A stretch of 64,000 nt of DNA from Anaerotignum propionicum DSM 1682 (GTDB lineage: Bacteria; Bacillota; Clostridia; Lachnospirales; Anaerotignaceae), in the NCBI RefSeq assembly GCF_001561955.1, contig NZ_CP014223.1, positions 930,001 to 994,000 of the forward strand, in the 5' to 3' direction. The first letter of the stretch is position 1. Every line of letters begins with the position of its first letter. Under the pieces are notes generated by a model. That model was not told the origin of the DNA. It saw only the letters and a program-made list of their open reading frames with translations, and made no database searches. The position numbers and the translations under genes were made by a program. This document shows, piece by piece, positions 1 to 64,000 of this stretch.

Positions 1-1359
1 GCAGATGCTTTGTGCATATTCTTTTAAATCATCTACCATGGAGTGGCCAACGGCATCGCTGAAAGCGGCCTTTTCACGATAAAGAATCGCCTGGGGCAGC
101 CAATCTCCTTCAAAGGCATGGCGCAAAAGGTATTTTCCAATGCCATAAGAATTTTGCTTTATTGATGGGTGAATAGACATAACATAGCGTACAAAATCTA
201 AATCCCCAAAGGGTACTCTTGCTTCCAAGGAATTCGCCGAAATGCAACGGTCTGCCCGCAGAACGTCATACATATACAGTTCTTCCAAGCGCTTTTTCGC
301 CTCAGCTTGAAAAGCCTCAGGTGAAGGAGCAAAATCTGTATATTTATAGCCGAAAATTTCATCGGAAATTTCCCCTGTCAATAAAACTCTGACGTCTGTT
401 TTTTCGTGGATTGCTTTACAAATCAGATACATCCCCATACTTGCACGGATGGTGGTAATATCATAGGTGCCAAGGGTATAAATCACATAATCCAAGGCTT
501 CCAAAACATCTTCTCTTGTCATGATGATTTCCGTATGTTCCGTGTGAAGATAATCTGCAACTTCTTTTGCGTAGCGCAGGTCGATGGCATCCTTAGCCAT
601 ACCAATGGCGAATGTGCGAATGGGTTTGTTTAAAACCTTTGTTGCAACGGAGCAAACCAAGCTGCTGTCTAAGCCGCCGCTTAACAAAAAGCCCAAGGGC
701 GCATCGGCGTCCAATCTTTTTTCAATACCTTTTACCAACAATTCTCGAATTTTAGTGCAGGTTTCCTCTAAGCTGTCAGTGGAATATGCTTCAACTGTTG
801 TTAAGTCGCAATAGCAAACGAATTTACCATCTGCATAGTAGTGCCCAGGAGGAAATGGCATAATTTCTGCACAAAGATCCACTAAATTTTTTGCCTCGCT
901 GGCAAATACAATGGAACCATCTTGGCAATAACCATAGAACAATGGACGAATGCCAATGGGGTCTCTTGCAGCAATCAAAGAATCTTTTTTGCCATCATAA
1001 ATAATCAATGCGAATTCTGCATCCAGCATTTGAAACATATCCAAGCCATACTCTCGATACATTGGCAGAATGATTTCACAGTCGGATTCGCTGACAAAGG
1101 TATATGTTTCAGCCAATCTTTCTTTTATTGTGCGAAACCCATATAATTCTCCATTGCAAACCACAGCATCCCCTTCATAAGTAAAGGGTTGCATGCCGCT
1201 TTCTGATAAACCCATGATGGCAAGGCGGTGAAAGCAAAGCATTCCTTGACCAACCTGTAATGTGCGGGACATATCCGGCCCTCTGGAAACGGTACGTTCA
1301 AAGCACTCCATTACTTTCTGTAAATCCTGCATTTTTTCTAAACCCATAATTGAACACAT
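1..1359 (-). CDS. asnB: Asparagine synthase (glutamine-hydrolysing), 3' end cut by window edge
   Basis: Makes asparagine from aspartate, glutamine and ATP in the cytoplasm. The visible 453 residues begin MCSIMG, so Cys2 is the expected N-terminal nucleophile of the class II glutaminase domain. The synthetase domain follows, with the pyrophosphate-loop motif SGGLDSS at residues 227-233 and LLTGEISDEIFGY further on. The gene runs off base 1, so the last part of the synthetase domain is not seen. The ATG at 1359 sits 7 bases after GGAGGTG (1367-1373). It lies behind a T-box leader, so expression should follow uncharged tRNA level. Family assignment is firm; truncation is only by the window. Confidence 0.95.
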   Translation of the reverse strand, partial: MCSIMGLEKMQDLQKVMECFERTVSRGPDMSRTLQVGQGMLCFHRLAIMGLSESGMQPFTYEGDAVVCNGELYGFRTIKERLAETYTFVSESDCEIILPMYREYGLDMFQMLDAEFALIIYDGKKDSLIAARDPIGIRPLFYGYCQDGSIVFASEAKNLVDLCAEIMPFPPGHYYADGKFVCYCDLTTVEAYSTDSLEETCTKIRELLVKGIEKRLDADAPLGFLLSGGLDSSLVCSVATKVLNKPIRTFAIGMAKDAIDLRYAKEVADYLHTEHTEIIMTREDVLEALDYVIYTLGTYDITTIRASMGMYLICKAIHEKTDVRVLLTGEISDEIFGYKYTDFAPSPEAFQAEAKKRLEELYMYDVLRADRCISANSLEARVPFGDLDFVRYVMSIHPSIKQNSYGIGKYLLRHAFEGDWLPQAILYREKAAFSDAVGHSMVDDLKEYAQSIC

Positions 1360-1384
1360 AAAAAAACACCTCCGAATGTAGTAT

Positions 1385-1656
1385 GCAGCTAACTATCCTA
1401 ATAATTAAAATTAGGACGAATAGCTGCCATCCGCGGTGCCACCTAAATTACTGTAAAAACAGTCTCTTTCTGGGTTCAATGAAACCCGTGTCCCATAACG
1501 GGGGACAAACCGTCTCACCTACTGCTCTAAAAAGAGGTTCAGATCGAAGCTAAGAAGTGTTATTCATATAAAAGCCTACGCAAAGTTTCCACTATCCTTT
1601 GCTCACTGGGGCGGTTTTTTTATATTACTTGTCTTCCTCAACGCCGTTTTCGATTT
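1385..1656 (-). promoter_or_regulatory. T-box leader of asnB, likely tRNA-Asn sensing
   Basis: Read on the minus strand, the leader carries the conserved T-box AGGTGGCACCGCGG (bases 1432-1445), a distal stem I block AGTGAGC...GGATAGTGGAAAC, and a specifier region in which AAC (1561-1559), followed by a purine, is the best codon; AAC is Asn and fits asnB. After the T-box a long hairpin pairs GCAGCTA with TAGCTGC (1385-1427), but no U-run follows it, unlike a normal T-box terminator. The T-box call is firm; the specifier and the mode of control are inferences. Confidence 0.88.
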
Positions 1657-1662
1657 GTGTGT

Positions 1663-1691
1663 ATTTTACACTGCAAAGATTTCACTGTCAA
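1663..1691 (-). promoter_or_regulatory. Sigma-70 promoter of asnB leader
   Basis: TTGACA (1691-1686) and TAAAAT (1668-1663) are separated by 17 bases on the minus strand, placing transcription start near 1656, just ahead of the T-box structure. Confidence 0.8.
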
Positions 1692-1918
1692 TAGCTAATT
1701 TTTTGGAAATGGACAAGGATATTTTGCATGGAAAGTTGTATTTCACAAAATAATTTGTAAGGTATCCCATTTTATACATCAGATATTGAGGTAATAAAGA
1801 CAAATGTACATCCCTAGTGGCTGAAATATGCACAGGGAATTTTAGAAAATGAAAGGAATCCTTATTCAATCCTGTTAATATCGTTACATTTTTTCTTTTT
1901 TGCAGTTTAATATTTTTG

Positions 1919-1947
1919 TTGACAGTCTACAAAGCAAACCCTATAAT
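1919..1947 (+). promoter_or_regulatory. Consensus sigma-70 promoter of glnN
   Basis: Perfect TTGACA (1919-1924), 17-base spacer and perfect TATAAT (1942-1947). Start of transcription would be near 1954, so the long hairpin at 1966-2041 lies at the very 5' end of the mRNA. A perfect promoter in front of a tightly regulated enzyme suggests that control is exerted after initiation. Bases 1692-1918 upstream show nothing else I can name. Confidence 0.85.
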
Positions 1948-1965
1948 GACGTGGTATACAGCGAC

Positions 1966-2041
1966 GGGGCTGCCGATAGACGCATTTCCATAAGAAGTTT
2001 TTAGCAATCTTTCTTATGGGTAAGCGTTTATCTGCAGCCCC
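1966..2041 (+). promoter_or_regulatory. Long 5' leader hairpin of glnN
   Basis: Nested complementary blocks form one nearly continuous stem: GGGGCTGC (1966-1973) with GCAGCCCC (2034-2041), GATA (1975-1978) with TATC (2029-2032), ACGC (1980-1983) with GCGT (2024-2027), and CCATAAGAA (1988-1996) with TTCTTATGG (2011-2019), closing a 14-base loop. There is no U-run after it, so it is not a plain terminator. It starts about 12 bases after the predicted transcription start. Function unknown; nitrogen-responsive RNA control, for example by an ANTAR protein, is only a possibility. Confidence 0.7.
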
Positions 2042-2093
2042 TTCTAGATAAGAAATTGTGTCTTAACAAAGAGGATAAAGGAGGCTGGAAAAT

Positions 2094-4190
2094 ATGGAAA
2101 ATAAAGTTCCCGAATTATTTGGATCAATGGTTTTTCATGAACATGTGATGAAGGAAAGATTGCCAAAAAGCACATATAAAACAATGTGTAAGGTGATGCA
2201 GGAAGGTAAACGGTTGGATAAGGAAGTAGCAGATATTGTTGCAAATGCTATGAAGGATTGGGCCGTTGAAAAGGGTGCAACCCACTTTACACACTGGTTC
2301 CAGCCAATGACAGGGATTACCGCAGAAAAACATGATAGCTTTATAGCGCCTGCCGGAGACGGGCAGGTAATTATGGAGTTTTCAGGAAAAGAATTGATTC
2401 AAGGTGAGCCTGATGCATCCAGTTTCCCCAATGGTGGTTTGCGTGCAACCTTTGAAGCAAGAGGATACACTGCTTGGGACCCCACCTCTTTTGCATTTAT
2501 TAAAGATGACACATTATGCATTCCCACGGCGTTTTATTCTTACGGTGGGCAGGCTTTGGACAAAAAGACGCCTTTGCTGCGCTCCATGGAAGCGTTTAAT
2601 AAGCAGGCAATGCGTATTATAAGATTGCTGGGTGATACGGAGACAAGTCGTGTGAATACAACGGTTGGTTCCGAGCAGGAATATTTCTTGATTGATAAGG
2701 ACGTTTACTTGAAACGTAAAGATTTAGTTTACTGTGGTAGAACCCTTTATGGTGCCAAGCCCCCTAAGGGACAGGAATTGGATGACCATTATTTTGGTGC
2801 AATTAAGCCTAGAGTAAAGGCATTTATGTATGATTTGAATGAAGAGCTTTGGAAGCTGGGGATTTTGTCAAAAACAGAGCATAACGAAGTTGCTCCTGCA
2901 CAGCACGAATTGGCACCTGTTTTTACTACGGTAAATATTGCTTGTGACCATAATCAAGTTACCATGGAGTTAATGAAAAAAGTTGCAGATAAGCATGGCT
3001 TGGTTTGTCTTTTGCATGAAAAACCCTTTGAAGGTGTAAATGGCAGTGGTAAACATAACAACTGGTCAATTTCCACAGATAAAGGTGCAAATCTGCTGGA
3101 GCCTGGTGATTCTCCTGCGGAAAATACAAGATTCTTATTGTTCTTGGTTGCTTTGATTAAAGCAGTTGATGAATATCAAGATATGTTGCGACTCTCGGTA
3201 GCTTCAGCCGGCAATGACCATCGTTTGGGTGCAAATGAAGCCCCTCCTGCCATTGTTTCCATGTTTGTTGGAGAAGATTTGCAGGCAGTATTAGACAGTA
3301 TCGAAAGTGGAGTGGAATATGCAGGCAAAGATAGAGAAATGATGAAGGTTGGCGTTCATGTCCTGCCTAGATTTTTCAAGGATACAACTGATAGAAACAG
3401 AACATCACCCTTTGCTTTTACAGGTAATAAATTTGAATTCCGTATGTTAGGAAGTGCTGTTTCCATTGCTTGCCCTAACTTTATTTTAAATACCATTGTT
3501 GCTGAGGAATTATCCCTGCTTGCGGATGAGCTGGAAACAGCGGAAGATTTCACCACAGCAGCAAATGAATTAATCCGAAAGACTGTAATTGAGCATAAGC
3601 GCATTATTTTCAATGGCAATAACTATGCAGATGAATGGGTTGTAGAAGCAGAAAAAAGAGGCTTGCTGAACCTGAAAACAACAGTGGATGTTATGCCTTA
3701 TTACTTGGAAGAAAAGAACATTGCTACTTTCACTAAACATAGAGTTTTAACAAAAGAAGAAATTCATTCCCGTTATGAAATTTTGGTTGAAAACTATATA
3801 AAGGTCATTCATATCGAAGCTTTGACCATGCTGGAACTTGCGAAAAAGAACATTTTGCCTGCAGTTAGTGCTTATGCCAAAGAACTGGCAGAAACAATCG
3901 CGTTAAAAAGACAAATTTCAGCCGCAATTAACTGTAAGAGTGAGGAAGGCTTGCTGATTACCCTTTCTGATATGTGTGCTGATTTTGTTGATAAGCAGAA
4001 AGCGTTGGAGGAATCTTTGGCAAAGGCTAAGAATTTTGAGGATGAACAGATTGTGGCAGAGCATTACAAAGACCATGTGATTCCTGCAATGGTTGCATTA
4101 CGTGCTGTTGCAGATGCCATGGAGGAACAGGTTAGTGAGAAATATTGGCCTTTTCCTACTTATGGTGAATTGCTATTCAGCGTTTTGTAA
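2094..4190 (+). CDS. glnN: Glutamine synthetase type III
   Basis: Joins ammonia to glutamate with ATP. At 698 residues it has the length of GSIII (about 700), far longer than GSI. Recognisable are the GSIII N-terminal block [26 protein letters not shown] (metal/glutamate site), a [10 protein letters not shown] segment, and [11 protein letters not shown]. The ATG is preceded by AAAGGAGG (2077-2084). The gene has its own consensus promoter and a long leader hairpin; it is divergent from asnB, so two glutamine-linked enzymes are back to back. A strong family match. Confidence 0.97.
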
Positions 4191-4269
4191 TAGAATATTG
4201 TACAGTAAAAAGATACATATGGTTTTTTCTCCTTTTATGGTATACTGAATATAATGGGAGGGTCAATGT

Positions 4270-4512
4270 ATGAATGAAAAACAAAAGGAAATTATGCAAA
4301 TAATTCAATCCCAATGTATAAACGGCAGAGAGATGGATGTTCCGGATATTATGAAGTACAGTTCTTCCTTGACCATGCAGGAGGTATTGGAAGTCATTCC
4401 TTTTTTGGAAAATCAGGGTTATATTGAGGTAATAGAAATCGATATGTGTTGCGGCGCCGATTATATTGTTACTGGAATTACCAAAGAGGGAATAAATATT
4501 TTGCATAGTTAA
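4270..4512 (+). CDS. Small protein of unknown function, winged-helix-like
   Basis: An 80-residue acidic protein starting after GGGAGGG (4256-4262), with a possible -10 TATACT at 4241-4246 and its own terminator, so it is probably monocistronic. The pattern of alternating helices ending in a GYIEVIE strand resembles a small winged-helix fold, but there is no clear recognition helix. It contains a CCGADY sequence near the C-terminus. I do not recognise the family. It follows glnN by about 80 bases without overlap. Confidence 0.7.
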   Translation: MNEKQKEIMQIIQSQCINGREMDVPDIMKYSSSLTMQEVLEVIPFLENQGYIEVIEIDMCCGADYIVTGITKEGINILHS

Positions 4513-4520
4513 AGAGTAGT

Positions 4521-4552
4521 GCCACAGAATCTAAAATTCTGTGGCATTTTTA
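4521..4552 (+). terminator. Intrinsic terminator after the 80-residue gene
   Basis: GCCACAGAAT (4521-4530) pairs perfectly with ATTCTGTGGC (4536-4545) and is followed by ATTTTTAT. Confidence 0.9.
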
Positions 4553-4848
4553 TGTAAAGTACATTGTTTATTGAGTATTTTTAATTTACTATTTCTCAAT
4601 TTTCGTTGTGTTCGAGAAGTGAGGGGGATAAGGGATATGTAAAGACAATACAAATACTAAGAATGGAACATTGTATTATAAGTTCATTAAAGATACAAAG
4701 ATATAAGTTAGATTGATTACAAAATTTTTGAATAAATTGTAAGAATAAAGCAATTTATATTTAATAAAATAAGAAAATGTGGTAAAATTAGTGATATTTG
4801 TCTTTGTGGTTCAGAATAATCATAATCAGATTGGTTGGGCGGTGATAT
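4553..4848. other. AT-rich intergenic stretch before the diguanylate cyclase
   Basis: With the preceding terminator this makes a gap of about 336 bases. No ORF, RNA gene or clear repeat is seen. It is very AT-rich and probably carries the promoter of the next gene; no single -35/-10 pair stands out. Confidence 0.5.
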
Positions 4849-6537
4849 ATGAAAAAAGTAATTCTCTTGCTATTTTCTGTAGCAATAGTTTTATGTGTAT
4901 TTATTTGCGGGATTTCAATTCAATTTGACTTAAGGGATTTAAGCTTTAATCAGGAGAACATTACTTATTTATCCAAAGGTTGGCAATATCAAACGCAAGA
5001 TGATCAGGTTAGAGAAATCATCCTTCCCAGCAAGATACCTGGCGACGCAGGAAAACCATTTCAGCTATATAGAACCTTCCAAGAACCTGTTGCAGCTGGT
5101 ACTTGTTTGGCTTTTCGCTCTTCCCATCAAGAGGTACTTGTAACAATCGATGATAAAGCAATTTATTCTTTTGAAAAACCTATAGAGATTCTGACCTTTC
5201 CGAAATCACCAGGCAGTGCATGGAATATCATTACATTACCGAAAATTCGTGCAGGACAGGTCATCAAAATTTCAATCCATTCGTTTTATGACAATTATCA
5301 AGAAAAAATCGGGGAAATGATGCTGGGCAGTAAAAGCGCAATTTTATTTCAAATTGGGTTTGACTACTTTCCGGCGGTTTTTATGAGTATTTTAGTCATT
5401 ATATTTGCCGTGATGTTAATTCTTTATGGAGTTTATTTATTCAAAATACGACACACCACAAACTTTTTATATCTCGGTCTGTTTGCATTTCTACTGGGGG
5501 TTTGGTTTTTTGCCGAATCCAGATTCATTCAATTTTTCTTGGGAAAGATTTTATTGACATATCAAATGGTTTTTCTTTCAATTGCTTTAATGCCTATACC
5601 GGGGAATTTATTTATCAGCAATGCATTAAAACCAAAAAATCAACATACATACGATCAATTAGCCATGGTATCCATTGTTAATTTTTTCTTAATGATTATT
5701 GCACAAGCCTTGGGGCTTGTGGATTTTTATGAATGGATGCCTTTGTCTCATATCATTATTGTTTTAACGATGATTTTATATTTGCATACTATGGCAGAAC
5801 ATATCAGAACCGGTTCAGTGGGAAAAAATCGATTATTGTTTCTTGGTTTTGTGGTTTTTCTTTTTTTTGCATTGTTAAATATAATTTATTTTTATATTTC
5901 TGATCAATTTGACAGTGCCCTATTGCTTCGTTGTGGAACTCTAATTGCTTTGATTATTGTGGCTAAGGGTGAGGTTGACAAAAATTTGGAGTTAATTAAA
6001 ATTGGGATGGAAGCGGCGGCATATAAAAAAGCTGCTTTTACAGATGCACTAACACAGCTTGAAAATCGATATGCCTTTGATATGTATTTAGAGGAAATTT
6101 CGAAAGAGCCACATGAAGATTCAATGAGAAATGCAATTTGTATTTTGGATGTAGACGGGTTAAAGTTTATCAATGATTCTTATGGACATTGGATGGGAGA
6201 CCAATTAATTCGCAATATGTCCGAATGCATAGAAACAGTTTTTCATGATTCCGGGAGATGCTTTCGCATTGGTGGTGACGAATTTGCAATTATCTTAAAG
6301 GGAGAGCGGGAAGAGCTAAAAAGCTATTTATATCAACTCAGAAATGAAATTATCGATAGAAATATTAATAAACATAGCTTTTTAAGTGCATCTTGGGGAT
6401 TGGCATTTCAGTCGGATACTAGAGGAAAAAGCATTTATGAGGCCTTTCAGTTAGCAGACGCACGAATGTATCAGGACAAGGAGCGAAAAAGAGCGAATAA
6501 AATGAGCACAGAGAGTAAAGAAGTTGTAAGTGATTAA
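4849..6537 (+). CDS. Membrane diguanylate cyclase with 7TM-type sensory half
   Basis: Predicted to make cyclic di-GMP from two GTP. Residues 1-25 are a signal/anchor, about 30-170 an extracytoplasmic beta-rich domain of 7TMR-DISM style, and about 175-375 a group of seven hydrophobic helices. A GGDEF domain follows (about 395-550) with an intact GGDEF active site at 474-478. The inhibitory RxxD site expected just before the active site is absent (HDSG instead), so product inhibition by that site is unlikely. Spacing to neighbours suggests a single-gene unit ending at the 6667 terminator. The ligand is unknown. Confidence 0.9.
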   Translation: MKKVILLLFSVAIVLCVFICGISIQFDLRDLSFNQENITYLSKGWQYQTQDDQVREIILPSKIPGDAGKPFQLYRTFQEPVAAGTCLAFRSSHQEVLVTIDDKAIYSFEKPIEILTFPKSPGSAWNIITLPKIRAGQVIKISIHSFYDNYQEKIGEMMLGSKSAILFQIGFDYFPAVFMSILVIIFAVMLILYGVYLFKIRHTTNFLYLGLFAFLLGVWFFAESRFIQFFLGKILLTYQMVFLSIALMPIPGNLFISNALKPKNQHTYDQLAMVSIVNFFLMIIAQALGLVDFYEWMPLSHIIIVLTMILYLHTMAEHIRTGSVGKNRLLFLGFVVFLFFALLNIIYFYISDQFDSALLLRCGTLIALIIVAKGEVDKNLELIKIGMEAAAYKKAAFTDALTQLENRYAFDMYLEEISKEPHEDSMRNAICILDVDGLKFINDSYGHWMGDQLIRNMSECIETVFHDSGRCFRIGGDEFAIILKGEREELKSYLYQLRNEIIDRNINKHSFLSASWGLAFQSDTRGKSIYEAFQLADARMYQDKERKRANKMSTESKEVVSD

Positions 6538-6666
6538 AAAATGAATCTATTTGTAATAAACTCTTTATCTGCTTTTACAATGCCATAATTTGCTTTGCAA
6601 AGCAATAGTCAAAAATTATAATTGAATGAAGAACGAATAGATTGCATAAAAAATAATGATTGAAAT

Positions 6667-6698
6667 GCCTATAGACATAATCTATGGGCGTTTTTTTA
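6667..6698 (+). terminator. Intrinsic terminator downstream of diguanylate cyclase
   Basis: GCCTATAGA (6667-6675) pairs with TCTATGGGC (6681-6689), one mismatch-tolerant G-T pair, then seven T. Confidence 0.88.
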
Positions 6699-6790
6699 GC
6701 AAAAAAAATCAACATTTATGAATAATTTATGCATTTGCAACAGATGATTATGCTAGGATTTCTATTTATAATAACCAAATTAAAAAGATA

Positions 6791-7149
6791 AAAGCCACTA
6801 CCTTTAAGTAAAATAGCAGGGGAACCCAAGGGGAGGCACAGCTGTATTTAAGCGTTGAAGCACAAATTTAAGGGTGGTTCTCTATGAAATAGTTACTAAT
6901 TTCCAGTAACAAGGAAAAAAAGGTTGAGTTATGAGGGTTTTGGTGGTATTCTGTCTGCGGGTGGTATTGAAAAAACTGCACCAAAGTGAAATGTTTTGCA
7001 GACTATAATGAAAACTGCCTTATCAAATCATGAAAGGTAAGCTTTCTAAAAAAGAGGATGCAAAAATTGAATTACCTGGTGTTCAACTCATATCTATCGG
7101 GAATGAGATTGACTTGGATGTTGTACTATACCTATGGAGGTGGTATGAT
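6791..7149 (+). pseudogene. Possible decayed coding sequence upstream of panG
   Basis: Several protein-like segments lie in changing frames: GEAQLYLSVEAQI (near 6834-6870), YEGFGGILSAGGIEKTAPK (from 6930), [14 protein letters not shown] (from about 6989), [19 protein letters not shown] (from 7033) and [10 protein letters not shown] (up to about 7157). Stops and frame changes separate them, as in a gene inactivated by several small indels. I cannot name the family. The first part could instead be a structured leader, since CCACTACCTTTAA (6795-6807) is partly complementary to TTTAAGGGTGG (6867-6877). Low certainty. Confidence 0.35.
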
Positions 7150-8016
7150 ATCAAAATTGGTTTTATAGGACCTGGCAAGGCAGGTGTAAACCTTGCACGT
7201 TACTTTTTGCATCATGGATTAACGGTAAGTGGTTTTTTGGGTAGAACTATGGAAAACACCCATGAAGCTTGCCGGATAACGCATACGAAAGTATATAAAA
7301 ATTTAAGTGAAATTGTTCAAGAAAACGATGTTTTATGGATAACAACTCCCGATGATACGATTCCAGCGATAGATTATGAAATTTCTAGGTTGAACGTAAA
7401 AGGCAAATCAATTTGCCACGCCAGTGGCTCACTTCCATCAACGGTTTTACGGCTTTCCAAAGAAGCAGGAGCAACCGTTTATTCAATCCATCCTATTTAT
7501 GCATTTTCCCATAAAGCTGTGGACATCGAGGAACTGCAAAGTGTTAATTTTTCCGTGGAAGGGCAGTTTTCGTCAGAGAATGAAGATGTAGTCTTGCAAA
7601 TCTTAAAGAGAATAGGGAATGCCTATTTTGTGCGAAATCTAAAAACCTCGGCGATGTATCATCTTGCAAATGTCTTTGTGTCCAATCTCACCCTTGCACT
7701 TTTGGAGATAGGCGTGTCCTATTTTCAAGAAATCGGTTTAACGGAAGAAGAATCGATTTATGCAGCTATGCCTTTGATTAAGGGTAATATAAGAAATATT
7801 GAAGAGAAGGGCTTTCTGTCCTCCCTTACCGGCCCGGTTCCAAGAGGAGACTGGAAAACGGTAGAACGTCATCTTGACGTAGTTAGGGAGGAGGATCAGG
7901 AAATTTATAAAGAGCTTTCTCTTCATTTACTAAAATTGGCCAGAATAAAGGGAGATAGGGAAAAGTTGAATAGTTACGATAAGGTAGAACATTGTTTGAA
8001 AGGACTGGAAGAATGA
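7030..8016 (+). CDS. panG: Ketopantoate reductase, PanG type (Rossmann fold plus DUF2520)
   Basis: Predicted to reduce 2-dehydropantoate to pantoate with NAD(P)H, replacing PanE. An N-terminal nucleotide-binding motif GFIGPGKAG is followed by a helical DUF2520-type C-terminal half with SIHPIYAF and LANVFVSNL. Placement directly before panB and panC (4-base overlap with panB) supports the role. The start is a problem: the conserved domain begins at 7150 with codons ATC AAA ATT GGT, nine bases after GGAGG (7136-7140), and the only nearby ATG (7145) is out of frame. The first in-frame ATG (7030) has no ribosome site and adds 40 residues that look like the decayed upstream sequence. Either a rare ATC start or a one-base frameshift is present. 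Confidence 0.78.
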
Positions 8017-8840
8017 AAAATACGGTTTTGACTTTTAAGGAAGCAAAGATTCAAGGTAAAAAATTGACAATGCTTACAGCTTACGATTATTCCATGGCAA
8101 AAATCATTGATGAAAGTGGGATCAATGGAATTTTGATTGGAGATTCCCTTGGAATGGTAATTAAAGGGGATGAAGATACTTTGGCGGTAACGGTGGATGA
8201 GATCATTTATCATACCAAAGCAGTGAAAAAAGGTGCCAAAAATGCATTGATTGTCAGCGATATGCCATTTCTATCCTATCATACCAGTATTGAGGACGCC
8301 ATTTATCATGCAGGACGCATGGTGAAGGAGGGTGGTGCTCATGCAGTTAAGCTGGAAGGTGGCGCTAATGTTTTACCACAGGTAAGGGCAATTGTTGCAG
8401 CACAAATTCCTGTTATGGGACATTTGGGACTGACCCCTCAGTCAGTGAACGCCTTTGGTGGTTTTAAGGTGCAAGGAAAAAGTGAAGAAACAGCAAAGCA
8501 GCTGATTGCCGATGCAGTTGCTTTGGAAGAAGTCGGAGCGTTTAGTATTGTTTTGGAGGGGATTCCTGCTAAGGTTGCGGAATTGATTTCAAAAGCGGTT
8601 TCCATCCCTACCATTGGTATTGGTGCAGGAAGAGAATGTGATGGTCAGATTTTGGTTTATCAGGACATGCTTGGTATGTTCGATAATTTTATTCCTAAAT
8701 TTGTAAAGCAATATGCTTCAGTGGGGAAAATAATGGGGGAAGCAATTGGTATGTATATTGAAGAGGTGGAAAAAGGCCTTTTCCCAGAGGACAAGCATAC
8801 CTTTAAAATAGATGAGGAACAGCTAAAGAAGCTATATTAA
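8013..8840 (+). CDS. panB: 3-methyl-2-oxobutanoate hydroxymethyltransferase
   Basis: Transfers a hydroxymethyl group from methylene-tetrahydrofolate to 2-oxoisovalerate, making ketopantoate, the substrate of the preceding gene. Family motifs are plain: [45 protein letters not shown] and [11 protein letters not shown]. The ATG at 8013 overlaps the panG stop (ATGA), indicating translational coupling; a longer TTG-start reading from 7992 is less likely. Length of 275 residues is normal for PanB. Confidence 0.96.
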
Positions 8841-8858
8841 AAAACAGGAGACAGAATT

Positions 8859-9707
8859 ATGCTTGTAGAATCAATAAAAGAGGTACGAAATATCATAAAG
8901 CAATGGAGGTCAGAAGGGCTTTCTGTGGGTTTTGTTCCCACAATGGGTGCATTGCATGACGGACACCAGAGCTTAATGGAGCGGGCTGTTTTGGAAAACG
9001 ATAGGGTTGTTACCAGTGTTTTTGTGAACCCCACTCAGTTTGGTCCAAATGAGGATTTTGAGGCATACCCCAGAGATATAAAGAGGGACTATGAGGTGTG
9101 CAAAAAGGTTGGTGTCCATGTTGTGTTTACTCCCCAGGCAGAGTCACTGTATTTTCCTGATAAAAGCACCACGGTGCATATTTCAGGCTTAACGGATGTT
9201 CTTTGCGGGAGCAAGCGTCCCGGGCATTTTGATGGTGTTTGTTTAGTGGTATCAAAGTTTTTTCATATCATTCAGCCTGATAAAACCTATTTTGGGCAAA
9301 AGGATGCACAACAGGTTGCTGTTATTAAAAGAATGGTTCGGGATTTGAATTTTGATATAGAGATTGTACCTTGTCCCATTGTCAGAGAGGCAGACGGTTT
9401 AGCTAAAAGTTCAAGAAATGTATACTTATCTCATGAAGAGCGGAAAGCAGCTCTTGTTTTAAGCAGAAGCTTAGAAAGCGCAAAAAGTATATTGGATAAG
9501 GGAGAGCGGAATGCATCTATTTTAAAAGCAGCCATGCTTTCATGCATTATTCAGGAACCATTGGCTAAAATTGATTATGTGGAAGTTGTGGATAGCGAAG
9601 ATTTGCATAGCATTTACGGCGAAATCACCCACACAGTTCTGATTCCCATAGCAGTTTATATTGGAAAAACAAGACTGATAGACAATATTATTTATGAAAT
9701 TTCTTAA
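8859..9707 (+). CDS. panC: Pantothenate synthetase
   Basis: Condenses pantoate and beta-alanine with ATP via a pantoyl-adenylate. The nucleotidyltransferase signature PTMGALHDGH is near residue 28, followed by VFVNPTQFGP, YFGQKDAQQ and a KSSRN motif, all standard for PanC; 282 residues is normal. It lies 18 bases after panB with AACAGGAGA as ribosome site. No panD follows, so beta-alanine must come from elsewhere or from uptake. Confidence 0.97.
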   Translation: MLVESIKEVRNIIKQWRSEGLSVGFVPTMGALHDGHQSLMERAVLENDRVVTSVFVNPTQFGPNEDFEAYPRDIKRDYEVCKKVGVHVVFTPQAESLYFPDKSTTVHISGLTDVLCGSKRPGHFDGVCLVVSKFFHIIQPDKTYFGQKDAQQVAVIKRMVRDLNFDIEIVPCPIVREADGLAKSSRNVYLSHEERKAALVLSRSLESAKSILDKGERNASILKAAMLSCIIQEPLAKIDYVEVVDSEDLHSIYGEITHTVLIPIAVYIGKTRLIDNIIYEIS

Positions 9708-9775
9708 CCTCATACCCCTTTCAGGTTGTTCTGTGTTACTGGCTTAGGTTGTTAGGTTTGAAAGAATAAAAAGCA

Positions 9776-9828
9776 AAAAGCGCTTTCTAGAAAATCCATT
9801 TCTTTGGCTTTCTGGTTAGGCGTTTTTT
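9776..9828 (+). terminator. Probable terminator of the pan operon
   Basis: Imperfect pairing of the block AAAAGCGCTTTCTAGAAA with TTTCTGGTTAGGCGTTTTTT, ending in six T. The stem has several mismatches. Confidence 0.5.
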
Positions 9829-9880
9829 GTTCTCGTTGGAATATTATTCAAAAAACTATTTTCTGTGGAGGGCGTGTTGA

Positions 9881-10069
9881 ATGGAGAAAAATAAAGAATG
9901 TCCAATTTGTGGATGTAATGAAATTGGTGAGGGCTTATTTTCTGGGTATGCCACTATGAAACCAACCAATAAATTTTTTACACTAGGTTCAAATGTCGTT
10001 GCCGATGTTTGCACTAAGTGTGGACATATCTTATCTTTAAGAGTTACAGATCCAGAAAAATTTAAGTGA
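9881..10069 (+). CDS. Small zinc-ribbon-like protein of unknown function
   Basis: 62 residues with two CxxC knuckles, CPICGC near the N-terminus and CTKCGH near the C-terminus, as in a one-zinc ribbon. A GGAGGGCG ribosome site lies about 8 bases before the ATG. Such short ribbons occur as stand-alone proteins in Clostridia, but nothing here fixes a role. It is separated from panC by a probable terminator and is probably its own unit. Confidence 0.75.
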   Translation: MEKNKECPICGCNEIGEGLFSGYATMKPTNKFFTLGSNVVADVCTKCGHILSLRVTDPEKFK

Positions 10070-10158
10070 TTTGAATTCTTTTTAAGAATAAAAAGTGCAT
10101 TTTGCGAGTTTTCTTTAAGAGACTATACAATATCGATACAATTATTAATATCCAATAG

Positions 10159-10200
10159 ATAAAAAAACGAAGGTGCCATCCTAATTGGATAGCACCCTTA
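10159..10200 (-). terminator. Terminator of the 163-residue minus-strand gene
   Basis: On the minus strand AAGGGTGCTATCC pairs with GGATGGCACCTT, followed by CG and seven T. Confidence 0.85.
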
Positions 10201-10212
10201 TTTATAAGTTTT

Positions 10213-10704
10213 TTAAGCCTTTTTTCCTGTATCAGGGTATAAAGCTGGGCCTTCATATAGAACAAATTTACGATATCGCATTTTTAATGTTTTATATTTT
10301 AAAACAATTTTCGTTACGCCCACAAGTACATTATCAATATCATCCATGTCATAGACCTGCGTGATAGAATGAATTCCTTTTGAGGGGATACTTAATATAT
10401 GTCTGTCACACTTGGGACGATCTTCATATACTAAATTGTTTCCTTTATAAAATGCAAGCTTAAATTCGTGCACAATTTGTGGCACGTTACTACTATTATA
10501 AATTTCCAAATCATATCCCAGGCGAAAAGGTTGTTTTACTTCTTCATAAATTGAATTATTAAAGTTACTATTCAAATGATATTTAATTCGAACGTCCGTA
10601 GGAAATACTTTGACACTGCCTATATGGCGAATGCATTCTGCGACAAACAGTGTACTGACGGAACCCGCCACTGCGCCAATAATACCAATATATTCACTTA
10701 GCAT
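10213..10704 (-). CDS. Membrane-anchored protein of unknown function
   Basis: 163 residues. The first 25 are hydrophobic (IGIIGAVAGSVSTLFVAECI) and would anchor the protein, leaving a beta-strand-rich soluble part with an even spread of charged residues. There is no catalytic motif that I recognise. The ATG is preceded by AAGAGGTG. It is alone on this strand, with its own terminator. Confidence 0.72.
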   Translation of the reverse strand: MLSEYIGIIGAVAGSVSTLFVAECIRHIGSVKVFPTDVRIKYHLNSNFNNSIYEEVKQPFRLGYDLEIYNSSNVPQIVHEFKLAFYKGNNLVYEDRPKCDRHILSIPSKGIHSITQVYDMDDIDNVLVGVTKIVLKYKTLKMRYRKFVLYEGPALYPDTGKKA

Positions 10705-11163
10705 GGTTACACCTCTTCTCTTTCAGATATGTACATTATTGCAGGATTTGTTAGCTCATCTAAAAAAAGTAAAGATTAGATGGAAAGTATAGAATTAGTC
10801 TTTCTTTTTTGTGAGATTATTCATACTAAAGTACTATACCTTGTAAAATTATATCACAGAAACAGATGAAAACCAATCCATTTTGGTAAAAAATATGGAT
10901 TTCCTATAATTCGATATATAATTATAAAATGCAAAGGAATGCTAATTTGTTCCTAGTGTAAATCAAATCGAAACATCTTGTCCAACCGTAGGCCATTCGT
11001 TTCCTCAATCACATCATAACCTTAATTCACGTATTTTGAGCAATAAGATTTAAATAAGATTTATTTCGGAATTTAACAGTTTCAGAAAGTATTTTTTATA
11101 TGAAATATTTACAATTGAAAGTATCAAATATGGTTTTTTTTGCATGAAAATTGGAAATAAATG
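10705..11163. other. Long AT-rich intergenic stretch before the chemoreceptor
   Basis: No gene, tRNA or repeat is seen. It must contain the promoter of the minus-strand gene ending at 10213. Confidence 0.5.
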
Positions 11164-11191
11164 TTGCAAAATGGAGAATGCATGATATAAT
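11164..11191 (+). promoter_or_regulatory. Probable promoter of the chemoreceptor gene
   Basis: TTGCAA (11164-11169) and a perfect TATAAT (11186-11191) with a 16-base spacer, about 140 bases before the GTG start. Confidence 0.65.
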
Positions 11192-11327
11192 TTTTATTAA
11201 ATATATATTTAATCTACATGAATTAAGGTTTAAAAATGGTAAAAAGGGATAATTTGTGTGTGTAATGCAACAAAAGAGCCATTTATGAATTTAATTCGTA
11301 TGTGCACAGAGAAAAAGGAGGGGTCAA

Positions 11328-13160
11328 GTGAAATCACTAAAAATCAAAACAAAAATGGCAATTTTAATGTTGCTGGTAGCACTTTCGGGGATTGGTGTAG
11401 CGGGGACATCTATTTTAAGAATGGAAACACAAAAAGATATGTTCCTTGAAACCATGGAGAAAGAGATCAGAGGGGAATTTGACCAAAAGATTAAAGAACA
11501 GGTAGAAAGTGCTGTATCAGTTCTACAAAGTGTATATAATGCACATTTGCAGGGGGTTTATACAAGAGAAGAGGCAGAAAAAATAGGATTGGAAACACTG
11601 CGCAATATGAGATACGGGGAGGATGGCTATTTCTGGGGAGACAAGACGGATGGAACTTGCGTTGTTCTTTTGGGAAAAGATACAGAAGGAACAAACCGAG
11701 GGGATGCAAAAGATGCTGCGGGCTTCCCCTTTGTTCAAGCCATTAAGGAGCAGGCTCTGAATGGTGGTGGTTACACTGATTTTGTATTTCCAAGACCGGG
11801 AGAAACAGAGGCGCTGCCGAAAAGAGGATATTCAGCATATTTCGCCCCTTTTGATCTGGTTTTAGGCACAGGTAATTATACAGATTTTATTGATACCTAT
11901 ATAGCTGAAGAAAACGAAATTGTTGAAGCCAGCATTCAGAAATCTATCATTGAGTTGCTTATTATCATTCTTATTTGTGTAGGTGTTTCCTGCTCGTTAG
12001 GGTTTTATATTGTTTTAAGCATTGTAAAGCCCATTGCTAAATTAAATAAAGTTACTCGTACCTTAGCCGAAGGAAATTTGGATGCAGAGGTTGACATGGA
12101 CAGTAATGATGAGATTGGTCAGCTGGCAAAATCCATGGTGGTTTTAATTAATAGACTAAAAACCTACATATTATATATTGATGAAATTTCCTATCTATTA
12201 GAAGAGATTGGACGGGGGAATTTAAATTTAACGTTCCAAAATTCTTATGAAGGAGATTTTTGGAAAGTGAAGCAAGCGCTAATCGGCACTGCAGATATGC
12301 TGAATGATACCCTTGTGCAAATTAATATTGCCGCAGAACAAGTTGCAAATGGTTCAGAGCAGGTTGCAGCCGGCGCTCAGGCTCTTTCACAAGGGGCAAC
12401 AGAGCAGGCCAGTTCAATTCAGGAATTATCCGCATCAATGAATGAGGTCTCAGAACATAGCAGTGAGACGGCCAGAAATGCGGAGGAAGCCAAGGCAATT
12501 TCCGTTGCATCGACAGATGCGATTCATCGTGGAAATGATCAGATGAATCAAATGGTTCAATCCATGGAAGAAATCAGCAATACCTCCAAGGAAATTGGAA
12601 AAATCATTAAAGCCATAGAAGACATTGCTTTCCAAACCAACATTTTAGCCCTAAATGCTGCTGTAGAAGCTGCAAGGGCGGGGGAAGCAGGAAGAGGCTT
12701 TGCGGTTGTTGCAGATGAAGTACGTAACTTGGCAGGAAAATCAGCCGAAAGTGCAAAGAATACTGCTGATTTAATTGAAAAGTCTATCAAGGCTGTAGAG
12801 CAAGGCGCAAATCATGTTAATGAAACAGCAGTGGCGTTGGCAGATGTTGTGAAAAATGCGGAAAAGAGTTCTCAAATTATTCAATATATTGCAGACGCCA
12901 GCGAAGAACAGGCTGCTTCTATTGCACAGGTAAATCTGGGTGTAGAGCAAATTGCAGTTGTTGTACAAACGAACTCTGCAACTGCTGAGGAGAGTGCAGC
13001 AGCAAGTGAGGAGCTTTCAGGGCAATCACTGATGCTAAAAGAACTGATTGGAAAATTTCGACTAAAGGACTTCAATGACACAGCAGATACTAAGGTAGAT
13101 CATGTTGCTCCCCACACGTCCATTGATTCTATGCAGGAAAGTTTTGAAGGAAAGTATTAA
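11328..13160 (+). CDS. Methyl-accepting chemotaxis protein with Cache sensor
   Basis: 610 residues in the inner membrane. An N-terminal membrane helix is followed by an extracellular single-Cache domain (about 40-190, with the typical [10 protein letters not shown] and [13 protein letters not shown] blocks). A second membrane helix (about 203-228), HAMP domain, and a long coiled-coil signalling domain come next. The CheA/CheW contact tip with [16 protein letters not shown] lies near residue 440. The GTG start at 11328 follows AAGGAGGGG. The ligand is unknown; Cache receptors of this kind often bind small organic acids. Confidence 0.95.
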
Positions 13161-13191
13161 GTTTTTAAATAAATAAATTGTGTTAAAAAAT

Positions 13192-13240
13192 CCCCTGAAG
13201 GTTAGTTTTTAATCAACCTTCGGGGGATAAATTATTTTTT
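13192..13240 (+). terminator. Strong terminator between the chemoreceptor and the ImmA remnant
   Basis: CCCCTGAAGGTT (13192-13203) pairs with AACCTTCGGGGG (13215-13226). A T-rich tail with TTATTTTTT follows on the plus strand, overlapping the end of the decayed minus-strand gene. Confidence 0.85.
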
Positions 13241-13948
13241 AATATTATTTTGTATATAATCTTTAAACTGCAACAGTACACCTCGTTCTAGGGGATGAAG
13301 CTGAAACAGTTCCGTCGGTACAACACTTCTAGTCGTTTTGTCCTAATTTTGGCTGATTGCATGTTAATAGTAAAGTATGGAAATTTCTTTGGCTGAGTGA
13401 ACATCAAAGGTGGAAAGAACAATAGCAGGCATTAGTAATTCTCTTACAAAAATATTCGCTTGTGTTTCTTTTTCGATTGTTGGAGAATCTATTCACTGTT
13501 GCGATAAAATGTGATGGTCTTAAAGTGGCCTAATAAAATATGGTCGATTTCATGTGACAATGTGAAGCGAATTTGCCCAAGATGATTGATACTGTCATTG
13601 AACGATGTAATATTGATTTTTCAGTTTAAAAGAAAAGCCATCTCCATTTTTTGCCTCAGGCTACACCATATCCCGTAGGGTGAATTTGGAATAGGGGATG
13701 GTTTTCATTTTGTAAAACCTACAGATTTCCCCAAAATTAGCAGGAAGCTGATTAATCCAACAGTCTTGCTTGCCGATAAATTGTACTTCAATGATAACAC
13801 TCCCTTTACATGGTTTTGTATCAAAGTATAATGTTTATAAAAGCAAGTGTATAAAGGATTATTTTGGAAGTAAAAATCGAGAATTAGAACCCTATCAGAG
13901 ACACTAAAAATCAATATCTTCAGCAGTTTCATCAAGAAGACTTTTCAT
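13232..13948 (-). pseudogene. Broken ImmA/IrrE-type metalloprotease
   Basis: Downstream of and overlapping (ATGA) the XRE repressor gene. Family pieces are visible in different frames: MKSLLDETAEDIDF then stop; NGDGFSFKLKNQYYI; IRFTLSHEIDHILLGHF with the zinc motif HEIDH (near 13541-13560); ANIFVRELLMPA; KRLEVLYRR; and the C-terminal end LERGVLLQFKDYIQNN. The whole would be about 235 residues, right for ImmA. At least three frameshifts and several stops make it non-functional. In intact elements this protease cleaves the neighbouring repressor. Confidence 0.82.
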
Positions 13949-14394
13949 GTTTCCTGTGTTTTATCAATCATATTAGTGAACGTGGTTTCCTGAAAGCCTC
14001 TAGCGGCAACTTTGCCTTCCATACGAATATGACGTCTGGAGGTGACGCCTAAGATGCGATCAACAGCAGGCTGCATATTAGGTTGATTACGGTAGGCTTT
14101 CAAAACTTCCAACTCATGGGTAGTAGGTTGGAAGGTCTCTCTCATTTCTTCAAATTCATATATGTTCTTTTTTTCCATCAAGGGAGCACTGTTCTCTGTC
14201 CAACCCATTAAAAAGGCGGGAGAGGTGCCCAAAGCTTCTGCAATTGGTTCCAGTATCGTAATGGGTAAATTTTCGATATCGCCTTTTTCATAACGGTAAA
14301 CAGTAGCCCGATTTTTCTTCAGTTTTTCCGCCAGTTCATCTACGGTGAGCCCCCTTCTAATTCTGCATTCTTTAATTCTTTGTCCAACATTCAT
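13945..14394 (-). CDS. XRE-family repressor of a phage or integrative element
   Basis: 149 residues with an N-terminal helix-turn-helix (about 6-58: RGLTVDELAEKLKKNRATVYRYEKG) and a C-terminal part of the type seen in ImmR/CI-like repressors. The ATG at 14394 follows GGAGG (14402-14406); a longer reading into the operator region is unlikely. It is divergent from a Cro-like gene and followed by a broken ImmA gene, the usual immunity arrangement. It probably binds the TGTCGCAT palindromes between and after the two genes. Since its protease is dead, induction by cleavage may be lost. Confidence 0.88.
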   Translation of the reverse strand: MNVGQRIKECRIRRGLTVDELAEKLKKNRATVYRYEKGDIENLPITILEPIAEALGTSPAFLMGWTENSAPLMEKKNIYEFEEMRETFQPTTHELEVLKAYRNQPNMQPAVDRILGVTSRRHIRMEGKVAARGFQETTFTNMIDKTQET

Positions 14395-14460
14395 TTTGTA
14401 ACCTCCTTCCTCTTGAAAACATAAGTTAAGTATAGCAGAAAATCGCATATATGCAATAGA

Positions 14461-14491
14461 ATGCGACAAAAATGTTGCACAAAATGCGAAT
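14461..14491. promoter_or_regulatory. Two operator half-sites before the repressor gene
   Basis: ATGCGACA (14461-14468) and ATGCGAAT (14484-14491), in the same orientation 23 bases apart, match one arm of the TGTCGCAT-N3-ATGCGACA palindrome. They lie in the repressor gene's upstream region, which suggests autoregulation. Confidence 0.55.
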
Positions 14492-14513
14492 GTACAAAAT
14501 TTTACAAAAAAGG

Positions 14514-14542
14514 TTGACTTTTCTATAATTGTTCGCTAGTAT
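14514..14542 (+). promoter_or_regulatory. Promoter of the Cro-like gene
   Basis: TTGACT (14514-14519), 17-base spacer, TAGTAT (14537-14542). The palindromic operator begins six bases downstream, over the transcription start. Confidence 0.7.
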
Positions 14543-14547
14543 TAAGT

Positions 14548-14566
14548 TGTCGCATAGCATGCGACA
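14548..14566. promoter_or_regulatory. Palindromic operator O1
   Basis: TGTCGCATAGCATGCGACA is a perfect 8+3+8 palindrome between the promoter and the GGAGGAGG ribosome site of the Cro-like gene. Confidence 0.8.
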
Positions 14567-14581
14567 GGAGGAGGTGATAGT

Positions 14582-14791
14582 ATGGTGGATGCAAACAAAT
14601 TAAAAGAGAAAATTCAGAAGAAAGGACTCACAGAAGCCAGAACAGCTGAGAAACTGGGAATGAACAATCATGTTTTTCACGATAAGTTGAATGGTATTGG
14701 TAAATGCTTTACCATAAAAGAAGTGGATAAGCTGGTTCAGATATTGAGGCTGGAAGGAAATGATGCAGAAAGAATTTTTTTTGCAAAATAG
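14582..14791 (+). CDS. Cro-like small DNA-binding protein
   Basis: 69 residues, one helix-turn-helix domain (TEARTAEKLGMNNHVFHDKL). It starts after GGAGGAGGTG and is transcribed away from the XRE repressor. Size and position are those of Cro/excision-type regulators in clostridial phages. The stop codon is overlapped by a second operator palindrome. Confidence 0.82.
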   Translation: MVDANKLKEKIQKKGLTEARTAEKLGMNNHVFHDKLNGIGKCFTIKEVDKLVQILRLEGNDAERIFFAK

Positions 14792-14808
14792 TCGCATAAT
14801 ATGCGACA
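14790..14808. promoter_or_regulatory. Palindromic operator O2
   Basis: AGTCGCATAATATGCGACA repeats the O1 format (8+3+8, outermost pair mismatched) and overlaps the end of the Cro-like gene, so it could control the genes that follow. Confidence 0.75.
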
Positions 14809-14940
14809 AAAAATTCGCTTTTCTTTAGAAAGAAAGGATGAGAACATAAAAGTTTGAAACCTAGTAAAAAAAGTTGTGTAATTTGGCTCTACAAGCAAAA
14901 TAAAAGGTATTGCTAGCAAAAGAAGTTGGGGGGGCTGGAA

Positions 14941-15114
14941 TTGTCTTATCAATGCAGATTGATGGATAAGGAATGCGATGGGTGCGGGGATTGTCAAGAT
15001 ATAACCGCCTTTTGTCCAAACTGTGGTGAAACAAATTACGAGGTGATGTATGTTATTAATAATAATTGGGTTGGCTGCGACCAATGCGTAAAACGTATCT
15101 ATTTTCCGTTTTAA
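14941..15114 (+). CDS. Small cysteine-rich phage-type protein
   Basis: About 57 residues beginning MSYQCRLMDKECDGCGDCQ, with CxxC pairs further on (FCPNCG, CDQC), so likely a zinc-binding protein. The TTG at 14941 is 7 bases after GGGGGGG; a TTG at 14926 in the same frame is possible but would overlap that ribosome site. Small proteins with this start are common in clostridial prophages. Role unknown. Confidence 0.65.
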   Translation: MSYQCRLMDKECDGCGDCQDITAFCPNCGETNYEVMYVINNNWVGCDQCVKRIYFPF

Positions 15115-15426
15115 AAGTCAAAGGCGATTTTTTAAGTTACAGCGGATTTCAGGAAGATAGTTTCGACAAAGGTAGAAATTGAACTATGTAGCGTAATAAA
15201 TCCGTAGAAGGAAAATCATAATGCTATGGTTCAATTGCAGTTAAGAAGTAAATAGGGGGCTTACCAAAAGGGCTTATCATGTGAATTTTGTTCACCTAAT
15301 TATTATACGTAGAATTTAAAATAATTCGGATGGTTTTTCATTCAAATTTATATTCGTTGTTTTTTGATGGCTTCTGAGGTCTACAAAGGATAGTTTGAGC
15401 GTATTTTGCAATAGGGAGGGGTTAAA
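15115..15426. other. Non-coding gap inside the element remnant
   Basis: About 310 bases with no convincing ORF on either strand and no strong hairpin. It may be deleted or decayed element sequence. Confidence 0.45.
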
Positions 15427-15606
15427 ATGTGCTATAAAATTACTTGCTGTTACCATTGCCAAGAGCGTCATCCGCTTTGTCATATCAGTTGCTGTCGGTA
15501 TAAAGAGGAACGGGATAAACTGGATAAGCTTCGAGAAGCCCGTACTGCGCATAATGATGAGGTTGAGCGTTATAAAAGACAGAAGTTAAATAAAGTAAAG
15601 AGGTGA
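15427..15606 (+). CDS. Small Cys/His-rich phage-type protein
   Basis: 59 residues: MCYKITCCYHCQERHPLC, then CHISCCRYKEERDKLDK and a basic charged C-terminal helix. AGGGAGGGG precedes the ATG by 5 bases. The Cys/His pairs suggest zinc binding. Its stop overlaps the GTG that opens the next frame, so the two are translationally coupled. I recall similar short proteins in clostridial prophages beside sigma-like late regulators; no function is known to me. Confidence 0.72.
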   Translation: MCYKITCCYHCQERHPLCHISCCRYKEERDKLDKLREARTAHNDEVERYKRQKLNKVKR

Positions 15607-15611
15607 AGCCA

Positions 15612-15998
15612 TTGGCAAAGGAAAGAGATTTACAGCTTTCGGAGTATGATATCTCCAATAATCGTTATCGGGAATTAAAATATTTTTGCAGACAGTACAG
15701 GGAAAAAAAGAAAGGGCTGCTTTCCATGACAGAACTTTCTTCTCCTCAATTTGGAGGAAAAGGTGGTGACATTTTTTCTGACAGAACAGCTAATATCGCT
15801 ATCAAAAGAGCAAAACTGTCTGCGGAGATTCAAATGATAGAGCAAGCAGCCTTGGAAACAGATGGTGAATTATATAAATATATCTTAAAAAATGTTACGG
15901 ACGGGATAACCTATGAATATTTGGACATTCCTTTCAGCAGATCAGGGTTTTATGTACTTAGAAAAAGATTTTTCAGTATATTGGATAAAAAAAGATAA
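15612..15998 (+). CDS. Phage late-transcription regulator-like protein (ArpU/RinA type)
   Basis: About 128 residues. The first half is charged and helical (SEYDISNNRYRELKYFCRQY). The last third resembles a sigma-like helix-turn-helix, with ITYEYLDIPFSRSGFYVLRKRFF. Size and layout fit the ArpU/RinA-like regulators that precede terminase genes in Firmicute phages. A TTG at 15612 follows AGAGGTGA; a GTG at 15603 overlapping the previous stop is the alternative. No terminase or structural gene follows, so the element ends here. Confidence 0.65.
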   Translation: MAKERDLQLSEYDISNNRYRELKYFCRQYREKKKGLLSMTELSSPQFGGKGGDIFSDRTANIAIKRAKLSAEIQMIEQAALETDGELYKYILKNVTDGITYEYLDIPFSRSGFYVLRKRFFSILDKKR

Positions 15999-16008
15999 GA
16001 ACATATTT

Positions 16009-16049
16009 TGCCTCAATGCTTGACAATAAAAAGCGCATTGGGGCATTTG
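16009..16049 (+). terminator. Weak hairpin after the phage-type genes
   Basis: TGCCTCAATGC (16009-16019) pairs with GCATTGGGGCA (16035-16045); only three T follow, so it may be a weak terminator or a structural remnant. Confidence 0.45.
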
Positions 16050-16247
16050 AAAATCAGAAAGATATTTGAAAGCCTTCACAAAGGAGCAGGAAGTTGGGGA
16101 AAAACAGGTTGTTTATTTCAGAAATGACACTCGTAATTTCGTTATGGAATAATGCATAATATAAATATAATTTGAGTTATCTGTATAAATTTTTTGTTAA
16201 GAGTTGCCTTATTTGAGAAAAGCGAGCAATTTCAAAGGAAAGTAAGA

Positions 16248-16276
16248 TTTACATAATAATAGTTTTTTGATATAAT
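16248..16276 (+). promoter_or_regulatory. Promoter of the CPA1 antiporter gene
   Basis: TTTACA (16248-16253), 17-base spacer, TATAAT (16271-16276). The remaining leader up to 16368 has a weak AT-rich hairpin (TTTCAAA with TTTGAAA) but no riboswitch that I can name. Bases 16050-16247 hold nothing recognisable. Confidence 0.7.
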
Positions 16277-16368
16277 TATTATGGTAAATAAAATTTGTGT
16301 CAAAAGTTTCAAAATTGTTAACGTTCAACCTTTGAAATTTTTAGCACTACGCTTGAAGGGAGGCAAAA

Positions 16369-17964
16369 ATGGTTTTAAATTTACTATTAGTTGCAACAAT
16401 AATAATCGTATGTGTACTAGGGAATAAAATTTCAAATAAGATTGGAATGCCGGTTCTATTAGTATTTATTCTGCTGGGTATGTTTTTTGGTTCCGACGGT
16501 ATGGTCAAAATTAAATTTGATAATTATTACTTCGCGGAACAGGTCTGCTCTATAGCACTTCTTTTTATAATGTTTTACGGTGGGTTCGGTACAAAGTGGG
16601 ATGAGGCTAAGCCGATTGCGGTCAAAGCAATTTTACTTTCATCCATGGGAACAATTTTTACAGCAATTCTCGTAGGAATATTTTGTTTTTTCGTCATGGG
16701 TATTTCGCTTTTAGAAAGTTTTCTAATTGGTGCAGTTGTAAGTTCAACTGACGCTGCTTCGGTTTTTTCAATTCTTCGTTCAAAAAGGTTAAACCTCCGA
16801 GATCATACAGCATCACTTCTTGAAATTGAAAGTGGGAGTAATGACCCCTTTGCTTATATGCTTACCATAATCGTACTTTCATTTATGAATGGACATAATT
16901 CTCCTCAAGAGTTTATATTCTTAATATTTAAACAAATTATATTCGGTGGTGTTTTTGGTGTAGGAATTGCTGTAATCACACTTCTGTATTTCAAAAAATT
17001 TAAACTTTCCAGTTCAGGGTTTTATTCCATTTTTATTATGGCAATCGCCATTATTTCCTATGCAGCACCAACATTTTTTGAAGGAAATGGATATCTCAGT
17101 GCCTATATTACGGGAATCATCCTTGGGAATAGTAAAATAGAGGATAAATCTGAGCTTGTTCACTTTTTTGACGGGTTGACGGGCTTAATGCAGATATTAC
17201 TCTTTTTCCTGCTTGGTCTTTTAGCTTTTCCATCTCAACTGCCAAAGGTGGCATTTCCTGCTTTGGCAATCTCACTTTTTTTAACTTTTATCGCTCGTCC
17301 TGTGGCTGTTTATGCAATACTGACACCTTTTAAAAGTTCCAAAGGACAAAAACGTTTGGTTTCCTGGGCAGGATTAAGGGGTGCCGCCTCCATTGTTTTT
17401 GCAATAATGGCCACAATCAGGGTGAACGAAATGAATAACGATATATTTCATATTGTGTTTTTCATCGTACTTTTTTCAATTTTAATTCAGGGAACTTTAA
17501 TTCCCTTTGTGTCGAAAAGATTAAATATGACGGACAACGATATAGACGTAATGAGCACCTTTAACGATTATATGGATGAACTGCCCGTGCAGTTTCTACA
17601 GCTTGCAATTCCTTCAGATCACCTATGGGTTCATCAGAAAGTGAAAGACATTCTGTTGCCTCCCGATTCCTTTTTACTCTTGATTGTGAGAGAGAAAGAA
17701 AATATTATGCCCAATGGAGATACGGAAATTTTGGGGGATGATATTTTTATTTTAAGCGGAAAATCACCCAATAGAATTGAAGGGTTAACATTATATGAAA
17801 TGAAGGTTAAAAAAGAAACACGCTGGTACGGAAAAACAATAGCAGATGCCATCAGCGGGGATGAGCGGGTTATTGTAATTCGTCGAGGAGAGAGTATTGT
17901 GATTCCCAAAGGAGACACCGTATTGCAAGAAGAGGATATTCTTGTTTTTTCAGAAGTACTATAA
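16369..17964 (+). CDS. CPA1 cation/proton antiporter with C-terminal TrkA-C domain
   Basis: 531 residues, about 12 membrane helices over residues 1-390, then a cytoplasmic part. The transport core carries SSTDAASVFSIL and ESGSNDPFAY, the ND-type ion site of CPA1 exchangers of the NhaP2/CvrA kind. The C-terminal 80 residues (VKKETRWYGKTIADA ... EEDILVF) form an RCK-C/TrkA-C domain, which binds nucleotides such as cyclic di-AMP in some relatives. Exchanges K+ or Na+ for H+ at the cell membrane. AGGGAGGC precedes the ATG. A single-gene unit. Confidence 0.92.
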   Translation: MVLNLLLVATIIIVCVLGNKISNKIGMPVLLVFILLGMFFGSDGMVKIKFDNYYFAEQVCSIALLFIMFYGGFGTKWDEAKPIAVKAILLSSMGTIFTAILVGIFCFFVMGISLLESFLIGAVVSSTDAASVFSILRSKRLNLRDHTASLLEIESGSNDPFAYMLTIIVLSFMNGHNSPQEFIFLIFKQIIFGGVFGVGIAVITLLYFKKFKLSSSGFYSIFIMAIAIISYAAPTFFEGNGYLSAYITGIILGNSKIEDKSELVHFFDGLTGLMQILLFFLLGLLAFPSQLPKVAFPALAISLFLTFIARPVAVYAILTPFKSSKGQKRLVSWAGLRGAASIVFAIMATIRVNEMNNDIFHIVFFIVLFSILIQGTLIPFVSKRLNMTDNDIDVMSTFNDYMDELPVQFLQLAIPSDHLWVHQKVKDILLPPDSFLLLIVREKENIMPNGDTEILGDDIFILSGKSPNRIEGLTLYEMKVKKETRWYGKTIADAISGDERVIVIRRGESIVIPKGDTVLQEEDILVFSEVL

Positions 17965-17984
17965 TTGAAAATTTCTATTTAATT

Positions 17985-18015
17985 AGGGCATCATGGCCCA
18001 AAACCGTGATGCCCT
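17985..18015. terminator. Hairpin between convergent antiporter and leuB
   Basis: AGGGCATCATGG (17985-17996) pairs with CCGTGATGCCCT (18004-18015). AT-rich flanks but no long T-run on either strand; it may serve both convergent genes. Confidence 0.6.
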
Positions 18016-18122
18016 AAAATTATGTCTTCATCATATGAATGAATTTTAGTATTCCTTTAAGAATATCCTTTGTAAAATCATAAGATGGAAGATTGCTTCA
18101 ATCAAGAAGGCAACGCTTCTAC

Positions 18123-19202
18123 TTATATGTGTTCGGCGATTGCTTCCCCCATTTCCTTTGTGCCAAGGAGAGTTGTGCCTTGGGAATAGATATCGGGAGT
18201 GCGCAAGCCTTGCTCTAAAACTGCCTTGACTGCATTCTCGATGGCTTCTGATTCTTTTTCCAAATGGAAAGAATATTTCAGCATCATTCCTGCGGAGAGA
18301 ATGGCAGCAATGGGATTTGCCTTGTTTTGTCCTGCAATGTCAGGAGCAGAGCCGTGGATGGGTTCATACATACCATGGGAGCTATCCCCTAAACTTGCTG
18401 ATGGAAGCAGGCCGATGGAACCTGTAATCATGCTTGCCTCATCGGATAAAATGTCTCCAAACATGTTGGAGGTAACAATCACGTCGAACTGCTTGGGATT
18501 GCGTACCAGCTGCATCGCCGCGTTATCTACATACATATAGGAAAGAACAACCTCGGGATACTCATTTTTTATTTCTTCTGCAACTTTTCTCCAAAGGCGG
18601 GAGGTTTCCAAAACGTTTGCTTTATCTACACAGCAAACTCTTTTTTCTCTCTGCATTGCAACTTCAAAAGCATTTTTTAAAATTCGTCTGATTTCAACTT
18701 CGCTATAGGTTTCTACATCGTAAGCCTCTTCGCCATATTTTCCTTCGCGATAGCCTCGCTCGCCAAAATAGATTCCCCCTGTTAATTCTCTTACAATGAG
18801 GATATCCAGTCCACCGGCAACGATTTCAGCTTTTAGAGGGCAAGCATCTGCCAAAGCGTCATAAATTTTTGCAGGACGCAAATTGGAAAACAGCCCCAAT
18901 TCTGACCGCAAGCCTAACAGTGCTTTTTCGGGACGCTGGGCATTGGGCACATTATCCCATTTTGGACCTCCCACAGCGCCCAGTATAACACCGTCTGCCG
19001 TTTTGCAAATGTTTAAAGTTTCTTTCGGTAAGCACTCTCCACAAGCATCAATGGCAGAGCCCCCAGCAAGAGCATATTCAAAAGTAAAGTTGTGATGAAA
19101 TTTTTCACCAACAACGTTTAATATTTTAATGGCTTCCTGAGTGACCTCTGGGCCGATACCGTCCCCTTGAATAACTGCAATTTTATATTCCCCCATAATC
19201 AT
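18123..19202 (-). CDS. leuB: 3-isopropylmalate dehydrogenase
   Basis: NAD-dependent oxidative decarboxylation of 3-isopropylmalate, the third step of leucine synthesis. 359 residues with GDGIGPEV near the N-terminus, the [11 protein letters not shown]-like block, ELTGGIYFG, and the metal-binding segment [14 protein letters not shown] followed by [12 protein letters not shown]. Last gene of the leuACDB operon; its start overlaps the leuD stop by four bases. Confidence 0.97.
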
Positions 19203-19696
19203 AACCCCTTTATTTTTTCCTTTGTTTGCTCTACCAAGCCACCAGATGCCATAATTTCCTTAATAAATGGAGGGAAGGGCTGTGCCTGATAGGTACGATT
19301 TTTTGTATGGTTGGTGATGATGCCACTGTCAAAATCGATGCTTACCTCATCGCCGTTTTCCATGTCCTTTGCCGCTTCATCACATTCCAGAATAGGTAAA
19401 CCAATGTTTATGGCATTGCGGTAGAAAATGCGAGCAAAGGTGGAGGCAATGACACAGCTAATGCCTGCGCATTTGATTGCTAGTGGGGCGTGTTCTCTGG
19501 AAGAGCCACAGCCAAAGTTTTTCAATCCTACAATAATATCACCTTTTTGTGCTTTCTTAGTAAAATCAGGGTCAATATCAATCATGCAATACTTAGCCAA
19601 TTCCTCTCCATTGGATACGTTTAAGTATCTTGCAGGAATGATTACGTCGGTATCCACATTATCACCGTATTTTAGAACTTTTCCTTTTGCATTCAT
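19199..19696 (-). CDS. leuD: 3-isopropylmalate dehydratase small subunit
   Basis: 165 residues, the short bacterial/archaeal-type small subunit (swivel domain) that completes the LeuC aconitase-like enzyme. Shows [27 protein letters not shown] and AINIGLP. Overlaps leuC and leuB by four bases at each end, so the three are translationally coupled. Confidence 0.97.
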
Positions 19697-20967
19697 TCAG
19701 CATTACCCCCAATCTTTCTAGGATCCGCAATTTTACCGGCAATGGCTGATGCTGCGGCTACTGCCGGGCTTGCCAGATAAACTTCGCTTTCCACATGCCC
19801 CATACGTCCCACAAAATTTCTGTTTGTAGTGGAGACACAACGTTCTCCTGCTGCCAAGATACCCATATGCCCTCCAAGGCAAGGACCACAGGTAGGCATG
19901 GAGAAGATGGCACCGGCTTCTATAAAGTCGGTTACATATTCACGGCGGATACATTCCAAATAAATTTCCTGTGTGGCAGGAATAATAATGGTACGAACGT
20001 GATCCGCAACTTTTTTACCACGAAGAATATCTGCGGCTATGGCCATATCTTCAATTCTGCCATTTGTACAGGAGCCAATTACCACCTGATCAATTTTTAC
20101 ATCTCCAACCTGATCAATGGTTCTGGTGTTATCAGGTAAGTGGGGGAAGGAAACCGTTGGCTCCAAGGAAGAGAGATCAATGGTTATTTCTTCATCATAT
20201 TCAGCGTCTGCATCCGCTTCAAAAATGTCAAAGGTTTTTTTAGAATGCTCCTTTGCATAGGCAATGCATGCCTCGTCAACAGGGAAAATACCGTTTTTTG
20301 CTCCCGCTTCGATTGCCATGTTTGCAATGGTGAAGCGGTCGTCCATGGTTAATTCTTTTATGCCTTCTCCGATAAATTCCATGGAGCGGTATAAAGCTCC
20401 GTCTACGCCAATTTTTCCGATAATATGTAAAATAACATCTTTGCCGCTGACATAGGGAGGTTTTTTGCCCACAATATGAAACTTAATTGCAGAGGGTACC
20501 TTAAACCAGCATTCCCCAGTAGCCATACCGATGGCCATATCCGTAGAGCCGATGCCGGTGGAGAAAGCACCCAATGCACCGTAGGTACAGGTATGACTGT
20601 CAGCGCCGATAATGACTTGACCTGGAACTACAATTCCCTGTTCAGGCAGCAGTGCGTGCTCGATGCCTGCTTTTCCAACATCGAAAAAGTTTTTTATGTT
20701 CATATCATAAGCAAAGGTACGACAGCTTTTACATTGTTCCGCCGCTTTAATATCCTTGTTAGGTGTGAAGTGATCCAGTACAATAACTACCTTATCTGTA
20801 TCAAAAACTTCTGTAGCACCTGTTTTTTTAAATTCGTTCAGCGCAACTGCTGTGGTAATGTCGTTGCCCATTACGATATCCAATTTGGCTTGGATTAACT
20901 GGCCCGGAACCACGCTATCTAACCCTGCGTGTTTTGCAAGTATTTTTTGTGTCATTGTCATTCCCAT
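19693..20967 (-). CDS. leuC: 3-isopropylmalate dehydratase large subunit
   Basis: Isomerises 2- to 3-isopropylmalate with a [4Fe-4S] cluster. 424 residues, the shorter HACN/LeuC-like form. Cluster cysteines are in GSCTNGR and in [23 protein letters not shown] is also present. The start is about 10 bases after AAAGGAAG; the nearby internal ATGs leave a few residues of doubt. Follows leuA by 52 bases. Confidence 0.96.
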
Positions 20968-21019
20968 ATGAAATACTTCCTTTCAATAATTATTTATGAC
21001 CTTGAATGCACCTTGTTCT

Positions 21020-22684
21020 TTAAACTGACAGCATTTTGTTGATAGTACTCACCACTGCCCGCAGAGAGGACTTGCCTACACTGGAGGAAGTGCCAGCGCC
21101 ATAATATCGATTTCCTTGAGCATCCTTTGTTTCGATGTAGGAAATTGCTCTTGAATTCGTGCCCAATTCCATGGAGTGCCCTCGGTAATTGACAATGTCA
21201 ATGGGCATATGAATGAAATCATCTATGGCATGACAGAAAGCGGAAACAACACCGTTACCCTCGCCTTGAATGAAATGCCTTTCACCGTGGTAATCAATCT
21301 CTGCTTCAATGGCAAGAACATCCCGCTCGGGGTCTACGGTTTCCGTGCGGTATTGAATCAATTTTAATGGACTGCGAATATCGACGTATTCTTGATTGAA
21401 TATCTCGAATATCTTGTCAGGGCTCAGCTCACATTGCATTTCGTCCGAGACTCGGGTAACAACAGCACCCACATCCTTTTGGAACGATTTTGGCATATGC
21501 AAAGAATAATACTGCTCCAGAATAAAGGTAACGCCGCCTTTGCCTGATTGGCTGTTGATGCGAATAATGGGATCATAATTTCTTCCCACATCCATTGGAT
21601 CAATGGGCAGATAGGGAACTTCCCAATGCTCAGGATGATTTTTCATTCCTTCCATACCTTTGCGGATGGCATCCTGATGACTTCCAGAGAAGGCTGTGTA
21701 CACCAATTGCCCTGCATAAGGATGACGGGGATGAACATTCATCTTTGTGGTACTTTCATAAATTTCCACCACTTCATCAATTTTCGTAAAGTCTAACATG
21801 GGGTCAACGCCTTGGGTGAACAGGTTCATAGCAACGGTCATAATATCTGCATTACCGGTGCGCTCTCCATTGCCAAATAAAGTGCCCTCCACACGGTCAG
21901 CTCCTGCCAACATACCCAATTCTGTTGCTGCAACAGCGGTGCCACGGTCATTGTGGGCGTGAAGGCTCACCAATATATTTTCTCTGTTTTTCAAATTACG
22001 GCACATGTACTCAATCTGATCTGCATATAGGTTTGGCGTAGCCATTTCCACTGTTGCAGGCAGATTAATGATTACTTTATGATCTGCTGTTGGTTCCCAA
22101 ACATCAATGACTGCATTGCAGATTTTGGCGGCAAAATCCATTTCTGTCCCCGTGAAGCTTTCGGGAGAGTATTCAAAGCGGAAATTTGTTTCGGGATAGC
22201 TTTCTGCAATCTCACGAATCAGAGTGGCGCCATAAACCGCCAATTCTACGGTTTCCTGCTGAGAATTTCCGAAAACCACATCTCTTTGCAACGTAGATGT
22301 GGAATTATATAGATGGACGATAGCATTTTTTGCGCCCTTTAATGCTTCAAAGGTTTTTTGAATAATATGCCCGCGAGACTGGGTTAAAACCTGAACCGTA
22401 ACATCCTCGGGAATTAAGTTATTTTCAATCAAAGTTCTTGTAAAATCATATTCCGTTTCAGAAGCCGCGGGAAATCCGATTTCAATTTCCTTAAAGCCCA
22501 TTTTAACAAGAAAATCAAAGAATTCTAATTTTTGCTCCAGACCCATAGGTGTTTCCAATGCCTGATTGCCATCCCGAAGGTCAACACTGCACCAGTAGGG
22601 GGCTTTGGTGATTCTTTTGCTGGGCCAGATTCTATCAGACATTTCAACTGTTTCATAGGCTTTGTATTTTTGATAATTCTCCAT
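21020..22684 (-). CDS. leuA: 2-isopropylmalate synthase (long type)
   Basis: Condenses acetyl-CoA with 2-oxoisovalerate, the committed step to leucine. 554 residues: TIM barrel with the opening motif WCSVDLRDGNQAL and metal ligands in SLHAHNDRGTAVA, then a linker and a C-terminal regulatory domain (about 430-554) that gives leucine feedback. AAGGAGG lies 7 bases before the ATG. First gene of the operon, behind a Leu T-box with terminator, so it has two layers of control: tRNA charging and probably leucine inhibition. Confidence 0.97.
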   Translation of the reverse strand: MENYQKYKAYETVEMSDRIWPSKRITKAPYWCSVDLRDGNQALETPMGLEQKLEFFDFLVKMGFKEIEIGFPAASETEYDFTRTLIENNLIPEDVTVQVLTQSRGHIIQKTFEALKGAKNAIVHLYNSTSTLQRDVVFGNSQQETVELAVYGATLIREIAESYPETNFRFEYSPESFTGTEMDFAAKICNAVIDVWEPTADHKVIINLPATVEMATPNLYADQIEYMCRNLKNRENILVSLHAHNDRGTAVAATELGMLAGADRVEGTLFGNGERTGNADIMTVAMNLFTQGVDPMLDFTKIDEVVEIYESTTKMNVHPRHPYAGQLVYTAFSGSHQDAIRKGMEGMKNHPEHWEVPYLPIDPMDVGRNYDPIIRINSQSGKGGVTFILEQYYSLHMPKSFQKDVGAVVTRVSDEMQCELSPDKIFEIFNQEYVDIRSPLKLIQYRTETVDPERDVLAIEAEIDYHGERHFIQGEGNGVVSAFCHAIDDFIHMPIDIVNYRGHSMELGTNSRAISYIETKDAQGNRYYGAGTSSSVGKSSLRAVVSTINKMLSV

Positions 22685-22790
22685 TTTTCTTCCTCCTTAA
22701 AATCTCTTCTTTTCTCAGATTTTGTTTGATGCTGCAACAAGAAAAGAATTCTGCGCCACGAAAGTGGTATATAAAATTGATACCAAATAA

Positions 22791-23078
22791 AAAAGCCTTT
22801 CACCTGTTTGCAAATTCGCAAAGAGGTGAAAGGCTGACTTCCACGGTACCACTCTTATTCGCCTAAATAATTAAGGCGCACTTTTAGGATACAAGCATAT
22901 CCCTTTCCGTGTAACGGCGGAAATTCCGGGAACACCTACCGACGAAAGTCTTTTCAGTGTCCTGCTCCAAGGCGAGTTCGGCTCTTTTCGTAACACTGCC
23001 TCGCACCAACCGACAGCTCTCTGAAGATATCCAAGAATCTACTATTCCTTTTCGTTGCATTTTTATAGATACAATTTA
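22791..23078 (-). promoter_or_regulatory. T-box leader of leuACDB, Leu (CTC) specifier
   Basis: On the minus strand the leader contains AGTA, the AGAGAGC...GGTTGGTG distal stem I block, and GAACTCGCC in which CTC (22976-22974) is the specifier (Leu). It also has the T-box AGAGTGGTACCGTGGAA (22855-22839). The terminator competes with the antiterminator: GCCTTTCACCT pairs with AGGTGAAAGGC, then six T (about 22833-22791). All standard parts are present, so this is transcription antitermination by uncharged tRNA-Leu. Confidence 0.93.
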
Positions 23079-23084
23079 ATGAGT

Positions 23085-23113
23085 ACTCTAGCAGATAATT
23101 GTTCTTGTGTCAA
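23085..23113 (-). promoter_or_regulatory. Promoter of the leu T-box leader
   Basis: TTGACA (23113-23108), 17-base spacer and TAGAGT (23090-23085) on the minus strand. Confidence 0.75.
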
Positions 23114-23249
23114 TACCTTTTTGGTTAAAAAAATGCTTCGACTGAGAAAACCATAATATACAAGAAAAAGGAGGCCCGTGCAAAAGTAATTCTCAGAGCT
23201 TCCTCAATAAATTTCAAGTTGAGTCATAAAAAGTTTATTGAGATAAGGT

Positions 23250-23956
23250 TTAGGGAGTGTTAAGATCCCGAATGCCTTTGGCGAGATGATAGTGCATGGC
23301 CATGGCTGCTCCATCAGCATCTCTCATTTCAATGAACTCTGCAATTTTCCCATGATAGGTAAGGGCATTATCAATTGATTTTACATCTGTTCCGATTTGG
23401 GTTGCGGTAATAATAGAGTCCTTAACTGCCGCCGCCAAAGAAGGCATAATGAGCTGAATGATGTCGTTATGAGTAGCGGTAGCAATGGCAATATGGAAAA
23501 GTTGATCCTCCTTGATGATTGCCTCCTTCTGAACATCTTTTTCTAAAATATTCAGAGCTTCCATACGTTTTGCCGAGTCTATAATTTCTTGGAGTTCTTG
23601 AGGGGTACCGTTTTGTATGGCAAGGCGGATGCAAGAGGGTTCTAAAATCAAACGAAATTCGAACCAACTGTTTATCAGCTTCACTTTGTCCTTCAAATAA
23701 GTTACACCAAAAACATCGGCTGCTTGATCTTCCAAAGGAGAAACAAAAGTACCACTACCCCGCTTGATGGTTAAAATACCCTTTGCTGCCAGAAGCTTAA
23801 TTGCCTCACGCAATGTTGCACGGCTTATGCCCAATTGGGCGGAAAGCTCATGCTCGTTTGGTAATTTTTCGTTAGGTTTATATATTTTTTGTAAAAAATC
23901 ATATCGCTCAGTTCGTTTGCTGCAACTTGTGAGGCAGGAATAAATTCATTTTTCAC
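23250..23956 (-). pseudogene. GntR/FadR-type regulator with a frameshift near its N-terminus
   Basis: The intact downstream frame gives an FCD-type ligand domain and most of the wHTH (GISRATLREAIKLLAAKGIL). The missing start is in another frame: GTG at 23956, six bases after AAGGAGG, opens KNEFIPASQVAANELSDMI. The frames join if the six-T run (A at 23893-23898 on the plus strand) had seven, giving SDMIFLQKIYKPNEKLPNEHEL, a normal GntR N-terminus. So it carries a one-base slip in a homopolymer: a true lesion, phase variation or an assembly error. The neighbouring ilvD-TRAP operon is the likely target. Confidence 0.82.
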
Positions 23957-24350
23957 ATTTTTCCTCCTTGTTTTTTAAAGGTCAACAAAAACATCATAAA
24001 ACATTCTAGAAACAGCATTACAATTTTGGAATTTCCATTCGCTGGGTTAATTTATGTTATTTTAAACACTGTTCATTTATCCTAATCTCTTTAACTGTTT
24101 CTCAATAGCATTTCACTTTTCTTGAGAATGTTGATTATTTCTCCAAGGCAATTCACCCCAAAATTTCGGCAAGAAGTATTTTTCATTCTTCGCAATGCAG
24201 TAATGATAAAACGCATTATACGTCGCTTTTAGTGAAACATTTTAATGGCTTTTCGTAATTATAGCAAATACGTATAGGAATTTCAAACGGTACCTTAACA
24301 AGGCAACAGAGTTCGCTCATAAAAAAATTTATAATAAAGTTGTATGACCA

Positions 24351-24380
24351 ATTATAGCATTGCTTTTCTGTAGATGTCTA
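24351..24380 (-). promoter_or_regulatory. Promoter of the GntR-type gene with overlapping operator motif
   Basis: On the minus strand TAGACA (24380-24375), 18 bases, TATAAT (24356-24351). The motif TGACCAATT (24345-24353, plus strand) overlaps the -10 and recurs in the divergent promoter region, suggesting autoregulation. The leader from here to 23956 (about 380 bases) shows no other element. Confidence 0.6.
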
Positions 24381-24420
24381 TGCATGTTTGCACAAATTTG
24401 AAAAATGGGTAAATTTTTTA

Positions 24421-24448
24421 TTGACAATTGAAATAAAATGCATATAAT
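24421..24448 (+). promoter_or_regulatory. Promoter of ilvD-TRAP operon
   Basis: TTGACA (24421-24426), 16-base spacer, TATAAT (24443-24448), both perfect; transcription would start near 24455. Confidence 0.8.
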
Positions 24449-24471
24449 TTTTCATAACAAGAAAAGATGTC

Positions 24472-24484
24472 TGACCAATTTGGT
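24472..24484. promoter_or_regulatory. Candidate GntR-type operator
   Basis: TGACCAATTTGGT contains the palindrome ACCAA-T-TTGGT and shares TGACCAATT with the divergent regulator's own promoter. It sits about 20 bases after the predicted transcription start, a position suited to a roadblock repressor. Confidence 0.55.
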
Positions 24485-24545
24485 TGGTGAAATGTAATCT
24501 AAAGTGAGGCTGTGTTTATTTTTAAACATAAAGGAGGAGTGTAAT

Positions 24546-26207
24546 ATGAGAAGTGATGCAATGAAAACGGGGTCAACTAAGATTCCCCACAGGTCTTTGT
24601 TTAAAGCACTTGGGCTTACTGATGAGGAAATCAGAAGACCAATGATTGGTGTTGTTTGTGCCAAAAATGATATTATTCCGGGGCATGTTCACTTAGATAA
24701 AATTGCAGAGGCGGTACAGGCCGGTATCCGCATTGCGGGGGGAACCCCTTTTGTATTTCCTGCAATCGGCGTTTGCGACGGGATTGCTATGGGACATAGT
24801 GGCATGAAGTATTCTCTCATCAGCAGAGAACATATTGCAGATTCTGTAGAAATTATGGCAATGGCACATCCCTTTGATGCATTGGTTTTTATTCCCAATT
24901 GCGATAAAATCGTGCCCGGTATGCTTATGGCAGCGCTGAGACTGAATGTGCCCAGTATTTTTGTCAGTGGCGGCCCTATGATGCCCGGTAGAACGGTAGA
25001 CGGCAAACAAATCACCCTCTCCAATGCCTTTGAAGTGGTTGGTGCCATTGGCAAAGAGGGGATTACCCAGGAAGTTTTAGATGATGTTGAAAATAATGCT
25101 TGTCCCGGGTGTGGTTCTTGCGCGGGTATGTTTACCGCAAACTCCATGAACTGCATGACAGAGGTTGTTGGTTTAGGATTACCCGGAAACGGAACCATTC
25201 CTGCCATCAGTGCCGCAAGAATTCGCTTGGCAAAGGAAGCAGGCATGAAGATTATGGAGCTGTTGGATAAGAATATTTGCCCGAAAGATATTGTAACCGA
25301 GAAAACCTTAAGGAACGCTTTGCATGCGGATATGGCTTTGGGTTGTTCAACAAATACAATTCTTCACTTACCTGCGATTGCCCATGCAGCTGGTTTAAAA
25401 GTTGATTTTGAAGAAATCAATAAAATCAGCAAGGAAACACCTCATCTTGTAAAGTTAAGTCCGGCGGGTTCAGATTGTTTGGTGGATTTGGATTATGCAG
25501 GAGGCATTAGTGCCGTTATTCAGGAATTGGCTGAGTACGGTTTGTTTGATACAGATGTAATAACCTGTACAGGGAAAACGGTGAAGGAAAATATTGAAAA
25601 GGCAAGAGTTCTAGATGCCAATGTAATACGCTCCAAAGAAACCGCTTATTCTCCTGATGGCGGCTTGGCAATTTTATGGGGAAATATTGCCCCTGACGGA
25701 GCAGTTGTTAAGAAGGGTGCGGTACTGCCCGAAATGTTGGTGCATGAAGGTCCTGCAAAGGTATTTAACAGCGAAGAGGAATCCATTGAGGCAATCTTAA
25801 GTGACAAGGTTGTTGCAGGTGATGTTGTAGTCATTCGTTATGAAGGCCCAAAGGGCGGCCCGGGTATGAGAGAAATGCTTGCCCCCACAGCTTCGTTGGC
25901 TGGAAAAGGTTTGGATAATAGCGTGGCATTGATTACTGATGGCAGATTTTCCGGTGCCTCAAAGGGTGCCTCCATTGGTCATGTTTCTCCCGAGGCAGCA
26001 GCAGGGGGTGTCATTGGCTTAATTCAAGATGGCGATGTTATTAGTATTGATATGCTCAATAATAAACTGGAGCTTAAGGTTGCTGACGAGGAAATCGAAA
26101 GAAGAAGAAGCGAATTTAAGCCGGTTTTGAAAGAAGTGCCTGATGGTTATTTGAGAAGATACAGAGAGCTGGTAACCAGTGCGAATACAGGGGCTATATT
26201 CAAATAA
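24546..26207 (+). CDS. ilvD: Dihydroxy-acid dehydratase (IlvD/Edd family)
   Basis: 553 residues. Fe-S enzyme that dehydrates 2,3-dihydroxy acids; cluster cysteines are in NCDKIVPGM and [20 protein letters not shown], and [25 protein letters not shown] and ITDGRFSGA are further family blocks. Length and cysteine pattern match IlvD of valine/isoleucine/leucine synthesis, whose product feeds leuA nearby. However, it is controlled by a GntR regulator and followed by a TRAP transporter, a layout typical of sugar-acid dehydratases, so the true substrate is open. The ATG at 24546 follows AAAGGAGGAG; an earlier in-frame start at 24504 lacks a ribosome site. Confidence 0.88.
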
Positions 26208-26374
26208 TTTAATCTAGATGTTATCAGGAAAGCCTCTTTTAGAGGGTTATCAGTTGGGGTTTCAGGCTCTAAGCTTTTTAATATTTTGTGGCTTTTGATA
26301 AAGAAACCATAGAGTTTACAAAGCAGATTAGGGCTTCAGTCAAAATAATTTTTTAGCTAGGAAGGGGAAATCGT

Positions 26375-27400
26375 ATGAAACGCTTTATGTCAATGGTTGC
26401 CATGACAACCGCACTTGTTGTATCTTTGACCGCCTGTGGCGGTAATTCCGCTAAACCTGCAGCAGAGGGAAGCGGTGCTGCATCAGCAGAGCCTGTTGTG
26501 ATAAAGCTTGGTACAACAGTAAATGAACAAGACAGCTTTCAAGTTGCAGCGGAAAAATTCAAAGAGTTGGTTGCAGAAAAAACAAATGGGGCATACGCAA
26601 TCGAAATTTATCCCAATGGTTCTTTGGGCGATGAAAGAACCATGCTGGAAGGCATGCAGATGGGCACTTTGGATATGGGCATTATCACCAGTGGACCTTT
26701 CGTAAACTTCATTCCTGAAATGGGTGTATTGGACATGCCGTTCTTATTCCCAGACAATGCTTCTGCCTATAAGGTTTTAGACGGTGAAGTAGGTCAGGGC
26801 TTGCTGGACAAGTTTGAAGGTGCAAACCTGAAAGGCTTAGCTTATGCAGAAAGAGGTTTCAGAAACTTGACAAATAATGTTAAGCCTGTAACATCTGCCG
26901 CAGACGTAAACGGATTGAAGATTCGTGTTATGGAAAATGAGGTTTACATTTCCACTTTTGGTTCCTTGGGTGTAAATGCGGTGCCAATGGCATGGTCCGA
27001 GGCTTTGACAGCTTTACAGCAGCATACCATTGATGGTCAGGAAAATCCTGTTAACGTTATTCATTCCTTCAAATTATGGGAATCTCAGAAATATTTAACC
27101 ATGACTCGTCATGCTTATGCATCTGCAATTATTACAATGAGCTTGCAGAAATTTAATGCATTGCCTGAGGATGTGCAGGTTGCATTCAAGGAAGCTGCAC
27201 AGGAAGCTGCTGAATATGAACGTCAGTGGGTTGCAGATAACGAAGCAAGCCAGCTGGAGGATATTAAAGCAAACGGCGTAGAAGTAGTTGAAAATCCTGA
27301 TATTGAATCCTTTAAAACCGCGGTACAGCCTACTTATGATAAATATGGCTCCAAGTATTCAGATTTAATTGCGCAGATTCAAGATGTATTAAGCAAATAA
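26375..27400 (+). CDS. TRAP transporter substrate-binding lipoprotein (DctP family)
   Basis: 341 residues. Signal peptide with lipobox LTACGG (Cys21), a short Ala/Ser/Gly linker, then a DctP fold with YPNGSLGDERTMLEG, ITSGPF and the conserved FRNLTNNVKPV and GLKIRVMEN segments. It captures an organic acid outside the membrane and delivers it to DctQM. Followed by dctQ (31 bases) and dctM (overlapping). Ligand not deducible; the ilvD-like gene in front suggests a hydroxy- or sugar acid. Confidence 0.93.
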   Translation: MKRFMSMVAMTTALVVSLTACGGNSAKPAAEGSGAASAEPVVIKLGTTVNEQDSFQVAAEKFKELVAEKTNGAYAIEIYPNGSLGDERTMLEGMQMGTLDMGIITSGPFVNFIPEMGVLDMPFLFPDNASAYKVLDGEVGQGLLDKFEGANLKGLAYAERGFRNLTNNVKPVTSAADVNGLKIRVMENEVYISTFGSLGVNAVPMAWSEALTALQQHTIDGQENPVNVIHSFKLWESQKYLTMTRHAYASAIITMSLQKFNALPEDVQVAFKEAAQEAAEYERQWVADNEASQLEDIKANGVEVVENPDIESFKTAVQPTYDKYGSKYSDLIAQIQDVLSK

Positions 27401-27431
27401 TTAATTTGCTTAAGTTAAGGGAGGGCTACTT

Positions 27432-27926
27432 ATGTCAGTCATAACATTTTTTAGAAAACTAAGCGATGCCATTAACAAAGTGTGTTTGACAATTTGTGTA
27501 GCCCTTCTGGGCGCAATGGTAGTAACTACATCTGTTCAAATCATTTGCCGTGTATTTTTTACAGCAATCTCTTGGAGCGAAGAGCTTGCCAGATATTTTT
27601 TGATTTGGACCTCCCTGCTTGGGGCGGGTTGTGTTTATAAATCAGGAAGCAATATTGCAGTTTTGTTTGTTCAGGGCTTATTGCCTCAAGGGTTGAAAAA
27701 ATTTGCAAAAATTTTGGTTCACATTTTGTGCGGATTCTTTTTTGCCCTTGCAATTTACCACGGCATTCGTTATATGGGGATGATGGGTATACAAAAATCA
27801 GCGTCTTTACATATTCCAATGAAATTCATGTATTTAGCCATCCCTTTGGGTTGTGGCATTATGGAATTTCATGTAATTGATGCAATTTTAGGTGAAATAT
27901 TTGGGAAGGAGGGAGAAGAATCATGA
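27432..27926 (+). CDS. TRAP transporter small membrane subunit (DctQ)
   Basis: 164 residues with four membrane helices and the family segments SWSEELARYFLIW and KSASLHIPMKFMYLAIPLG. It joins the receptor to the large subunit. AGGGAGGGC precedes the ATG. Its stop overlaps the dctM start by four bases. Confidence 0.93.
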   Translation: MSVITFFRKLSDAINKVCLTICVALLGAMVVTTSVQIICRVFFTAISWSEELARYFLIWTSLLGAGCVYKSGSNIAVLFVQGLLPQGLKKFAKILVHILCGFFFALAIYHGIRYMGMMGIQKSASLHIPMKFMYLAIPLGCGIMEFHVIDAILGEIFGKEGEES

Positions 27927-29185
27927 GCATTGTGTTGTTTGGAGTATTTATTCTATGCTTAATCATTGGAGTGCCGGTTGCATTTTCTATTGGTCTGGCG
28001 GCTGTGGCAGTTCTTTTTGCCGGTGGGGTTGACAGGCTGGTGGTTGTTCAAAGAATGTTTGCAGCTTCCGATTCCTTTTCTCTGATTGCAATTCCCTTTT
28101 TTATCTTTGCAGGTGATTTATTGGCAAGCGGGGCAATCAGCAAGCGTTTGGTTGCTTTTGCTGAATCTTTGGTAGGTGGCATTCGAGGAGGCCTTTCCAT
28201 TGTTTCTGTTGTTGCAGGTATGTTTTTTGCCGCAATTTCAGGTTCCGGTGCCGCCACCACTGCAGCAGTTGGTGCAACCTTAATTCCTGAATTAAAGGAT
28301 AGGGGTTATCATGCAGAATCTTCTGCGGCTTTAATTGCCTCTGCGGGAACAATTGGTGTTGTAATCCCTCCTTCAGTGCCTATGGTTTTGTATGCTGTGG
28401 TTGCGGAGCAGAGCGTAACGAAGCTGTTTCAGAATGGCTTTTTACCCGGTGTTTTAATGGGTCTTGTGCTCATCGTCATTTCATTATGGCAGGCATACAA
28501 GTTTGATTATCCAAAGGGAACACCTTTTTCTTTTAGAAATGTTTTGGCAACCTTAAAAAGATCTATCTGGGGTTTATTGATGCCTCTAATTATTTTGGGT
28601 GGTATTTTCTCAGGATATTTTACTCCTTCGGAAGCGGCGGTAGTTGCTGTTGTGTACGCACTGATTGTTTCTGCATTTGTTTATAAGGATTTAACTTTGC
28701 AGTCCTTGTATAAAATCATGGTGGGGAGTGTAAAAACTTCGGCAATCATTATGATTATTATCGGATGCAGTGGTGTTTTTGGCTGGGTTTTGGCCAACTG
28801 GAAAATACCGGAATCCATTGCCACAGCAGTATTGTCTGTCTCCAGCAATAAATTCGTAATTCTGTTTTTGGTCTCTGTGATTGTTTTGGTTGCAGGCGTA
28901 TTTATGGAAACATCATCGGCAGTTATTATTTTAACACCCGTGTTTTTGCCTTTGATGAAGGCATTGGATGTAAACCTGATTCATTTTGGCATACTGTTTA
29001 CTGTGGGTATTGCCATTGGTATGGTTACTCCCCCCGTTGCAATCAATCTCTTTGTGGCATCCAGCATTACCGGTATGCCAATCGAGCGAATTGCCAAGGC
29101 TGTACTTCCGTATTTGTTTGGCTTGATTGCCATTTTCTTCTTAATTGTGTATGTTCCTGTTTTCATACCAGGCGTCATTTTCTAG
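27923..29185 (+). CDS. TRAP transporter large membrane subunit (DctM)
   Basis: 420 residues, about 12 membrane helices, Na+-driven transport channel. Shows the DctM blocks IPFFIFAGDLLASG, AAISGSGAATTAAVG, IPPSVPMVLY, TPSEAAVVAVVYAL and TPPVAINLFVA. Last gene of the ilvD-dctPQM operon; a strong terminator follows. Confidence 0.95.
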   Translation: MSIVLFGVFILCLIIGVPVAFSIGLAAVAVLFAGGVDRLVVVQRMFAASDSFSLIAIPFFIFAGDLLASGAISKRLVAFAESLVGGIRGGLSIVSVVAGMFFAAISGSGAATTAAVGATLIPELKDRGYHAESSAALIASAGTIGVVIPPSVPMVLYAVVAEQSVTKLFQNGFLPGVLMGLVLIVISLWQAYKFDYPKGTPFSFRNVLATLKRSIWGLLMPLIILGGIFSGYFTPSEAAVVAVVYALIVSAFVYKDLTLQSLYKIMVGSVKTSAIIMIIIGCSGVFGWVLANWKIPESIATAVLSVSSNKFVILFLVSVIVLVAGVFMETSSAVIILTPVFLPLMKALDVNLIHFGILFTVGIAIGMVTPPVAINLFVASSITGMPIERIAKAVLPYLFGLIAIFFLIVYVPVFIPGVIF

Positions 29186-29222
29186 TATTTTCATATATTA
29201 TAAAAAAATATGTTCAAATTAT

Positions 29223-29266
29223 AAAGCCCTGATTATGGTTGCCTACCATGTCAGGGCTTTTGTTTT
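29223..29266 (+). terminator. Terminator of the ilvD-TRAP operon
   Basis: AAAGCCCTGATTATGG pairs with CCATGTCAGGGCTTT, followed by TGTTTT. Confidence 0.88.
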
Positions 29267-29356
29267 ACAGATTGTTATTTTTGATTAATTTTAGACTACT
29301 ATATTTATTGGTTCTAAATTGAAAGAAAGATTTTGATTTTGAAAAGGATGCACAAC

Positions 29357-30373
29357 TTATTGTAATGTTTTTTTGTTGTTTTCTAAGCACTCCTCCAAAT
29401 CAATGAAAATTGGGCGCCAAGAACCGCCGGAAATTTTTCGGTATTGGGCAACCTCTAAATCAGTGCCGTTTGTTAATTGGAAAAATACAATACAGTATTG
29501 ATATCCATCGGTACCATCAAATTCAATTCGAATTGTATAATCCTTTTGAGATTTTCTGATGTCTCCTTTGATCAATTTACACCATTCACCATATCGTATT
29601 TGAACATTTCCTTCTGCTTCCCACTGCCATCCATGATAGGGTGCGCATAAAAAGTTTTCTCCAAAATAATGAATGTCACTAATTTTATATTGGTTTTCCT
29701 CCTTTTCTAAATCAATAAAGCCGTAATAATAGGCAAAAACCCCTGTATCTTTTGCACTTCCTTCTATGGTTTCAATCTCCACAAAATACCGAACCATGTT
29801 TTCTTGAGGAGCTTCCATAGGCACCTGATGATATTTGATTAAATTGATATGCAATATATTTTCATAGGTTTTTACATAGTCGCTATAGGGTAAATTCTTT
29901 TGAAATGGAGCAGAAAGAAGTTGATAAGAAATTGGATAAGGCGCCATGGCATCGCCGATTGTACCACAGCCTGCTGATCTTCCCACCACAGGGTTGGCTG
30001 CGTCACGCAAGATACTGAAATAGTTTAAAATTGTATTATCCGGACTATCTGTCAGTGAAGCAGGCAAAGAGATTTCTTCCGGTTTCTTATCATAATTTTC
30101 ATTCAGAAATTCTTGGGACAATATTTTGTTATTTAAAACGGGCAATTTGGAAGGTCGAAAGTAGGTTTCAAAATCGACTGCATTGCTTTCTAAGAATTCT
30201 TCGCAATTAATACATTGGGCTTCCAACAAACCACCCATGACCATGATTGCCGTTTCATGTTTTTTATGAAATGATAAAACGCAGGACAGAACTGCGCAGA
30301 CTATGAAGATGAATATAGGGATTCTTTTTTTTCGTAGTGCAAGCTTAATGGTAGGAGGTAGCCAATTTTTCAA
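29357..30373 (-). CDS. Membrane-anchored protein of unknown function
   Basis: 338 residues, one N-terminal membrane helix (about 18-36, IPIFIFIVCAVLSCVLSF) and a large extracytoplasmic part with several Cys (CINCEEF, SAGCGTIGD) and Tyr/Trp-rich strands. No family that I recognise. TTG at 30373 is the likely start, with AAAGGG about 12 bases upstream, which is weak. It lies 250 bases downstream of the amidase on the same strand, perhaps in one unit with it. Confidence 0.75.
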   Translation of the reverse strand: MKNWLPPTIKLALRKKRIPIFIFIVCAVLSCVLSFHKKHETAIMVMGGLLEAQCINCEEFLESNAVDFETYFRPSKLPVLNNKILSQEFLNENYDKKPEEISLPASLTDSPDNTILNYFSILRDAANPVVGRSAGCGTIGDAMAPYPISYQLLSAPFQKNLPYSDYVKTYENILHINLIKYHQVPMEAPQENMVRYFVEIETIEGSAKDTGVFAYYYGFIDLEKEENQYKISDIHYFGENFLCAPYHGWQWEAEGNVQIRYGEWCKLIKGDIRKSQKDYTIRIEFDGTDGYQYCIVFFQLTNGTDLEVAQYRKISGGSWRPIFIDLEECLENNKKTLQ

Positions 30374-30622
30374 TCTTATTCATTCCCTTTTTAGCATTTT
30401 ACCTTAATTATATTCAAACCCTGCAACAATATAGTACTATTTAGCTGTTTTCAGGAATGGGTTTGTTTCAAACGCATAAATACAGCAATCATAATAGAGA
30501 AAAGAATAGAAAAAGCAATAACCACAGGGCTGCGATTATTGCTAGAAAGTGATGTGTTGAATTTTTGATAATGGTCAATCAAAACGGAAATATTGATAGG
30601 GAATGAGATATATCTAACAAGG

Positions 30623-31180
30623 TTAACCAAGTTCAATACGAATTCCATCGTAGATTGCCTGGGCAAAATCAAATTGATTGTTGCGTAGTTTTTCTGCATC
30701 CTCTGCATTTGTAATATATGCCAGCTCCACCAAAAGAGAAGGCATGGGGCTTCTTCGTAAAACGTATAGGGAAGGTCTAATAAAGATGCCATTGTTTTTT
30801 GTGCCCAGCTCTGCCACAATTTGATTTAATATGGACTGAGCCAGAGGATATGACTGTGAGAGCTCACTGTAGATATAAACTTCACTGCCATTATAGCTGG
30901 GATTGGTTGAAGCGTTGGCGTGAATGCTGATGAAATAATCTGCCCCCCATGCGGTTGCATCTGCAACTCTAGCGGCAAGACTGGTAGAATTATTATAGCC
31001 CAAAGATGTGTCAATTGTTGGACGGGAAACCCTAGCCTCATACCCGGGCGTATTATTTAACAGATCAGCCAGATACATGCCTACTTGCCAAACAACATCC
31101 TGCTCATATAAGCCGAAACCCACTGCTCCTTGATTTACGGAACGGCTATGTCCTTGATCTATATATATTTTAATTGCCAT
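30623..31180 (-). CDS. N-acetylmuramoyl-L-alanine amidase (Amidase_3)
   Basis: 185 residues. Zinc amidase that cleaves the bond between muramic acid and the stem peptide of peptidoglycan. Metal and catalytic residues appear in DQGHS, YEQDVVW, FISIHANAS and LVELAYITN. There is no signal peptide and no wall-binding domain, so this is a bare catalytic domain, exported by another route or released on lysis, as in some sporulation or phage-derived amidases. The ATG follows GGGTGGTGG. Confidence 0.92.
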   Translation of the reverse strand: MAIKIYIDQGHSRSVNQGAVGFGLYEQDVVWQVGMYLADLLNNTPGYEARVSRPTIDTSLGYNNSTSLAARVADATAWGADYFISIHANASTNPSYNGSEVYIYSELSQSYPLAQSILNQIVAELGTKNNGIFIRPSLYVLRRSPMPSLLVELAYITNAEDAEKLRNNQFDFAQAIYDGIRIELG

Positions 31181-31487
31181 AGAACCACCACCCTAATCAG
31201 ATTTATATATTACATAATATTGCTAAGGTGAGTGATAGTGAATAAAAAAGGAAAATAGTACAGGTGTGATCAAAAAGAGACAGGTCGATACAAGCTTTTG
31301 TTTTACAATTACCAAGACAGAAGTAATTCGGAAGAAAAGGAAGAAAAATAAAAGGAGTGGACATTAGAAAAACAGATTTAACACCTATTTGGGAGAATAG
31401 AATCACTTTTAAAAACGAAAGAAATAATCAGGAATCATGAAGGATTTATGCTGGTTTGTGGAGTTATGCATTGCATTTTATAAATGG
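31181..31487. other. Intergenic stretch between amidase and hybrid kinase
   Basis: Divergent upstream regions of the amidase and the hybrid kinase. No gene or RNA signature is seen. Confidence 0.45.
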
Positions 31488-31529
31488 TTGATTTTTGTAA
31501 ATAAATAGAATAATATGGTTATATTATTC
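31488..31529 (+). promoter_or_regulatory. Promoter and overlapping palindrome of the hybrid kinase gene
   Basis: TTGATT (31488-31493), 17 bases, TAATAT (31511-31516). The -10 is inside a perfect 9+4+9 palindrome, GAATAATAT-GGTT-ATATTATTC (31508-31529), so a dimeric regulator could block the promoter. Confidence 0.6.
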
Positions 31530-31637
31530 TTTATTAAAATGTTGCTTTGATTAATATTGGGGGAATTTAGGCTTAGTCAAGGCTCTGCAAACCAATTGCA
31601 GATATTGAAAACGATTTATGGGAATGGGGGCGTGCAT

Positions 31638-34403
31638 GTGAAACTCATAGGGAAAAGTTTCATGACGATTTTAATTTCTATAACCCTTTTTATTTGTTAT
31701 ATTGTTCCTATTTCAGGTGAGGAAAAGCAGAAAAAAATTCGGGTTGGGTTTTATGAATCCCCTTATTTTCAAAATATTGAGAAAGATGGAAGCATATCAG
31801 GCTATAGCTATGACTATCTTCAAGCAATTTCTCAATATACGGGTTGGGAGTATGAGTTTGTTAAGACAACCACATACAGTGAGTGCTTGGAATTACTGAA
31901 AAATGGAGAGATAGACATTGTGGGCGTTATGCTTAAAACACCGGAGCGAGAGGAAATGTTTGATTTTCCGGATCTTTCTTCGGGTGTTTGTATGTCTATT
32001 TTGGTAACGGGGAAGCAAAATCGCACCCTTGCTTATGAGGATTATGCCGCTTTTAATGGAATCACGGTAGGTCTACAGAAAGGTTTTGTGAGAAACGAAG
32101 GCTTGCAGGATTATTGTAAGAAAAAAAACTTCACCGTAAATACCATTGTTTATGACAATCAGAAAGAGATGCTTGATGCAATGTCCCGAGGAGAAGTGGA
32201 CGCAATGCTGATTCGGAGCAATCAGAATTCTCAGGAGTATCGAGCAATTGCAAAATTTGATACAAATGATGTATTTTATGCAACGACAAAAGGAAATAAG
32301 AAGGTTTTAGACGGGTTGAATTATTCCCTTGAAAAGATTAAAATTACTTCACCCAACTTTGATAATGATCTATATAATAAATATTTTGATTTTTCCAGCG
32401 GACAGATGGCAGTTTTATCAAAAGAGGAGTCTGCTTATTTGGCAGAACACCCAACTATGCAGGTATTGTATGATTCGGTATGGGAACCCTATGAATTCAC
32501 ACAAAAGGACGGTACACCTCATGGAATTGCCATTGATGTTCTTGAGAAAGTATCAGAAGCTGTGGGCATTAATTTTCAATATACCAGTGTAGATAAGCAA
32601 AAAACGAAAACAGAGTTGTTTAGCAGTGGCGAGTATGATGTTTTGTCTTCCATTACCTATTGCTATCAATGGGCAGATAAAAATGATGTATACATCACTC
32701 AACCTTATCTTAGTGTTGATTATCTTGGGGTATATAAAGATATAAAAAAAACGATACACCGTGTTGCCCTTCCCAAGGGCTTTTATATTTCAGAAATTGT
32801 GCAAAAGGTACTTCCCCGAGAAGCAGTGATTGACACCTATGATACTGTGGAGGAATGTATGGAAGCTGTGAAGGATGGCTTGGCGGATTGTACTTATGTG
32901 AATACATATGAAGCGGAGTACTATTTAACAATTCCAAAATACAGGTTATTGCAGTTTCGTACGGTACAGGGTCTTTCTCAGCAGCTGAGTGTAGGCATTT
33001 CAAAGAATACGGATCCACTTTTATATTCCATCATTAGTAAAGGCTTGGCAACGATTTCTCAAGAAGAGCTTAGGGAAATCATTCGCACACACTTAAACCA
33101 TCCCCAACAAAGCAGTTTTTTTGACATGATGTATACCAATCCTGTTCATTTTGTAAGCTTATTGACAATTATAGGGTTTATTTTAACGGCGTTCCTTATT
33201 GTTTATGTTTTGTACAAGCACAAAAATCGAGAAAACGAAATTTTACAAATGACAAATAAAGCAAAATCCGAGTTTCTGTCTCATGTGAGTCATGATATGC
33301 GTACACCAATCAATGCAATTATTGGGCTTTCCTCTTTGGGATTGTCAAGTGAAGATTTGGAAAAATCCAGAGGATATCATGAAAATATCAATCAGACCAG
33401 TCATTATTTGCTTAGACTAATTAATGATACTCTGGATATGAGTGTACTTGAGAACAATAAGATGAGATTGCATCCTAAGCCCTGTTATTTTAGTGATTTT
33501 TTAAATGAGATAGAAATAATCATACGTGAAAGGGCAATGGAAAAAGGGATTTATTTCCAGACACAGATGAATACCGATTATAAACAGGCAGTGATGTTTG
33601 ATGAACTGCGTCTTCAACAGATATTTATTAATCTTATCAATAATGCAATGAAATTTACACCGCCGGGAGGTAATGTCAGTTTTATCATTGAGGCGACGGA
33701 TTTAGAAGAAAATAAAATCATGGTGTTATTTATCATACGTGATACCGGAATTGGTATGAGTGCCGAGTTCCAAAAGAGAATGTTTGAACCTTTCGAGCAG
33801 GAAGAGGATAGGATTCCTTTTTTAGAATCCGGAACAGGTTTAGGCTTGGCAATTGTGAGGCAATTGGTGGATTTAATGGGAGGAACCATTCAGTGTAATA
33901 GCCAGCCGGGAGGGGGTACAGAGTTTATTGTAAAAATAGAAACCCAGCGATGGGAGGCTGCCTCTGAGCTTCATTGTCAGGAAAAGGTCTCTCAGCGTGA
34001 ATCTTTTTCAGGTGGTAAAAGAATTTTGCTGTGCGAGGATCATCCTGTGAATGCCCAGATAGTAATTGCCCTTTTGCAAAAACGAGGATTCATTGTGGAG
34101 CATGGAGAAAATGGGCAGGTAGCAACCAACTTGTTTAAGAATTCTCCCATAGGTTATTACGATGCAATTTTAATGGATGTAAGGATGCCTTTGTTAAATG
34201 GTCTTGAAGCAGTGGCTATAATTCGATCGTTGGAGCGGGAGGATGCTATAAAAGTTCCCATTATTGCAATGAGTGCAAATGCTTTTCAGGAGGATATCAA
34301 TCTAAGTCTTGAGGTGGGGATGGATGCCCACCTTTCAAAGCCCGTAGATGCCATGGAGCTTTTTGATACCCTAGAAGAAGTAATGAAAATGAAATCGAGT
34401 TAA
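31638..34403 (+). CDS. Hybrid sensor histidine kinase with two periplasmic-binding-type domains
   Basis: 921 residues. N-terminal membrane helix, then two extracellular SBP_bac_3 domains (about 36-265 and 285-490, with RVGFYESPYF and MQVLYDSVWEPYEF), the kind that binds amino acids or other small ligands. A second membrane helix (about 505-527) is followed by HisKA with SHVSHDMRTP (phospho-acceptor His552), an HATPase with DTGIGM and GTGLGLAIV, and a receiver domain ILMDVRMP (Asp847). There is no output domain, so phosphate must pass to another protein. The GTG at 31638 follows GGGGG; an earlier TTG at 31557 is possible. No partner regulator is adjacent. Confidence 0.93.
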   Translation: MKLIGKSFMTILISITLFICYIVPISGEEKQKKIRVGFYESPYFQNIEKDGSISGYSYDYLQAISQYTGWEYEFVKTTTYSECLELLKNGEIDIVGVMLKTPEREEMFDFPDLSSGVCMSILVTGKQNRTLAYEDYAAFNGITVGLQKGFVRNEGLQDYCKKKNFTVNTIVYDNQKEMLDAMSRGEVDAMLIRSNQNSQEYRAIAKFDTNDVFYATTKGNKKVLDGLNYSLEKIKITSPNFDNDLYNKYFDFSSGQMAVLSKEESAYLAEHPTMQVLYDSVWEPYEFTQKDGTPHGIAIDVLEKVSEAVGINFQYTSVDKQKTKTELFSSGEYDVLSSITYCYQWADKNDVYITQPYLSVDYLGVYKDIKKTIHRVALPKGFYISEIVQKVLPREAVIDTYDTVEECMEAVKDGLADCTYVNTYEAEYYLTIPKYRLLQFRTVQGLSQQLSVGISKNTDPLLYSIISKGLATISQEELREIIRTHLNHPQQSSFFDMMYTNPVHFVSLLTIIGFILTAFLIVYVLYKHKNRENEILQMTNKAKSEFLSHVSHDMRTPINAIIGLSSLGLSSEDLEKSRGYHENINQTSHYLLRLINDTLDMSVLENNKMRLHPKPCYFSDFLNEIEIIIRERAMEKGIYFQTQMNTDYKQAVMFDELRLQQIFINLINNAMKFTPPGGNVSFIIEATDLEENKIMVLFIIRDTGIGMSAEFQKRMFEPFEQEEDRIPFLESGTGLGLAIVRQLVDLMGGTIQCNSQPGGGTEFIVKIETQRWEAASELHCQEKVSQRESFSGGKRILLCEDHPVNAQIVIALLQKRGFIVEHGENGQVATNLFKNSPIGYYDAILMDVRMPLLNGLEAVAIIRSLEREDAIKVPIIAMSANAFQEDINLSLEVGMDAHLSKPVDAMELFDTLEEVMKMKSS

Positions 34404-34410
34404 ATAAAAT

Positions 34411-34446
34411 TAGCCATTGGTTTAAAATATGCCAATGGCTTTTTGT
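34411..34446 (+). terminator. Terminator of the hybrid kinase gene
   Basis: AGCCATTGG (34412-34420) pairs with CCAATGGCT (34432-34440), followed by TTTTGTTT. Confidence 0.88.
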
Positions 34447-34652
34447 TTGCATCAAGAGTTGAACTATATAAATATGGTTTTACATAATTGGGGATAGAAA
34501 TGTGCTCTTTAATAAAAAATATGATTCAAAAGTGGCATATCGTTCAAAAACCAGTTGAAACTATTTTGTTAAAACGTCAATATTTTTGGCGAAACAAGAC
34601 GAGAAATATCTTTATAAAATATAATATGTTAGTAAAATTAAAAATTTTTAAT

Positions 34653-34694
34653 TAATCAAAAATTGTTGATTATCTTTTTTTGTAGTGTTATAAT
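34653..34694 (+). promoter_or_regulatory. Promoter of the TetR-led export operon with candidate operator
   Basis: TTGATT (34666-34671), 17 bases, TATAAT (34689-34694). The inverted repeat AATCAA-N6/7-TTGATT overlaps the -35 and is a candidate TetR site. The rest of the gap from 34447 holds nothing else recognisable. Confidence 0.65.
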
Positions 34695-34767
34695 ACCATT
34701 CAGGAAACACATGGTAGAAAAGGAGATGGGCTTGATAGGCGAAAGGCTGTTGGAAAGGATGAACACC

Positions 34768-35349
34768 ATGGAAAATGGAAAGATTGATCGAAGGATTAAA
34801 AGAACAAAGACAATGATGCGTGATGCATTGGTGGATTTAATGAGTGAAATGCCTTTTGGTGAGATTACGGCAAAAGATATTACCAGCCGTGCGGATTTAA
34901 ATAGAGCTACGTTTTATCTACATTATAACAATGTGTTTGAGTTGTTAGATGAGCTGGAAGATGAAATTGCAACAAGTTTCTCTCAGATGGTAGAGAAAAT
35001 CTCCATAAAGCAGGGGGAGGAATGGGAATATCCCATTGTAGGTCACATATGCAGCTTTATTGTGGATAATCAGAAGCTATGCCGTTGTCTTTTGCTAAAC
35101 CCTAGGAGTGATCATTTTGCAAGGAAACTGACGGAGATTATGAAGCGAAAAGGATTACAGGTGAAGGAGGAGTTAGGAGTAAGGTTTGACCCTGTGCAGG
35201 AAGGATATATTCATCAATTTATTGCTTCCGGTGCCATGGGCATGATGAAGCAATGGTTGCTAGAGGGAATGCCTATATCGAAAGAGGAAATGACCGATTT
35301 TGTAATGCTAATCATACGACCTATTTTTAATATTTTATTACCTGAGTAA
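34768..35349 (+). CDS. TetR-family regulator of the export operon
   Basis: 193 residues. N-terminal HTH (ITAKDITSRADLNRATFYLHYNN), then a divergent ligand domain ending in a TetR_C-type helix (MMKQWLLEGMPISKEEMTDF). The ATG at 34768 is 9 bases after GGAAAGG; ATGs at 34759 and 34711 are in frame. It is the first gene of the unit with the HlyD-like, ABC-2 and TolC-like genes (50 bases to the next gene), so it probably senses the exported compound. Confidence 0.88.
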   Translation: MENGKIDRRIKRTKTMMRDALVDLMSEMPFGEITAKDITSRADLNRATFYLHYNNVFELLDELEDEIATSFSQMVEKISIKQGEEWEYPIVGHICSFIVDNQKLCRCLLLNPRSDHFARKLTEIMKRKGLQVKEELGVRFDPVQEGYIHQFIASGAMGMMKQWLLEGMPISKEEMTDFVMLIIRPIFNILLPE

Positions 35350-35399
35350 AATTCAGTATTATATTTTGATGAGCAGAGTGAGAGAAGGAGTTTGAAAAT

Positions 35400-36299
35400 A
35401 TGCAGAACAAGAATAAAGTTTTACTTGCTTTAGTATTAGCGGGATGTTTCTTCACAAGCGGCTGCACAGCGGCTAAAGCAGATGCAACTGTAGTAGAAGA
35501 GAAACCCAACGTGGTAACAGGAACCGTTGAATGCAAGGAGGTATATATCCGTGCGAAGATCCCAGGGTATCTAACAAATATTCCTGTTGTTGAGGGACAG
35601 GAAATTTCAAAAGGGGACTTACTGTTTTCTTCTGACCAAAGGGATATTTTGGTAAAGCAGACACAAGCTACCGGAACCTTAAATGCTGCAAAGGCAGTGA
35701 TGGAAAAGGCTCAGGCAAATGTTAGTCTTTTGGAAACAGAATATGCAAAGTATCAGGAACTGTTTGAATTAGAGGCCGTTGCAGAAGATACCATGGATAA
35801 GTTGAAAACCCAGCTGGAGGCTGCAAAATTGGATGTTCAAGCGGCAACCTCTCAATATCAGGCGGCACAGGGCGTGATTTCAGAAGTGAACTTGAACTTG
35901 AGCCAGACCGCACAATATGCGCCCTGCAACGGAACGGTCACCATGGTTTCCTCTTCTGTAGGTGAATTGGTAGGCAGTGGTACAACCATTGTAACCTTAA
36001 CGGATTATGACGACCGTTGGATTAATGCCAATGTGGATGAATATGAAGTAGGCAAGCTTGCAATTGGTCAGACAGTTCCTTTAACAAGCAAGACCTATCC
36101 GGATAAGGTTTTCCATGGCAAAATTGTGAATGTAAGCAAGAATCCCGATTTTGCCATCAAGAAATCTACCAATGAATTAAATGATCAGGATGTTATTACA
36201 TATAAAGTGAAAATTGCCCTCTCCGGGGAAGACGATATCATGCTTTACCCTGGTATGTTGGTAAGCGTTAACCTGGATGAAGTGGGTGAGGCACAATGA
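35400..36299 (+). CDS. HlyD/MFP-type adaptor lipoprotein
   Basis: 299 residues. Signal peptide with lipobox FTSGC (Cys22), a biotinyl-lipoyl half-motif PGYLTNIPVVEGQEISKGD, a coiled-coil hairpin (about 85-165), and the second lipoyl half with APCNGTVTMVSSSVGE, then a beta-barrel part. This is the RND/ABC adaptor architecture that bridges an inner membrane pump and a TolC-like duct. Its stop overlaps the first permease by four bases. Confidence 0.92.
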   Translation: MQNKNKVLLALVLAGCFFTSGCTAAKADATVVEEKPNVVTGTVECKEVYIRAKIPGYLTNIPVVEGQEISKGDLLFSSDQRDILVKQTQATGTLNAAKAVMEKAQANVSLLETEYAKYQELFELEAVAEDTMDKLKTQLEAAKLDVQAATSQYQAAQGVISEVNLNLSQTAQYAPCNGTVTMVSSSVGELVGSGTTIVTLTDYDDRWINANVDEYEVGKLAIGQTVPLTSKTYPDKVFHGKIVNVSKNPDFAIKKSTNELNDQDVITYKVKIALSGEDDIMLYPGMLVSVNLDEVGEAQ

Positions 36300-37498
36300 T
36301 AAAGCTGTTTTTCACAGGCTTCTTCAGAGAAATCAAGATGCTTTGGAATGACAAGCGAATGCTATTTATGTTTTTGATTGCCCCAGTGGCTTTAAGTATT
36401 GTGGTTTGCGGTGCCTTTAGCAATCAAATTGTTAATAACATTCCCTTGGCGGCAGTGGACGAAAATTCATCCCAAAAGACAAGAGATTTAATTCAAGCCT
36501 TTGATCAATCTGACCGTTTTAATGTTCCATATGTGGTTACCAGTCAGGATGAAGCGATACGGTTAATGGAATCAGGAGAAGTTCTAGGCATCATCGTAAT
36601 TCCTACGGATTATACCCGCTCTTTACAGCTGGGACAGCAGGCACAGGTGTTAATTGGCGTGAATAGTGCCAATAATATTATTGGCAACAGTGCTGTGGTT
36701 TCTATCATGCAGGTAGTAAAAACCATTTCTTCTCAAATTGCAGTCAAGAGTTTTGTGGCAACGGGAAGCAGTATTGCAGACGGTACAGCAAAGGTAATGC
36801 CTGTTGCAACGGTGTTACGTCCATGGTTTAATCCTCAATTTAGCTACTTAACCTATTTGGGGTTGGGCCTGACGGGCATGATTTTTCATCAGTTGTTTTT
36901 AATGACTGTTGCAACAGCCTTTGCTGAAGAAAAAAAGGAAGGTATCCTTTCCGGAAAAATGACAGCAAAAGAAACCGTGATCCATTTTATCAACAAATTC
37001 ATATTTTATGGTGTGACGGGCTACGGGAATCTTTTATTGACCTATTATGCTATTATAAAAATCTTTCATTTTCCAATGCGGGGAAGCAGGGAGGATTTGG
37101 CGATAATTTGTGGCTATTTCATTCTTTGTTTGCTGGGGCTTGGTGCATGGCTTGGAACCATTTGTAAAAATACCATTCATGCCATTCAGTGGCTTATGGC
37201 GTTGACATACCCCTTTTTCATTTTATCGGGCTTTTCGTGGCCTCATAGTGAGATGCCCGATGTTTGGGTAAAGGCGGCACAGTACTTACCCACAACCCAC
37301 TTTCTTACCCCTGTAAGGGATATTGTATTAATGGGGGTGGGTTTTGAAACCACCACGGTTGCCCATAGCAGAGAAATGCTGTTGCATCTTGCATTGGGTA
37401 TTTTCCTTCTGAGTGCAATTACCTTTATGATTCAGGCTTATTTGGCAAAGAGAAGACAACAGCCAAAACATGGAAGGAAGGAGGTTGTTGAAGCATGA
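36296..37498 (+). CDS. ABC-2 type permease 1 (YhhJ/YbhR-like)
   Basis: 400 residues. One N-terminal membrane helix, a large external domain (about 45-180, QAFDQSDRFNVPYVV, AQVLIGVNSANN), then five membrane helices, the layout of ABC2_membrane_3 proteins that pair with HlyD-like adaptors. LSGFSWPHSEMPDVW and LPTTHFL are family blocks. Coupled by overlap to both neighbours. No ATP-binding protein is encoded in the operon. Confidence 0.9.
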   Translation: MIKLFFTGFFREIKMLWNDKRMLFMFLIAPVALSIVVCGAFSNQIVNNIPLAAVDENSSQKTRDLIQAFDQSDRFNVPYVVTSQDEAIRLMESGEVLGIIVIPTDYTRSLQLGQQAQVLIGVNSANNIIGNSAVVSIMQVVKTISSQIAVKSFVATGSSIADGTAKVMPVATVLRPWFNPQFSYLTYLGLGLTGMIFHQLFLMTVATAFAEEKKEGILSGKMTAKETVIHFINKFIFYGVTGYGNLLLTYYAIIKIFHFPMRGSREDLAIICGYFILCLLGLGAWLGTICKNTIHAIQWLMALTYPFFILSGFSWPHSEMPDVWVKAAQYLPTTHFLTPVRDIVLMGVGFETTTVAHSREMLLHLALGIFLLSAITFMIQAYLAKRRQQPKHGRKEVVEA

Positions 37499-38700
37499 TA
37501 TCTGCATTTCGTTTGTTTTTTAGAGAGTGGCTTTATTTGCTGAAGCGTCCTCGTACTTTGGTTATCATGATATTCATTCCCATATTTGTCACCTGCCTTT
37601 GTGGTAGCTGCTACGGAAAGGGATACTTTTCGGATTTAAAAATGGGTGTTGTTGATTACAGCTATAGTGCAAAGACCAGAGAAGTGGTAGAAGCTTTTCG
37701 TGAGTCACCCTATTTTGATATCGTTGGCTATTATGAGAATGAAGAACAGTTGGAATCAGCCATGAAGAATGGAGAAATTGTAGGCTGTCTCATTTTTCCT
37801 GAAGATTTCACCATGAATTTGCAGCAGGGCAGGCAGGCACAGGTGCTTCTTGGTTCCAATGCTGTAAACATGAGTTATGGTAGTACCATAAACGCAAGAG
37901 GTTCTGAAGTTTTGGGCACTGTTTCAGCACAAATTGCAGTTAAGAGCCTTGTTGCAAAAGGAGCTACTGTGGATGATGCCTTAGCAAAAATGAATCCAGT
38001 AGGCTTTTATACCCGTCAATGGTATAATCCTACAAATAATTTTGGCTATTTCTTATCTTTTGGCTTTATTATTGCAACACTACAGCAAGTTTTAATTTAT
38101 TTTGCAGCAATTTCTTTGATTCGTGAAAAGGAAAGTGGGAATTTGAAGGAGCTAAGAGCCATGAATCCCATTATTCAAGTATTTGCAAAAACAGTGGTAT
38201 ATTATATCATTGCTATGGGAACATGGGCGGCTTGCACTTGGCTTATGATAAATAAATACGGAATTCCCATGAAGGCAAGCCGGGATGTTTGGTTTGCATA
38301 TAGCTCCCTTTTTGTGTTGGCGATTATTACAATGGGACAATTTTTTTCCTCTATATTGCCAAACCCAGTATTTGCAACTTCTCTGCCCTTGGTATTGACC
38401 TCGCCATCATTGGTGCTTAGTGGTTATACGTGGCCGACAATGGCATTAACCGGTTTTTATCAAAAACTGGCCAAAGTATTTCCTTTAACCCATTTTGCCT
38501 TGGGGTATAGAGATATGGCACTTATGGGAACTGGGTTTGAGGCGATACATCAAGAAATGATTATTTTGGGCTGTATCAGTGGTGTTTGTTTTATTTTGAG
38601 TTGTTTGATATGGTTTATAAGAGTAAAAGTTATTCTGAAAAAAGAAGAAAAATTAGAGATAGCTTTGGAGAAAAATGAATTACCGGCAGTAGCACAGTGA
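37495..38700 (+). CDS. ABC-2 type permease 2 (YhhJ/YbhS-like)
   Basis: 401 residues and the same plan as the preceding permease (AQVLLGSNAVNMSYGS, LSGYTWPTMALTGFYQ, PLTHFALGYRD), so the two are ancient duplicates and likely form a heterodimer. N-terminal membrane helix, external domain, five C-terminal helices. 22 bases separate it from the TolC-like gene. Confidence 0.9.
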   Translation: MISAFRLFFREWLYLLKRPRTLVIMIFIPIFVTCLCGSCYGKGYFSDLKMGVVDYSYSAKTREVVEAFRESPYFDIVGYYENEEQLESAMKNGEIVGCLIFPEDFTMNLQQGRQAQVLLGSNAVNMSYGSTINARGSEVLGTVSAQIAVKSLVAKGATVDDALAKMNPVGFYTRQWYNPTNNFGYFLSFGFIIATLQQVLIYFAAISLIREKESGNLKELRAMNPIIQVFAKTVVYYIIAMGTWAACTWLMINKYGIPMKASRDVWFAYSSLFVLAIITMGQFFSSILPNPVFATSLPLVLTSPSLVLSGYTWPTMALTGFYQKLAKVFPLTHFALGYRDMALMGTGFEAIHQEMIILGCISGVCFILSCLIWFIRVKVILKKEEKLEIALEKNELPAVAQ

Positions 38701-38722
38701 TTTATAAAGGAGAGCGAAATTT

Positions 38723-40060
38723 ATGAATAAAAAATATCAAAAAGGTGGTGCTTTGCTCTTGGCAGGCATTCTGACTTTTAGCATGACAGCGCCGGTTTTT
38801 GCAAAAGTTAGAGTGGCAACTGAGGCGGAGGAAACTGTAACAGGCCCTATGACTTTAGAGCAAATTCAAAAAGAAGTCTTAAAAAACAATCGCATAAAAA
38901 CAACCATGGCGCTGAATTATAAGAAAATTCTTGCGGGATTGGATGCCATTGATGATGGTCTGAGTGATTTAAAAGATGCGCAAGATAGTGCGGCCCATGC
39001 AAGGCGAGCAGCGGGTGACGCTGCGGCAAAGGGGCAAGGCACCATTGGCAGCGTCATTTCTCCAACTTCACCTGCATCGGATCAGGTTTTAGGTGGTGTG
39101 AGCAGTGGCTTGCTTTCAGGCAGTGCAAAAATGGCCAGTGCTATGGAGGATATGACTGATAGCATTGCAGATAGCAAAAGAGACGAATTGGAAGATCAAC
39201 AGCAGGATTTAAAAAATAAAAAGCAGGACTTAAATAAGACCCAAGAGGATTGGAACAATCAAGCATTGTTGGTTTCTCAGCTTTTGGTAGAAAAAACTGT
39301 GCAGATAGAAAGCGGCATTCGCCTTCTTGAGGAGAAACAGCAATTGCTGGAACGAGTTTACCAAATCACAGAGAAAAAAGCGGCGTTAGGCTTAAGCATT
39401 GATGTAGACTTAAAGCAGGCTAAGCTAACCGTACAACAAAATAGTAAGGATATTCAAGATGCAAAGGATGGCTTGATACTCATAAAGCGCCAGTTAAACG
39501 ATTTGATGGGTAGACCCATAGATGATACTCTAGAAGTGATTGCACCTGATCGAACTAGAGTGATAGAATATGCTCCTGAATACAGCGAAGAGCTGTTAAA
39601 GGAAGCGACTGACAATAACTATCAGTTGAGGACCCTGCAAAGAGATTATCAACAGGCTGAGAAGAAAACCAAGGATTCTACGTTGTACTCGGGACAAATT
39701 AAGGCACATGAGGTAGATATGGATATCGCCAAGGTATCCGTAGAAACACAGAAAACCAACATTGCCAATGATTTAAAGAAAAAGTTGGATAGCATCAATA
39801 AAGCAGCAGCGGCTTATCAGCTTCAAAAAGATACCACTGAAAAAGCCAAAATTCAGTGGGAACAACAGCAGAAATCTGCAAAATTGGGTTTGATTTCTTC
39901 AGTAGAGATTCAAGGATTACAACTTCAATTTGAACAAAATGATTTGGCTCTCATGCAAGCAGCTTATGATTATGATTTGGCTTGGGAGGAATATCGCTTA
40001 TTAATGAAAGGAACCTCTTTGGATATCTATAGTAATTATAAAGCAAGAATCAGCGGATAA
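38723..40060 (+). CDS. TolC-like protein (outer-membrane efflux family) in a Gram-positive-type genome
   Basis: 445 residues with an exported N-terminus (cleavage likely after PVFA, about residue 27). Two long helical-hairpin repeats follow, as in the OEP/TolC family: ITEKKAALGLSIDVDLKQAK with LNDLMGRP, and QKSAKLGLISSVEIQGLQLQ near the end. At the points where TolC has its barrel strands there is a Gly/Ser/Ala-rich stretch (about 90-140) in repeat one and almost nothing in repeat two, so an outer-membrane barrel is doubtful. It probably docks on the HlyD-like lipoprotein. Terminator directly after. Confidence 0.85.
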   Translation: MNKKYQKGGALLLAGILTFSMTAPVFAKVRVATEAEETVTGPMTLEQIQKEVLKNNRIKTTMALNYKKILAGLDAIDDGLSDLKDAQDSAAHARRAAGDAAAKGQGTIGSVISPTSPASDQVLGGVSSGLLSGSAKMASAMEDMTDSIADSKRDELEDQQQDLKNKKQDLNKTQEDWNNQALLVSQLLVEKTVQIESGIRLLEEKQQLLERVYQITEKKAALGLSIDVDLKQAKLTVQQNSKDIQDAKDGLILIKRQLNDLMGRPIDDTLEVIAPDRTRVIEYAPEYSEELLKEATDNNYQLRTLQRDYQQAEKKTKDSTLYSGQIKAHEVDMDIAKVSVETQKTNIANDLKKKLDSINKAAAAYQLQKDTTEKAKIQWEQQQKSAKLGLISSVEIQGLQLQFEQNDLALMQAAYDYDLAWEEYRLLMKGTSLDIYSNYKARISG

Positions 40061-40078
40061 TTAATTTTGAGAACAATC

Positions 40079-40132
40079 AAAAAACCTACATTGCTTTGCA
40101 TAGAATAGTATGCATTGCATTGTAGGTTTTTT
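40079..40132 (+). terminator. Terminator of the export operon
   Basis: AAAAACCTACA pairs with TGTAGGTTTTTT through an inner TGCAT/ATGCA stem; six T close it. Confidence 0.9.
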
Positions 40133-40234
40133 AATAGCGGCTTTTTACTCCAAAAACTATTTAGATATTTAATGCCTTTATCTGAGAATATTTTTTCTGT
40201 TAGATATCTATAGGGTTGAACTAATTCATAAAGA

Positions 40235-41089
40235 CTATGCTTCCGCCTCCAGTGCTTCCGATGCATTGTAAGAACTGCGAACGAAAGGAGCAGAGGCAAC
40301 AAAGGTGAAGCCCTTCTCTTTTGCAATTTCCCCATAATGGTCAAATTGTTGAGGCGTTATATATTCCTGAACGGGATAATGTAGTGGGCTTGGGGCCAAA
40401 TATTGACCTATAGTCAGAAACTCACAACCAACCCCTCTTAAATCCTCCATCAATTGATAAACTTCCAAATCCTTCTCACCAAGACCCAGCATAATGCCTG
40501 TTTTGGAACGAATGTGGGGTGCCAGTTCTTTGATTGATTTCAATACCTTCAAGGATCTGCCATAAATTGCTTGAGGGCGGACTTGATCATATAAAGATTG
40601 TACTGTTTCCATGTTGTGGCTGATTACTTCAGGGTTCGCATCAGTAACAAGTTTGAGTGCATCTATATTTCCTTGAAAATCGGGTATCAAAACCTCAACA
40701 GCCGTTTGAGGATTTAATGCGTGGATGGCACGAATTGTTGCACCAAAGTGAGCCGCCCCGCCATCGGGCAAATCATCTCTTGTTACAGAGGTGATAACCA
40801 CATATTTTAAACCCAATTTTGATACGGCTTGGGCGATTCTGTTTGGTTCATCAGGGTCAACTCTTTGGGGGTCCTGATTGATTACGTTACAAAAACGGCA
40901 ATTTCTAGTACAATTTACCCCCAGAATCATGAAGGTGGCTGTTTTTTTTGAAAAGCATTCCACATAATTGGGGCACATTGCCGCATCACAAATGGTATTT
41001 AAATGTAGCTCCGTGAGCATTTCCCGAACATAACCTAAATTTGAATTATCTTTAAACGTTCTTTTTAACCAATCTGGTTTTTCTCTCAT
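40235..41089 (-). CDS. lipA: Lipoyl synthase (radical SAM)
   Basis: 284 residues. Inserts two sulfurs into octanoyl groups on carrier domains. Both Fe-S motifs are present: auxiliary cluster CDAAMCPNYVEC and radical-SAM cluster CTRNCRFC. It also has DDLPDGGAAHF and GLGEKDLEV and ends with the conserved VRSSYNA, whose Ser binds the auxiliary cluster. ATG at 41089 after GGAGGACA. Adjacent to lplA on the same strand (about 130 bases apart). Confidence 0.96.
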   Translation of the reverse strand: MREKPDWLKRTFKDNSNLGYVREMLTELHLNTICDAAMCPNYVECFSKKTATFMILGVNCTRNCRFCNVINQDPQRVDPDEPNRIAQAVSKLGLKYVVITSVTRDDLPDGGAAHFGATIRAIHALNPQTAVEVLIPDFQGNIDALKLVTDANPEVISHNMETVQSLYDQVRPQAIYGRSLKVLKSIKELAPHIRSKTGIMLGLGEKDLEVYQLMEDLRGVGCEFLTIGQYLAPSPLHYPVQEYITPQQFDHYGEIAKEKGFTFVASAPFVRSSYNASEALEAEA

Positions 41090-41216
41090 GTATTTGTCCT
41101 CCAATTTAGATACTTTAGAATATACTAGAGGAATCCAATTTTGCTATACCTTTTCTGAATCCTCCGTTTGTATCACATTTCCTTATGTTTTATTATCTAA
41201 ATGAATCATTTGATCT

Positions 41217-42212
41217 TTATGAAAATAAAATAGACAAAAATTCTTCTGCGCCAATTCCTCCTAAATAAGGGAGCAAATCAATTTCATTTAATCGCGTCAT
41301 CAGCGCTTCCTTGTCAAAAGCAGTATCTGCCAAGTGTTTTTCCAACTCATCGATCGGTTTTATGGAAAGAAAATCACCACGGATGGAGCAGGAAGAAATG
41401 GTGCTGTCTTTGACTTCGTAATAAACTTCAACTTTACCCAAGGGTAAACGTTTTTCACTATGATGGGTAAAATTATGATTGGTACGGTATGTCCAAAGGG
41501 GATTTGCAAATTTTTCTTCTCTTATTTTTTCAATGGAAGCAAGCTCCTCTTGAGAAAACGAATACAATTCAAAGGGAAGAATTTCCGATAAAGCCTCTTT
41601 GAAAAGAGCTTTGAATGTTTGTGTATCATATTTTTCTGAAAGATGATTGAGGATATTGGTAACACGACTGCGAACCGAGGCAATTCCTTTGTTTTTCAAC
41701 TTGGATTCATCCACAGTTAAAATGCTCTCCAGAACGGAAAGATCCGTATCAAATAAGAGGGAGCAATGACTGCATAGGCAGTTTTTCCCTAAACGCTGCG
41801 CCAAACCGGAAATTTTTTTGCCTTCTAGGAGCATATCGTTTCTCCCTTTTATTTCTGCGTGAATCCCCATTTTTTGCAAAGCCATGATAATGGGCTCTGC
41901 CAATTGGGTACGACCAATCTCCTTAGCATCATCACCTGAGGAAAAGGGTGTTATTCTGGTGCAAAGCAGGGTGCCTTTGTCAGTATAAATGGTTCCCCCT
42001 CCGCTGGAACGTCGAACGATTTGTACGTTGTGCTGTTTTGCCAAGTCAAAATCAATTTCGTCTTGGGCAATTTGGTTACTGCCCAGCATCGCACAGCGAT
42101 CTGTTTGCCATAGCATGAAAATATCTTGGGTTTGTCCCATGGAACTCATGCAAAATTCCTCGGCTGCAAAATGGTATGCAGCGTCTGTGTCTTTTGGCTG
42201 AATAAAAATCAT
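41217..42212 (-). CDS. lplA: Lipoate-protein ligase A
   Basis: 331 residues. Activates lipoate with ATP and transfers it to carrier lysines. Shows RRSSGGGTIYTDKGTL, the KGRNDMLLEGKKISGLAQR segment and a C-terminal accessory domain. The internal CLCSHCSLLFD piece is a usual HGT/LLFD position. ATG at 42212 after GGAGGG. No lipoylated protein gene is in the window, so lipA/lplA serve carriers encoded elsewhere. Confidence 0.94.
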   Translation of the reverse strand: MIFIQPKDTDAAYHFAAEEFCMSSMGQTQDIFMLWQTDRCAMLGSNQIAQDEIDFDLAKQHNVQIVRRSSGGGTIYTDKGTLLCTRITPFSSGDDAKEIGRTQLAEPIIMALQKMGIHAEIKGRNDMLLEGKKISGLAQRLGKNCLCSHCSLLFDTDLSVLESILTVDESKLKNKGIASVRSRVTNILNHLSEKYDTQTFKALFKEALSEILPFELYSFSQEELASIEKIREEKFANPLWTYRTNHNFTHHSEKRLPLGKVEVYYEVKDSTISSCSIRGDFLSIKPIDELEKHLADTAFDKEALMTRLNEIDLLPYLGGIGAEEFLSILFS

Positions 42213-42456
42213 ATGAGCCCTCCTTATCATTTGTAAAGTTCATATCTTAGTATACTAGATATGAAGGTGGCTAGCAAGACCGGAAAATTGAAAGACCTAT
42301 TTACCGCATGACAAAGGTGGATTTTTGAAAAGGAAGAATGAAAAATAGTAAGCTGTTTTTTTGTAGGTTTGATAAAGCGCAAAGGGAAAGCACAATCATT
42401 TTTATTGAGTCTTGGGCAATTTTCCGCTATACTGAAAAGAGAAAGAGGTGAACAAT

Positions 42457-43881
42457 GTGACTGCTTTGATGAAAATTCAGACCTTTATTCAAGCCTATGC
42501 CCAAGCAATTTCATCTATTTTAGAATGTGATGTAACGGTGGTGGATAACCAATTGATACGTGTGGCGGGAACGGGGAATTATGCTTTTGAAGTGGGAAAC
42601 ACCATTGCCCATGCCAAATTTTTTCATGAGATTTTGAAAACAGGGAAATACGGAATTATTACCAATGCGGCGGAGGACCCCAGTTGTATTGGCTGTGAAA
42701 AGCGTGCATACTGTAAGGAACTGGCTGACTTAGCATATCCGATTTTCAAAGATGAGATTGTAGTAGGGGTAATTTCCATTGTTGCCTTTGAAGAAGGACA
42801 GCGGGAGAGCCTGCTGAAAAATCGAGGAAAATTAGAGGAATTCTTAAAATATATGACTATGCTTTTGGAAAGCAAGCTGTATACCGCTGAAGCAAGGGAT
42901 CGCTTAGAGCAGCAGTTACAGGTGGTTCATGATGATAAAAAGGGATGGTCTTTTGTGGGGAAAAGTCAGAAAATGCAAGAAGCCATTGCCATTGGTTGTA
43001 AGGTTGCCAAATCGGGTTCCACTGTTTTTTTGCGTGGTGAAAGCGGAACAGGCAAGGAGATTATGGCAAAGATGATTCATGGACTGAGCCAAAGACGAGA
43101 CAAACTTATGATTTCCATTAATTGTGCGGCAATTCCTGAAAACTTGGTGGAAAGTGAGCTTTTTGGTTATGAAGAGGGTGCCTTTACCGGTGCAAAGAAA
43201 AAGGGCGCAATCGGAAAATTTGAGCTGGCGGATAAAAGCACGATCTTTTTGGATGAAATTGGAGATATGCCCCTCCATGTGCAAACCAAGCTTTTGCGGG
43301 TTTTACAAGAAAATAAGCTTGAGCGCATTGGTGGACACAAACAGATTCCCATTGATATTCGGGTGATTTGTGCAACCAATAAAAACATTGAACAAATGGT
43401 GCAAGAGGGAACCTTTCGGGAGGATTTATATTACCGTTTGAATATAATCCCCATTGAGTTACCTCCTTTGCGCACCAGAAAAGAGGATATTCCTCCATTG
43501 GTGGAGCACTATATTGAGTACTATAATCTAAAGTTGAGCAAACATGTTCAAGGAGTAACAGGGGAAGTAATGCAGACTTTAGTCAACTACAATTGGCCGG
43601 GAAATGTTAGAGAATTAAAAAATATTATGGAGTATTTAGCAAACATCGTGGAATCTGAAGAAGTACAGCTTTCCGACTTGCCTGACCATATTGTATTGCG
43701 ATCTACAAAGGGCTATGATGCATGGTCTTTGGATAAGATAATGGATGAATATGAAAAACGAGTGCTCTCTAATTTGATCAAGGAGGATGACTCTGTGGAG
43801 GAAAAGGAAAAGTTGGCAGAAACATTGCAAATCAGCCGTGCCACTCTCTATCGCAAATTAAAAAAACACAATCTACTCTAA
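42457..43881 (+). CDS. Sigma-54 enhancer-binding activator with Cys-containing sensor
   Basis: About 474 residues. N-terminal sensor domain (1-150) with CIGCEKRAYC (near residue 71-80), a possible metal or redox site. AAA+ domain with Walker A GESGTGKE (194-201), the sigma-54 contact loop GAFTGA (241-246), FLDEIGDMP and FREDLYYRLN; then a Fis-type HTH (LQISRATLYRKLKKHNL). The layout resembles clostridial amino-acid-responsive regulators such as PrdR. GTG at 42457 sits 6 bases after AGAGGTGA. The next gene has a canonical sigma-54 promoter and is the obvious target. Confidence 0.93.
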   Translation: MTALMKIQTFIQAYAQAISSILECDVTVVDNQLIRVAGTGNYAFEVGNTIAHAKFFHEILKTGKYGIITNAAEDPSCIGCEKRAYCKELADLAYPIFKDEIVVGVISIVAFEEGQRESLLKNRGKLEEFLKYMTMLLESKLYTAEARDRLEQQLQVVHDDKKGWSFVGKSQKMQEAIAIGCKVAKSGSTVFLRGESGTGKEIMAKMIHGLSQRRDKLMISINCAAIPENLVESELFGYEEGAFTGAKKKGAIGKFELADKSTIFLDEIGDMPLHVQTKLLRVLQENKLERIGGHKQIPIDIRVICATNKNIEQMVQEGTFREDLYYRLNIIPIELPPLRTRKEDIPPLVEHYIEYYNLKLSKHVQGVTGEVMQTLVNYNWPGNVRELKNIMEYLANIVESEEVQLSDLPDHIVLRSTKGYDAWSLDKIMDEYEKRVLSNLIKEDDSVEEKEKLAETLQISRATLYRKLKKHNLL

Positions 43882-43914
43882 TCTCATTTATGAGAATTCA
43901 TCTCAGGAATGAGA
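43882..43914. promoter_or_regulatory. Two upstream activator palindromes (UAS1, UAS2)
   Basis: TCTCATTTATGAGA (43882-43895) and TCTCAGGAATGAGA (43901-43914): both are TCTCA-N4-TGAGA, 19 bases apart centre to centre, immediately after the activator's stop codon. A third copy lies at 44147. They are placed about 300 bases before the sigma-54 promoter, right for enhancer sites. Confidence 0.75.
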
Positions 43915-43944
43915 AAGTAAAAGCATAGGTAATTCAAATAACAA

Positions 43945-43994
43945 AGAGCCCTTTTGCAAAGCACAATCTTGTGGAATTGCAAGGGCTTTCTTTA
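43945..43994 (+). terminator. Terminator of the sigma-54 activator gene
   Basis: GAGCCCTTTTGCAA pairs with TTGCAAGGGCTTTC, closing a loop of about 20 bases; ends TTTCTTTAT. Confidence 0.75.
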
Positions 43995-44146
43995 TGTATG
44001 AAACAAAAGGATAAAAATAAATCCATTGAAATACGTTTCTATATTTAAATATGTAAGTGAGTAAAAAATATCTGATTCTTAAATAGAAATCCTTCTTTTA
44101 GTATCCGGTTGCTTTTTTAATAAAAATGAATTGGTTTTAATGACCT

Positions 44147-44160
44147 TCTCAATGTTGAGA
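44147..44160. promoter_or_regulatory. Third activator palindrome (UAS3)
   Basis: TCTCAATGTTGAGA, same TCTCA-N4-TGAGA format, about 43 bases before the -24 element. Confidence 0.7.
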
Positions 44161-44202
44161 AAAATGCTAGGGAACGGTATAGGCAAATAGGGGATTTTCC
44201 TT

Positions 44203-44218
44203 TGGCATTTATTTTGCT
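44203..44218 (+). promoter_or_regulatory. Sigma-54 (-24/-12) promoter of the cysteine desulfidase-type gene
   Basis: TGGCATTTATTTTGCT keeps the invariant GG and GC with exactly ten bases between them, matching TGGCAYRNNNNTTGCW at nearly every position. The start codon is 54 bases downstream. Confidence 0.88.
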
Positions 44219-44271
44219 CTATATATTGGTGTAACGAAGAGACAATTGTAATACTCAAGGAGGAATTAACG

Positions 44272-45546
44272 ATGGATATGAATCTAGTATTGGATAAAAT
44301 AAAGGCTGAGATGAAGCCAAGTATGGGGTGTACGGAACCAGTTGCAATTGGATTGGCGGTTTCCAGAACATGTGAGATGTTGAAAAAACCTGCAACTCAC
44401 TTAGATATGATTATTAGTTCTAATATTTTCAAAAATGCTTATAGCGTGCAAATTCCTAATGCGGGAACCAATGGGATTGAGCTTTCCTGTACCTTGGGTT
44501 TTGTTCTGAGTAAGCCGGGAAATACTATGGAGATTTTTGCTGAAATCCTTCCTGAGCAAGTTCAGCGGGCAAAAAAATTGGTGAATGATGGATTTGTTTC
44601 TGTAAAGGTTCTTCCAAGCAGTGAGTTTTATATTGAGTGTTTTGCAATCAATGATGAAGAAAGGGCACATACCATAACAGAAAAGGCTCATGACAATATG
44701 ATTCTTTCAGAAATCAATGGCGAAGTGCTTATAGATAAACGGACCCTCTCTGCATCAGAGAGCATAACCAATGGCTTTGATATAACAAAATATTCTTTTG
44801 CTGATTTTTATGAATGGGCGAATACTATTGATGTTGCGGATTTGGCTTTTATCAAAGAAGGCATTGATATGAATTTGGCAGTAGCCGAAATTGGAATGCA
44901 GAAAAAGTATGCCATCGGCGTTGGGCCTGCATTGAAGAATTTAGTAGGAAAAGGTCTGATTGCCAATGATATGCTGACAGAGATTAAGCAACTTACCGCA
45001 GCAGCCAGTGATTTTCGTATGAGTGGCGGAAATGGTTCAGTTATGACGTTTTTGGGCAGTGGTAATCAAGGAATTGAGACTATGTTACCCATGGCGATTT
45101 TTGCGAAGCATAGAAATATTCCTGAGGAGACGCTTTTAAGAGCTGAGTTTTTGGGTATGTTGGTAATTATGTATATGAAGTATCATGTTGGACGTCTATC
45201 CCCTATTTGCGGGGCTACCTTAGCGGCGTCAGGTGGTGCCGCAGGCATGACTTATATGATGGGCGGCAATTTAAATCAGATTTCCGGTGCAGTACAAAAT
45301 ATGATGGGTGGCGTTGCAGGTATGTTCTGTGATGGCGCAAAGGGCGGATGCTCCTTAAAGCTTTCCGTTTGCGCAGGTGAGGCGGTTTACTCTGCAATGC
45401 TAGCTATGGATGACAGCATTATTCAGGCAACCGATGGGTTTATAAGTGAGAAAGTGGAAGATACAGCAAAAAATTTGGCTAGACTTTCCCATGAAGGTTT
45501 AGCAGATGTTGATATGAAGGTAATTGAAATTATGATGGCAAAATAA
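44272..45546 (+). CDS. L-cysteine desulfidase / serine-dehydratase-alpha-like protein
   Basis: 424 residues of the CdsB/YhaM (UPF0597) family, Fe-S dependent enzymes that release sulfide from cysteine to give pyruvate and ammonia. Conserved cysteines are in PSMGCTEPVAIG, LSPICGA and MFCDGAKGGCSLK; SGGNGSVMTFLGSGNQG and MMGGVAGMFCDG are glycine-rich family blocks. AAGGAGG precedes the ATG. Its sigma-54 promoter and the neighbouring activator suggest induction by an amino acid, most likely cysteine. A related specificity such as serine cannot be excluded. Confidence 0.88.
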   Translation: MDMNLVLDKIKAEMKPSMGCTEPVAIGLAVSRTCEMLKKPATHLDMIISSNIFKNAYSVQIPNAGTNGIELSCTLGFVLSKPGNTMEIFAEILPEQVQRAKKLVNDGFVSVKVLPSSEFYIECFAINDEERAHTITEKAHDNMILSEINGEVLIDKRTLSASESITNGFDITKYSFADFYEWANTIDVADLAFIKEGIDMNLAVAEIGMQKKYAIGVGPALKNLVGKGLIANDMLTEIKQLTAAASDFRMSGGNGSVMTFLGSGNQGIETMLPMAIFAKHRNIPEETLLRAEFLGMLVIMYMKYHVGRLSPICGATLAASGGAAGMTYMMGGNLNQISGAVQNMMGGVAGMFCDGAKGGCSLKLSVCAGEAVYSAMLAMDDSIIQATDGFISEKVEDTAKNLARLSHEGLADVDMKVIEIMMAK

Positions 45547-45808
45547 AGAGTAATTGTCATTTCTGATATAGCTTTTTTAAGAGACCATTAAAAGTATTTA
45601 AGAAATCATTTATAAAGAATAAGTGCGTTTAAAATTATTATAAATGGGAGATAATACTTCTTAGGATACCTCTATATTTTAAACGTAAATCTTTTTATGA
45701 AATGCTAATTTAGAGTTTTTGTTTCTTCACACCCCCCTCCGTTTTGCACAATGGCGTGCCAAAAGGGGGAAATAAGGAAATCAGCTATTTTTAATATAAA
45801 ATCCCCCG
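45547..45808. other. Intergenic stretch after the desulfidase gene
   Basis: No gene. A weak C-rich/G-rich pairing (CCCCCCTCC near 45732 with AGGGGGAA near 45763) may be a poor terminator. Confidence 0.4.
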
Positions 45809-45838
45809 AAAAAACTCCTTATTTTTAAGGAGTTTTTT
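45809..45838. terminator. Intrinsic terminator
   Basis: AAAAAACTCCTT (45809-45820) and AAGGAGTTTTTT (45827-45838) form a perfect 12-base stem with six T on both strands; bidirectional in form. Confidence 0.85.
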
Positions 45839-45893
45839 CATATCTTACGATAGTCTTAAATTTCACAGAAAACATTGCAGTCTTTTCTTTTGA

Positions 45894-45922
45894 TTGGTAG
45901 ACTATTACAGGAAAAATAATAC
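45894..45922 (+). promoter_or_regulatory. Possible promoter of the MerR-like/RDD gene
   Basis: TTGGTA (45894-45899), 17 bases, TAATAC (45917-45922). An AAGGAGG at 45953-45959 and a 23-codon ATG frame (45975-46046) whose TGA overlaps the next ATG may mark a leader peptide, but the spacing from AAGGAGG is long. Confidence 0.45.
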
Positions 45923-46042
45923 ATTTTAGTAGTATTTATTTTCTATTTAAGTAAGGAGGTTCTTATTGTAACCAATGCTTTTTGGGGGCATCTGTTATGA
46001 GAGAACTATTAGAGACAAGGAAGTGATAAAAGGGGGAAATGT

Positions 46043-47515
46043 ATGACGAAGGAAGAAATTCGTGCAGTTTATGGTGTGGAATTAAGCTCCATAGAGCGTT
46101 TTCGGAGCAACGACTTGGTTACACCAAGAAGGCTGGAAGATGGGTCACTAGTATATAGTGAGGCAGATGGAGAAATGCTTCAAAGGTTGGTGCTGTTAGA
46201 TATTATTGGTGTTTTTGAGGATGATTTTGTTAAATTACGAAGTAAGGAAATTACACTAAAGTTGTTATTACAAAGACAGATGTGGCGACTGGAGGATGGC
46301 TGCTTGGCTAAGGAGATTTGCAAAGATATTCTGGAGGAAGAGGGGGAATTAAGAAGCTTTGATGCCCTAAAATATCTGGAGAGATTAAAAGCCTACGAGC
46401 ATGAACCTGAGAAAATCCTCATTTATGGCCAAAATTATCGAAATCAGGTTTTCCGACCATGGCGTAGGTATTTTGCCAGGGGGCTGGATTTGTCCATCTA
46501 TCAAATGATTTTGGATGCAATTCTGGGTTTTGTTTTCCATGTGAGTTTATTGAACGAAGGATGGGTGGTACGAATCGTTGAAACGATAGTTGCAGTGGTT
46601 ATGATGCTTTTGATTGAGCCTTTGCTATTAAACCGTTTCGGCACAACCTTTGGTAAGTGGGTATTTGGTTTAAGGGTAGAGAAAGCTGATGGAAGTCCTT
46701 TATCCTATAAAGACGGTTTGCGCCGTACATGGGGAATGATTGGCAAGGGCCAAGGCTATGAGATTCCAATATATAATTTAGTGCGCTTATACAAAAGTTA
46801 TAAATTATGTAAAGCAAAGGAGGTTCAGCCTTGGGATGAAGACGTTTCTTATACCATAAAGGACACGAAATGGTACCGAGTGATATCTTTTATTCTTTTA
46901 AATTATCTGGTGGTTTTTATTGCTTTTGCAATGATACGGGCACAGCAATTACCTCCTAATCGTGGGGATATTACCATTGAACAGTTTGCTGAAAACTATA
47001 ACTACTACTGCAAATATTATGATGTGAATGATAGGTTTTATATGGATCAGAATGGTCAGTTGGTAGATAAATATCCCGATAGAGTAGTTGACAAAGATAT
47101 GATACATATTAGTACTTTTGGGACAGATTTTGCATATGATCCAACTGAGGAACTGCCAAGGTTTAACTATAGTATTGAAAATGCTAATTTGAAAGAAGTC
47201 TCCTTTGTTTATGGCGTTGAAAACAAAGATCATTGGACAGATATGGAAAAAACACAGCAGTATTTGATTGCCATGGCTTTTGGGTGTACCGATAAGGAAG
47301 TTAAATTATTTTTTCCTAATACCCTAAATGTTGTTTTATCAAAAATGAAATATGTTGATAATTTCAATTTCACCTACGGAGATACCAGATACTTCTGCAA
47401 TGTGGAAAAAATAGGGTACATAGGTAATGATTATATTACCCCCATAGAGGACGGACAGAAAGCCTATTACAAAATGAATTTTGCTGTTACAAAGGACAAA
47501 GAAGAAAGTGATTAA
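46043..47515 (+). CDS. MerR-like HTH fused to RDD membrane domain
   Basis: 490 residues. Residues 1-70 resemble a MerR-type winged helix (MTKEEIRAVYGVELSSIERF, then LVTPRRLEDGSLVYSEADGEML). A linker follows, then an RDD-type membrane part (about 140-305) with FARGLDLSIYQMIL and the RDD signature FGTTFGKWVFGLRV. The C-terminal 180 residues are soluble and probably outside the membrane. The fusion would place a DNA- or RNA-binding head on a membrane sensor. Function unknown. GGGGG precedes the ATG. Confidence 0.82.
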   Translation: MTKEEIRAVYGVELSSIERFRSNDLVTPRRLEDGSLVYSEADGEMLQRLVLLDIIGVFEDDFVKLRSKEITLKLLLQRQMWRLEDGCLAKEICKDILEEEGELRSFDALKYLERLKAYEHEPEKILIYGQNYRNQVFRPWRRYFARGLDLSIYQMILDAILGFVFHVSLLNEGWVVRIVETIVAVVMMLLIEPLLLNRFGTTFGKWVFGLRVEKADGSPLSYKDGLRRTWGMIGKGQGYEIPIYNLVRLYKSYKLCKAKEVQPWDEDVSYTIKDTKWYRVISFILLNYLVVFIAFAMIRAQQLPPNRGDITIEQFAENYNYYCKYYDVNDRFYMDQNGQLVDKYPDRVVDKDMIHISTFGTDFAYDPTEELPRFNYSIENANLKEVSFVYGVENKDHWTDMEKTQQYLIAMAFGCTDKEVKLFFPNTLNVVLSKMKYVDNFNFTYGDTRYFCNVEKIGYIGNDYITPIEDGQKAYYKMNFAVTKDKEESD

Positions 47516-47550
47516 ATAAATTCATTGATGTGATAAAAGATTGAAGTAAA

Positions 47551-47592
47551 AAAAGCGGTAGTTTCCTATTAAGTTTAGAAAATTACCGCTTT
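47551..47592. terminator. Terminator between convergent RDD and topoisomerase genes
   Basis: AAAGCGGTAGTTT pairs with AAATTACCGCTTT; A-run before and T-rich after, usable in both directions. Confidence 0.75.
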
Positions 47593-47657
47593 AGAACGTC
47601 TAGAAACGATTGAATATGCTCTTAAAATAGGCGAATCAAGTATTTATATGCAGATGA

Positions 47658-49889
47658 TTACTTTTCTTCATCTAAGCGCAGCTGCTCTTGCAATCCGTTG
47701 GCGGCCTTATCTTTTTCTTGAATGAAATGTCCTGTGGAGGGTATTTTTTTAGTGCGGTAATATTCGATATCTTCGGAAAGAAAGGCTTCCGGTTTGATTA
47801 CCGCAGTAATTACGCTGTTTTTCTTTAAGGTATAAACCTGAATCCCAGAGGCACTTTTTGAGGCATTGATGGGAATCATATCAGTGTTTAACAGGGTAGC
47901 CTTATCACGATTACGCATCAAAACAAAATCTGTATCTTCCTCCAGCTTTTCCATGTAAACCAGTTTTGCACGGGATGAATAAGCATTCACCAGCTTGCGA
48001 CGGTTCATTTTTGTGGCATAAGCGGATAGCTGCACTTTTGCAGCTTTTCCATTTTCAAAGAAGAACACCACGTAGCCCGAATAATCCATCGTTACAGTCA
48101 TATAAATGATACGTTCCTCTGCCTCCATACCCAAAAGATTTGGCAAATAATCTCCCAAAACACTGGCTTTAGTGTCGGAAATATCACTGGCCTTCATTTT
48201 ATAAACATTATTTCGGTCAGAGAAAAATAGGATTTCGCTACGGTTTGTGGTTTCCATTTCATAAAGAATTTTATCCTCATCTTTTAGCTTTTGTTCTCCC
48301 GCAGAGCGTAAGGAAGCAAGGGGGATTTTTTTGAAATAGTTCTCTTCCGTCAGGAATAAACGAATGCCGTAATCTTCAATTAAGTCGTCCTTAGTAATGG
48401 TCACAACAGCGTCTTCCTGCACTATTTCTGTTTTTCTGGGTTTTCCAAACTTTTTTTGTACGTTTTTTAGCTGTTTGCAAATGATAGCTTTAATTTTTCC
48501 ATCGCTTTTTAAGGTATCTTTTAGATCCTGAATTTCATCTGCTAAGGTTTTCAATTCTTCAATACGTTTTAATATATATTCTTTATTGATATTTCTCAAT
48601 TTAATTTCAGCTATATATTCCCCTTGGATGTGGTCAATTTCAAACCCACTCATTAAATTGGGAACAACCATGCTTTCTTGCTCTGTATTACGAATAATGG
48701 CAATTGCTTTGTCAATATCCATGAGGATTTTGGAAAGACCCATTAATAAATGGTATTTTTCCTCCTTCTTATTGATATCAAAGGCAAGCTGACGGCGAAT
48801 CGAATCTATACGAAAGTCCACCCAATATTTTAAAATATCTCCCACACCTAAGGTCATTGGTCTACCTTGAATGAGTATGTTAAAATTGCAGCTAAAGCTG
48901 TCCGAAAGGGGGGTCAATGTAAAAAGTTTATGCATCAAAAGCTCGGGATTGGTGTTTCGTTTTATGTCTAAAGTGATTTTTAGACCATTCAAGTCTGTTT
49001 CATCCCGAATGTCAGTAATATCTCTTATTTTTCCGCTTTTCACTAACGCAAGTATTTTGTCTATAATGCTTTCAATGTTAGTGGTATAGGGGATTTCATA
49101 AACTTCGATACAGCTATTTTTCTTGTCAAAACGGTATTTTGCCCTTAGCTTAAAGCTGCCACGACCCGTTTTATAAATTTGTTCCAAATCTTTGCGGTTA
49201 TAAATGAGTTCTCCCCCTGTTGAGAAATCTGGAGCTGGAAGATGGTCGCAAAGGTTAATGGTATCATCCTTAATATATTGTATGGTTGCTTCACATAGCT
49301 CAGATAGATTAAAGCTGCAGATGGAGCTTGCCATACCCACGGCAATTCCTAGGTTTGGGTTAGCCAAAATATTAGGAAAGGTTGTGGGTAAAAGAGTGGG
49401 CTCTTTGATGGTACCATCGTAATTATCCACAAAGTCTACGGTGTTTTTTTCAATATCTCCAAAAACTTCGATGCAAATTGCACCGAGCTTAACCTCTGTA
49501 TAACGGGGGGCAGCATATGCCATATCTTTGGAATATTGCTTGCCGAAATTCCCTTTGGAATCTACAAAAGGTACCAAAAGGGCACCGTTACCTTCCGTTA
49601 AACGTACCAGTGTTTCGTAAATTGCTCCGTCTCCATGGGGATTTAATTTCATGGTCTGACCCACTACATTGGAGGATTTGGTTCTATCCCCCTTTAATAA
49701 ATTCATGAGATACATGGTATATAAAAGCTTCCGGTGAGATGGCTTAAATCCATCAATTTCAGGAATTGCACGGGAAACAATGACACTCATGGCATAGGGC
49801 ATATAGTTTAATTCCAAAGTTTGGGTAATGGGTTGTTCTTGTATAAAAATTTCACTCGCTTCAGTGTTTGTAGTTTTCTTTTTTGCCAT
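47658..49889 (-). CDS. Type II topoisomerase subunit A, ParC-like, divergent
   Basis: 743 residues. DNA-breaking subunit with active-site Tyr130 in AAPRYTEVKL, the PHGDGAIYETL segment of the quinolone pocket, and a short beta-pinwheel end. No GyrA box is visible, so it is more ParC- than GyrA-like. The residue equal to the resistance hot spot Ser83 of E. coli GyrA appears to be Gly here. Forms an operon with the B subunit (17 bases apart). A second housekeeping gyrase is expected elsewhere. Confidence 0.9.
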   Translation of the reverse strand: MAKKKTTNTEASEIFIQEQPITQTLELNYMPYAMSVIVSRAIPEIDGFKPSHRKLLYTMYLMNLLKGDRTKSSNVVGQTMKLNPHGDGAIYETLVRLTEGNGALLVPFVDSKGNFGKQYSKDMAYAAPRYTEVKLGAICIEVFGDIEKNTVDFVDNYDGTIKEPTLLPTTFPNILANPNLGIAVGMASSICSFNLSELCEATIQYIKDDTINLCDHLPAPDFSTGGELIYNRKDLEQIYKTGRGSFKLRAKYRFDKKNSCIEVYEIPYTTNIESIIDKILALVKSGKIRDITDIRDETDLNGLKITLDIKRNTNPELLMHKLFTLTPLSDSFSCNFNILIQGRPMTLGVGDILKYWVDFRIDSIRRQLAFDINKKEEKYHLLMGLSKILMDIDKAIAIIRNTEQESMVVPNLMSGFEIDHIQGEYIAEIKLRNINKEYILKRIEELKTLADEIQDLKDTLKSDGKIKAIICKQLKNVQKKFGKPRKTEIVQEDAVVTITKDDLIEDYGIRLFLTEENYFKKIPLASLRSAGEQKLKDEDKILYEMETTNRSEILFFSDRNNVYKMKASDISDTKASVLGDYLPNLLGMEAEERIIYMTVTMDYSGYVVFFFENGKAAKVQLSAYATKMNRRKLVNAYSSRAKLVYMEKLEEDTDFVLMRNRDKATLLNTDMIPINASKSASGIQVYTLKKNSVITAVIKPEAFLSEDIEYYRTKKIPSTGHFIQEKDKAANGLQEQLRLDEEK

Positions 49890-49906
49890 TTTGGTACACC
49901 GCTTTC

Positions 49907-51883
49907 TTAACTAATGTCTGTCAATTCCAGATATTTGTAGCCTTCTTCAGCAATGAATTCTTTTCTGCCGCTTAAATTTTCTCCCAGTAAAAGCTCGAAC
50001 ATTTCTTGGGTACGTTTTGCATCATCGGGAGTAACCAATACCAAACGCCTTGTTTCGGGGTTCATGGTGGTTTCCCACATCATTTCAGGTTGATTTTCAC
50101 CAAGTCCCTTTGAGCGATTAATTTTCGTTTTTCCCTTAAGCTTGCCGAGAATTTCTGCTTTTTCATTATCGGAATAAGCAAAATAGGTTTGTTTTCCGTT
50201 TGTAATCTCATAAAGGGGAGATTCTGCTATATAAACCTTTTTCTCATATATTAGAGTAGGCACCAAGCGGTAAAGCATGGTTAACAGAAGGGTGCGAATT
50301 TGGAAACCGTCCACATCAGCATCAGTGCAAAGGATGATTTTGTTCCAACGCAGTTGGCTTAAATCAAAGGAATTTAAGTCGGAGGTATGCTTGGTCTTGA
50401 TTTCCACACCGCAACCCAAAACCTTCAATAAATCCGTTATAATATCGTTGGCGAAAATTTTATTGTAATCCGCTTTTAAGCAGTTTAAGATTTTTCCGCG
50501 GATAGGGATAATTGCCTGGAATTCCGCATCTCTGCCCAATTTACAGGCACCTAAGGCGGAATCGCCCTCTACAATATATATTTCCCGACGATTGATGTCT
50601 TTTGTGCGGCAGTTCACGAATTTTTCCACACGATTATTCATATCTAAGGATCCTGTCAGCTTTTTTCGGATAGAAATTCTGGTTTTCTCCGCTGTTTCTC
50701 GACTACGTTTGTTTGCCAAAACCTGTGCAGCAATTTTTTCTGCTTCCATTTTATTTTCAATAAAATAGATTTCCAGCTGTTCTCTGAAATAATCCGTCAT
50801 TGCATCTTGTATAAATTTATTTGTGATGGATTTTTTCGTTTGGTTTTCGTAGCTGGTTACTGTGGAGAAAGAATTGATGACCAGAATTAAGCTGTCCTCA
50901 ATATCGGTAAAGGTAATTTTTTTCTCATCCTTTTTGTATAAATTATTGGTTTTTAAGTATTTATCTATGGCAAAAACAAAAGCGTTTTTAACCGCTTTAT
51001 CAGGGGATCCACCGTACTCCAAAAAGCTGGAGTTATGGTAGTATTCAAGAATATTCACTTGATTATTGAAGCAAAAAGCCGCCTCAAATTTCAATTTATA
51101 TTCTGGTTTATCCTCTCGGTCACGACCCTTGGTTTCTGTTTGCAAATAATGAACATCCGTAAGGTTGTCTGCTCCAGAAAGTTCCAGCAAATAGTCCTTA
51201 ATGCCATTTTTATAGCAGTAAATATATTTTTCTCCGCTTTCCTCATCAAACAATTCAAAAGTCAAGCCTGCATTAACCACAGCTTGTTTTTTTAAAATAT
51301 CCTGAAAGTAGGTGAGGGGGATATTAATATCCGTAAATACATCCCGATCGGGACGCCATTTTATTTGTGTACCAGAGGGGTGTTTTTCAGCCCCTTCCTT
51401 CATAAGACCGCCCACATTTTCGCCTTTTTCAAAGTGAAGGCTATGGCAGATTCCATCACGATAAATCACTGCATCCATATATTCCGAAGCATACTGGGTT
51501 GCACAGGTACCAAGACCGTTAAGACCCAAGCTGAACTCGTAGTTTTCACCAGTGTTATTTTGATATTTACCACCTGCGTAAAGCTCGCAGAACACCAATT
51601 CCCAGTTGAAACGATCTTCTTTGGAGTTATAATCCACGGGTATCCCTCGGCCATAATCTTTCACCATAATGGAATGGTCTTTATATCGAACGACTTCAAT
51701 CTTATTTCCGTAGCCTTCTCTTGCCTCATCGATAGAGTTAGATAGGATTTCAAAAACTGCGTGTTCGCAGCCATCTAAGCCATCGGAACCAAAAATAACA
51801 CCGGGGCGAAGGCGAACACGGTCCGCGCCCTTTAATGAGGTGATACTTTCGTTGGTATAGTTTGATTTTTGTTGTGATTTCAT
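49907..51883 (-). CDS. Type II topoisomerase subunit B, ParE-like, divergent
   Basis: 658 residues. GHKL ATPase with EILSNSIDEAREG and a GLNGLGTCATQYAS loop, transducer, and TOPRIM with EGDSALGACKLGRD (usual form EGDSAGGSAKQGRD, so diverged), DADVDGFQIRTLLL and SKGLGENQPEMMWETTM. Pairs with the following A subunit to relax or decatenate DNA. Divergence of the TOPRIM loop sets it apart from normal GyrB/ParE. Confidence 0.9.
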   Translation of the reverse strand: MKSQQKSNYTNESITSLKGADRVRLRPGVIFGSDGLDGCEHAVFEILSNSIDEAREGYGNKIEVVRYKDHSIMVKDYGRGIPVDYNSKEDRFNWELVFCELYAGGKYQNNTGENYEFSLGLNGLGTCATQYASEYMDAVIYRDGICHSLHFEKGENVGGLMKEGAEKHPSGTQIKWRPDRDVFTDINIPLTYFQDILKKQAVVNAGLTFELFDEESGEKYIYCYKNGIKDYLLELSGADNLTDVHYLQTETKGRDREDKPEYKLKFEAAFCFNNQVNILEYYHNSSFLEYGGSPDKAVKNAFVFAIDKYLKTNNLYKKDEKKITFTDIEDSLILVINSFSTVTSYENQTKKSITNKFIQDAMTDYFREQLEIYFIENKMEAEKIAAQVLANKRSRETAEKTRISIRKKLTGSLDMNNRVEKFVNCRTKDINRREIYIVEGDSALGACKLGRDAEFQAIIPIRGKILNCLKADYNKIFANDIITDLLKVLGCGVEIKTKHTSDLNSFDLSQLRWNKIILCTDADVDGFQIRTLLLTMLYRLVPTLIYEKKVYIAESPLYEITNGKQTYFAYSDNEKAEILGKLKGKTKINRSKGLGENQPEMMWETTMNPETRRLVLVTPDDAKRTQEMFELLLGENLSGRKEFIAEEGYKYLELTDIS

Positions 51884-52023
51884 GAAAACACCTGCTTCTT
51901 TTGTTATCTGACTCTATATATAGTTAGGAAGTAAAATTATCCCAATGTATATAGGGTAACATTAGTTTGCCTATAGTGTCAAGGCAGTGAAAAAAGGATA
52001 AAGCTTTATTGTTGACAAAAAAC
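51884..52023. other. Divergent upstream region of parE-like and tRNA-Ser
   Basis: No gene; carries the promoters of the two divergent units. Confidence 0.4.
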
Positions 52024-52052
52024 TTGATTTTTTATGCTGGGGTTGGTATAAT
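52024..52052 (+). promoter_or_regulatory. Promoter of tRNA-Ser
   Basis: TTGATT (52024-52029), 17 bases, TATAAT (52047-52052); the tRNA begins about 120 bases after the predicted start. Confidence 0.65.
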
Positions 52053-52177
52053 AAATAGGCTTTCCGCTGGAAATTTGTTATAAATATACAATGGATATTG
52101 AGCGTATGAAAGCGATGGTACTAAGCTTTGGTTGGGAATTCGTTTGCTACCCAAAAAACAACTGCATATTCTTATAT

Positions 52178-52265
52178 GGAAGCGTATCGAAGTGGTCATA
52201 ACGGCCCTGACTCGAAATCAGGTAGTCCAGCAATGGGCTCGTGGGTTCGAATCCCACCGCTTCCG
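52178..52265 (+). tRNA. tRNA-Ser (anticodon CGA)
   Basis: 88 bases with acceptor stem GGAAGCG/CGCTTCC, discriminator G, anticodon stem-loop CTGA-CTCGAAA-TCAG giving CGA, a long variable arm, and T arm GTGGGTTCGAATCCCAC. CCA is not encoded. The long variable arm is right for a serine tRNA. Confidence 0.95.
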
Positions 52266-52269
52266 GCAG

Positions 52270-52315
52270 ATTAAAGTCATGTATGAGGATTTAAACTCAT
52301 ACATGACTTTAATCA
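52270..52315 (+). terminator. Hairpin terminator of tRNA-Ser
   Basis: Perfect 18-base stem, ATTAAAGTCATGTATGAG with CTCATACATGACTTTAAT, eight-base loop, then CATTTTCT. Confidence 0.8.
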
Positions 52316-52390
52316 TTTTCTATGGTATATTCGTATAAATGAAGATTTTATATAACTAAGAAGTGAGAACTTTGAATCGGAGAAAACAAA

Positions 52391-52758
52391 ATGAGTAAGA
52401 ATTACATTATTAGGCCAGCCACTATGGAAGATGAAGAAAATATTTTTAAATTATCAAGGTTTGTTGCAGATAACTACGCACGTTCTTACCTTGGGGATCA
52501 AATTATTGACTGGTATATAGATAGTGGCAATTGCGATGAGGATATAAGAAAAGGAATTAAAAGTTCCACTCTGCTTTTGCTTTTATCAATCAAGTAATTC
52601 CGGATAAGCTAAATCTGTATAATGAGCTGCATTTGGAATGCTTTGATAAAAATCACAGAGCAATAGCTTTTTACAAAAAAATCGGTTGGACTGAATATGG
52701 AAAAATTGAAGATGAAATGGTAAATGGACACAGAATCCTATTTAAACTGACAAAATGA
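52391..52758 (+). pseudogene. GNAT acetyltransferase with internal deletion
   Basis: The first 58 codons read as a GNAT N-terminus (MSKNYIIRPATMEDEENIFKL) and then hit a stop. The C-terminal third follows in another frame: YNELHLECFDKNHRAIAF, then YKKIGWTEYGKIEDEMVNG. The acetyl-CoA-binding middle is missing, so the gene is dead. The last codon is at 52756. Confidence 0.8.
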
Positions 52759-53390
52759 GCATAATCTTACAATTTTATGGTTCAAAGCACAGCTTGAAAA
52801 TTGAACGATATCCTTTTAGAAAAACATGAGGAAGTGCCCGCCATTTTGAGCATTGCCATTTGTGATGTCCATAGAAAAGAGCTTGCCATCATAAATGGCT
52901 ACATAATTTCAGCTTAACATTATTTTTTCCATGATTTGTTTTGCGGTACTGTTCAAAATATAAGAGACACCGTGATTATTTTAGGATTTGTCGGCTCAAG
53001 ACAATCTGCCTATCCCTGATACGCAAATTTTTTGTGTCTTATCCTGTCTGGTACTTTTCTGCTGTTTGGTACTATGCAAACACCTTTCATCAGCCTTTAA
53101 AATTGCTCTATGAATCGTATTCATATAAAGCCTATGTGTAGATTCAAAAATAGTTTGAAAAGTAATTAAAAGTTTACAAATCTTTCAAAATGCCAGAAAT
53201 CAAGGTGGAAGATAATACTCCGTAGCGGGCCTGTTTTAGTTTGGATAAGTGAATTGCAGTAATGCAAGGTTTAAAAGTAAAGCGTTATGAATGATGAAAG
53301 AGTTAGGTATCATAAATTCATATTTGAGTGTTCATTGGAATGCAATCCGTGAAGATTTGGACTGCTTGACGAAATGAAATTTAGCTACCC
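52759..53390. other. Decayed non-coding stretch with a LytTR-type receiver fragment
   Basis: No intact gene. At 52846-52917 the frame LSIAICDVHRKELAIING resembles the first strand and helix of an AgrA/LytTR response-regulator receiver domain (usual AICDD; the second Asp is Val here) and then stops. The rest is not recognisable. Confidence 0.4.
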
Positions 53391-53963
53391 CTAGAGCTGA
53401 GAGCAATCATAAAAAGCACAGGTAATTAAGTGGTCGTTTACCATTCCAACAGCTTGCATAAATGCATAGATTGTGGTAGTGCCAACAAATTTAAAGCCTC
53501 GTTTTTTTAAGTCTTTGCTGATGGCATCGGAGAGGGGGGTACTGGATGGTACATCTTCAATACGAGTCCATTTGTTGATAATGGGTTGATGATTGACAAA
53601 TGACCACAAGTAGTTATCTAAAGACCCAAAATTCTCGCACAGTTTGAAATATGCCTTTGCATTACTGATAGTCGCGTTCACTTTCAGCCTGTTTTTAATG
53701 ATTCCGCTATTATGCAAAAGAGCTTCAATTTTTGTATCGTCATAGGACACAAGAATCCTTGGGTCAAAGTCATCAAAAGCTTCACAAAGGGTATCCATTT
53801 TTGAAAGAATCGTTGACCAGCTTAATCCCGCTTGTTTTCCTTCTAAAATCAGCATTTTGAATAGTTTCTTATCGTCATGAACAGGAATTCCCCATTCATG
53901 ATCATGGTAATCCTGTTCCAATTTATTTTTAAGAGCCCAATCACATCTTTTTAATTCACTCAT
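53391..53963 (-). CDS. tag: DNA-3-methyladenine glycosylase I
   Basis: 190 residues. Removes 3-methyladenine from DNA. Shows the N-terminal zinc/active region RCDWA and YHDHEWGIP, the QAGLSWSTIL block, and a C-terminal FVGTTTIYAFMQAVGMVNDHLITC with zinc ligands. ATG at 53963 seven bases after AGGAGG; upstream in-frame starts overlap that site. Stands between decayed genes, alone on its strand. Confidence 0.94.
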   Translation of the reverse strand: MSELKRCDWALKNKLEQDYHDHEWGIPVHDDKKLFKMLILEGKQAGLSWSTILSKMDTLCEAFDDFDPRILVSYDDTKIEALLHNSGIIKNRLKVNATISNAKAYFKLCENFGSLDNYLWSFVNHQPIINKWTRIEDVPSSTPLSDAISKDLKKRGFKFVGTTTIYAFMQAVGMVNDHLITCAFYDCSQL

Positions 53964-54011
53964 CAATGAACCTCCTGACATTTTTAGTTTTTGTTTATAA
54001 TTGTTTTCATT

Positions 54012-54280
54012 TTAAATTTCTAACGGACAATTCGTGCGTGCAACAAATTCTGTTGAATCCGAAGGCGAGAGAATCGATGTAACCAAAATGCCACAGAGCA
54101 AAAAGAGCTGTTGAAAGAAAATAAGTTTTCTTTTCTTTCGAAAATTTGATTCAGCTTGTTCCACACATACCCACGAAAAATAATTTCCTCAAAAATAAGC
54201 ATTATTATATTTGCGTATAAAAATAGAGAAATTGAATGAGTCCAACAGTAAAGTTTGAGGGTACAGTTATTTACAAGCAA
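54012..54280 (-). pseudogene. Fragment of a CPBP (CAAX-type) membrane protease
   Basis: On the minus strand LIFEEIIFRGYVWNKLNQIF carries the EExxxRG motif, and after a frameshift TALFALWHFGYIDSLAFG carries the second motif of the family. The N-terminal membrane helices are missing. A decayed relic. Confidence 0.7.
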
Positions 54281-54382
54281 CTGGAATAATAGATGCTCAT
54301 TTATAGAATGCTGTGAATCTGCAAATTAGATTTCAAATTAAATAAAGCTTTTTTTGATCCTTTTGTAATGATAGATAAAATT

Positions 54383-55135
54383 TTATGATAACTCTTTTTC
54401 TAGTTTTTCTTTTATTTCCAATAAATATTTTCCGTAGATTTTAATCATATTTTCATCCAATCTTTCTTTTGGGGCAGATATACTTATAGCATACTCTTTA
54501 TTAGGCACATCTATATAAATGCCCACACAATGAACGCCAATTTCATTTTCTTCTATATCACAGGCATAGCCATTTTCTTGAGCCTCTTTAATTTTAATCT
54601 CAAATTCATTAAAACTCGTTATAGTTTTATCGGTAATTTTATTTATTTCGCTTTTATTCCAAATCTCTAAAAGTTCTTCTTTGGTTTTTTCAGCTAAAAT
54701 TGCCTTTCCAACTCCAGAACAATAAAGGGGAATCGATTTACCTATAGTAGAATAAAGGCGTATGGAATTTTTTGATGTTTCCACTTTATCGATATATATG
54801 GCCATAGTATCATAACGCTCAACAAGATGAACGGTTTCGTTGGTCTTATTTGCTAAGTCTATTAGGTAGGGATGGATGATACTAATCATATCATTATGAG
54901 CTAAAAATTTACTAGCCAAATTACAAAGCTTAAAACTAAGCCCATATTTCAGGGTTTTTTCCTCTTGCTTAACATAGTTCATAAAAATCAAAGAATTTAG
55001 GATTCTATGAACCGTGCTTTTATTTAAGTCAAGATAATTACTGATTTCAGTAAGGCTTAAAGCGCCTTTTTCAGCTAAGAGTTCTATTGCTTTAAAAAGC
55101 TTTTCAGATACTTGAATAGGATTTTTATCATTCAT
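54383..55135 (-). CDS. IclR-family regulator of hexuronate genes (KdgR-like)
   Basis: 250 residues. N-terminal wHTH (LSLTEISNYLDLNKSTVHRIL) and a C-terminal IclR effector domain (TVHLVERYDTMAIYIDKVE, LYCSGVGKAILA, GYACDIEENEIGVHCVG). ATG at 55135 about seven bases after GAGGTG. Divergent from eda-kdgK, with palindromes in between. KdgR relatives answer to 2-keto-3-deoxygluconate, which fits the genes here, but the effector is inferred. Confidence 0.9.
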   Translation of the reverse strand: MNDKNPIQVSEKLFKAIELLAEKGALSLTEISNYLDLNKSTVHRILNSLIFMNYVKQEEKTLKYGLSFKLCNLASKFLAHNDMISIIHPYLIDLANKTNETVHLVERYDTMAIYIDKVETSKNSIRLYSTIGKSIPLYCSGVGKAILAEKTKEELLEIWNKSEINKITDKTITSFNEFEIKIKEAQENGYACDIEENEIGVHCVGIYIDVPNKEYAISISAPKERLDENMIKIYGKYLLEIKEKLEKELS

Positions 55136-55292
55136 TAAGTTACACCTCATGATCAAGTTAAAACATCAACAAATTTTCTTTCCGCAAAGGATGAAAAATC
55201 ATTATTTCATTGTTAATCCATATCACTATGTCAAATTTATCATTTTTGTAGTCAATTTTATGGTGAAATTGCTTCAAAAAAAGAAAATGCTA

Positions 55293-55305
55293 TTTTCGTA
55301 TTATG
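55293..55305. promoter_or_regulatory. Candidate IclR site upstream of eda
   Basis: TTTTCGTATTATG is the reverse complement of the core CATAATACGAAA found at 55430-55441, so the two form a widely spaced inverted pair flanking the eda promoter. It could serve the divergent regulator gene. Confidence 0.5.
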
Positions 55306-55368
55306 ATAGCACATTTCACAATATAAAACAAACATTTTTGTGTAGGTATATGAACTTACAAATATCTA

Positions 55369-55397
55369 TTGACAATTTTAATTTTCAGGAGTACTTT
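55369..55397 (+). promoter_or_regulatory. Promoter of eda-kdgK
   Basis: TTGACA (55369-55374), 17 bases, TACTTT (55392-55397). The transcription start would be near 55404, at the edge of the palindromic sites. The rest of the gap 55136-55368 is AT-rich and without genes. Confidence 0.65.
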
Positions 55398-55406
55398 AAA
55401 TTTAAG

Positions 55407-55442
55407 TTTCATTATGAAAAAATAAGTTCCATAATACGAAAC
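55407..55442. promoter_or_regulatory. Tandem IclR/KdgR-type operators at the eda start
   Basis: TTTCATTATGAAA (55407-55419) is a perfect 13-base palindrome and GTTCCATAATACGAAAC (55426-55442) an imperfect 17-base one, in the GTTYC...GAAAC style of IclR sites. Both lie just after the predicted transcription start, a repressing position. Confidence 0.65.
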
Positions 55443-55473
55443 AAATAGCGTGGAGAGGGCAAGGTGATTTTAG

Positions 55474-56433
55474 GTGAATGAAATTTTAGAAAGTATAAGT
55501 AAATTTAAAGTAGTTCCGGTTGTCGTTTTAGAGGATGCCAAAGATGCCATTCCTTTGGGCAGAGCCTTAAGCAATGGTGGATTGAAATGTGCTGAAATTA
55601 CATTCCGAACTGAGGCGGCAGAAGAATCTATCCGTTTAATGTCGAATCATTTTCCAGATATGTTAATCGGTGCAGGTACTGTTTTGACAACTGAACAGGT
55701 AGATAAGGCAGTAGCCGCGGGAGCTAAATTTATCGTAAGCCCAGGGCTTAATCCTAAGGTGGTTCAGTATTGTATTGATAAAGATATTGTTATCGTTCCC
55801 GGTGTTACCAACCCCTCTGGCATAGAGCAAGCACTAGAGCTTGGACTTGAAGTGGTTAAGTTTTTCCCCGCTGAGGCTAACGGTGGCTTAAATGCCATTA
55901 AGGCAATGGCAGGACCTTTTCCCAAGCTGAAATTTATGCCTACTGGCGGAATTAGTGAAAATAATATTGGAGAATATCTTTCATTTTCTAAGATTGTGGC
56001 TTGTGGTGGAACTTGGATGGTGAAAGAGAGCCTGATTAAAAATGGCGAATATGAAAAAATAGAAGAGCTTACAAGAGAAGCGATTAAAACTGTTTTTGGC
56101 TTTCAATTGAAGCATGTAGGCGTTAATTGTGAAGATGAAGGGGAAGCAAATGCATCCGCTGATAAAATTTCTGACTTATTTGGTTTTCAAAAAAGAGCAG
56201 GCAATTCATCCATTTTTACGGACGACGGCATAGAGTTTATGAAAGCTCCCTATCTCGGTAAAAAAGGGCATATTGCCATTGGAACCAATGATGTCTTGGG
56301 GGCTATGAAATATCTGGAAAGCTTGGGTGTAACCTTTAACAAAGATAGTGAAAAATATAAGAATGATAAGCTGATTGCAGTTTATCTGGAGGAAGAAATC
56401 AGTGGTTTTGCCATTCATTTAGTACAAAACTAA
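55474..56433 (+). CDS. eda: KDPG/KHG aldolase fused to a VOC (glyoxalase-like) domain
   Basis: 319 residues. Residues 1-208 are a class I KDPG aldolase: catalytic Glu in CAEITFRTEAA, GAGTVLT, Schiff-base Lys in VVKFFPAEANGG, and FMPTGGI. It splits KDPG into pyruvate and glyceraldehyde 3-phosphate. Residues from about 210 on (LKHVGVNCEDEGEA, GHIAIGTNDVLGAMKYLESL) form a VOC-type domain, absent from normal Eda of about 210 residues. GTG at 55474 is supported by an AAGGTG upstream. First gene of the eda-kdgK unit. Confidence 0.92.
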   Translation: MNEILESISKFKVVPVVVLEDAKDAIPLGRALSNGGLKCAEITFRTEAAEESIRLMSNHFPDMLIGAGTVLTTEQVDKAVAAGAKFIVSPGLNPKVVQYCIDKDIVIVPGVTNPSGIEQALELGLEVVKFFPAEANGGLNAIKAMAGPFPKLKFMPTGGISENNIGEYLSFSKIVACGGTWMVKESLIKNGEYEKIEELTREAIKTVFGFQLKHVGVNCEDEGEANASADKISDLFGFQKRAGNSSIFTDDGIEFMKAPYLGKKGHIAIGTNDVLGAMKYLESLGVTFNKDSEKYKNDKLIAVYLEEEISGFAIHLVQN

Positions 56434-56520
56434 ATATAGTGTCAAAGATATGTTTTGCAGAATGATTGGAATGAAGAAACAATAGTAGTTTGCTGTTTAA
56501 AGGTATAGGAGGAATTTATT

Positions 56521-57546
56521 ATGGCTAAAAAAATAGTTACTTTTGGTGAAATCATGTTAAGACTGGCACCGGAAGGTTATTTCAGATTTGTTCAAGCGGA
56601 TACATTTGGTGCTACATATGGCGGTGGCGAGGCAAATGTTGCGGTTTCTTTGGCTAATTATGGCTTTGATGCAAGCTTTGTAACAAAATTGCCTAAGCAT
56701 GAAATCGGTCAAGCAGCAATAAACTCTTTAAGAAAATACGGTGTTGACACCTCGAAAATAGCCAGAGGCGGCGATAGAGTGGGTATTTATTTCTTGGAAA
56801 AAGGCGCTTCTCAACGTCCTTCCAAGGTGATTTATGATAGAGCCGGTTCTTCTATCTACACAGCGATGCCATCAGACTTTAATTGGAATGAGATTTTTGA
56901 AGACGTAAATTGGTTCCATTTTACAGGGATTACCCCTGCTCTCAATGATGAGGTAGCTGAGATTTGCCTTGAGGCTTGTAAAGCGGCGAAAGCAAAGAAT
57001 ATTACTATTTCTTGTGACCTAAATTATAGAAATAAGCTCTGGAGTAAGGCGAAGGCCGGAGAGGTTATGACTAAATTATGTGAATATGTAGATGTTTGTA
57101 TCGCAAACGAGGAGGATGCCGCAGATGTATTTGGCATTCATTCCGCAAATACAGATGTTACCACAGGGAAGGTGAATAAAGAAGGCTATAAGGATGTTGC
57201 GAAACAATTAGCGGATAGATTTGGTTTTTCTAAAGTGGCAATAACACTAAGAGAGTCTTTATCTGCGAATGATAATAACTGGTCAGCTATGCTTTATGAT
57301 GGCAAAGAATATCATTTTAGCAAAACTTATAAAATTCATATTGTTGATAGAGTTGGCGGCGGTGATAGCTTTGGAGCCGGACTGATTGGAGCGACTCTTT
57401 TAGGCTATGATTCTAAGGAGAGCATTGAGTTTGCTGTAGCAGCTTCTTGTTTAAAACATGCTGTTGAAGGGGATTTCAATATGGTAAGCCTGGACGAGGT
57501 TACAAAATTAGCCGGCGGCGATGCCTCAGGTAGAGTACAAAGATAA
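56521..57546 (+). CDS. kdgK: 2-keto-3-deoxygluconate kinase
   Basis: 341 residues, PfkB family. Phosphorylates KDG to KDPG, the aldolase substrate. Sugar-binding GGGEANVAVSLANYG near residue 38 and catalytic anion-hole DRVGGGDSFGAGLI near 280. AGGAGG precedes the ATG. 87 bases after eda; a strong terminator follows, so eda-kdgK is a closed unit. Confidence 0.95.
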   Translation: MAKKIVTFGEIMLRLAPEGYFRFVQADTFGATYGGGEANVAVSLANYGFDASFVTKLPKHEIGQAAINSLRKYGVDTSKIARGGDRVGIYFLEKGASQRPSKVIYDRAGSSIYTAMPSDFNWNEIFEDVNWFHFTGITPALNDEVAEICLEACKAAKAKNITISCDLNYRNKLWSKAKAGEVMTKLCEYVDVCIANEEDAADVFGIHSANTDVTTGKVNKEGYKDVAKQLADRFGFSKVAITLRESLSANDNNWSAMLYDGKEYHFSKTYKIHIVDRVGGGDSFGAGLIGATLLGYDSKESIEFAVAASCLKHAVEGDFNMVSLDEVTKLAGGDASGRVQR

Positions 57547-57607
57547 GATTTAAACCAGTTAGGCATTCATTTTTGGCAACAATATTATTTTCATATTTTT
57601 TTCCTTG

Positions 57608-57640
57608 AAAATGGTTAGGTAATTTACCTAACCATTTTTT
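57608..57640 (+). terminator. Terminator of eda-kdgK
   Basis: ATGGTTAGGTAA (57611-57622) and TTACCTAACCAT (57624-57635) pair perfectly; six T follow. Confidence 0.92.
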
Positions 57641-57880
57641 ATGCGTTTTGCACAGTATTTTTAATAAAACTTTAAACAATATGTCAATTGATATACTAGT
57701 ATGTAAGTTGTAGAATGAGTATAAATCACGATGAATTACATAGTGAAAAATGTGTAGTTTTTAAAATGAGGCGTATTGGAGTGGCGTTTTTTTCAGTTTT
57801 TTATTAAAATTTGCAGAAAAACATTTTTAAATTGTAATTCATTTTGACTTACTATTTCGGATTAATATGGAGGTGTGTGA
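57641..57880. other. Upstream region of uxuA
   Basis: No gene. It must contain the uxuA promoter; a palindrome ATACTAGTAT (near 57691) is present, but no clear copy of the IclR site seen at eda. Confidence 0.4.
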
Positions 57881-58957
57881 ATGAAAATGATTTTTCGCTG
57901 GTTTCCTTATGGAGACGACAGCGTGACCTTAGAACAAATTAAACAAATTCCGGGCATGACTGGGGTAGCGGCTTGTATGCCTAAAATCCCAGTGGGGGAG
58001 GTTTGGGGTTTGGAGGCTTGTCAGGCTTTAAGAGATGAAATCAATAAAGCTGGGCTTGAAATGGAGGTGATCGAGAGTGTTAATATCCATGAGGATATTA
58101 AAAAAGGCTTGAAAACCCGTGATAAATACATAGAAAATTATATCGAGACCATTAAGAATTTATCTTTGGTAGGGGTAAAGTGTATCTGTTATAATTTTAT
58201 GCCCGTTATTGATTGGGCTAGAAGTGAGTTATTCCATCCTTTGTCTGACGGAAGTTTTGGCATGGCTTATCGCCATGATGATGTGGTAAAGCTGGATCCA
58301 ACCACAATTGCCGATTCCATGGTGTCAAACAGTGGAGGGTATTCCTTACCTGGTTGGGAGCCTGAAAGAATACCTCAAATGGCTCTGGATATGGAGTTTT
58401 ATCAGTCCATGTCTACCGAGGAATATTGGTCCAATATGAAATATTTTTTAGACGCAATCATTCCATATGCTGAAAAATATGATGTGAAAATGGCAATTCA
58501 TCCGGATGATCCACCATGGCCTTTATTCAATTTACCAAAGGTTATTACAAATGCAGAAAATATTAGAACATTTTTAGCGCTAAATAATAGTAAATATAAC
58601 GGCTTAACCCTTTGTACCGGTAGCCTAGGCAGTAACTTGGATAATGATATACCTGCTATTATGAAAGAATTTGGAGATATGGGTAGAATTCACTTTGCGC
58701 ACATTAGAAACGTAAAACACCTTAGCCCTAAGGATTTTGATGAGTCTGCTCATTTATCCCAATGTGGTGATTTAGATATGTTTGAAATTGTAAAGGCGCT
58801 TCATTCTACCGGCTTTGATGGGTATATACGTCCTGACCATGGGAGAATGATTTGGGGTGAGAAGGCAAGAGCCGGCTATGGCTTATATGACAGAGCTTTA
58901 GGTGCAAACTACCTCTTAGGTCTATGGGAAGCAATAGATAAGATGAGTAAATCTTGA
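57881..58957 (+). CDS. uxuA: Mannonate dehydratase
   Basis: 358 residues. Dehydrates D-mannonate to 2-keto-3-deoxygluconate. TIM-barrel metal enzyme with the family opening MKMIFRWFPYGDDSVTLEQI, CYNFMPVIDW, MAIHPDDPPWP and RPDHGRMIWGE. GGAGGTG before the ATG. Heads a unit uxuA-uxuB-TRAP. Confidence 0.96.
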   Translation: MKMIFRWFPYGDDSVTLEQIKQIPGMTGVAACMPKIPVGEVWGLEACQALRDEINKAGLEMEVIESVNIHEDIKKGLKTRDKYIENYIETIKNLSLVGVKCICYNFMPVIDWARSELFHPLSDGSFGMAYRHDDVVKLDPTTIADSMVSNSGGYSLPGWEPERIPQMALDMEFYQSMSTEEYWSNMKYFLDAIIPYAEKYDVKMAIHPDDPPWPLFNLPKVITNAENIRTFLALNNSKYNGLTLCTGSLGSNLDNDIPAIMKEFGDMGRIHFAHIRNVKHLSPKDFDESAHLSQCGDLDMFEIVKALHSTGFDGYIRPDHGRMIWGEKARAGYGLYDRALGANYLLGLWEAIDKMSKS

Positions 58958-58966
58958 GACTTTCAG

Positions 58967-58988
58967 TTGCGTGGCGTAAGTCACGCAA
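58967..58988. repeat. Small inverted repeat between uxuA and uxuB
   Basis: TTGCGTG (58967-58973) and CACGCAA (58982-58988) form a hairpin with an eight-base loop and no T-run; possibly an mRNA processing or stability stem. Confidence 0.5.
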
Positions 58989-59090
58989 TACAAGATTACA
59001 AAATGCTCTTGTGAAGGAAAAACAAGCAGAGTTTTTCTCAAAGTGCCGAGATAAATGGATTGGGTCTTTGCTTGGACATGGAGGTTAAGA

Positions 59091-60704
59091 ATGAAGCTAA
59101 ATAGAGAAGGTTTAAAAGATATAGAATTTTGGCTTGAAAATGAAATAAAAACACCGACTTATGATATAGAAAATACAATCAAAAATACAAAGGAAACTCC
59201 CAGATGGATTCATTTTGGAGGGGGGAATATTTTTAGAGGCTTTATCGCTAGATTACAAGATGAACTATTGGAAAAAGGCTTGGATGATATAGGTATTATA
59301 GCTGCTGAAACCTTTGATTTTGATATCATAGATAAAATATATAAACCTTATGATAATTTGGTTTTTTCAGTTGGGCTTCGGGCCAATGGTGAGACGAAAA
59401 AGCAGGTTTTGGCCTCAATTTGTGACTCTGTTAAGGCTAGCATAAGGGAAGAAAGTGACTTTGAAAGTCTTAAGAAAGCTTTTCAAGCCCCATCTTTGCA
59501 AATGGCAAGCTTTACAATAACCGAAAAAGGCTATGCGTTAAAAGATAGTAAGGGGAATTACTTTAATACCGTTTTGGAAGATTTAGAAAATGGCCCCACG
59601 AAAGCAAATCACGCTATGTGTATAACCACTGCTTTATTATTGGAACGCTTTAATGCGGGAAAATATCCTGTAGCTATCGTTAGCATGGATAACTGCAGTC
59701 ATAATGGTGAAAAGTTGAAAGCTTCCGTGCTGGATGTGGCTGATAAATGGCTGGAAAAAGGTTTTGTTAATCAGGCATTTATAGATTATATCAGCGACGA
59801 AAGCAAGGTTAGCTTCCCTTGGTCTATGATTGACAAAATTACACCAAGACCAGCTAAGGAAATTGAAGAAAATCTAATAAGCCTTGGTTTAGAGGAAATA
59901 TCCCCGGTGATTACCAATAAGGGAACCTTTATTGCTCCCTTTGTGAATGCTGAAATTCCTGAATACTTAGTAATAGAGGATAATTTCCCCAATGGTCGCC
60001 CAAAATTAGAAGAGGCAGGGGTGTATTTTAGCGATAGGGATACGGTAAATAAAAGTGAAACCATGAAAGTAACCACCTGTCTAAATCCACTGCATACAGC
60101 GCTGGCAGTATACGGCTGTCTATTAGGTTATGATAGTATTGCAAAAGAAATGAATGATAACGAACTGAAGAAGTTGGTTGAAAAAATAGGCTATGATGAG
60201 GGAATAAAAGTAGTAGTGGATCCTAAAATAATAAACCCACGAAATTTTATTGACGAGGTAATCAATGAAAGGCTGCCAAATCCATTTATACCTGATAGTC
60301 CGGCTAGAATTGCTACGGATACTAGCCAAAAGGTAGCCATTCGATTCGGTGAAACGATGAAAGCTTATATAAAAAGTCCAAGTTTGGACGTGAATGCTTT
60401 ACAGTTTATTCCTCTTGCCATAGCTGGCTGGTTTCGTTATTTATTAGGGGTAGATGATGGACTAAAGCCTTTCAAAATCAGTGATGATCCTATGCTTTCT
60501 GATTTACAAGAGGGGTTAAAAGAAATTAAGATAGGGAATAAAGACAGTTATAAAGGTCAATTGAAGCCATTCTTGGCAAACAAGGTCATTTTTGGCCTAG
60601 ACCTAGTAGAGGCAGGGCTGAGTGAAAAAATTGAACTCATGTTTTTAGAGCTGATTGAAGGCAGTGGAGCAGTTAGAAAAACATTAGTAAAATACTTAGA
60701 TTGA
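59091..60704 (+). CDS. uxuB: Fructuronate reductase / mannonate oxidoreductase
   Basis: 537 residues of the long-chain mannitol dehydrogenase family. Interconverts D-fructuronate and D-mannonate with NAD(H). N-terminal WIHFGGGNIFRGFIA nucleotide site, SMDNCSHNGEKL, the catalytic Lys region FPWSMIDKITPRP, and LNPLHTALAVYGCLLGY. ATG at 59091 after GGAGGTTAAGA. The first isomerase (uxaC) is not in the window. Confidence 0.95.
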   Translation: MKLNREGLKDIEFWLENEIKTPTYDIENTIKNTKETPRWIHFGGGNIFRGFIARLQDELLEKGLDDIGIIAAETFDFDIIDKIYKPYDNLVFSVGLRANGETKKQVLASICDSVKASIREESDFESLKKAFQAPSLQMASFTITEKGYALKDSKGNYFNTVLEDLENGPTKANHAMCITTALLLERFNAGKYPVAIVSMDNCSHNGEKLKASVLDVADKWLEKGFVNQAFIDYISDESKVSFPWSMIDKITPRPAKEIEENLISLGLEEISPVITNKGTFIAPFVNAEIPEYLVIEDNFPNGRPKLEEAGVYFSDRDTVNKSETMKVTTCLNPLHTALAVYGCLLGYDSIAKEMNDNELKKLVEKIGYDEGIKVVVDPKIINPRNFIDEVINERLPNPFIPDSPARIATDTSQKVAIRFGETMKAYIKSPSLDVNALQFIPLAIAGWFRYLLGVDDGLKPFKISDDPMLSDLQEGLKEIKIGNKDSYKGQLKPFLANKVIFGLDLVEAGLSEKIELMFLELIEGSGAVRKTLVKYLD

Positions 60705-60797
60705 TTTTTAAGGAGGAATCCTTAAAGATAAAAGCGTTTCGTTTTGATTTCCAGAAACGGAATGAGTTGGATTGTAAAGAGGAGAGGAGAAAAAAAT

Positions 60798-61826
60798 ATG
60801 AAAAAACATGTAGTAAGCTTATTATTAGTAAGTGCGTTATGTATCGGCAATTTAGCGGGCTGTGGTGCAAAGCCAGCTGCAAGTGGCGACGCTGCTCCTG
60901 CTGAGGTTGTTACCATCAAAGTTGGTGATAACTGGGCTGAAACCCATCCAATGGCTATGGCTATTGATAACGTATTTAAAAAGCAGGTAGAAGAAAAAAG
61001 TGGGGGCTCTATTAAGGTAGATGTTTATCACTCCGGCACCTTGGGAAATGAAACTGAATTATGGGACGGCGTTCGTAATGGGGCGGTTGAGGTTGCAGTT
61101 ATCGGTACTTGTATGAATCAAGAGTTTACTACTATGTTAATTTCAGACTGGCCATTTCTCTATAGAGATATAGAGCACGCAAAAAAGGTTTGGACCGGCG
61201 CAATTGCAGAAGAGTTAAATGGCAAGTTCCATGAGAAATTCCCAGAAACCTATATTTTAGGTTGGGGCCCTAACTCTGCAAGAACCTTTACAAGTAATAA
61301 AAAGTTAGAAAGTGTTGATGATTTTAAGGGACAAAAATTCAGAATGCCTGCTAACCCTATTCATGTTGGTATCGCTGAAAACTTAGGAGCAAGCGCACAG
61401 GTTATTCCTTTAAATGAGTTATTCTCATCTCTTGAAACAGGCGTAGTTGATGGTCAAGATAACGGTATGGTAACAGTTAAGAGTGAAGCTTTATATGAGG
61501 TTCAAAAATACTTATATGAAACCAACCATATTATTGCTACCTTAGAGATTATTACCAACGCAAAATTTATGGATTCTTTAAGCGAAGAGCAACAGCAAAT
61601 CATTAAAGATGCTGCAAAAGCAGCTTCTGAACAGGCTTGGACAGATTATATTGCAAGTGTTGACGCTGACCGTCAATTCTTAATTGACAATGGTGTTACA
61701 GTAACCCCTTGTACAGAAGAGGATAAAGCGCTTATCATTGAAAAAATTCAACCAACCCTTGATAAGCTATATGCTGAAAATGATTGGGCGAAAGAATTAG
61801 TAGAAAAAATTCAAGCGGTTCAGTAA
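60798..61826 (+). CDS. TRAP receptor lipoprotein, likely hexuronate-binding (DctP family)
   Basis: 342 residues. Lipobox NLAGCG (Cys22), then a DctP fold with VYHSGTLGNETELWDGV, FRMPANPIHVGIAENLGA and ETGVVDGQDNGMVTV. AGGAGA precedes the ATG. Located after uxuAB, so glucuronate, galacturonate or their derivatives are the likely ligands (inference). Confidence 0.92.
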   Translation: MKKHVVSLLLVSALCIGNLAGCGAKPAASGDAAPAEVVTIKVGDNWAETHPMAMAIDNVFKKQVEEKSGGSIKVDVYHSGTLGNETELWDGVRNGAVEVAVIGTCMNQEFTTMLISDWPFLYRDIEHAKKVWTGAIAEELNGKFHEKFPETYILGWGPNSARTFTSNKKLESVDDFKGQKFRMPANPIHVGIAENLGASAQVIPLNELFSSLETGVVDGQDNGMVTVKSEALYEVQKYLYETNHIIATLEIITNAKFMDSLSEEQQQIIKDAAKAASEQAWTDYIASVDADRQFLIDNGVTVTPCTEEDKALIIEKIQPTLDKLYAENDWAKELVEKIQAVQ

Positions 61827-61853
61827 GAAATCTCTTGAACAGTTCTTTCTTAC

Positions 61854-61882
61854 AAAGGGCGTATTTCACGTACGCCCTTTTA
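61854..61882 (+). terminator. Hairpin between dctP and dctQ
   Basis: AAAGGGCGTA pairs with TACGCCCTTT, then TTAT. It lies inside the operon, so it probably acts as a partial terminator or 3' stabiliser that keeps receptor levels above channel levels. Confidence 0.75.
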
Positions 61883-61908
61883 TAAACAAAAAGGGAGGGA
61901 GTGATTAA

Positions 61909-62490
61909 ATGAGCTCTGGTATTTCTGATAAAATGTCTGGTATAACGAAGATGATTAATTTTTTATTTCGTACCATTGAAATTCTGATTGCGATTTTTTT
62001 AGCTATTATGATTATACTTACGTTCGCTAATGTTGTTCTAAGATTTGTGTTTCATAAAGGCTTTGCTTACTCAGAAGAAGTTGCTAGAATTAGCTTTATA
62101 TATTTGGTTTATTTAGGCTCTATCGTAGCGATGAAAGAGAATAATCACTTAATGGTAGATTCTTTAATTATGAAAGTGCCTATGGCAGCAAAGCGGGTAA
62201 TTTATTTTCTGATTCAAGGCATAACCATTTGGATTATGGCACTGCTTACCCAAGGAGCTTGGCAGGTTTCTTTGCTAAATAAAAATAATTCATGGGTAGT
62301 AACCCATTACCCAGTTTTCTTTATTCAATTTGCCGGGGTTGTTTTAGGAGTAGCGTTTATTATTATTTGTATCGTAAATTTAATTAAATTAATCATATTG
62401 AAAGAGGATCCCATTGATTTGATAAAGCCTCATGACTCAGGGGAAGATCCTTTTGCGGATTTTGAACAAGACAAGGCGGTGTTAAAATGA
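61909..62490 (+). CDS. TRAP small membrane subunit (DctQ)
   Basis: 193 residues, four membrane helices, with AYSEEVARISFIYLVYLG and a charged C-terminal tail. GGGAGGGAG precedes the ATG. Overlaps dctM by four bases. Confidence 0.92.
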   Translation: MSSGISDKMSGITKMINFLFRTIEILIAIFLAIMIILTFANVVLRFVFHKGFAYSEEVARISFIYLVYLGSIVAMKENNHLMVDSLIMKVPMAAKRVIYFLIQGITIWIMALLTQGAWQVSLLNKNNSWVVTHYPVFFIQFAGVVLGVAFIIICIVNLIKLIILKEDPIDLIKPHDSGEDPFADFEQDKAVLK

Positions 62491-63782
62491 TACTTACCTT
62501 AACTATGTTTTTACTATTTTTAGTAGGCGGTATCGCTCTTGGGCTTCCTATAGCAATAGCACTTATATTTTGTGGGATTTGTACGGCTCTATATTTGGGT
62601 GGCTCTAACGCTAACGTTCAGATTATAGCTACGAAATTGATGAGTGGAACAGATAGTGTAACTATGATGGCTCTGCCTTTTTTCGTTATGGCTGGCGAAT
62701 TAATGAATAGAGGCGGTCTTACGAAAAGAATTATTAATTTTTGTAATATATTTGTAGGTAGAGTTAAGGGTGGTTTAGGCTATGTAACCATTTTAGCTTG
62801 CTTAATGTTTGCTTCTTTAGTAGGATCAGCTGTGGCTTCTACGGCGGCTCTTGGGGCTATCTTGATCCCTATGATGGCCAAAAGTGGTTATGATAGAGCC
62901 AAAGCTGCCGGCTTAGTAGCTTCGGCTAATATAGTAGCCCCTATTATGCCTCCATCAATACCAATGATTGTATATGGTGTTTCGGCCGGTGTATCCATAA
63001 AATCGTTATTTATGGGCGGTATTTTTCCAGCTATTTATTTTACGGTTATCATGTGCGGCGTTTGGTTCTTTGTTTGTAGAAAAGACGGAGTAAAATCTAA
63101 TGAGCCCCGATTATCCTTTAAAGAAACGCTTAAGGTATTTTTAAGCGGCTTATGGGCGTTATTACTACCTGTTATTATTTTAGTAGGTCTTAGAGGCGGT
63201 ATCTTTACGGCTACAGAGGCTGGGGTTGTAGCGGTAGTTTATGCATTATTTGTAGGCATTGTGGTTTATAGAGAATTGACGTTAAAGGATTTATTTACTT
63301 CCTTTATATCGGCTGCTAAAATGTCGGCGGTTGTAATGTTTCTGGCGGCAGCGGCTAACGTGGCGGCTTATCTTATGACGGTTTCTAGAATACCCCAAGC
63401 CATTACTGAGTCACTCTCCGGTTTGACGAGTCATCCTATTTTATTAATGACTATTTTGATGACGATTATTATAGTCATGGGTACTTGTGTAGATGTAGTT
63501 CCTACTATATTAATCATGACGCCGATTATGTTACCCCTTATTACGGCGGCAGGAATAGATAAGGTTTATTTCGGTATCGTATTTACCCTTGCTAACGTTT
63601 TAGGCCTAACCTCACCGCCGGTGGGGCCGGTTCTTAATGTCGCCTGTGCCACAGGGAAGATTAGAATGGAAGAGATAATTAAGCCGGTTATTCCGTATTA
63701 TTTATTCCAAATGGCATTGGTATATTTATTTATACTATTCCCCGGTCTGATTACTGTACCATTAGGCTGGTTAGGGGGTTAA
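62487..63782 (+). CDS. TRAP large membrane subunit (DctM)
   Basis: 431 residues, about 12 membrane helices; LPFFVMAGELMNRGG, IMPPSIPMIVYG, TATEAGVVAVVYALF and TSPPVGPVLNVACA are DctM family blocks. Completes the second TRAP system of the window; clearly distinct in sequence from the one at 26-29 kb. Confidence 0.95.
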   Translation: MILTLTMFLLFLVGGIALGLPIAIALIFCGICTALYLGGSNANVQIIATKLMSGTDSVTMMALPFFVMAGELMNRGGLTKRIINFCNIFVGRVKGGLGYVTILACLMFASLVGSAVASTAALGAILIPMMAKSGYDRAKAAGLVASANIVAPIMPPSIPMIVYGVSAGVSIKSLFMGGIFPAIYFTVIMCGVWFFVCRKDGVKSNEPRLSFKETLKVFLSGLWALLLPVIILVGLRGGIFTATEAGVVAVVYALFVGIVVYRELTLKDLFTSFISAAKMSAVVMFLAAAANVAAYLMTVSRIPQAITESLSGLTSHPILLMTILMTIIIVMGTCVDVVPTILIMTPIMLPLITAAGIDKVYFGIVFTLANVLGLTSPPVGPVLNVACATGKIRMEEIIKPVIPYYLFQMALVYLFILFPGLITVPLGWLGG

Positions 63783-63966
63783 TCCTTCAATGTGGCTGTG
63801 CTTACTAAAATGAATTTCACAATGAGTTACTAAAAATGTATCATTAAAAATTCCCCCGAGATAAAAAAGGGTTAAAGGATGTTTCAATGTAATGTCCTTA
63901 GAGCTTAAGGGGGAGTGGGACAACGACTTAAAATGTTTTTCTCCAAAAGTCTTAGGAGGTTTAAAA

Positions 63967-64000
63967 ATGAAATCAGGAATTATAGAAAAAGTTGGGGTTA
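63967..64000 (+). CDS. Start of a further gene, cut by the window end
   Basis: ATG at 63967 after TAGGAGG (63953-63959) opens MKSGIIEKVGV. Too short to name; position suggests another sugar-acid gene. Confidence 0.6.
   Translation, partial: MKSGIIEKVGV

Follow-up and report, generated by a model that had tools for sequence, protein, structure and literature searches.

A probable CdsR-type sigma-54 regulon at a cysteine desulfidase locus of Anaerotignum propionicum, with a shortened activator and an additional promoter-proximal palindrome

The locus described here is best explained as the CdsR-cdsB regulon of Anaerotignum, in which transcription of a cysteine desulfidase gene (cdsB) is very probably sigma-54-dependent and induced by cysteine, a reading based on the precedent of C. 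difficile. We analyzed a stretch of 64,000 nt from Anaerotignum propionicum DSM 1682 (contig NZ_CP014223.1, positions 930,001 to 994,000), referred to throughout as the window. Within it, three copies of the palindrome TCTCA-N4-TGAGA and a -24/-12 promoter sit between the gene for a GAF-AAA+-Fis sigma-54 activator and cdsB. This kind of switch is already known, and the window holds a shortened-activator form of it with an extra site. As judged from the sequence, the new details are an activator about 110 residues shorter that appears to lack a PAS-like segment, palindromes with a 4-base spacer, and a third site whose distance from the promoter is fixed. The features are as follows.

42448 to 43881, plus strand: cdsR-type gene for a sigma-54 activator of 477 aa (Pfam Sigma54_activat, 1.4e-70)
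42685 to 42714, plus strand: CxxCx5C motif CIGCEKRAYC (residues 80-89, GAF sensor)
43882 to 43895, unstranded: distal site 1, TCTCATTTATGAGA, abutting the cdsR stop codon
43901 to 43914, unstranded: distal site 2, TCTCAGGAATGAGA, 19 bp from site 1
43945 to 43989, plus strand: hairpin with a T-rich tail, probably the cdsR terminator (fold of 43940-43995, -19.7 kcal/mol)
44147 to 44160, unstranded: proximal site 3, TCTCAATGTTGAGA, 62 bp upstream of the -12 GC
44202 to 44218, plus strand: sigma-54 promoter (-24/-12), TTGGCATTTATTTTGCT
44257 to 44263, plus strand: ribosome binding site AAGGAGG, read from the sequence
44272 to 45546, plus strand: cdsB, L-cysteine desulfidase of the CyuA/YhaM/UPF0597 family, 424 aa (PF03313, SDH_alpha, 2.4e-51)

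The three palindromes reported by the initial annotation at 43882, 43901 and 44147 are all exact, and the window contains no further exact copy. The mean expected by chance is 0.04 (100 dinucleotide shuffles), with three copies reached in 0 of 100. Over the whole 3.12-Mb genome the exact pattern occurs 4 times, against once for the pattern read backward, and the stretch scanned around the fourth copy shows no sigma-54-like promoter. When one mismatch is allowed, 66 genomic sites are found against 39 for the backward control, so that isolated one-mismatch sites mean little. The textbook -24/-12 element described earlier is present, with its start corrected from 44203 to 44202, and the same genome encodes sigma-54. 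Six sequences in the genome match the strict pattern TTGGCAYNNNNNTTGCW, TTGGCATTTATTTTGCT among them (backward control: 2). The other 5 matches have neither TCTCA-N4-TGAGA with at most one mismatch nor an exact site with a 3-base spacer within 600 bp upstream; a broad regulon was rejected on this basis, at the level of strict sigma-54-type promoters. Simple terminator and promoter scans were uninformative at the locus, the former missing the hairpin at 43945-43989. From sequence and position, the palindromes are probable activator sites. Elsewhere in the window there are two T-box leaders on the minus strand (22819-23064 and 1409-1650; Rfam RF00230), and lipoyl synthase- and lipoate ligase-like genes, judged from their translations, lie divergently beside cdsR at 40235-42230.

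Both proteins are of the types first proposed, namely a sigma-54 activator, which has a Fis-type HTH, and a UPF0597-type desulfidase, which matches solved L-cysteine desulfidases. CdsB matches the L-cysteine desulfidase structure 9he0 (4.8e-28), and in the alignment with this solved enzyme its residues C20, E22, C313, C353 and C360 fall at positions of the active site and the cluster. C20 and E22 correspond to Cys23 and Glu25 in the CyuA of M. maripaludis, and all three conserved cluster cysteines are kept. A second CyuA-like paralogue in the genome (G000:C1:50720, L155:3006-4256) reads GVTE instead of GCTE, with Val at the Cys position. No activator was found in the 4.7 kb fetched around this paralogue, and no palindrome within 480 bp of it; it adjoins a gene of the sodium:neurotransmitter symporter family.

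The activator is laid out as a GAF domain (residues 1-163), an AAA+ domain (170-337), a lid (342-418) and a Fis-type HTH (454-474), with GAFTGA present and the PAS segment absent. A GAF fold is predicted for the N-terminal 163 residues (model pLDDT 90), and Foldseek matches this model to the GAF domains of CodY, NifA and Nlh2 and to free methionine-R-sulfoxide reductases; sequence matches of the domain in the PDB are weak (best 0.0018), and a search of viral contigs with the sensor found no relative. The sensor cysteines C80, C83 and C89 are invariant in 14 aligned sensors and present in all 37 aligned activators, and 22 of 24 tblastn matches show CxxCx5C. The two misses are the activator of L183, beside an aminotransferase gene, and the N-terminal piece of a split gene; the sensor alignment left out L183 (no motif), L176 (truncated where its locus ends) and L185 (a split gene). 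The same domain carries CxxCx5C in activators beside a creatininase gene (L201), beside genes for a PLP enzyme and an M20 peptidase (L055), and beside others. These cysteines therefore look structural or generic, and the motif CIGCEKRAYC, once offered as a pointer to cysteine or redox sensing, was rejected as a cysteine-specific signature.

The long activators linked to cdsB have 583-643 aa (two cut by the end of the stretch left out), with about 110 extra residues between GAF and AAA+. The AAA+ domain begins at residue 170 in the window protein, compared with 276-287 in 8 long activators. PAS-type matches fall in the extra segment in 7 of the 8 long activators scanned, mostly under the Pfam cut-off, and there are none in the window protein. 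In a tree of AAA+/HTH regions (46 rows), the short activators form one cluster and the long cdsB-linked ones fall in several places; short and long forms are not united apart from other activators. This tree left out the activators of L120, L131, L142 and L147, as well as those of L055, L056, L057, L059, L193, L201, L212 and L213, which failed the motif filter. Given this scatter, the orthology of the window protein with C. difficile CdsR is unproven, and the activator-cdsB link in short and long forms could partly be convergent.

Within the window's family the arrangement is strongly conserved. A sensor-domain search of 295 genomes of the order gave a match in 28, with 21 of these in the family (the window's own genome included) at 62-99% identity. 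The cdsB gene lies downstream in 19 of the 20 other family loci; in the remaining one (L048), which was dropped from the family loci, the contig ends before cdsB. Searching 58 family genomes with cdsB found the close type (50-100% identical) in 23; two of these are partial frames, and in one of the two cdsB is split into two pieces. The activator is upstream and the -24/-12 promoter present in all 23 loci. The initial annotation had made its proposal depend on conservation of the palindromes between orthologous loci, and the distal pair is indeed kept in 23 of 23, its sites 19-20 bp apart and neither of them departing from the palindrome at more than 2 of its 10 positions. In 20 loci the pair starts 0-11 bases past the activator stop codon; of the exceptions, two start 335 (L039) and 48 (L134) bases past the stop, and the one in L050, a broken locus, starts 12 bases ahead of it. 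Across the 23 loci the pair is located anywhere from 130 to 497 bp upstream, and its helical phasing is weak (R 0.49 at 10.5 bp, p ~0.004, relatedness not corrected). In L050 (genome G169, same genus), cdsB reads as two pieces that lie apart and the activator carries a frameshift; the sites and the promoter remain.

The third site is found 61-63 bp upstream of the -12 GC in 18 of the 23 loci, which are related and thus not independent, and at 73 bp in L134; it is absent at the proximal position in L039, L044, L051 and L133. In ungapped columns anchored on the promoter, the mean majority fraction at the proximal site is 0.57 in the arms and 0.52 in the flanks, a weak difference, and the site shifts by 1 bp among loci and is missing there in 5 of 23. 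The claim of a proximal site thus rests on site detection and not on column conservation. By eye, the interval from the third site to the promoter is taken up by a T-run hairpin in several relatives and not in others, with the spacing kept; in L040-L043, L049, L052 and L053 a terminator-like T-run hairpin ends right at the -24 element.

To look beyond the family, we turned to cdsB homologues, which occur in 86 of 391 genomes of the class. The neighborhoods of 37 homologues were fetched: 12 were picked for an activator already seen among 28 non-family loci, and the 25 others include the window genome's own paralogue and 6 that show an activator. The window cdsB is only 31-37% identical to cdsB beside long activators. 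Where an activator lies within 1.2 kb, at least two T[ACT]TCA-N3/4-TGA[AGT]A sites occur within 480 bp upstream in 13 of 16 homologues, against 0.1% of shuffles; this degenerate palindrome was formulated after part of the same loci had been seen, and 12 of the 16 were chosen for a visible activator. Among the 17 homologues whose fetched stretch shows no activator, the window genome's paralogue included, any palindrome site is seen in 2. The strict promoter TTGG[CT][AC]-N6-TTGC is present in 11 of 16 loci with an activator versus 0 of 17 without. L142 (activator 0.8 kb away and divergent) and L147 (a fragment 1.7 kb away) were left out of the former set, and L136 and L152, with too little upstream DNA, out of the latter. 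A proximal copy of the locus's own motif variant is found in 3 of the 16 long-activator loci, at -50 in L125 and L143 and at -60.5 in L153, and L128 has a weak proximal site at -41.5.

The spacing between palindrome and promoter was also examined in a single scan of 84,980 genomes for TCTCA-N4-TGAGA followed by 26-56 bases and then TTGGCAYNNNNNTTGCW, in which the window's own records may be left out. The scan used this one palindrome, without a scrambled-palindrome control, and returned 49 loci where about 4 are expected by chance (an estimate assuming equal base frequencies). A cdsB match lies just downstream in 14 of these (one, L177, at 28% identity), and the other 35 come from many phyla. 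Pfam assignments for the first downstream frame in 10 of these 35 include Fe-alcohol dehydrogenase, aminotransferase, creatininase twice, cytochrome c and others, with two frames matching no family. Scan loci in unrelated phyla (L160-L208) include Aeromonas, Clostridium Fe-alcohol dehydrogenase and creatininase genes. Spacings are 39-42 in 25 loci, 50-54 in 16, 26-30 in 6, and 36 and 48 once each. They are discrete, with steps of roughly one helical turn that come closer to 12 than to 10.5 bp: after removal of five near-duplicates (two Clostridium, three Aeromonas) from the 35 loci, the best period between 9.5 and 12.5 for the 30 remaining spacings is 12 (R 0.68, against R 0.53 at 10.5), with 3 of 20,000 random sets as good. 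Since the best period differs from the 10.5 of B-DNA, simple helical phasing describes the spacings only approximately. Effects of helical phase have been described for the enhancer loops of sigma-54 systems (PMC4740811), so the principle is not new; the new detail is the strict proximal position at cdsB. It is possible, and we put it forward tentatively, that the proximal palindrome constitutes a sigma-54 control element in its own right, with its center held at a few discrete distances (about 50, 62 or 73 bp from the -12 element) while the distal enhancer drifts, and that several unrelated activators sharing TCTCA-N4-TGAGA use the same arrangement, as the spacing clusters at 26-30, 39-42 and 50-54 bp suggest.

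The precedent for cysteine control comes from C. difficile, where cdsB is induced by cysteine from a mapped sigma-54 promoter in a manner that needs both SigL and CdsR (Gu et al. 2018, PMC5767170). The same source describes C. difficile CdsR as a protein of 591 aa with PAS, AAA+ and Fis domains, and places the region needed for induction at 153-223 bp upstream of the start, in which two inverted repeats span -179 to -190 and -200 to -211. A later study lists the cdsB promoter, calls the regulator a type 2 CdsR, and reports no SigL dependence by qRT-PCR in the conditions tested (Soutourina et al. 2020, PMC7438776). For Clostridium and Clostridioides, CdsR-cdsB regulons have been predicted that fall under two types of CdsR (CdsR1/2) with distinct motifs (Nie et al. 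2019, PMC6615313); the cdsB species named there are C. difficile, C. botulinum, C. sporogenes and C. scatologenes, and its main text names neither Anaerotignum nor propionicum. The literature searched yielded no paper on a CdsR-cdsB regulon in Anaerotignum. The earlier statement that no sigma-54 activator of this kind had been described falls: CdsR control of cdsB has been shown experimentally in C. difficile (PMC5767170), and for Clostridium and Clostridioides it is a published prediction (PMC6615313). We found the exact published cdsB promoter in 4 of 8 genomes of one genus (that of G582), here called C. difficile-like. Counted from a start site placed 28 bases downstream of the first base of the promoter, all 4 carry TCTCATTTTGAGA at -191 to -179 and TCTCAAAATGATA at -209 to -197. 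These palindromes have the form TCTCA-N3-TGAGA, with the half-sites of the window and a spacer one base shorter, and TCTCATTTTGAGA falls where Gu et al. place an inverted repeat within the region required for cysteine induction.

Several other readings of the locus can be weighed against this one, and the strongest of them, which we still consider unlikely, is that the activator senses redox state or a metal through its CxxCx5C GAF domain, with the desulfidase as one output of a redox or sulfur-stress response. The invariance of the three cysteines across 14 sensors and 37 activators would suit such a role, as would the weak sequence match and the fold match of the GAF domain to free methionine-R-sulfoxide reductases. 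The same cysteines recur, however, in related activators beside unrelated catabolic genes, and the inducer in C. difficile is added cysteine (PMC5767170). Among the 6 strict sigma-54-type promoters of the genome, moreover, that of cdsB alone has the sites, which argues against a broad stress regulon. From the original suggestion of a cysteine- or redox-responsive system we retain a sigma-54 activator/cdsB regulon, cysteine-responsive by precedent, and drop CIGCEKRAYC as its specific support. Somewhat less plausible is an enzyme acting on serine or another amino acid. This is hinted at by the name of the Pfam family (serine dehydratase alpha chain), the failure of NCBIfam to give a family, and the low identity to the solved enzyme; but C20 and E22 are retained, their counterparts are essential in M. 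maripaludis CyuA, and the Cys/Glu pair is not conserved in the SdaA/B serine dehydratases (PMC12647591). The paralogue with Val at the Cys position also speaks against it.

Two further alternatives concern the palindromes themselves. That the proximal site serves a different regulator, a repressor, which happens to share the palindrome is improbable, to a degree between the two readings above: the site is nearer the promoter than the 100-250 bp upstream at which most activator sites detected in Clostridiales lie (PMC6615313, section 6), yet its sequence is the same as that of the distal pair in the same genomes, and three long-activator loci (L125, L143, L153) likewise have a proximal copy of their own variant. 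We give very little credence to a role of the palindromes in RNA or as terminators, with the first two forming a hairpin in the 3' end of cdsR. Sites 1 and 2 can fold together (-14.3 kcal/mol) right behind the stop codon, but a separate terminator-like hairpin comes after them, the same half-sites appear again at a fixed distance upstream of the promoter, variant palindromes are also seen where the activator is divergent (L130, L131), and in C. difficile-like genomes the palindromes fall in the region required for induction.

Under the preferred CdsR-cdsB reading, the short GAF-AAA+-Fis CdsR would bind the tandem TCTCA-N4-TGAGA pair behind its own gene and, by looping, reach the sigma-54 polymerase about 300 bp away at 44202-44218. 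By analogy with C. difficile, on which dependence on sigma-54 and CdsR and induction by cysteine are modeled, an excess of cysteine or a close metabolite would lead CdsR to open the promoter, and CdsB would turn cysteine into pyruvate, ammonia and sulfide. We infer both the ligand of the GAF domain and the role of the third site, which most likely binds the same activator and may tune output, either by helping docking or by limiting it as proposed for the governors of glnAp2. Such a scheme would extend the CdsR switch to Anaerotignum and its relatives. The pattern T[CA]TCA-N3/4-TGA[GT]A can serve to define the sites of activators linked to cdsB, and the control region published for C. difficile can be tied to a specific palindrome. 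The fixed-distance proximal site offers a testable point on the tuning of sigma-54 activators with distant enhancers.

The window resembles the C. difficile CdsR-SigL-cdsB system in having the activator gene directly upstream of cdsB, a -24/-12 promoter, paired inverted repeats, GAFTGA and a Fis-type HTH. The half-sites TCTCA/TGAGA are shared with the genomes that carry the published promoter, and the L128 activator, from the same genus as the C. difficile-like genomes, has a GAF domain with CxxCx5C. Unlike C. difficile CdsR (591 aa, with PAS), the window activator has 477 aa and is without the PAS segment; the spacer is 4 bp in place of the 3 bp of C. difficile-like genomes; and the third site, 62 bp from -12 in the window, has no counterpart with at most one mismatch in those genomes (a weak one in 1 of 4). 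With the CdsR regulons predicted for Clostridium and Clostridioides (PMC6615313) the window shares the regulator-target pair, the sigma-54 promoter and the upstream activator sites, a likeness drawn at the level of organization. At E. coli glnAp2, NtrC uses two high-affinity enhancer sites together with low-affinity sites proposed as governors (PMC3870243). The window likewise combines a distal tandem pair with a site nearer the sigma-54 promoter; the operator and the signal are unrelated, and in contrast to the low-affinity sites of glnAp2, the window's proximal site matches the consensus as well as the distal sites do.
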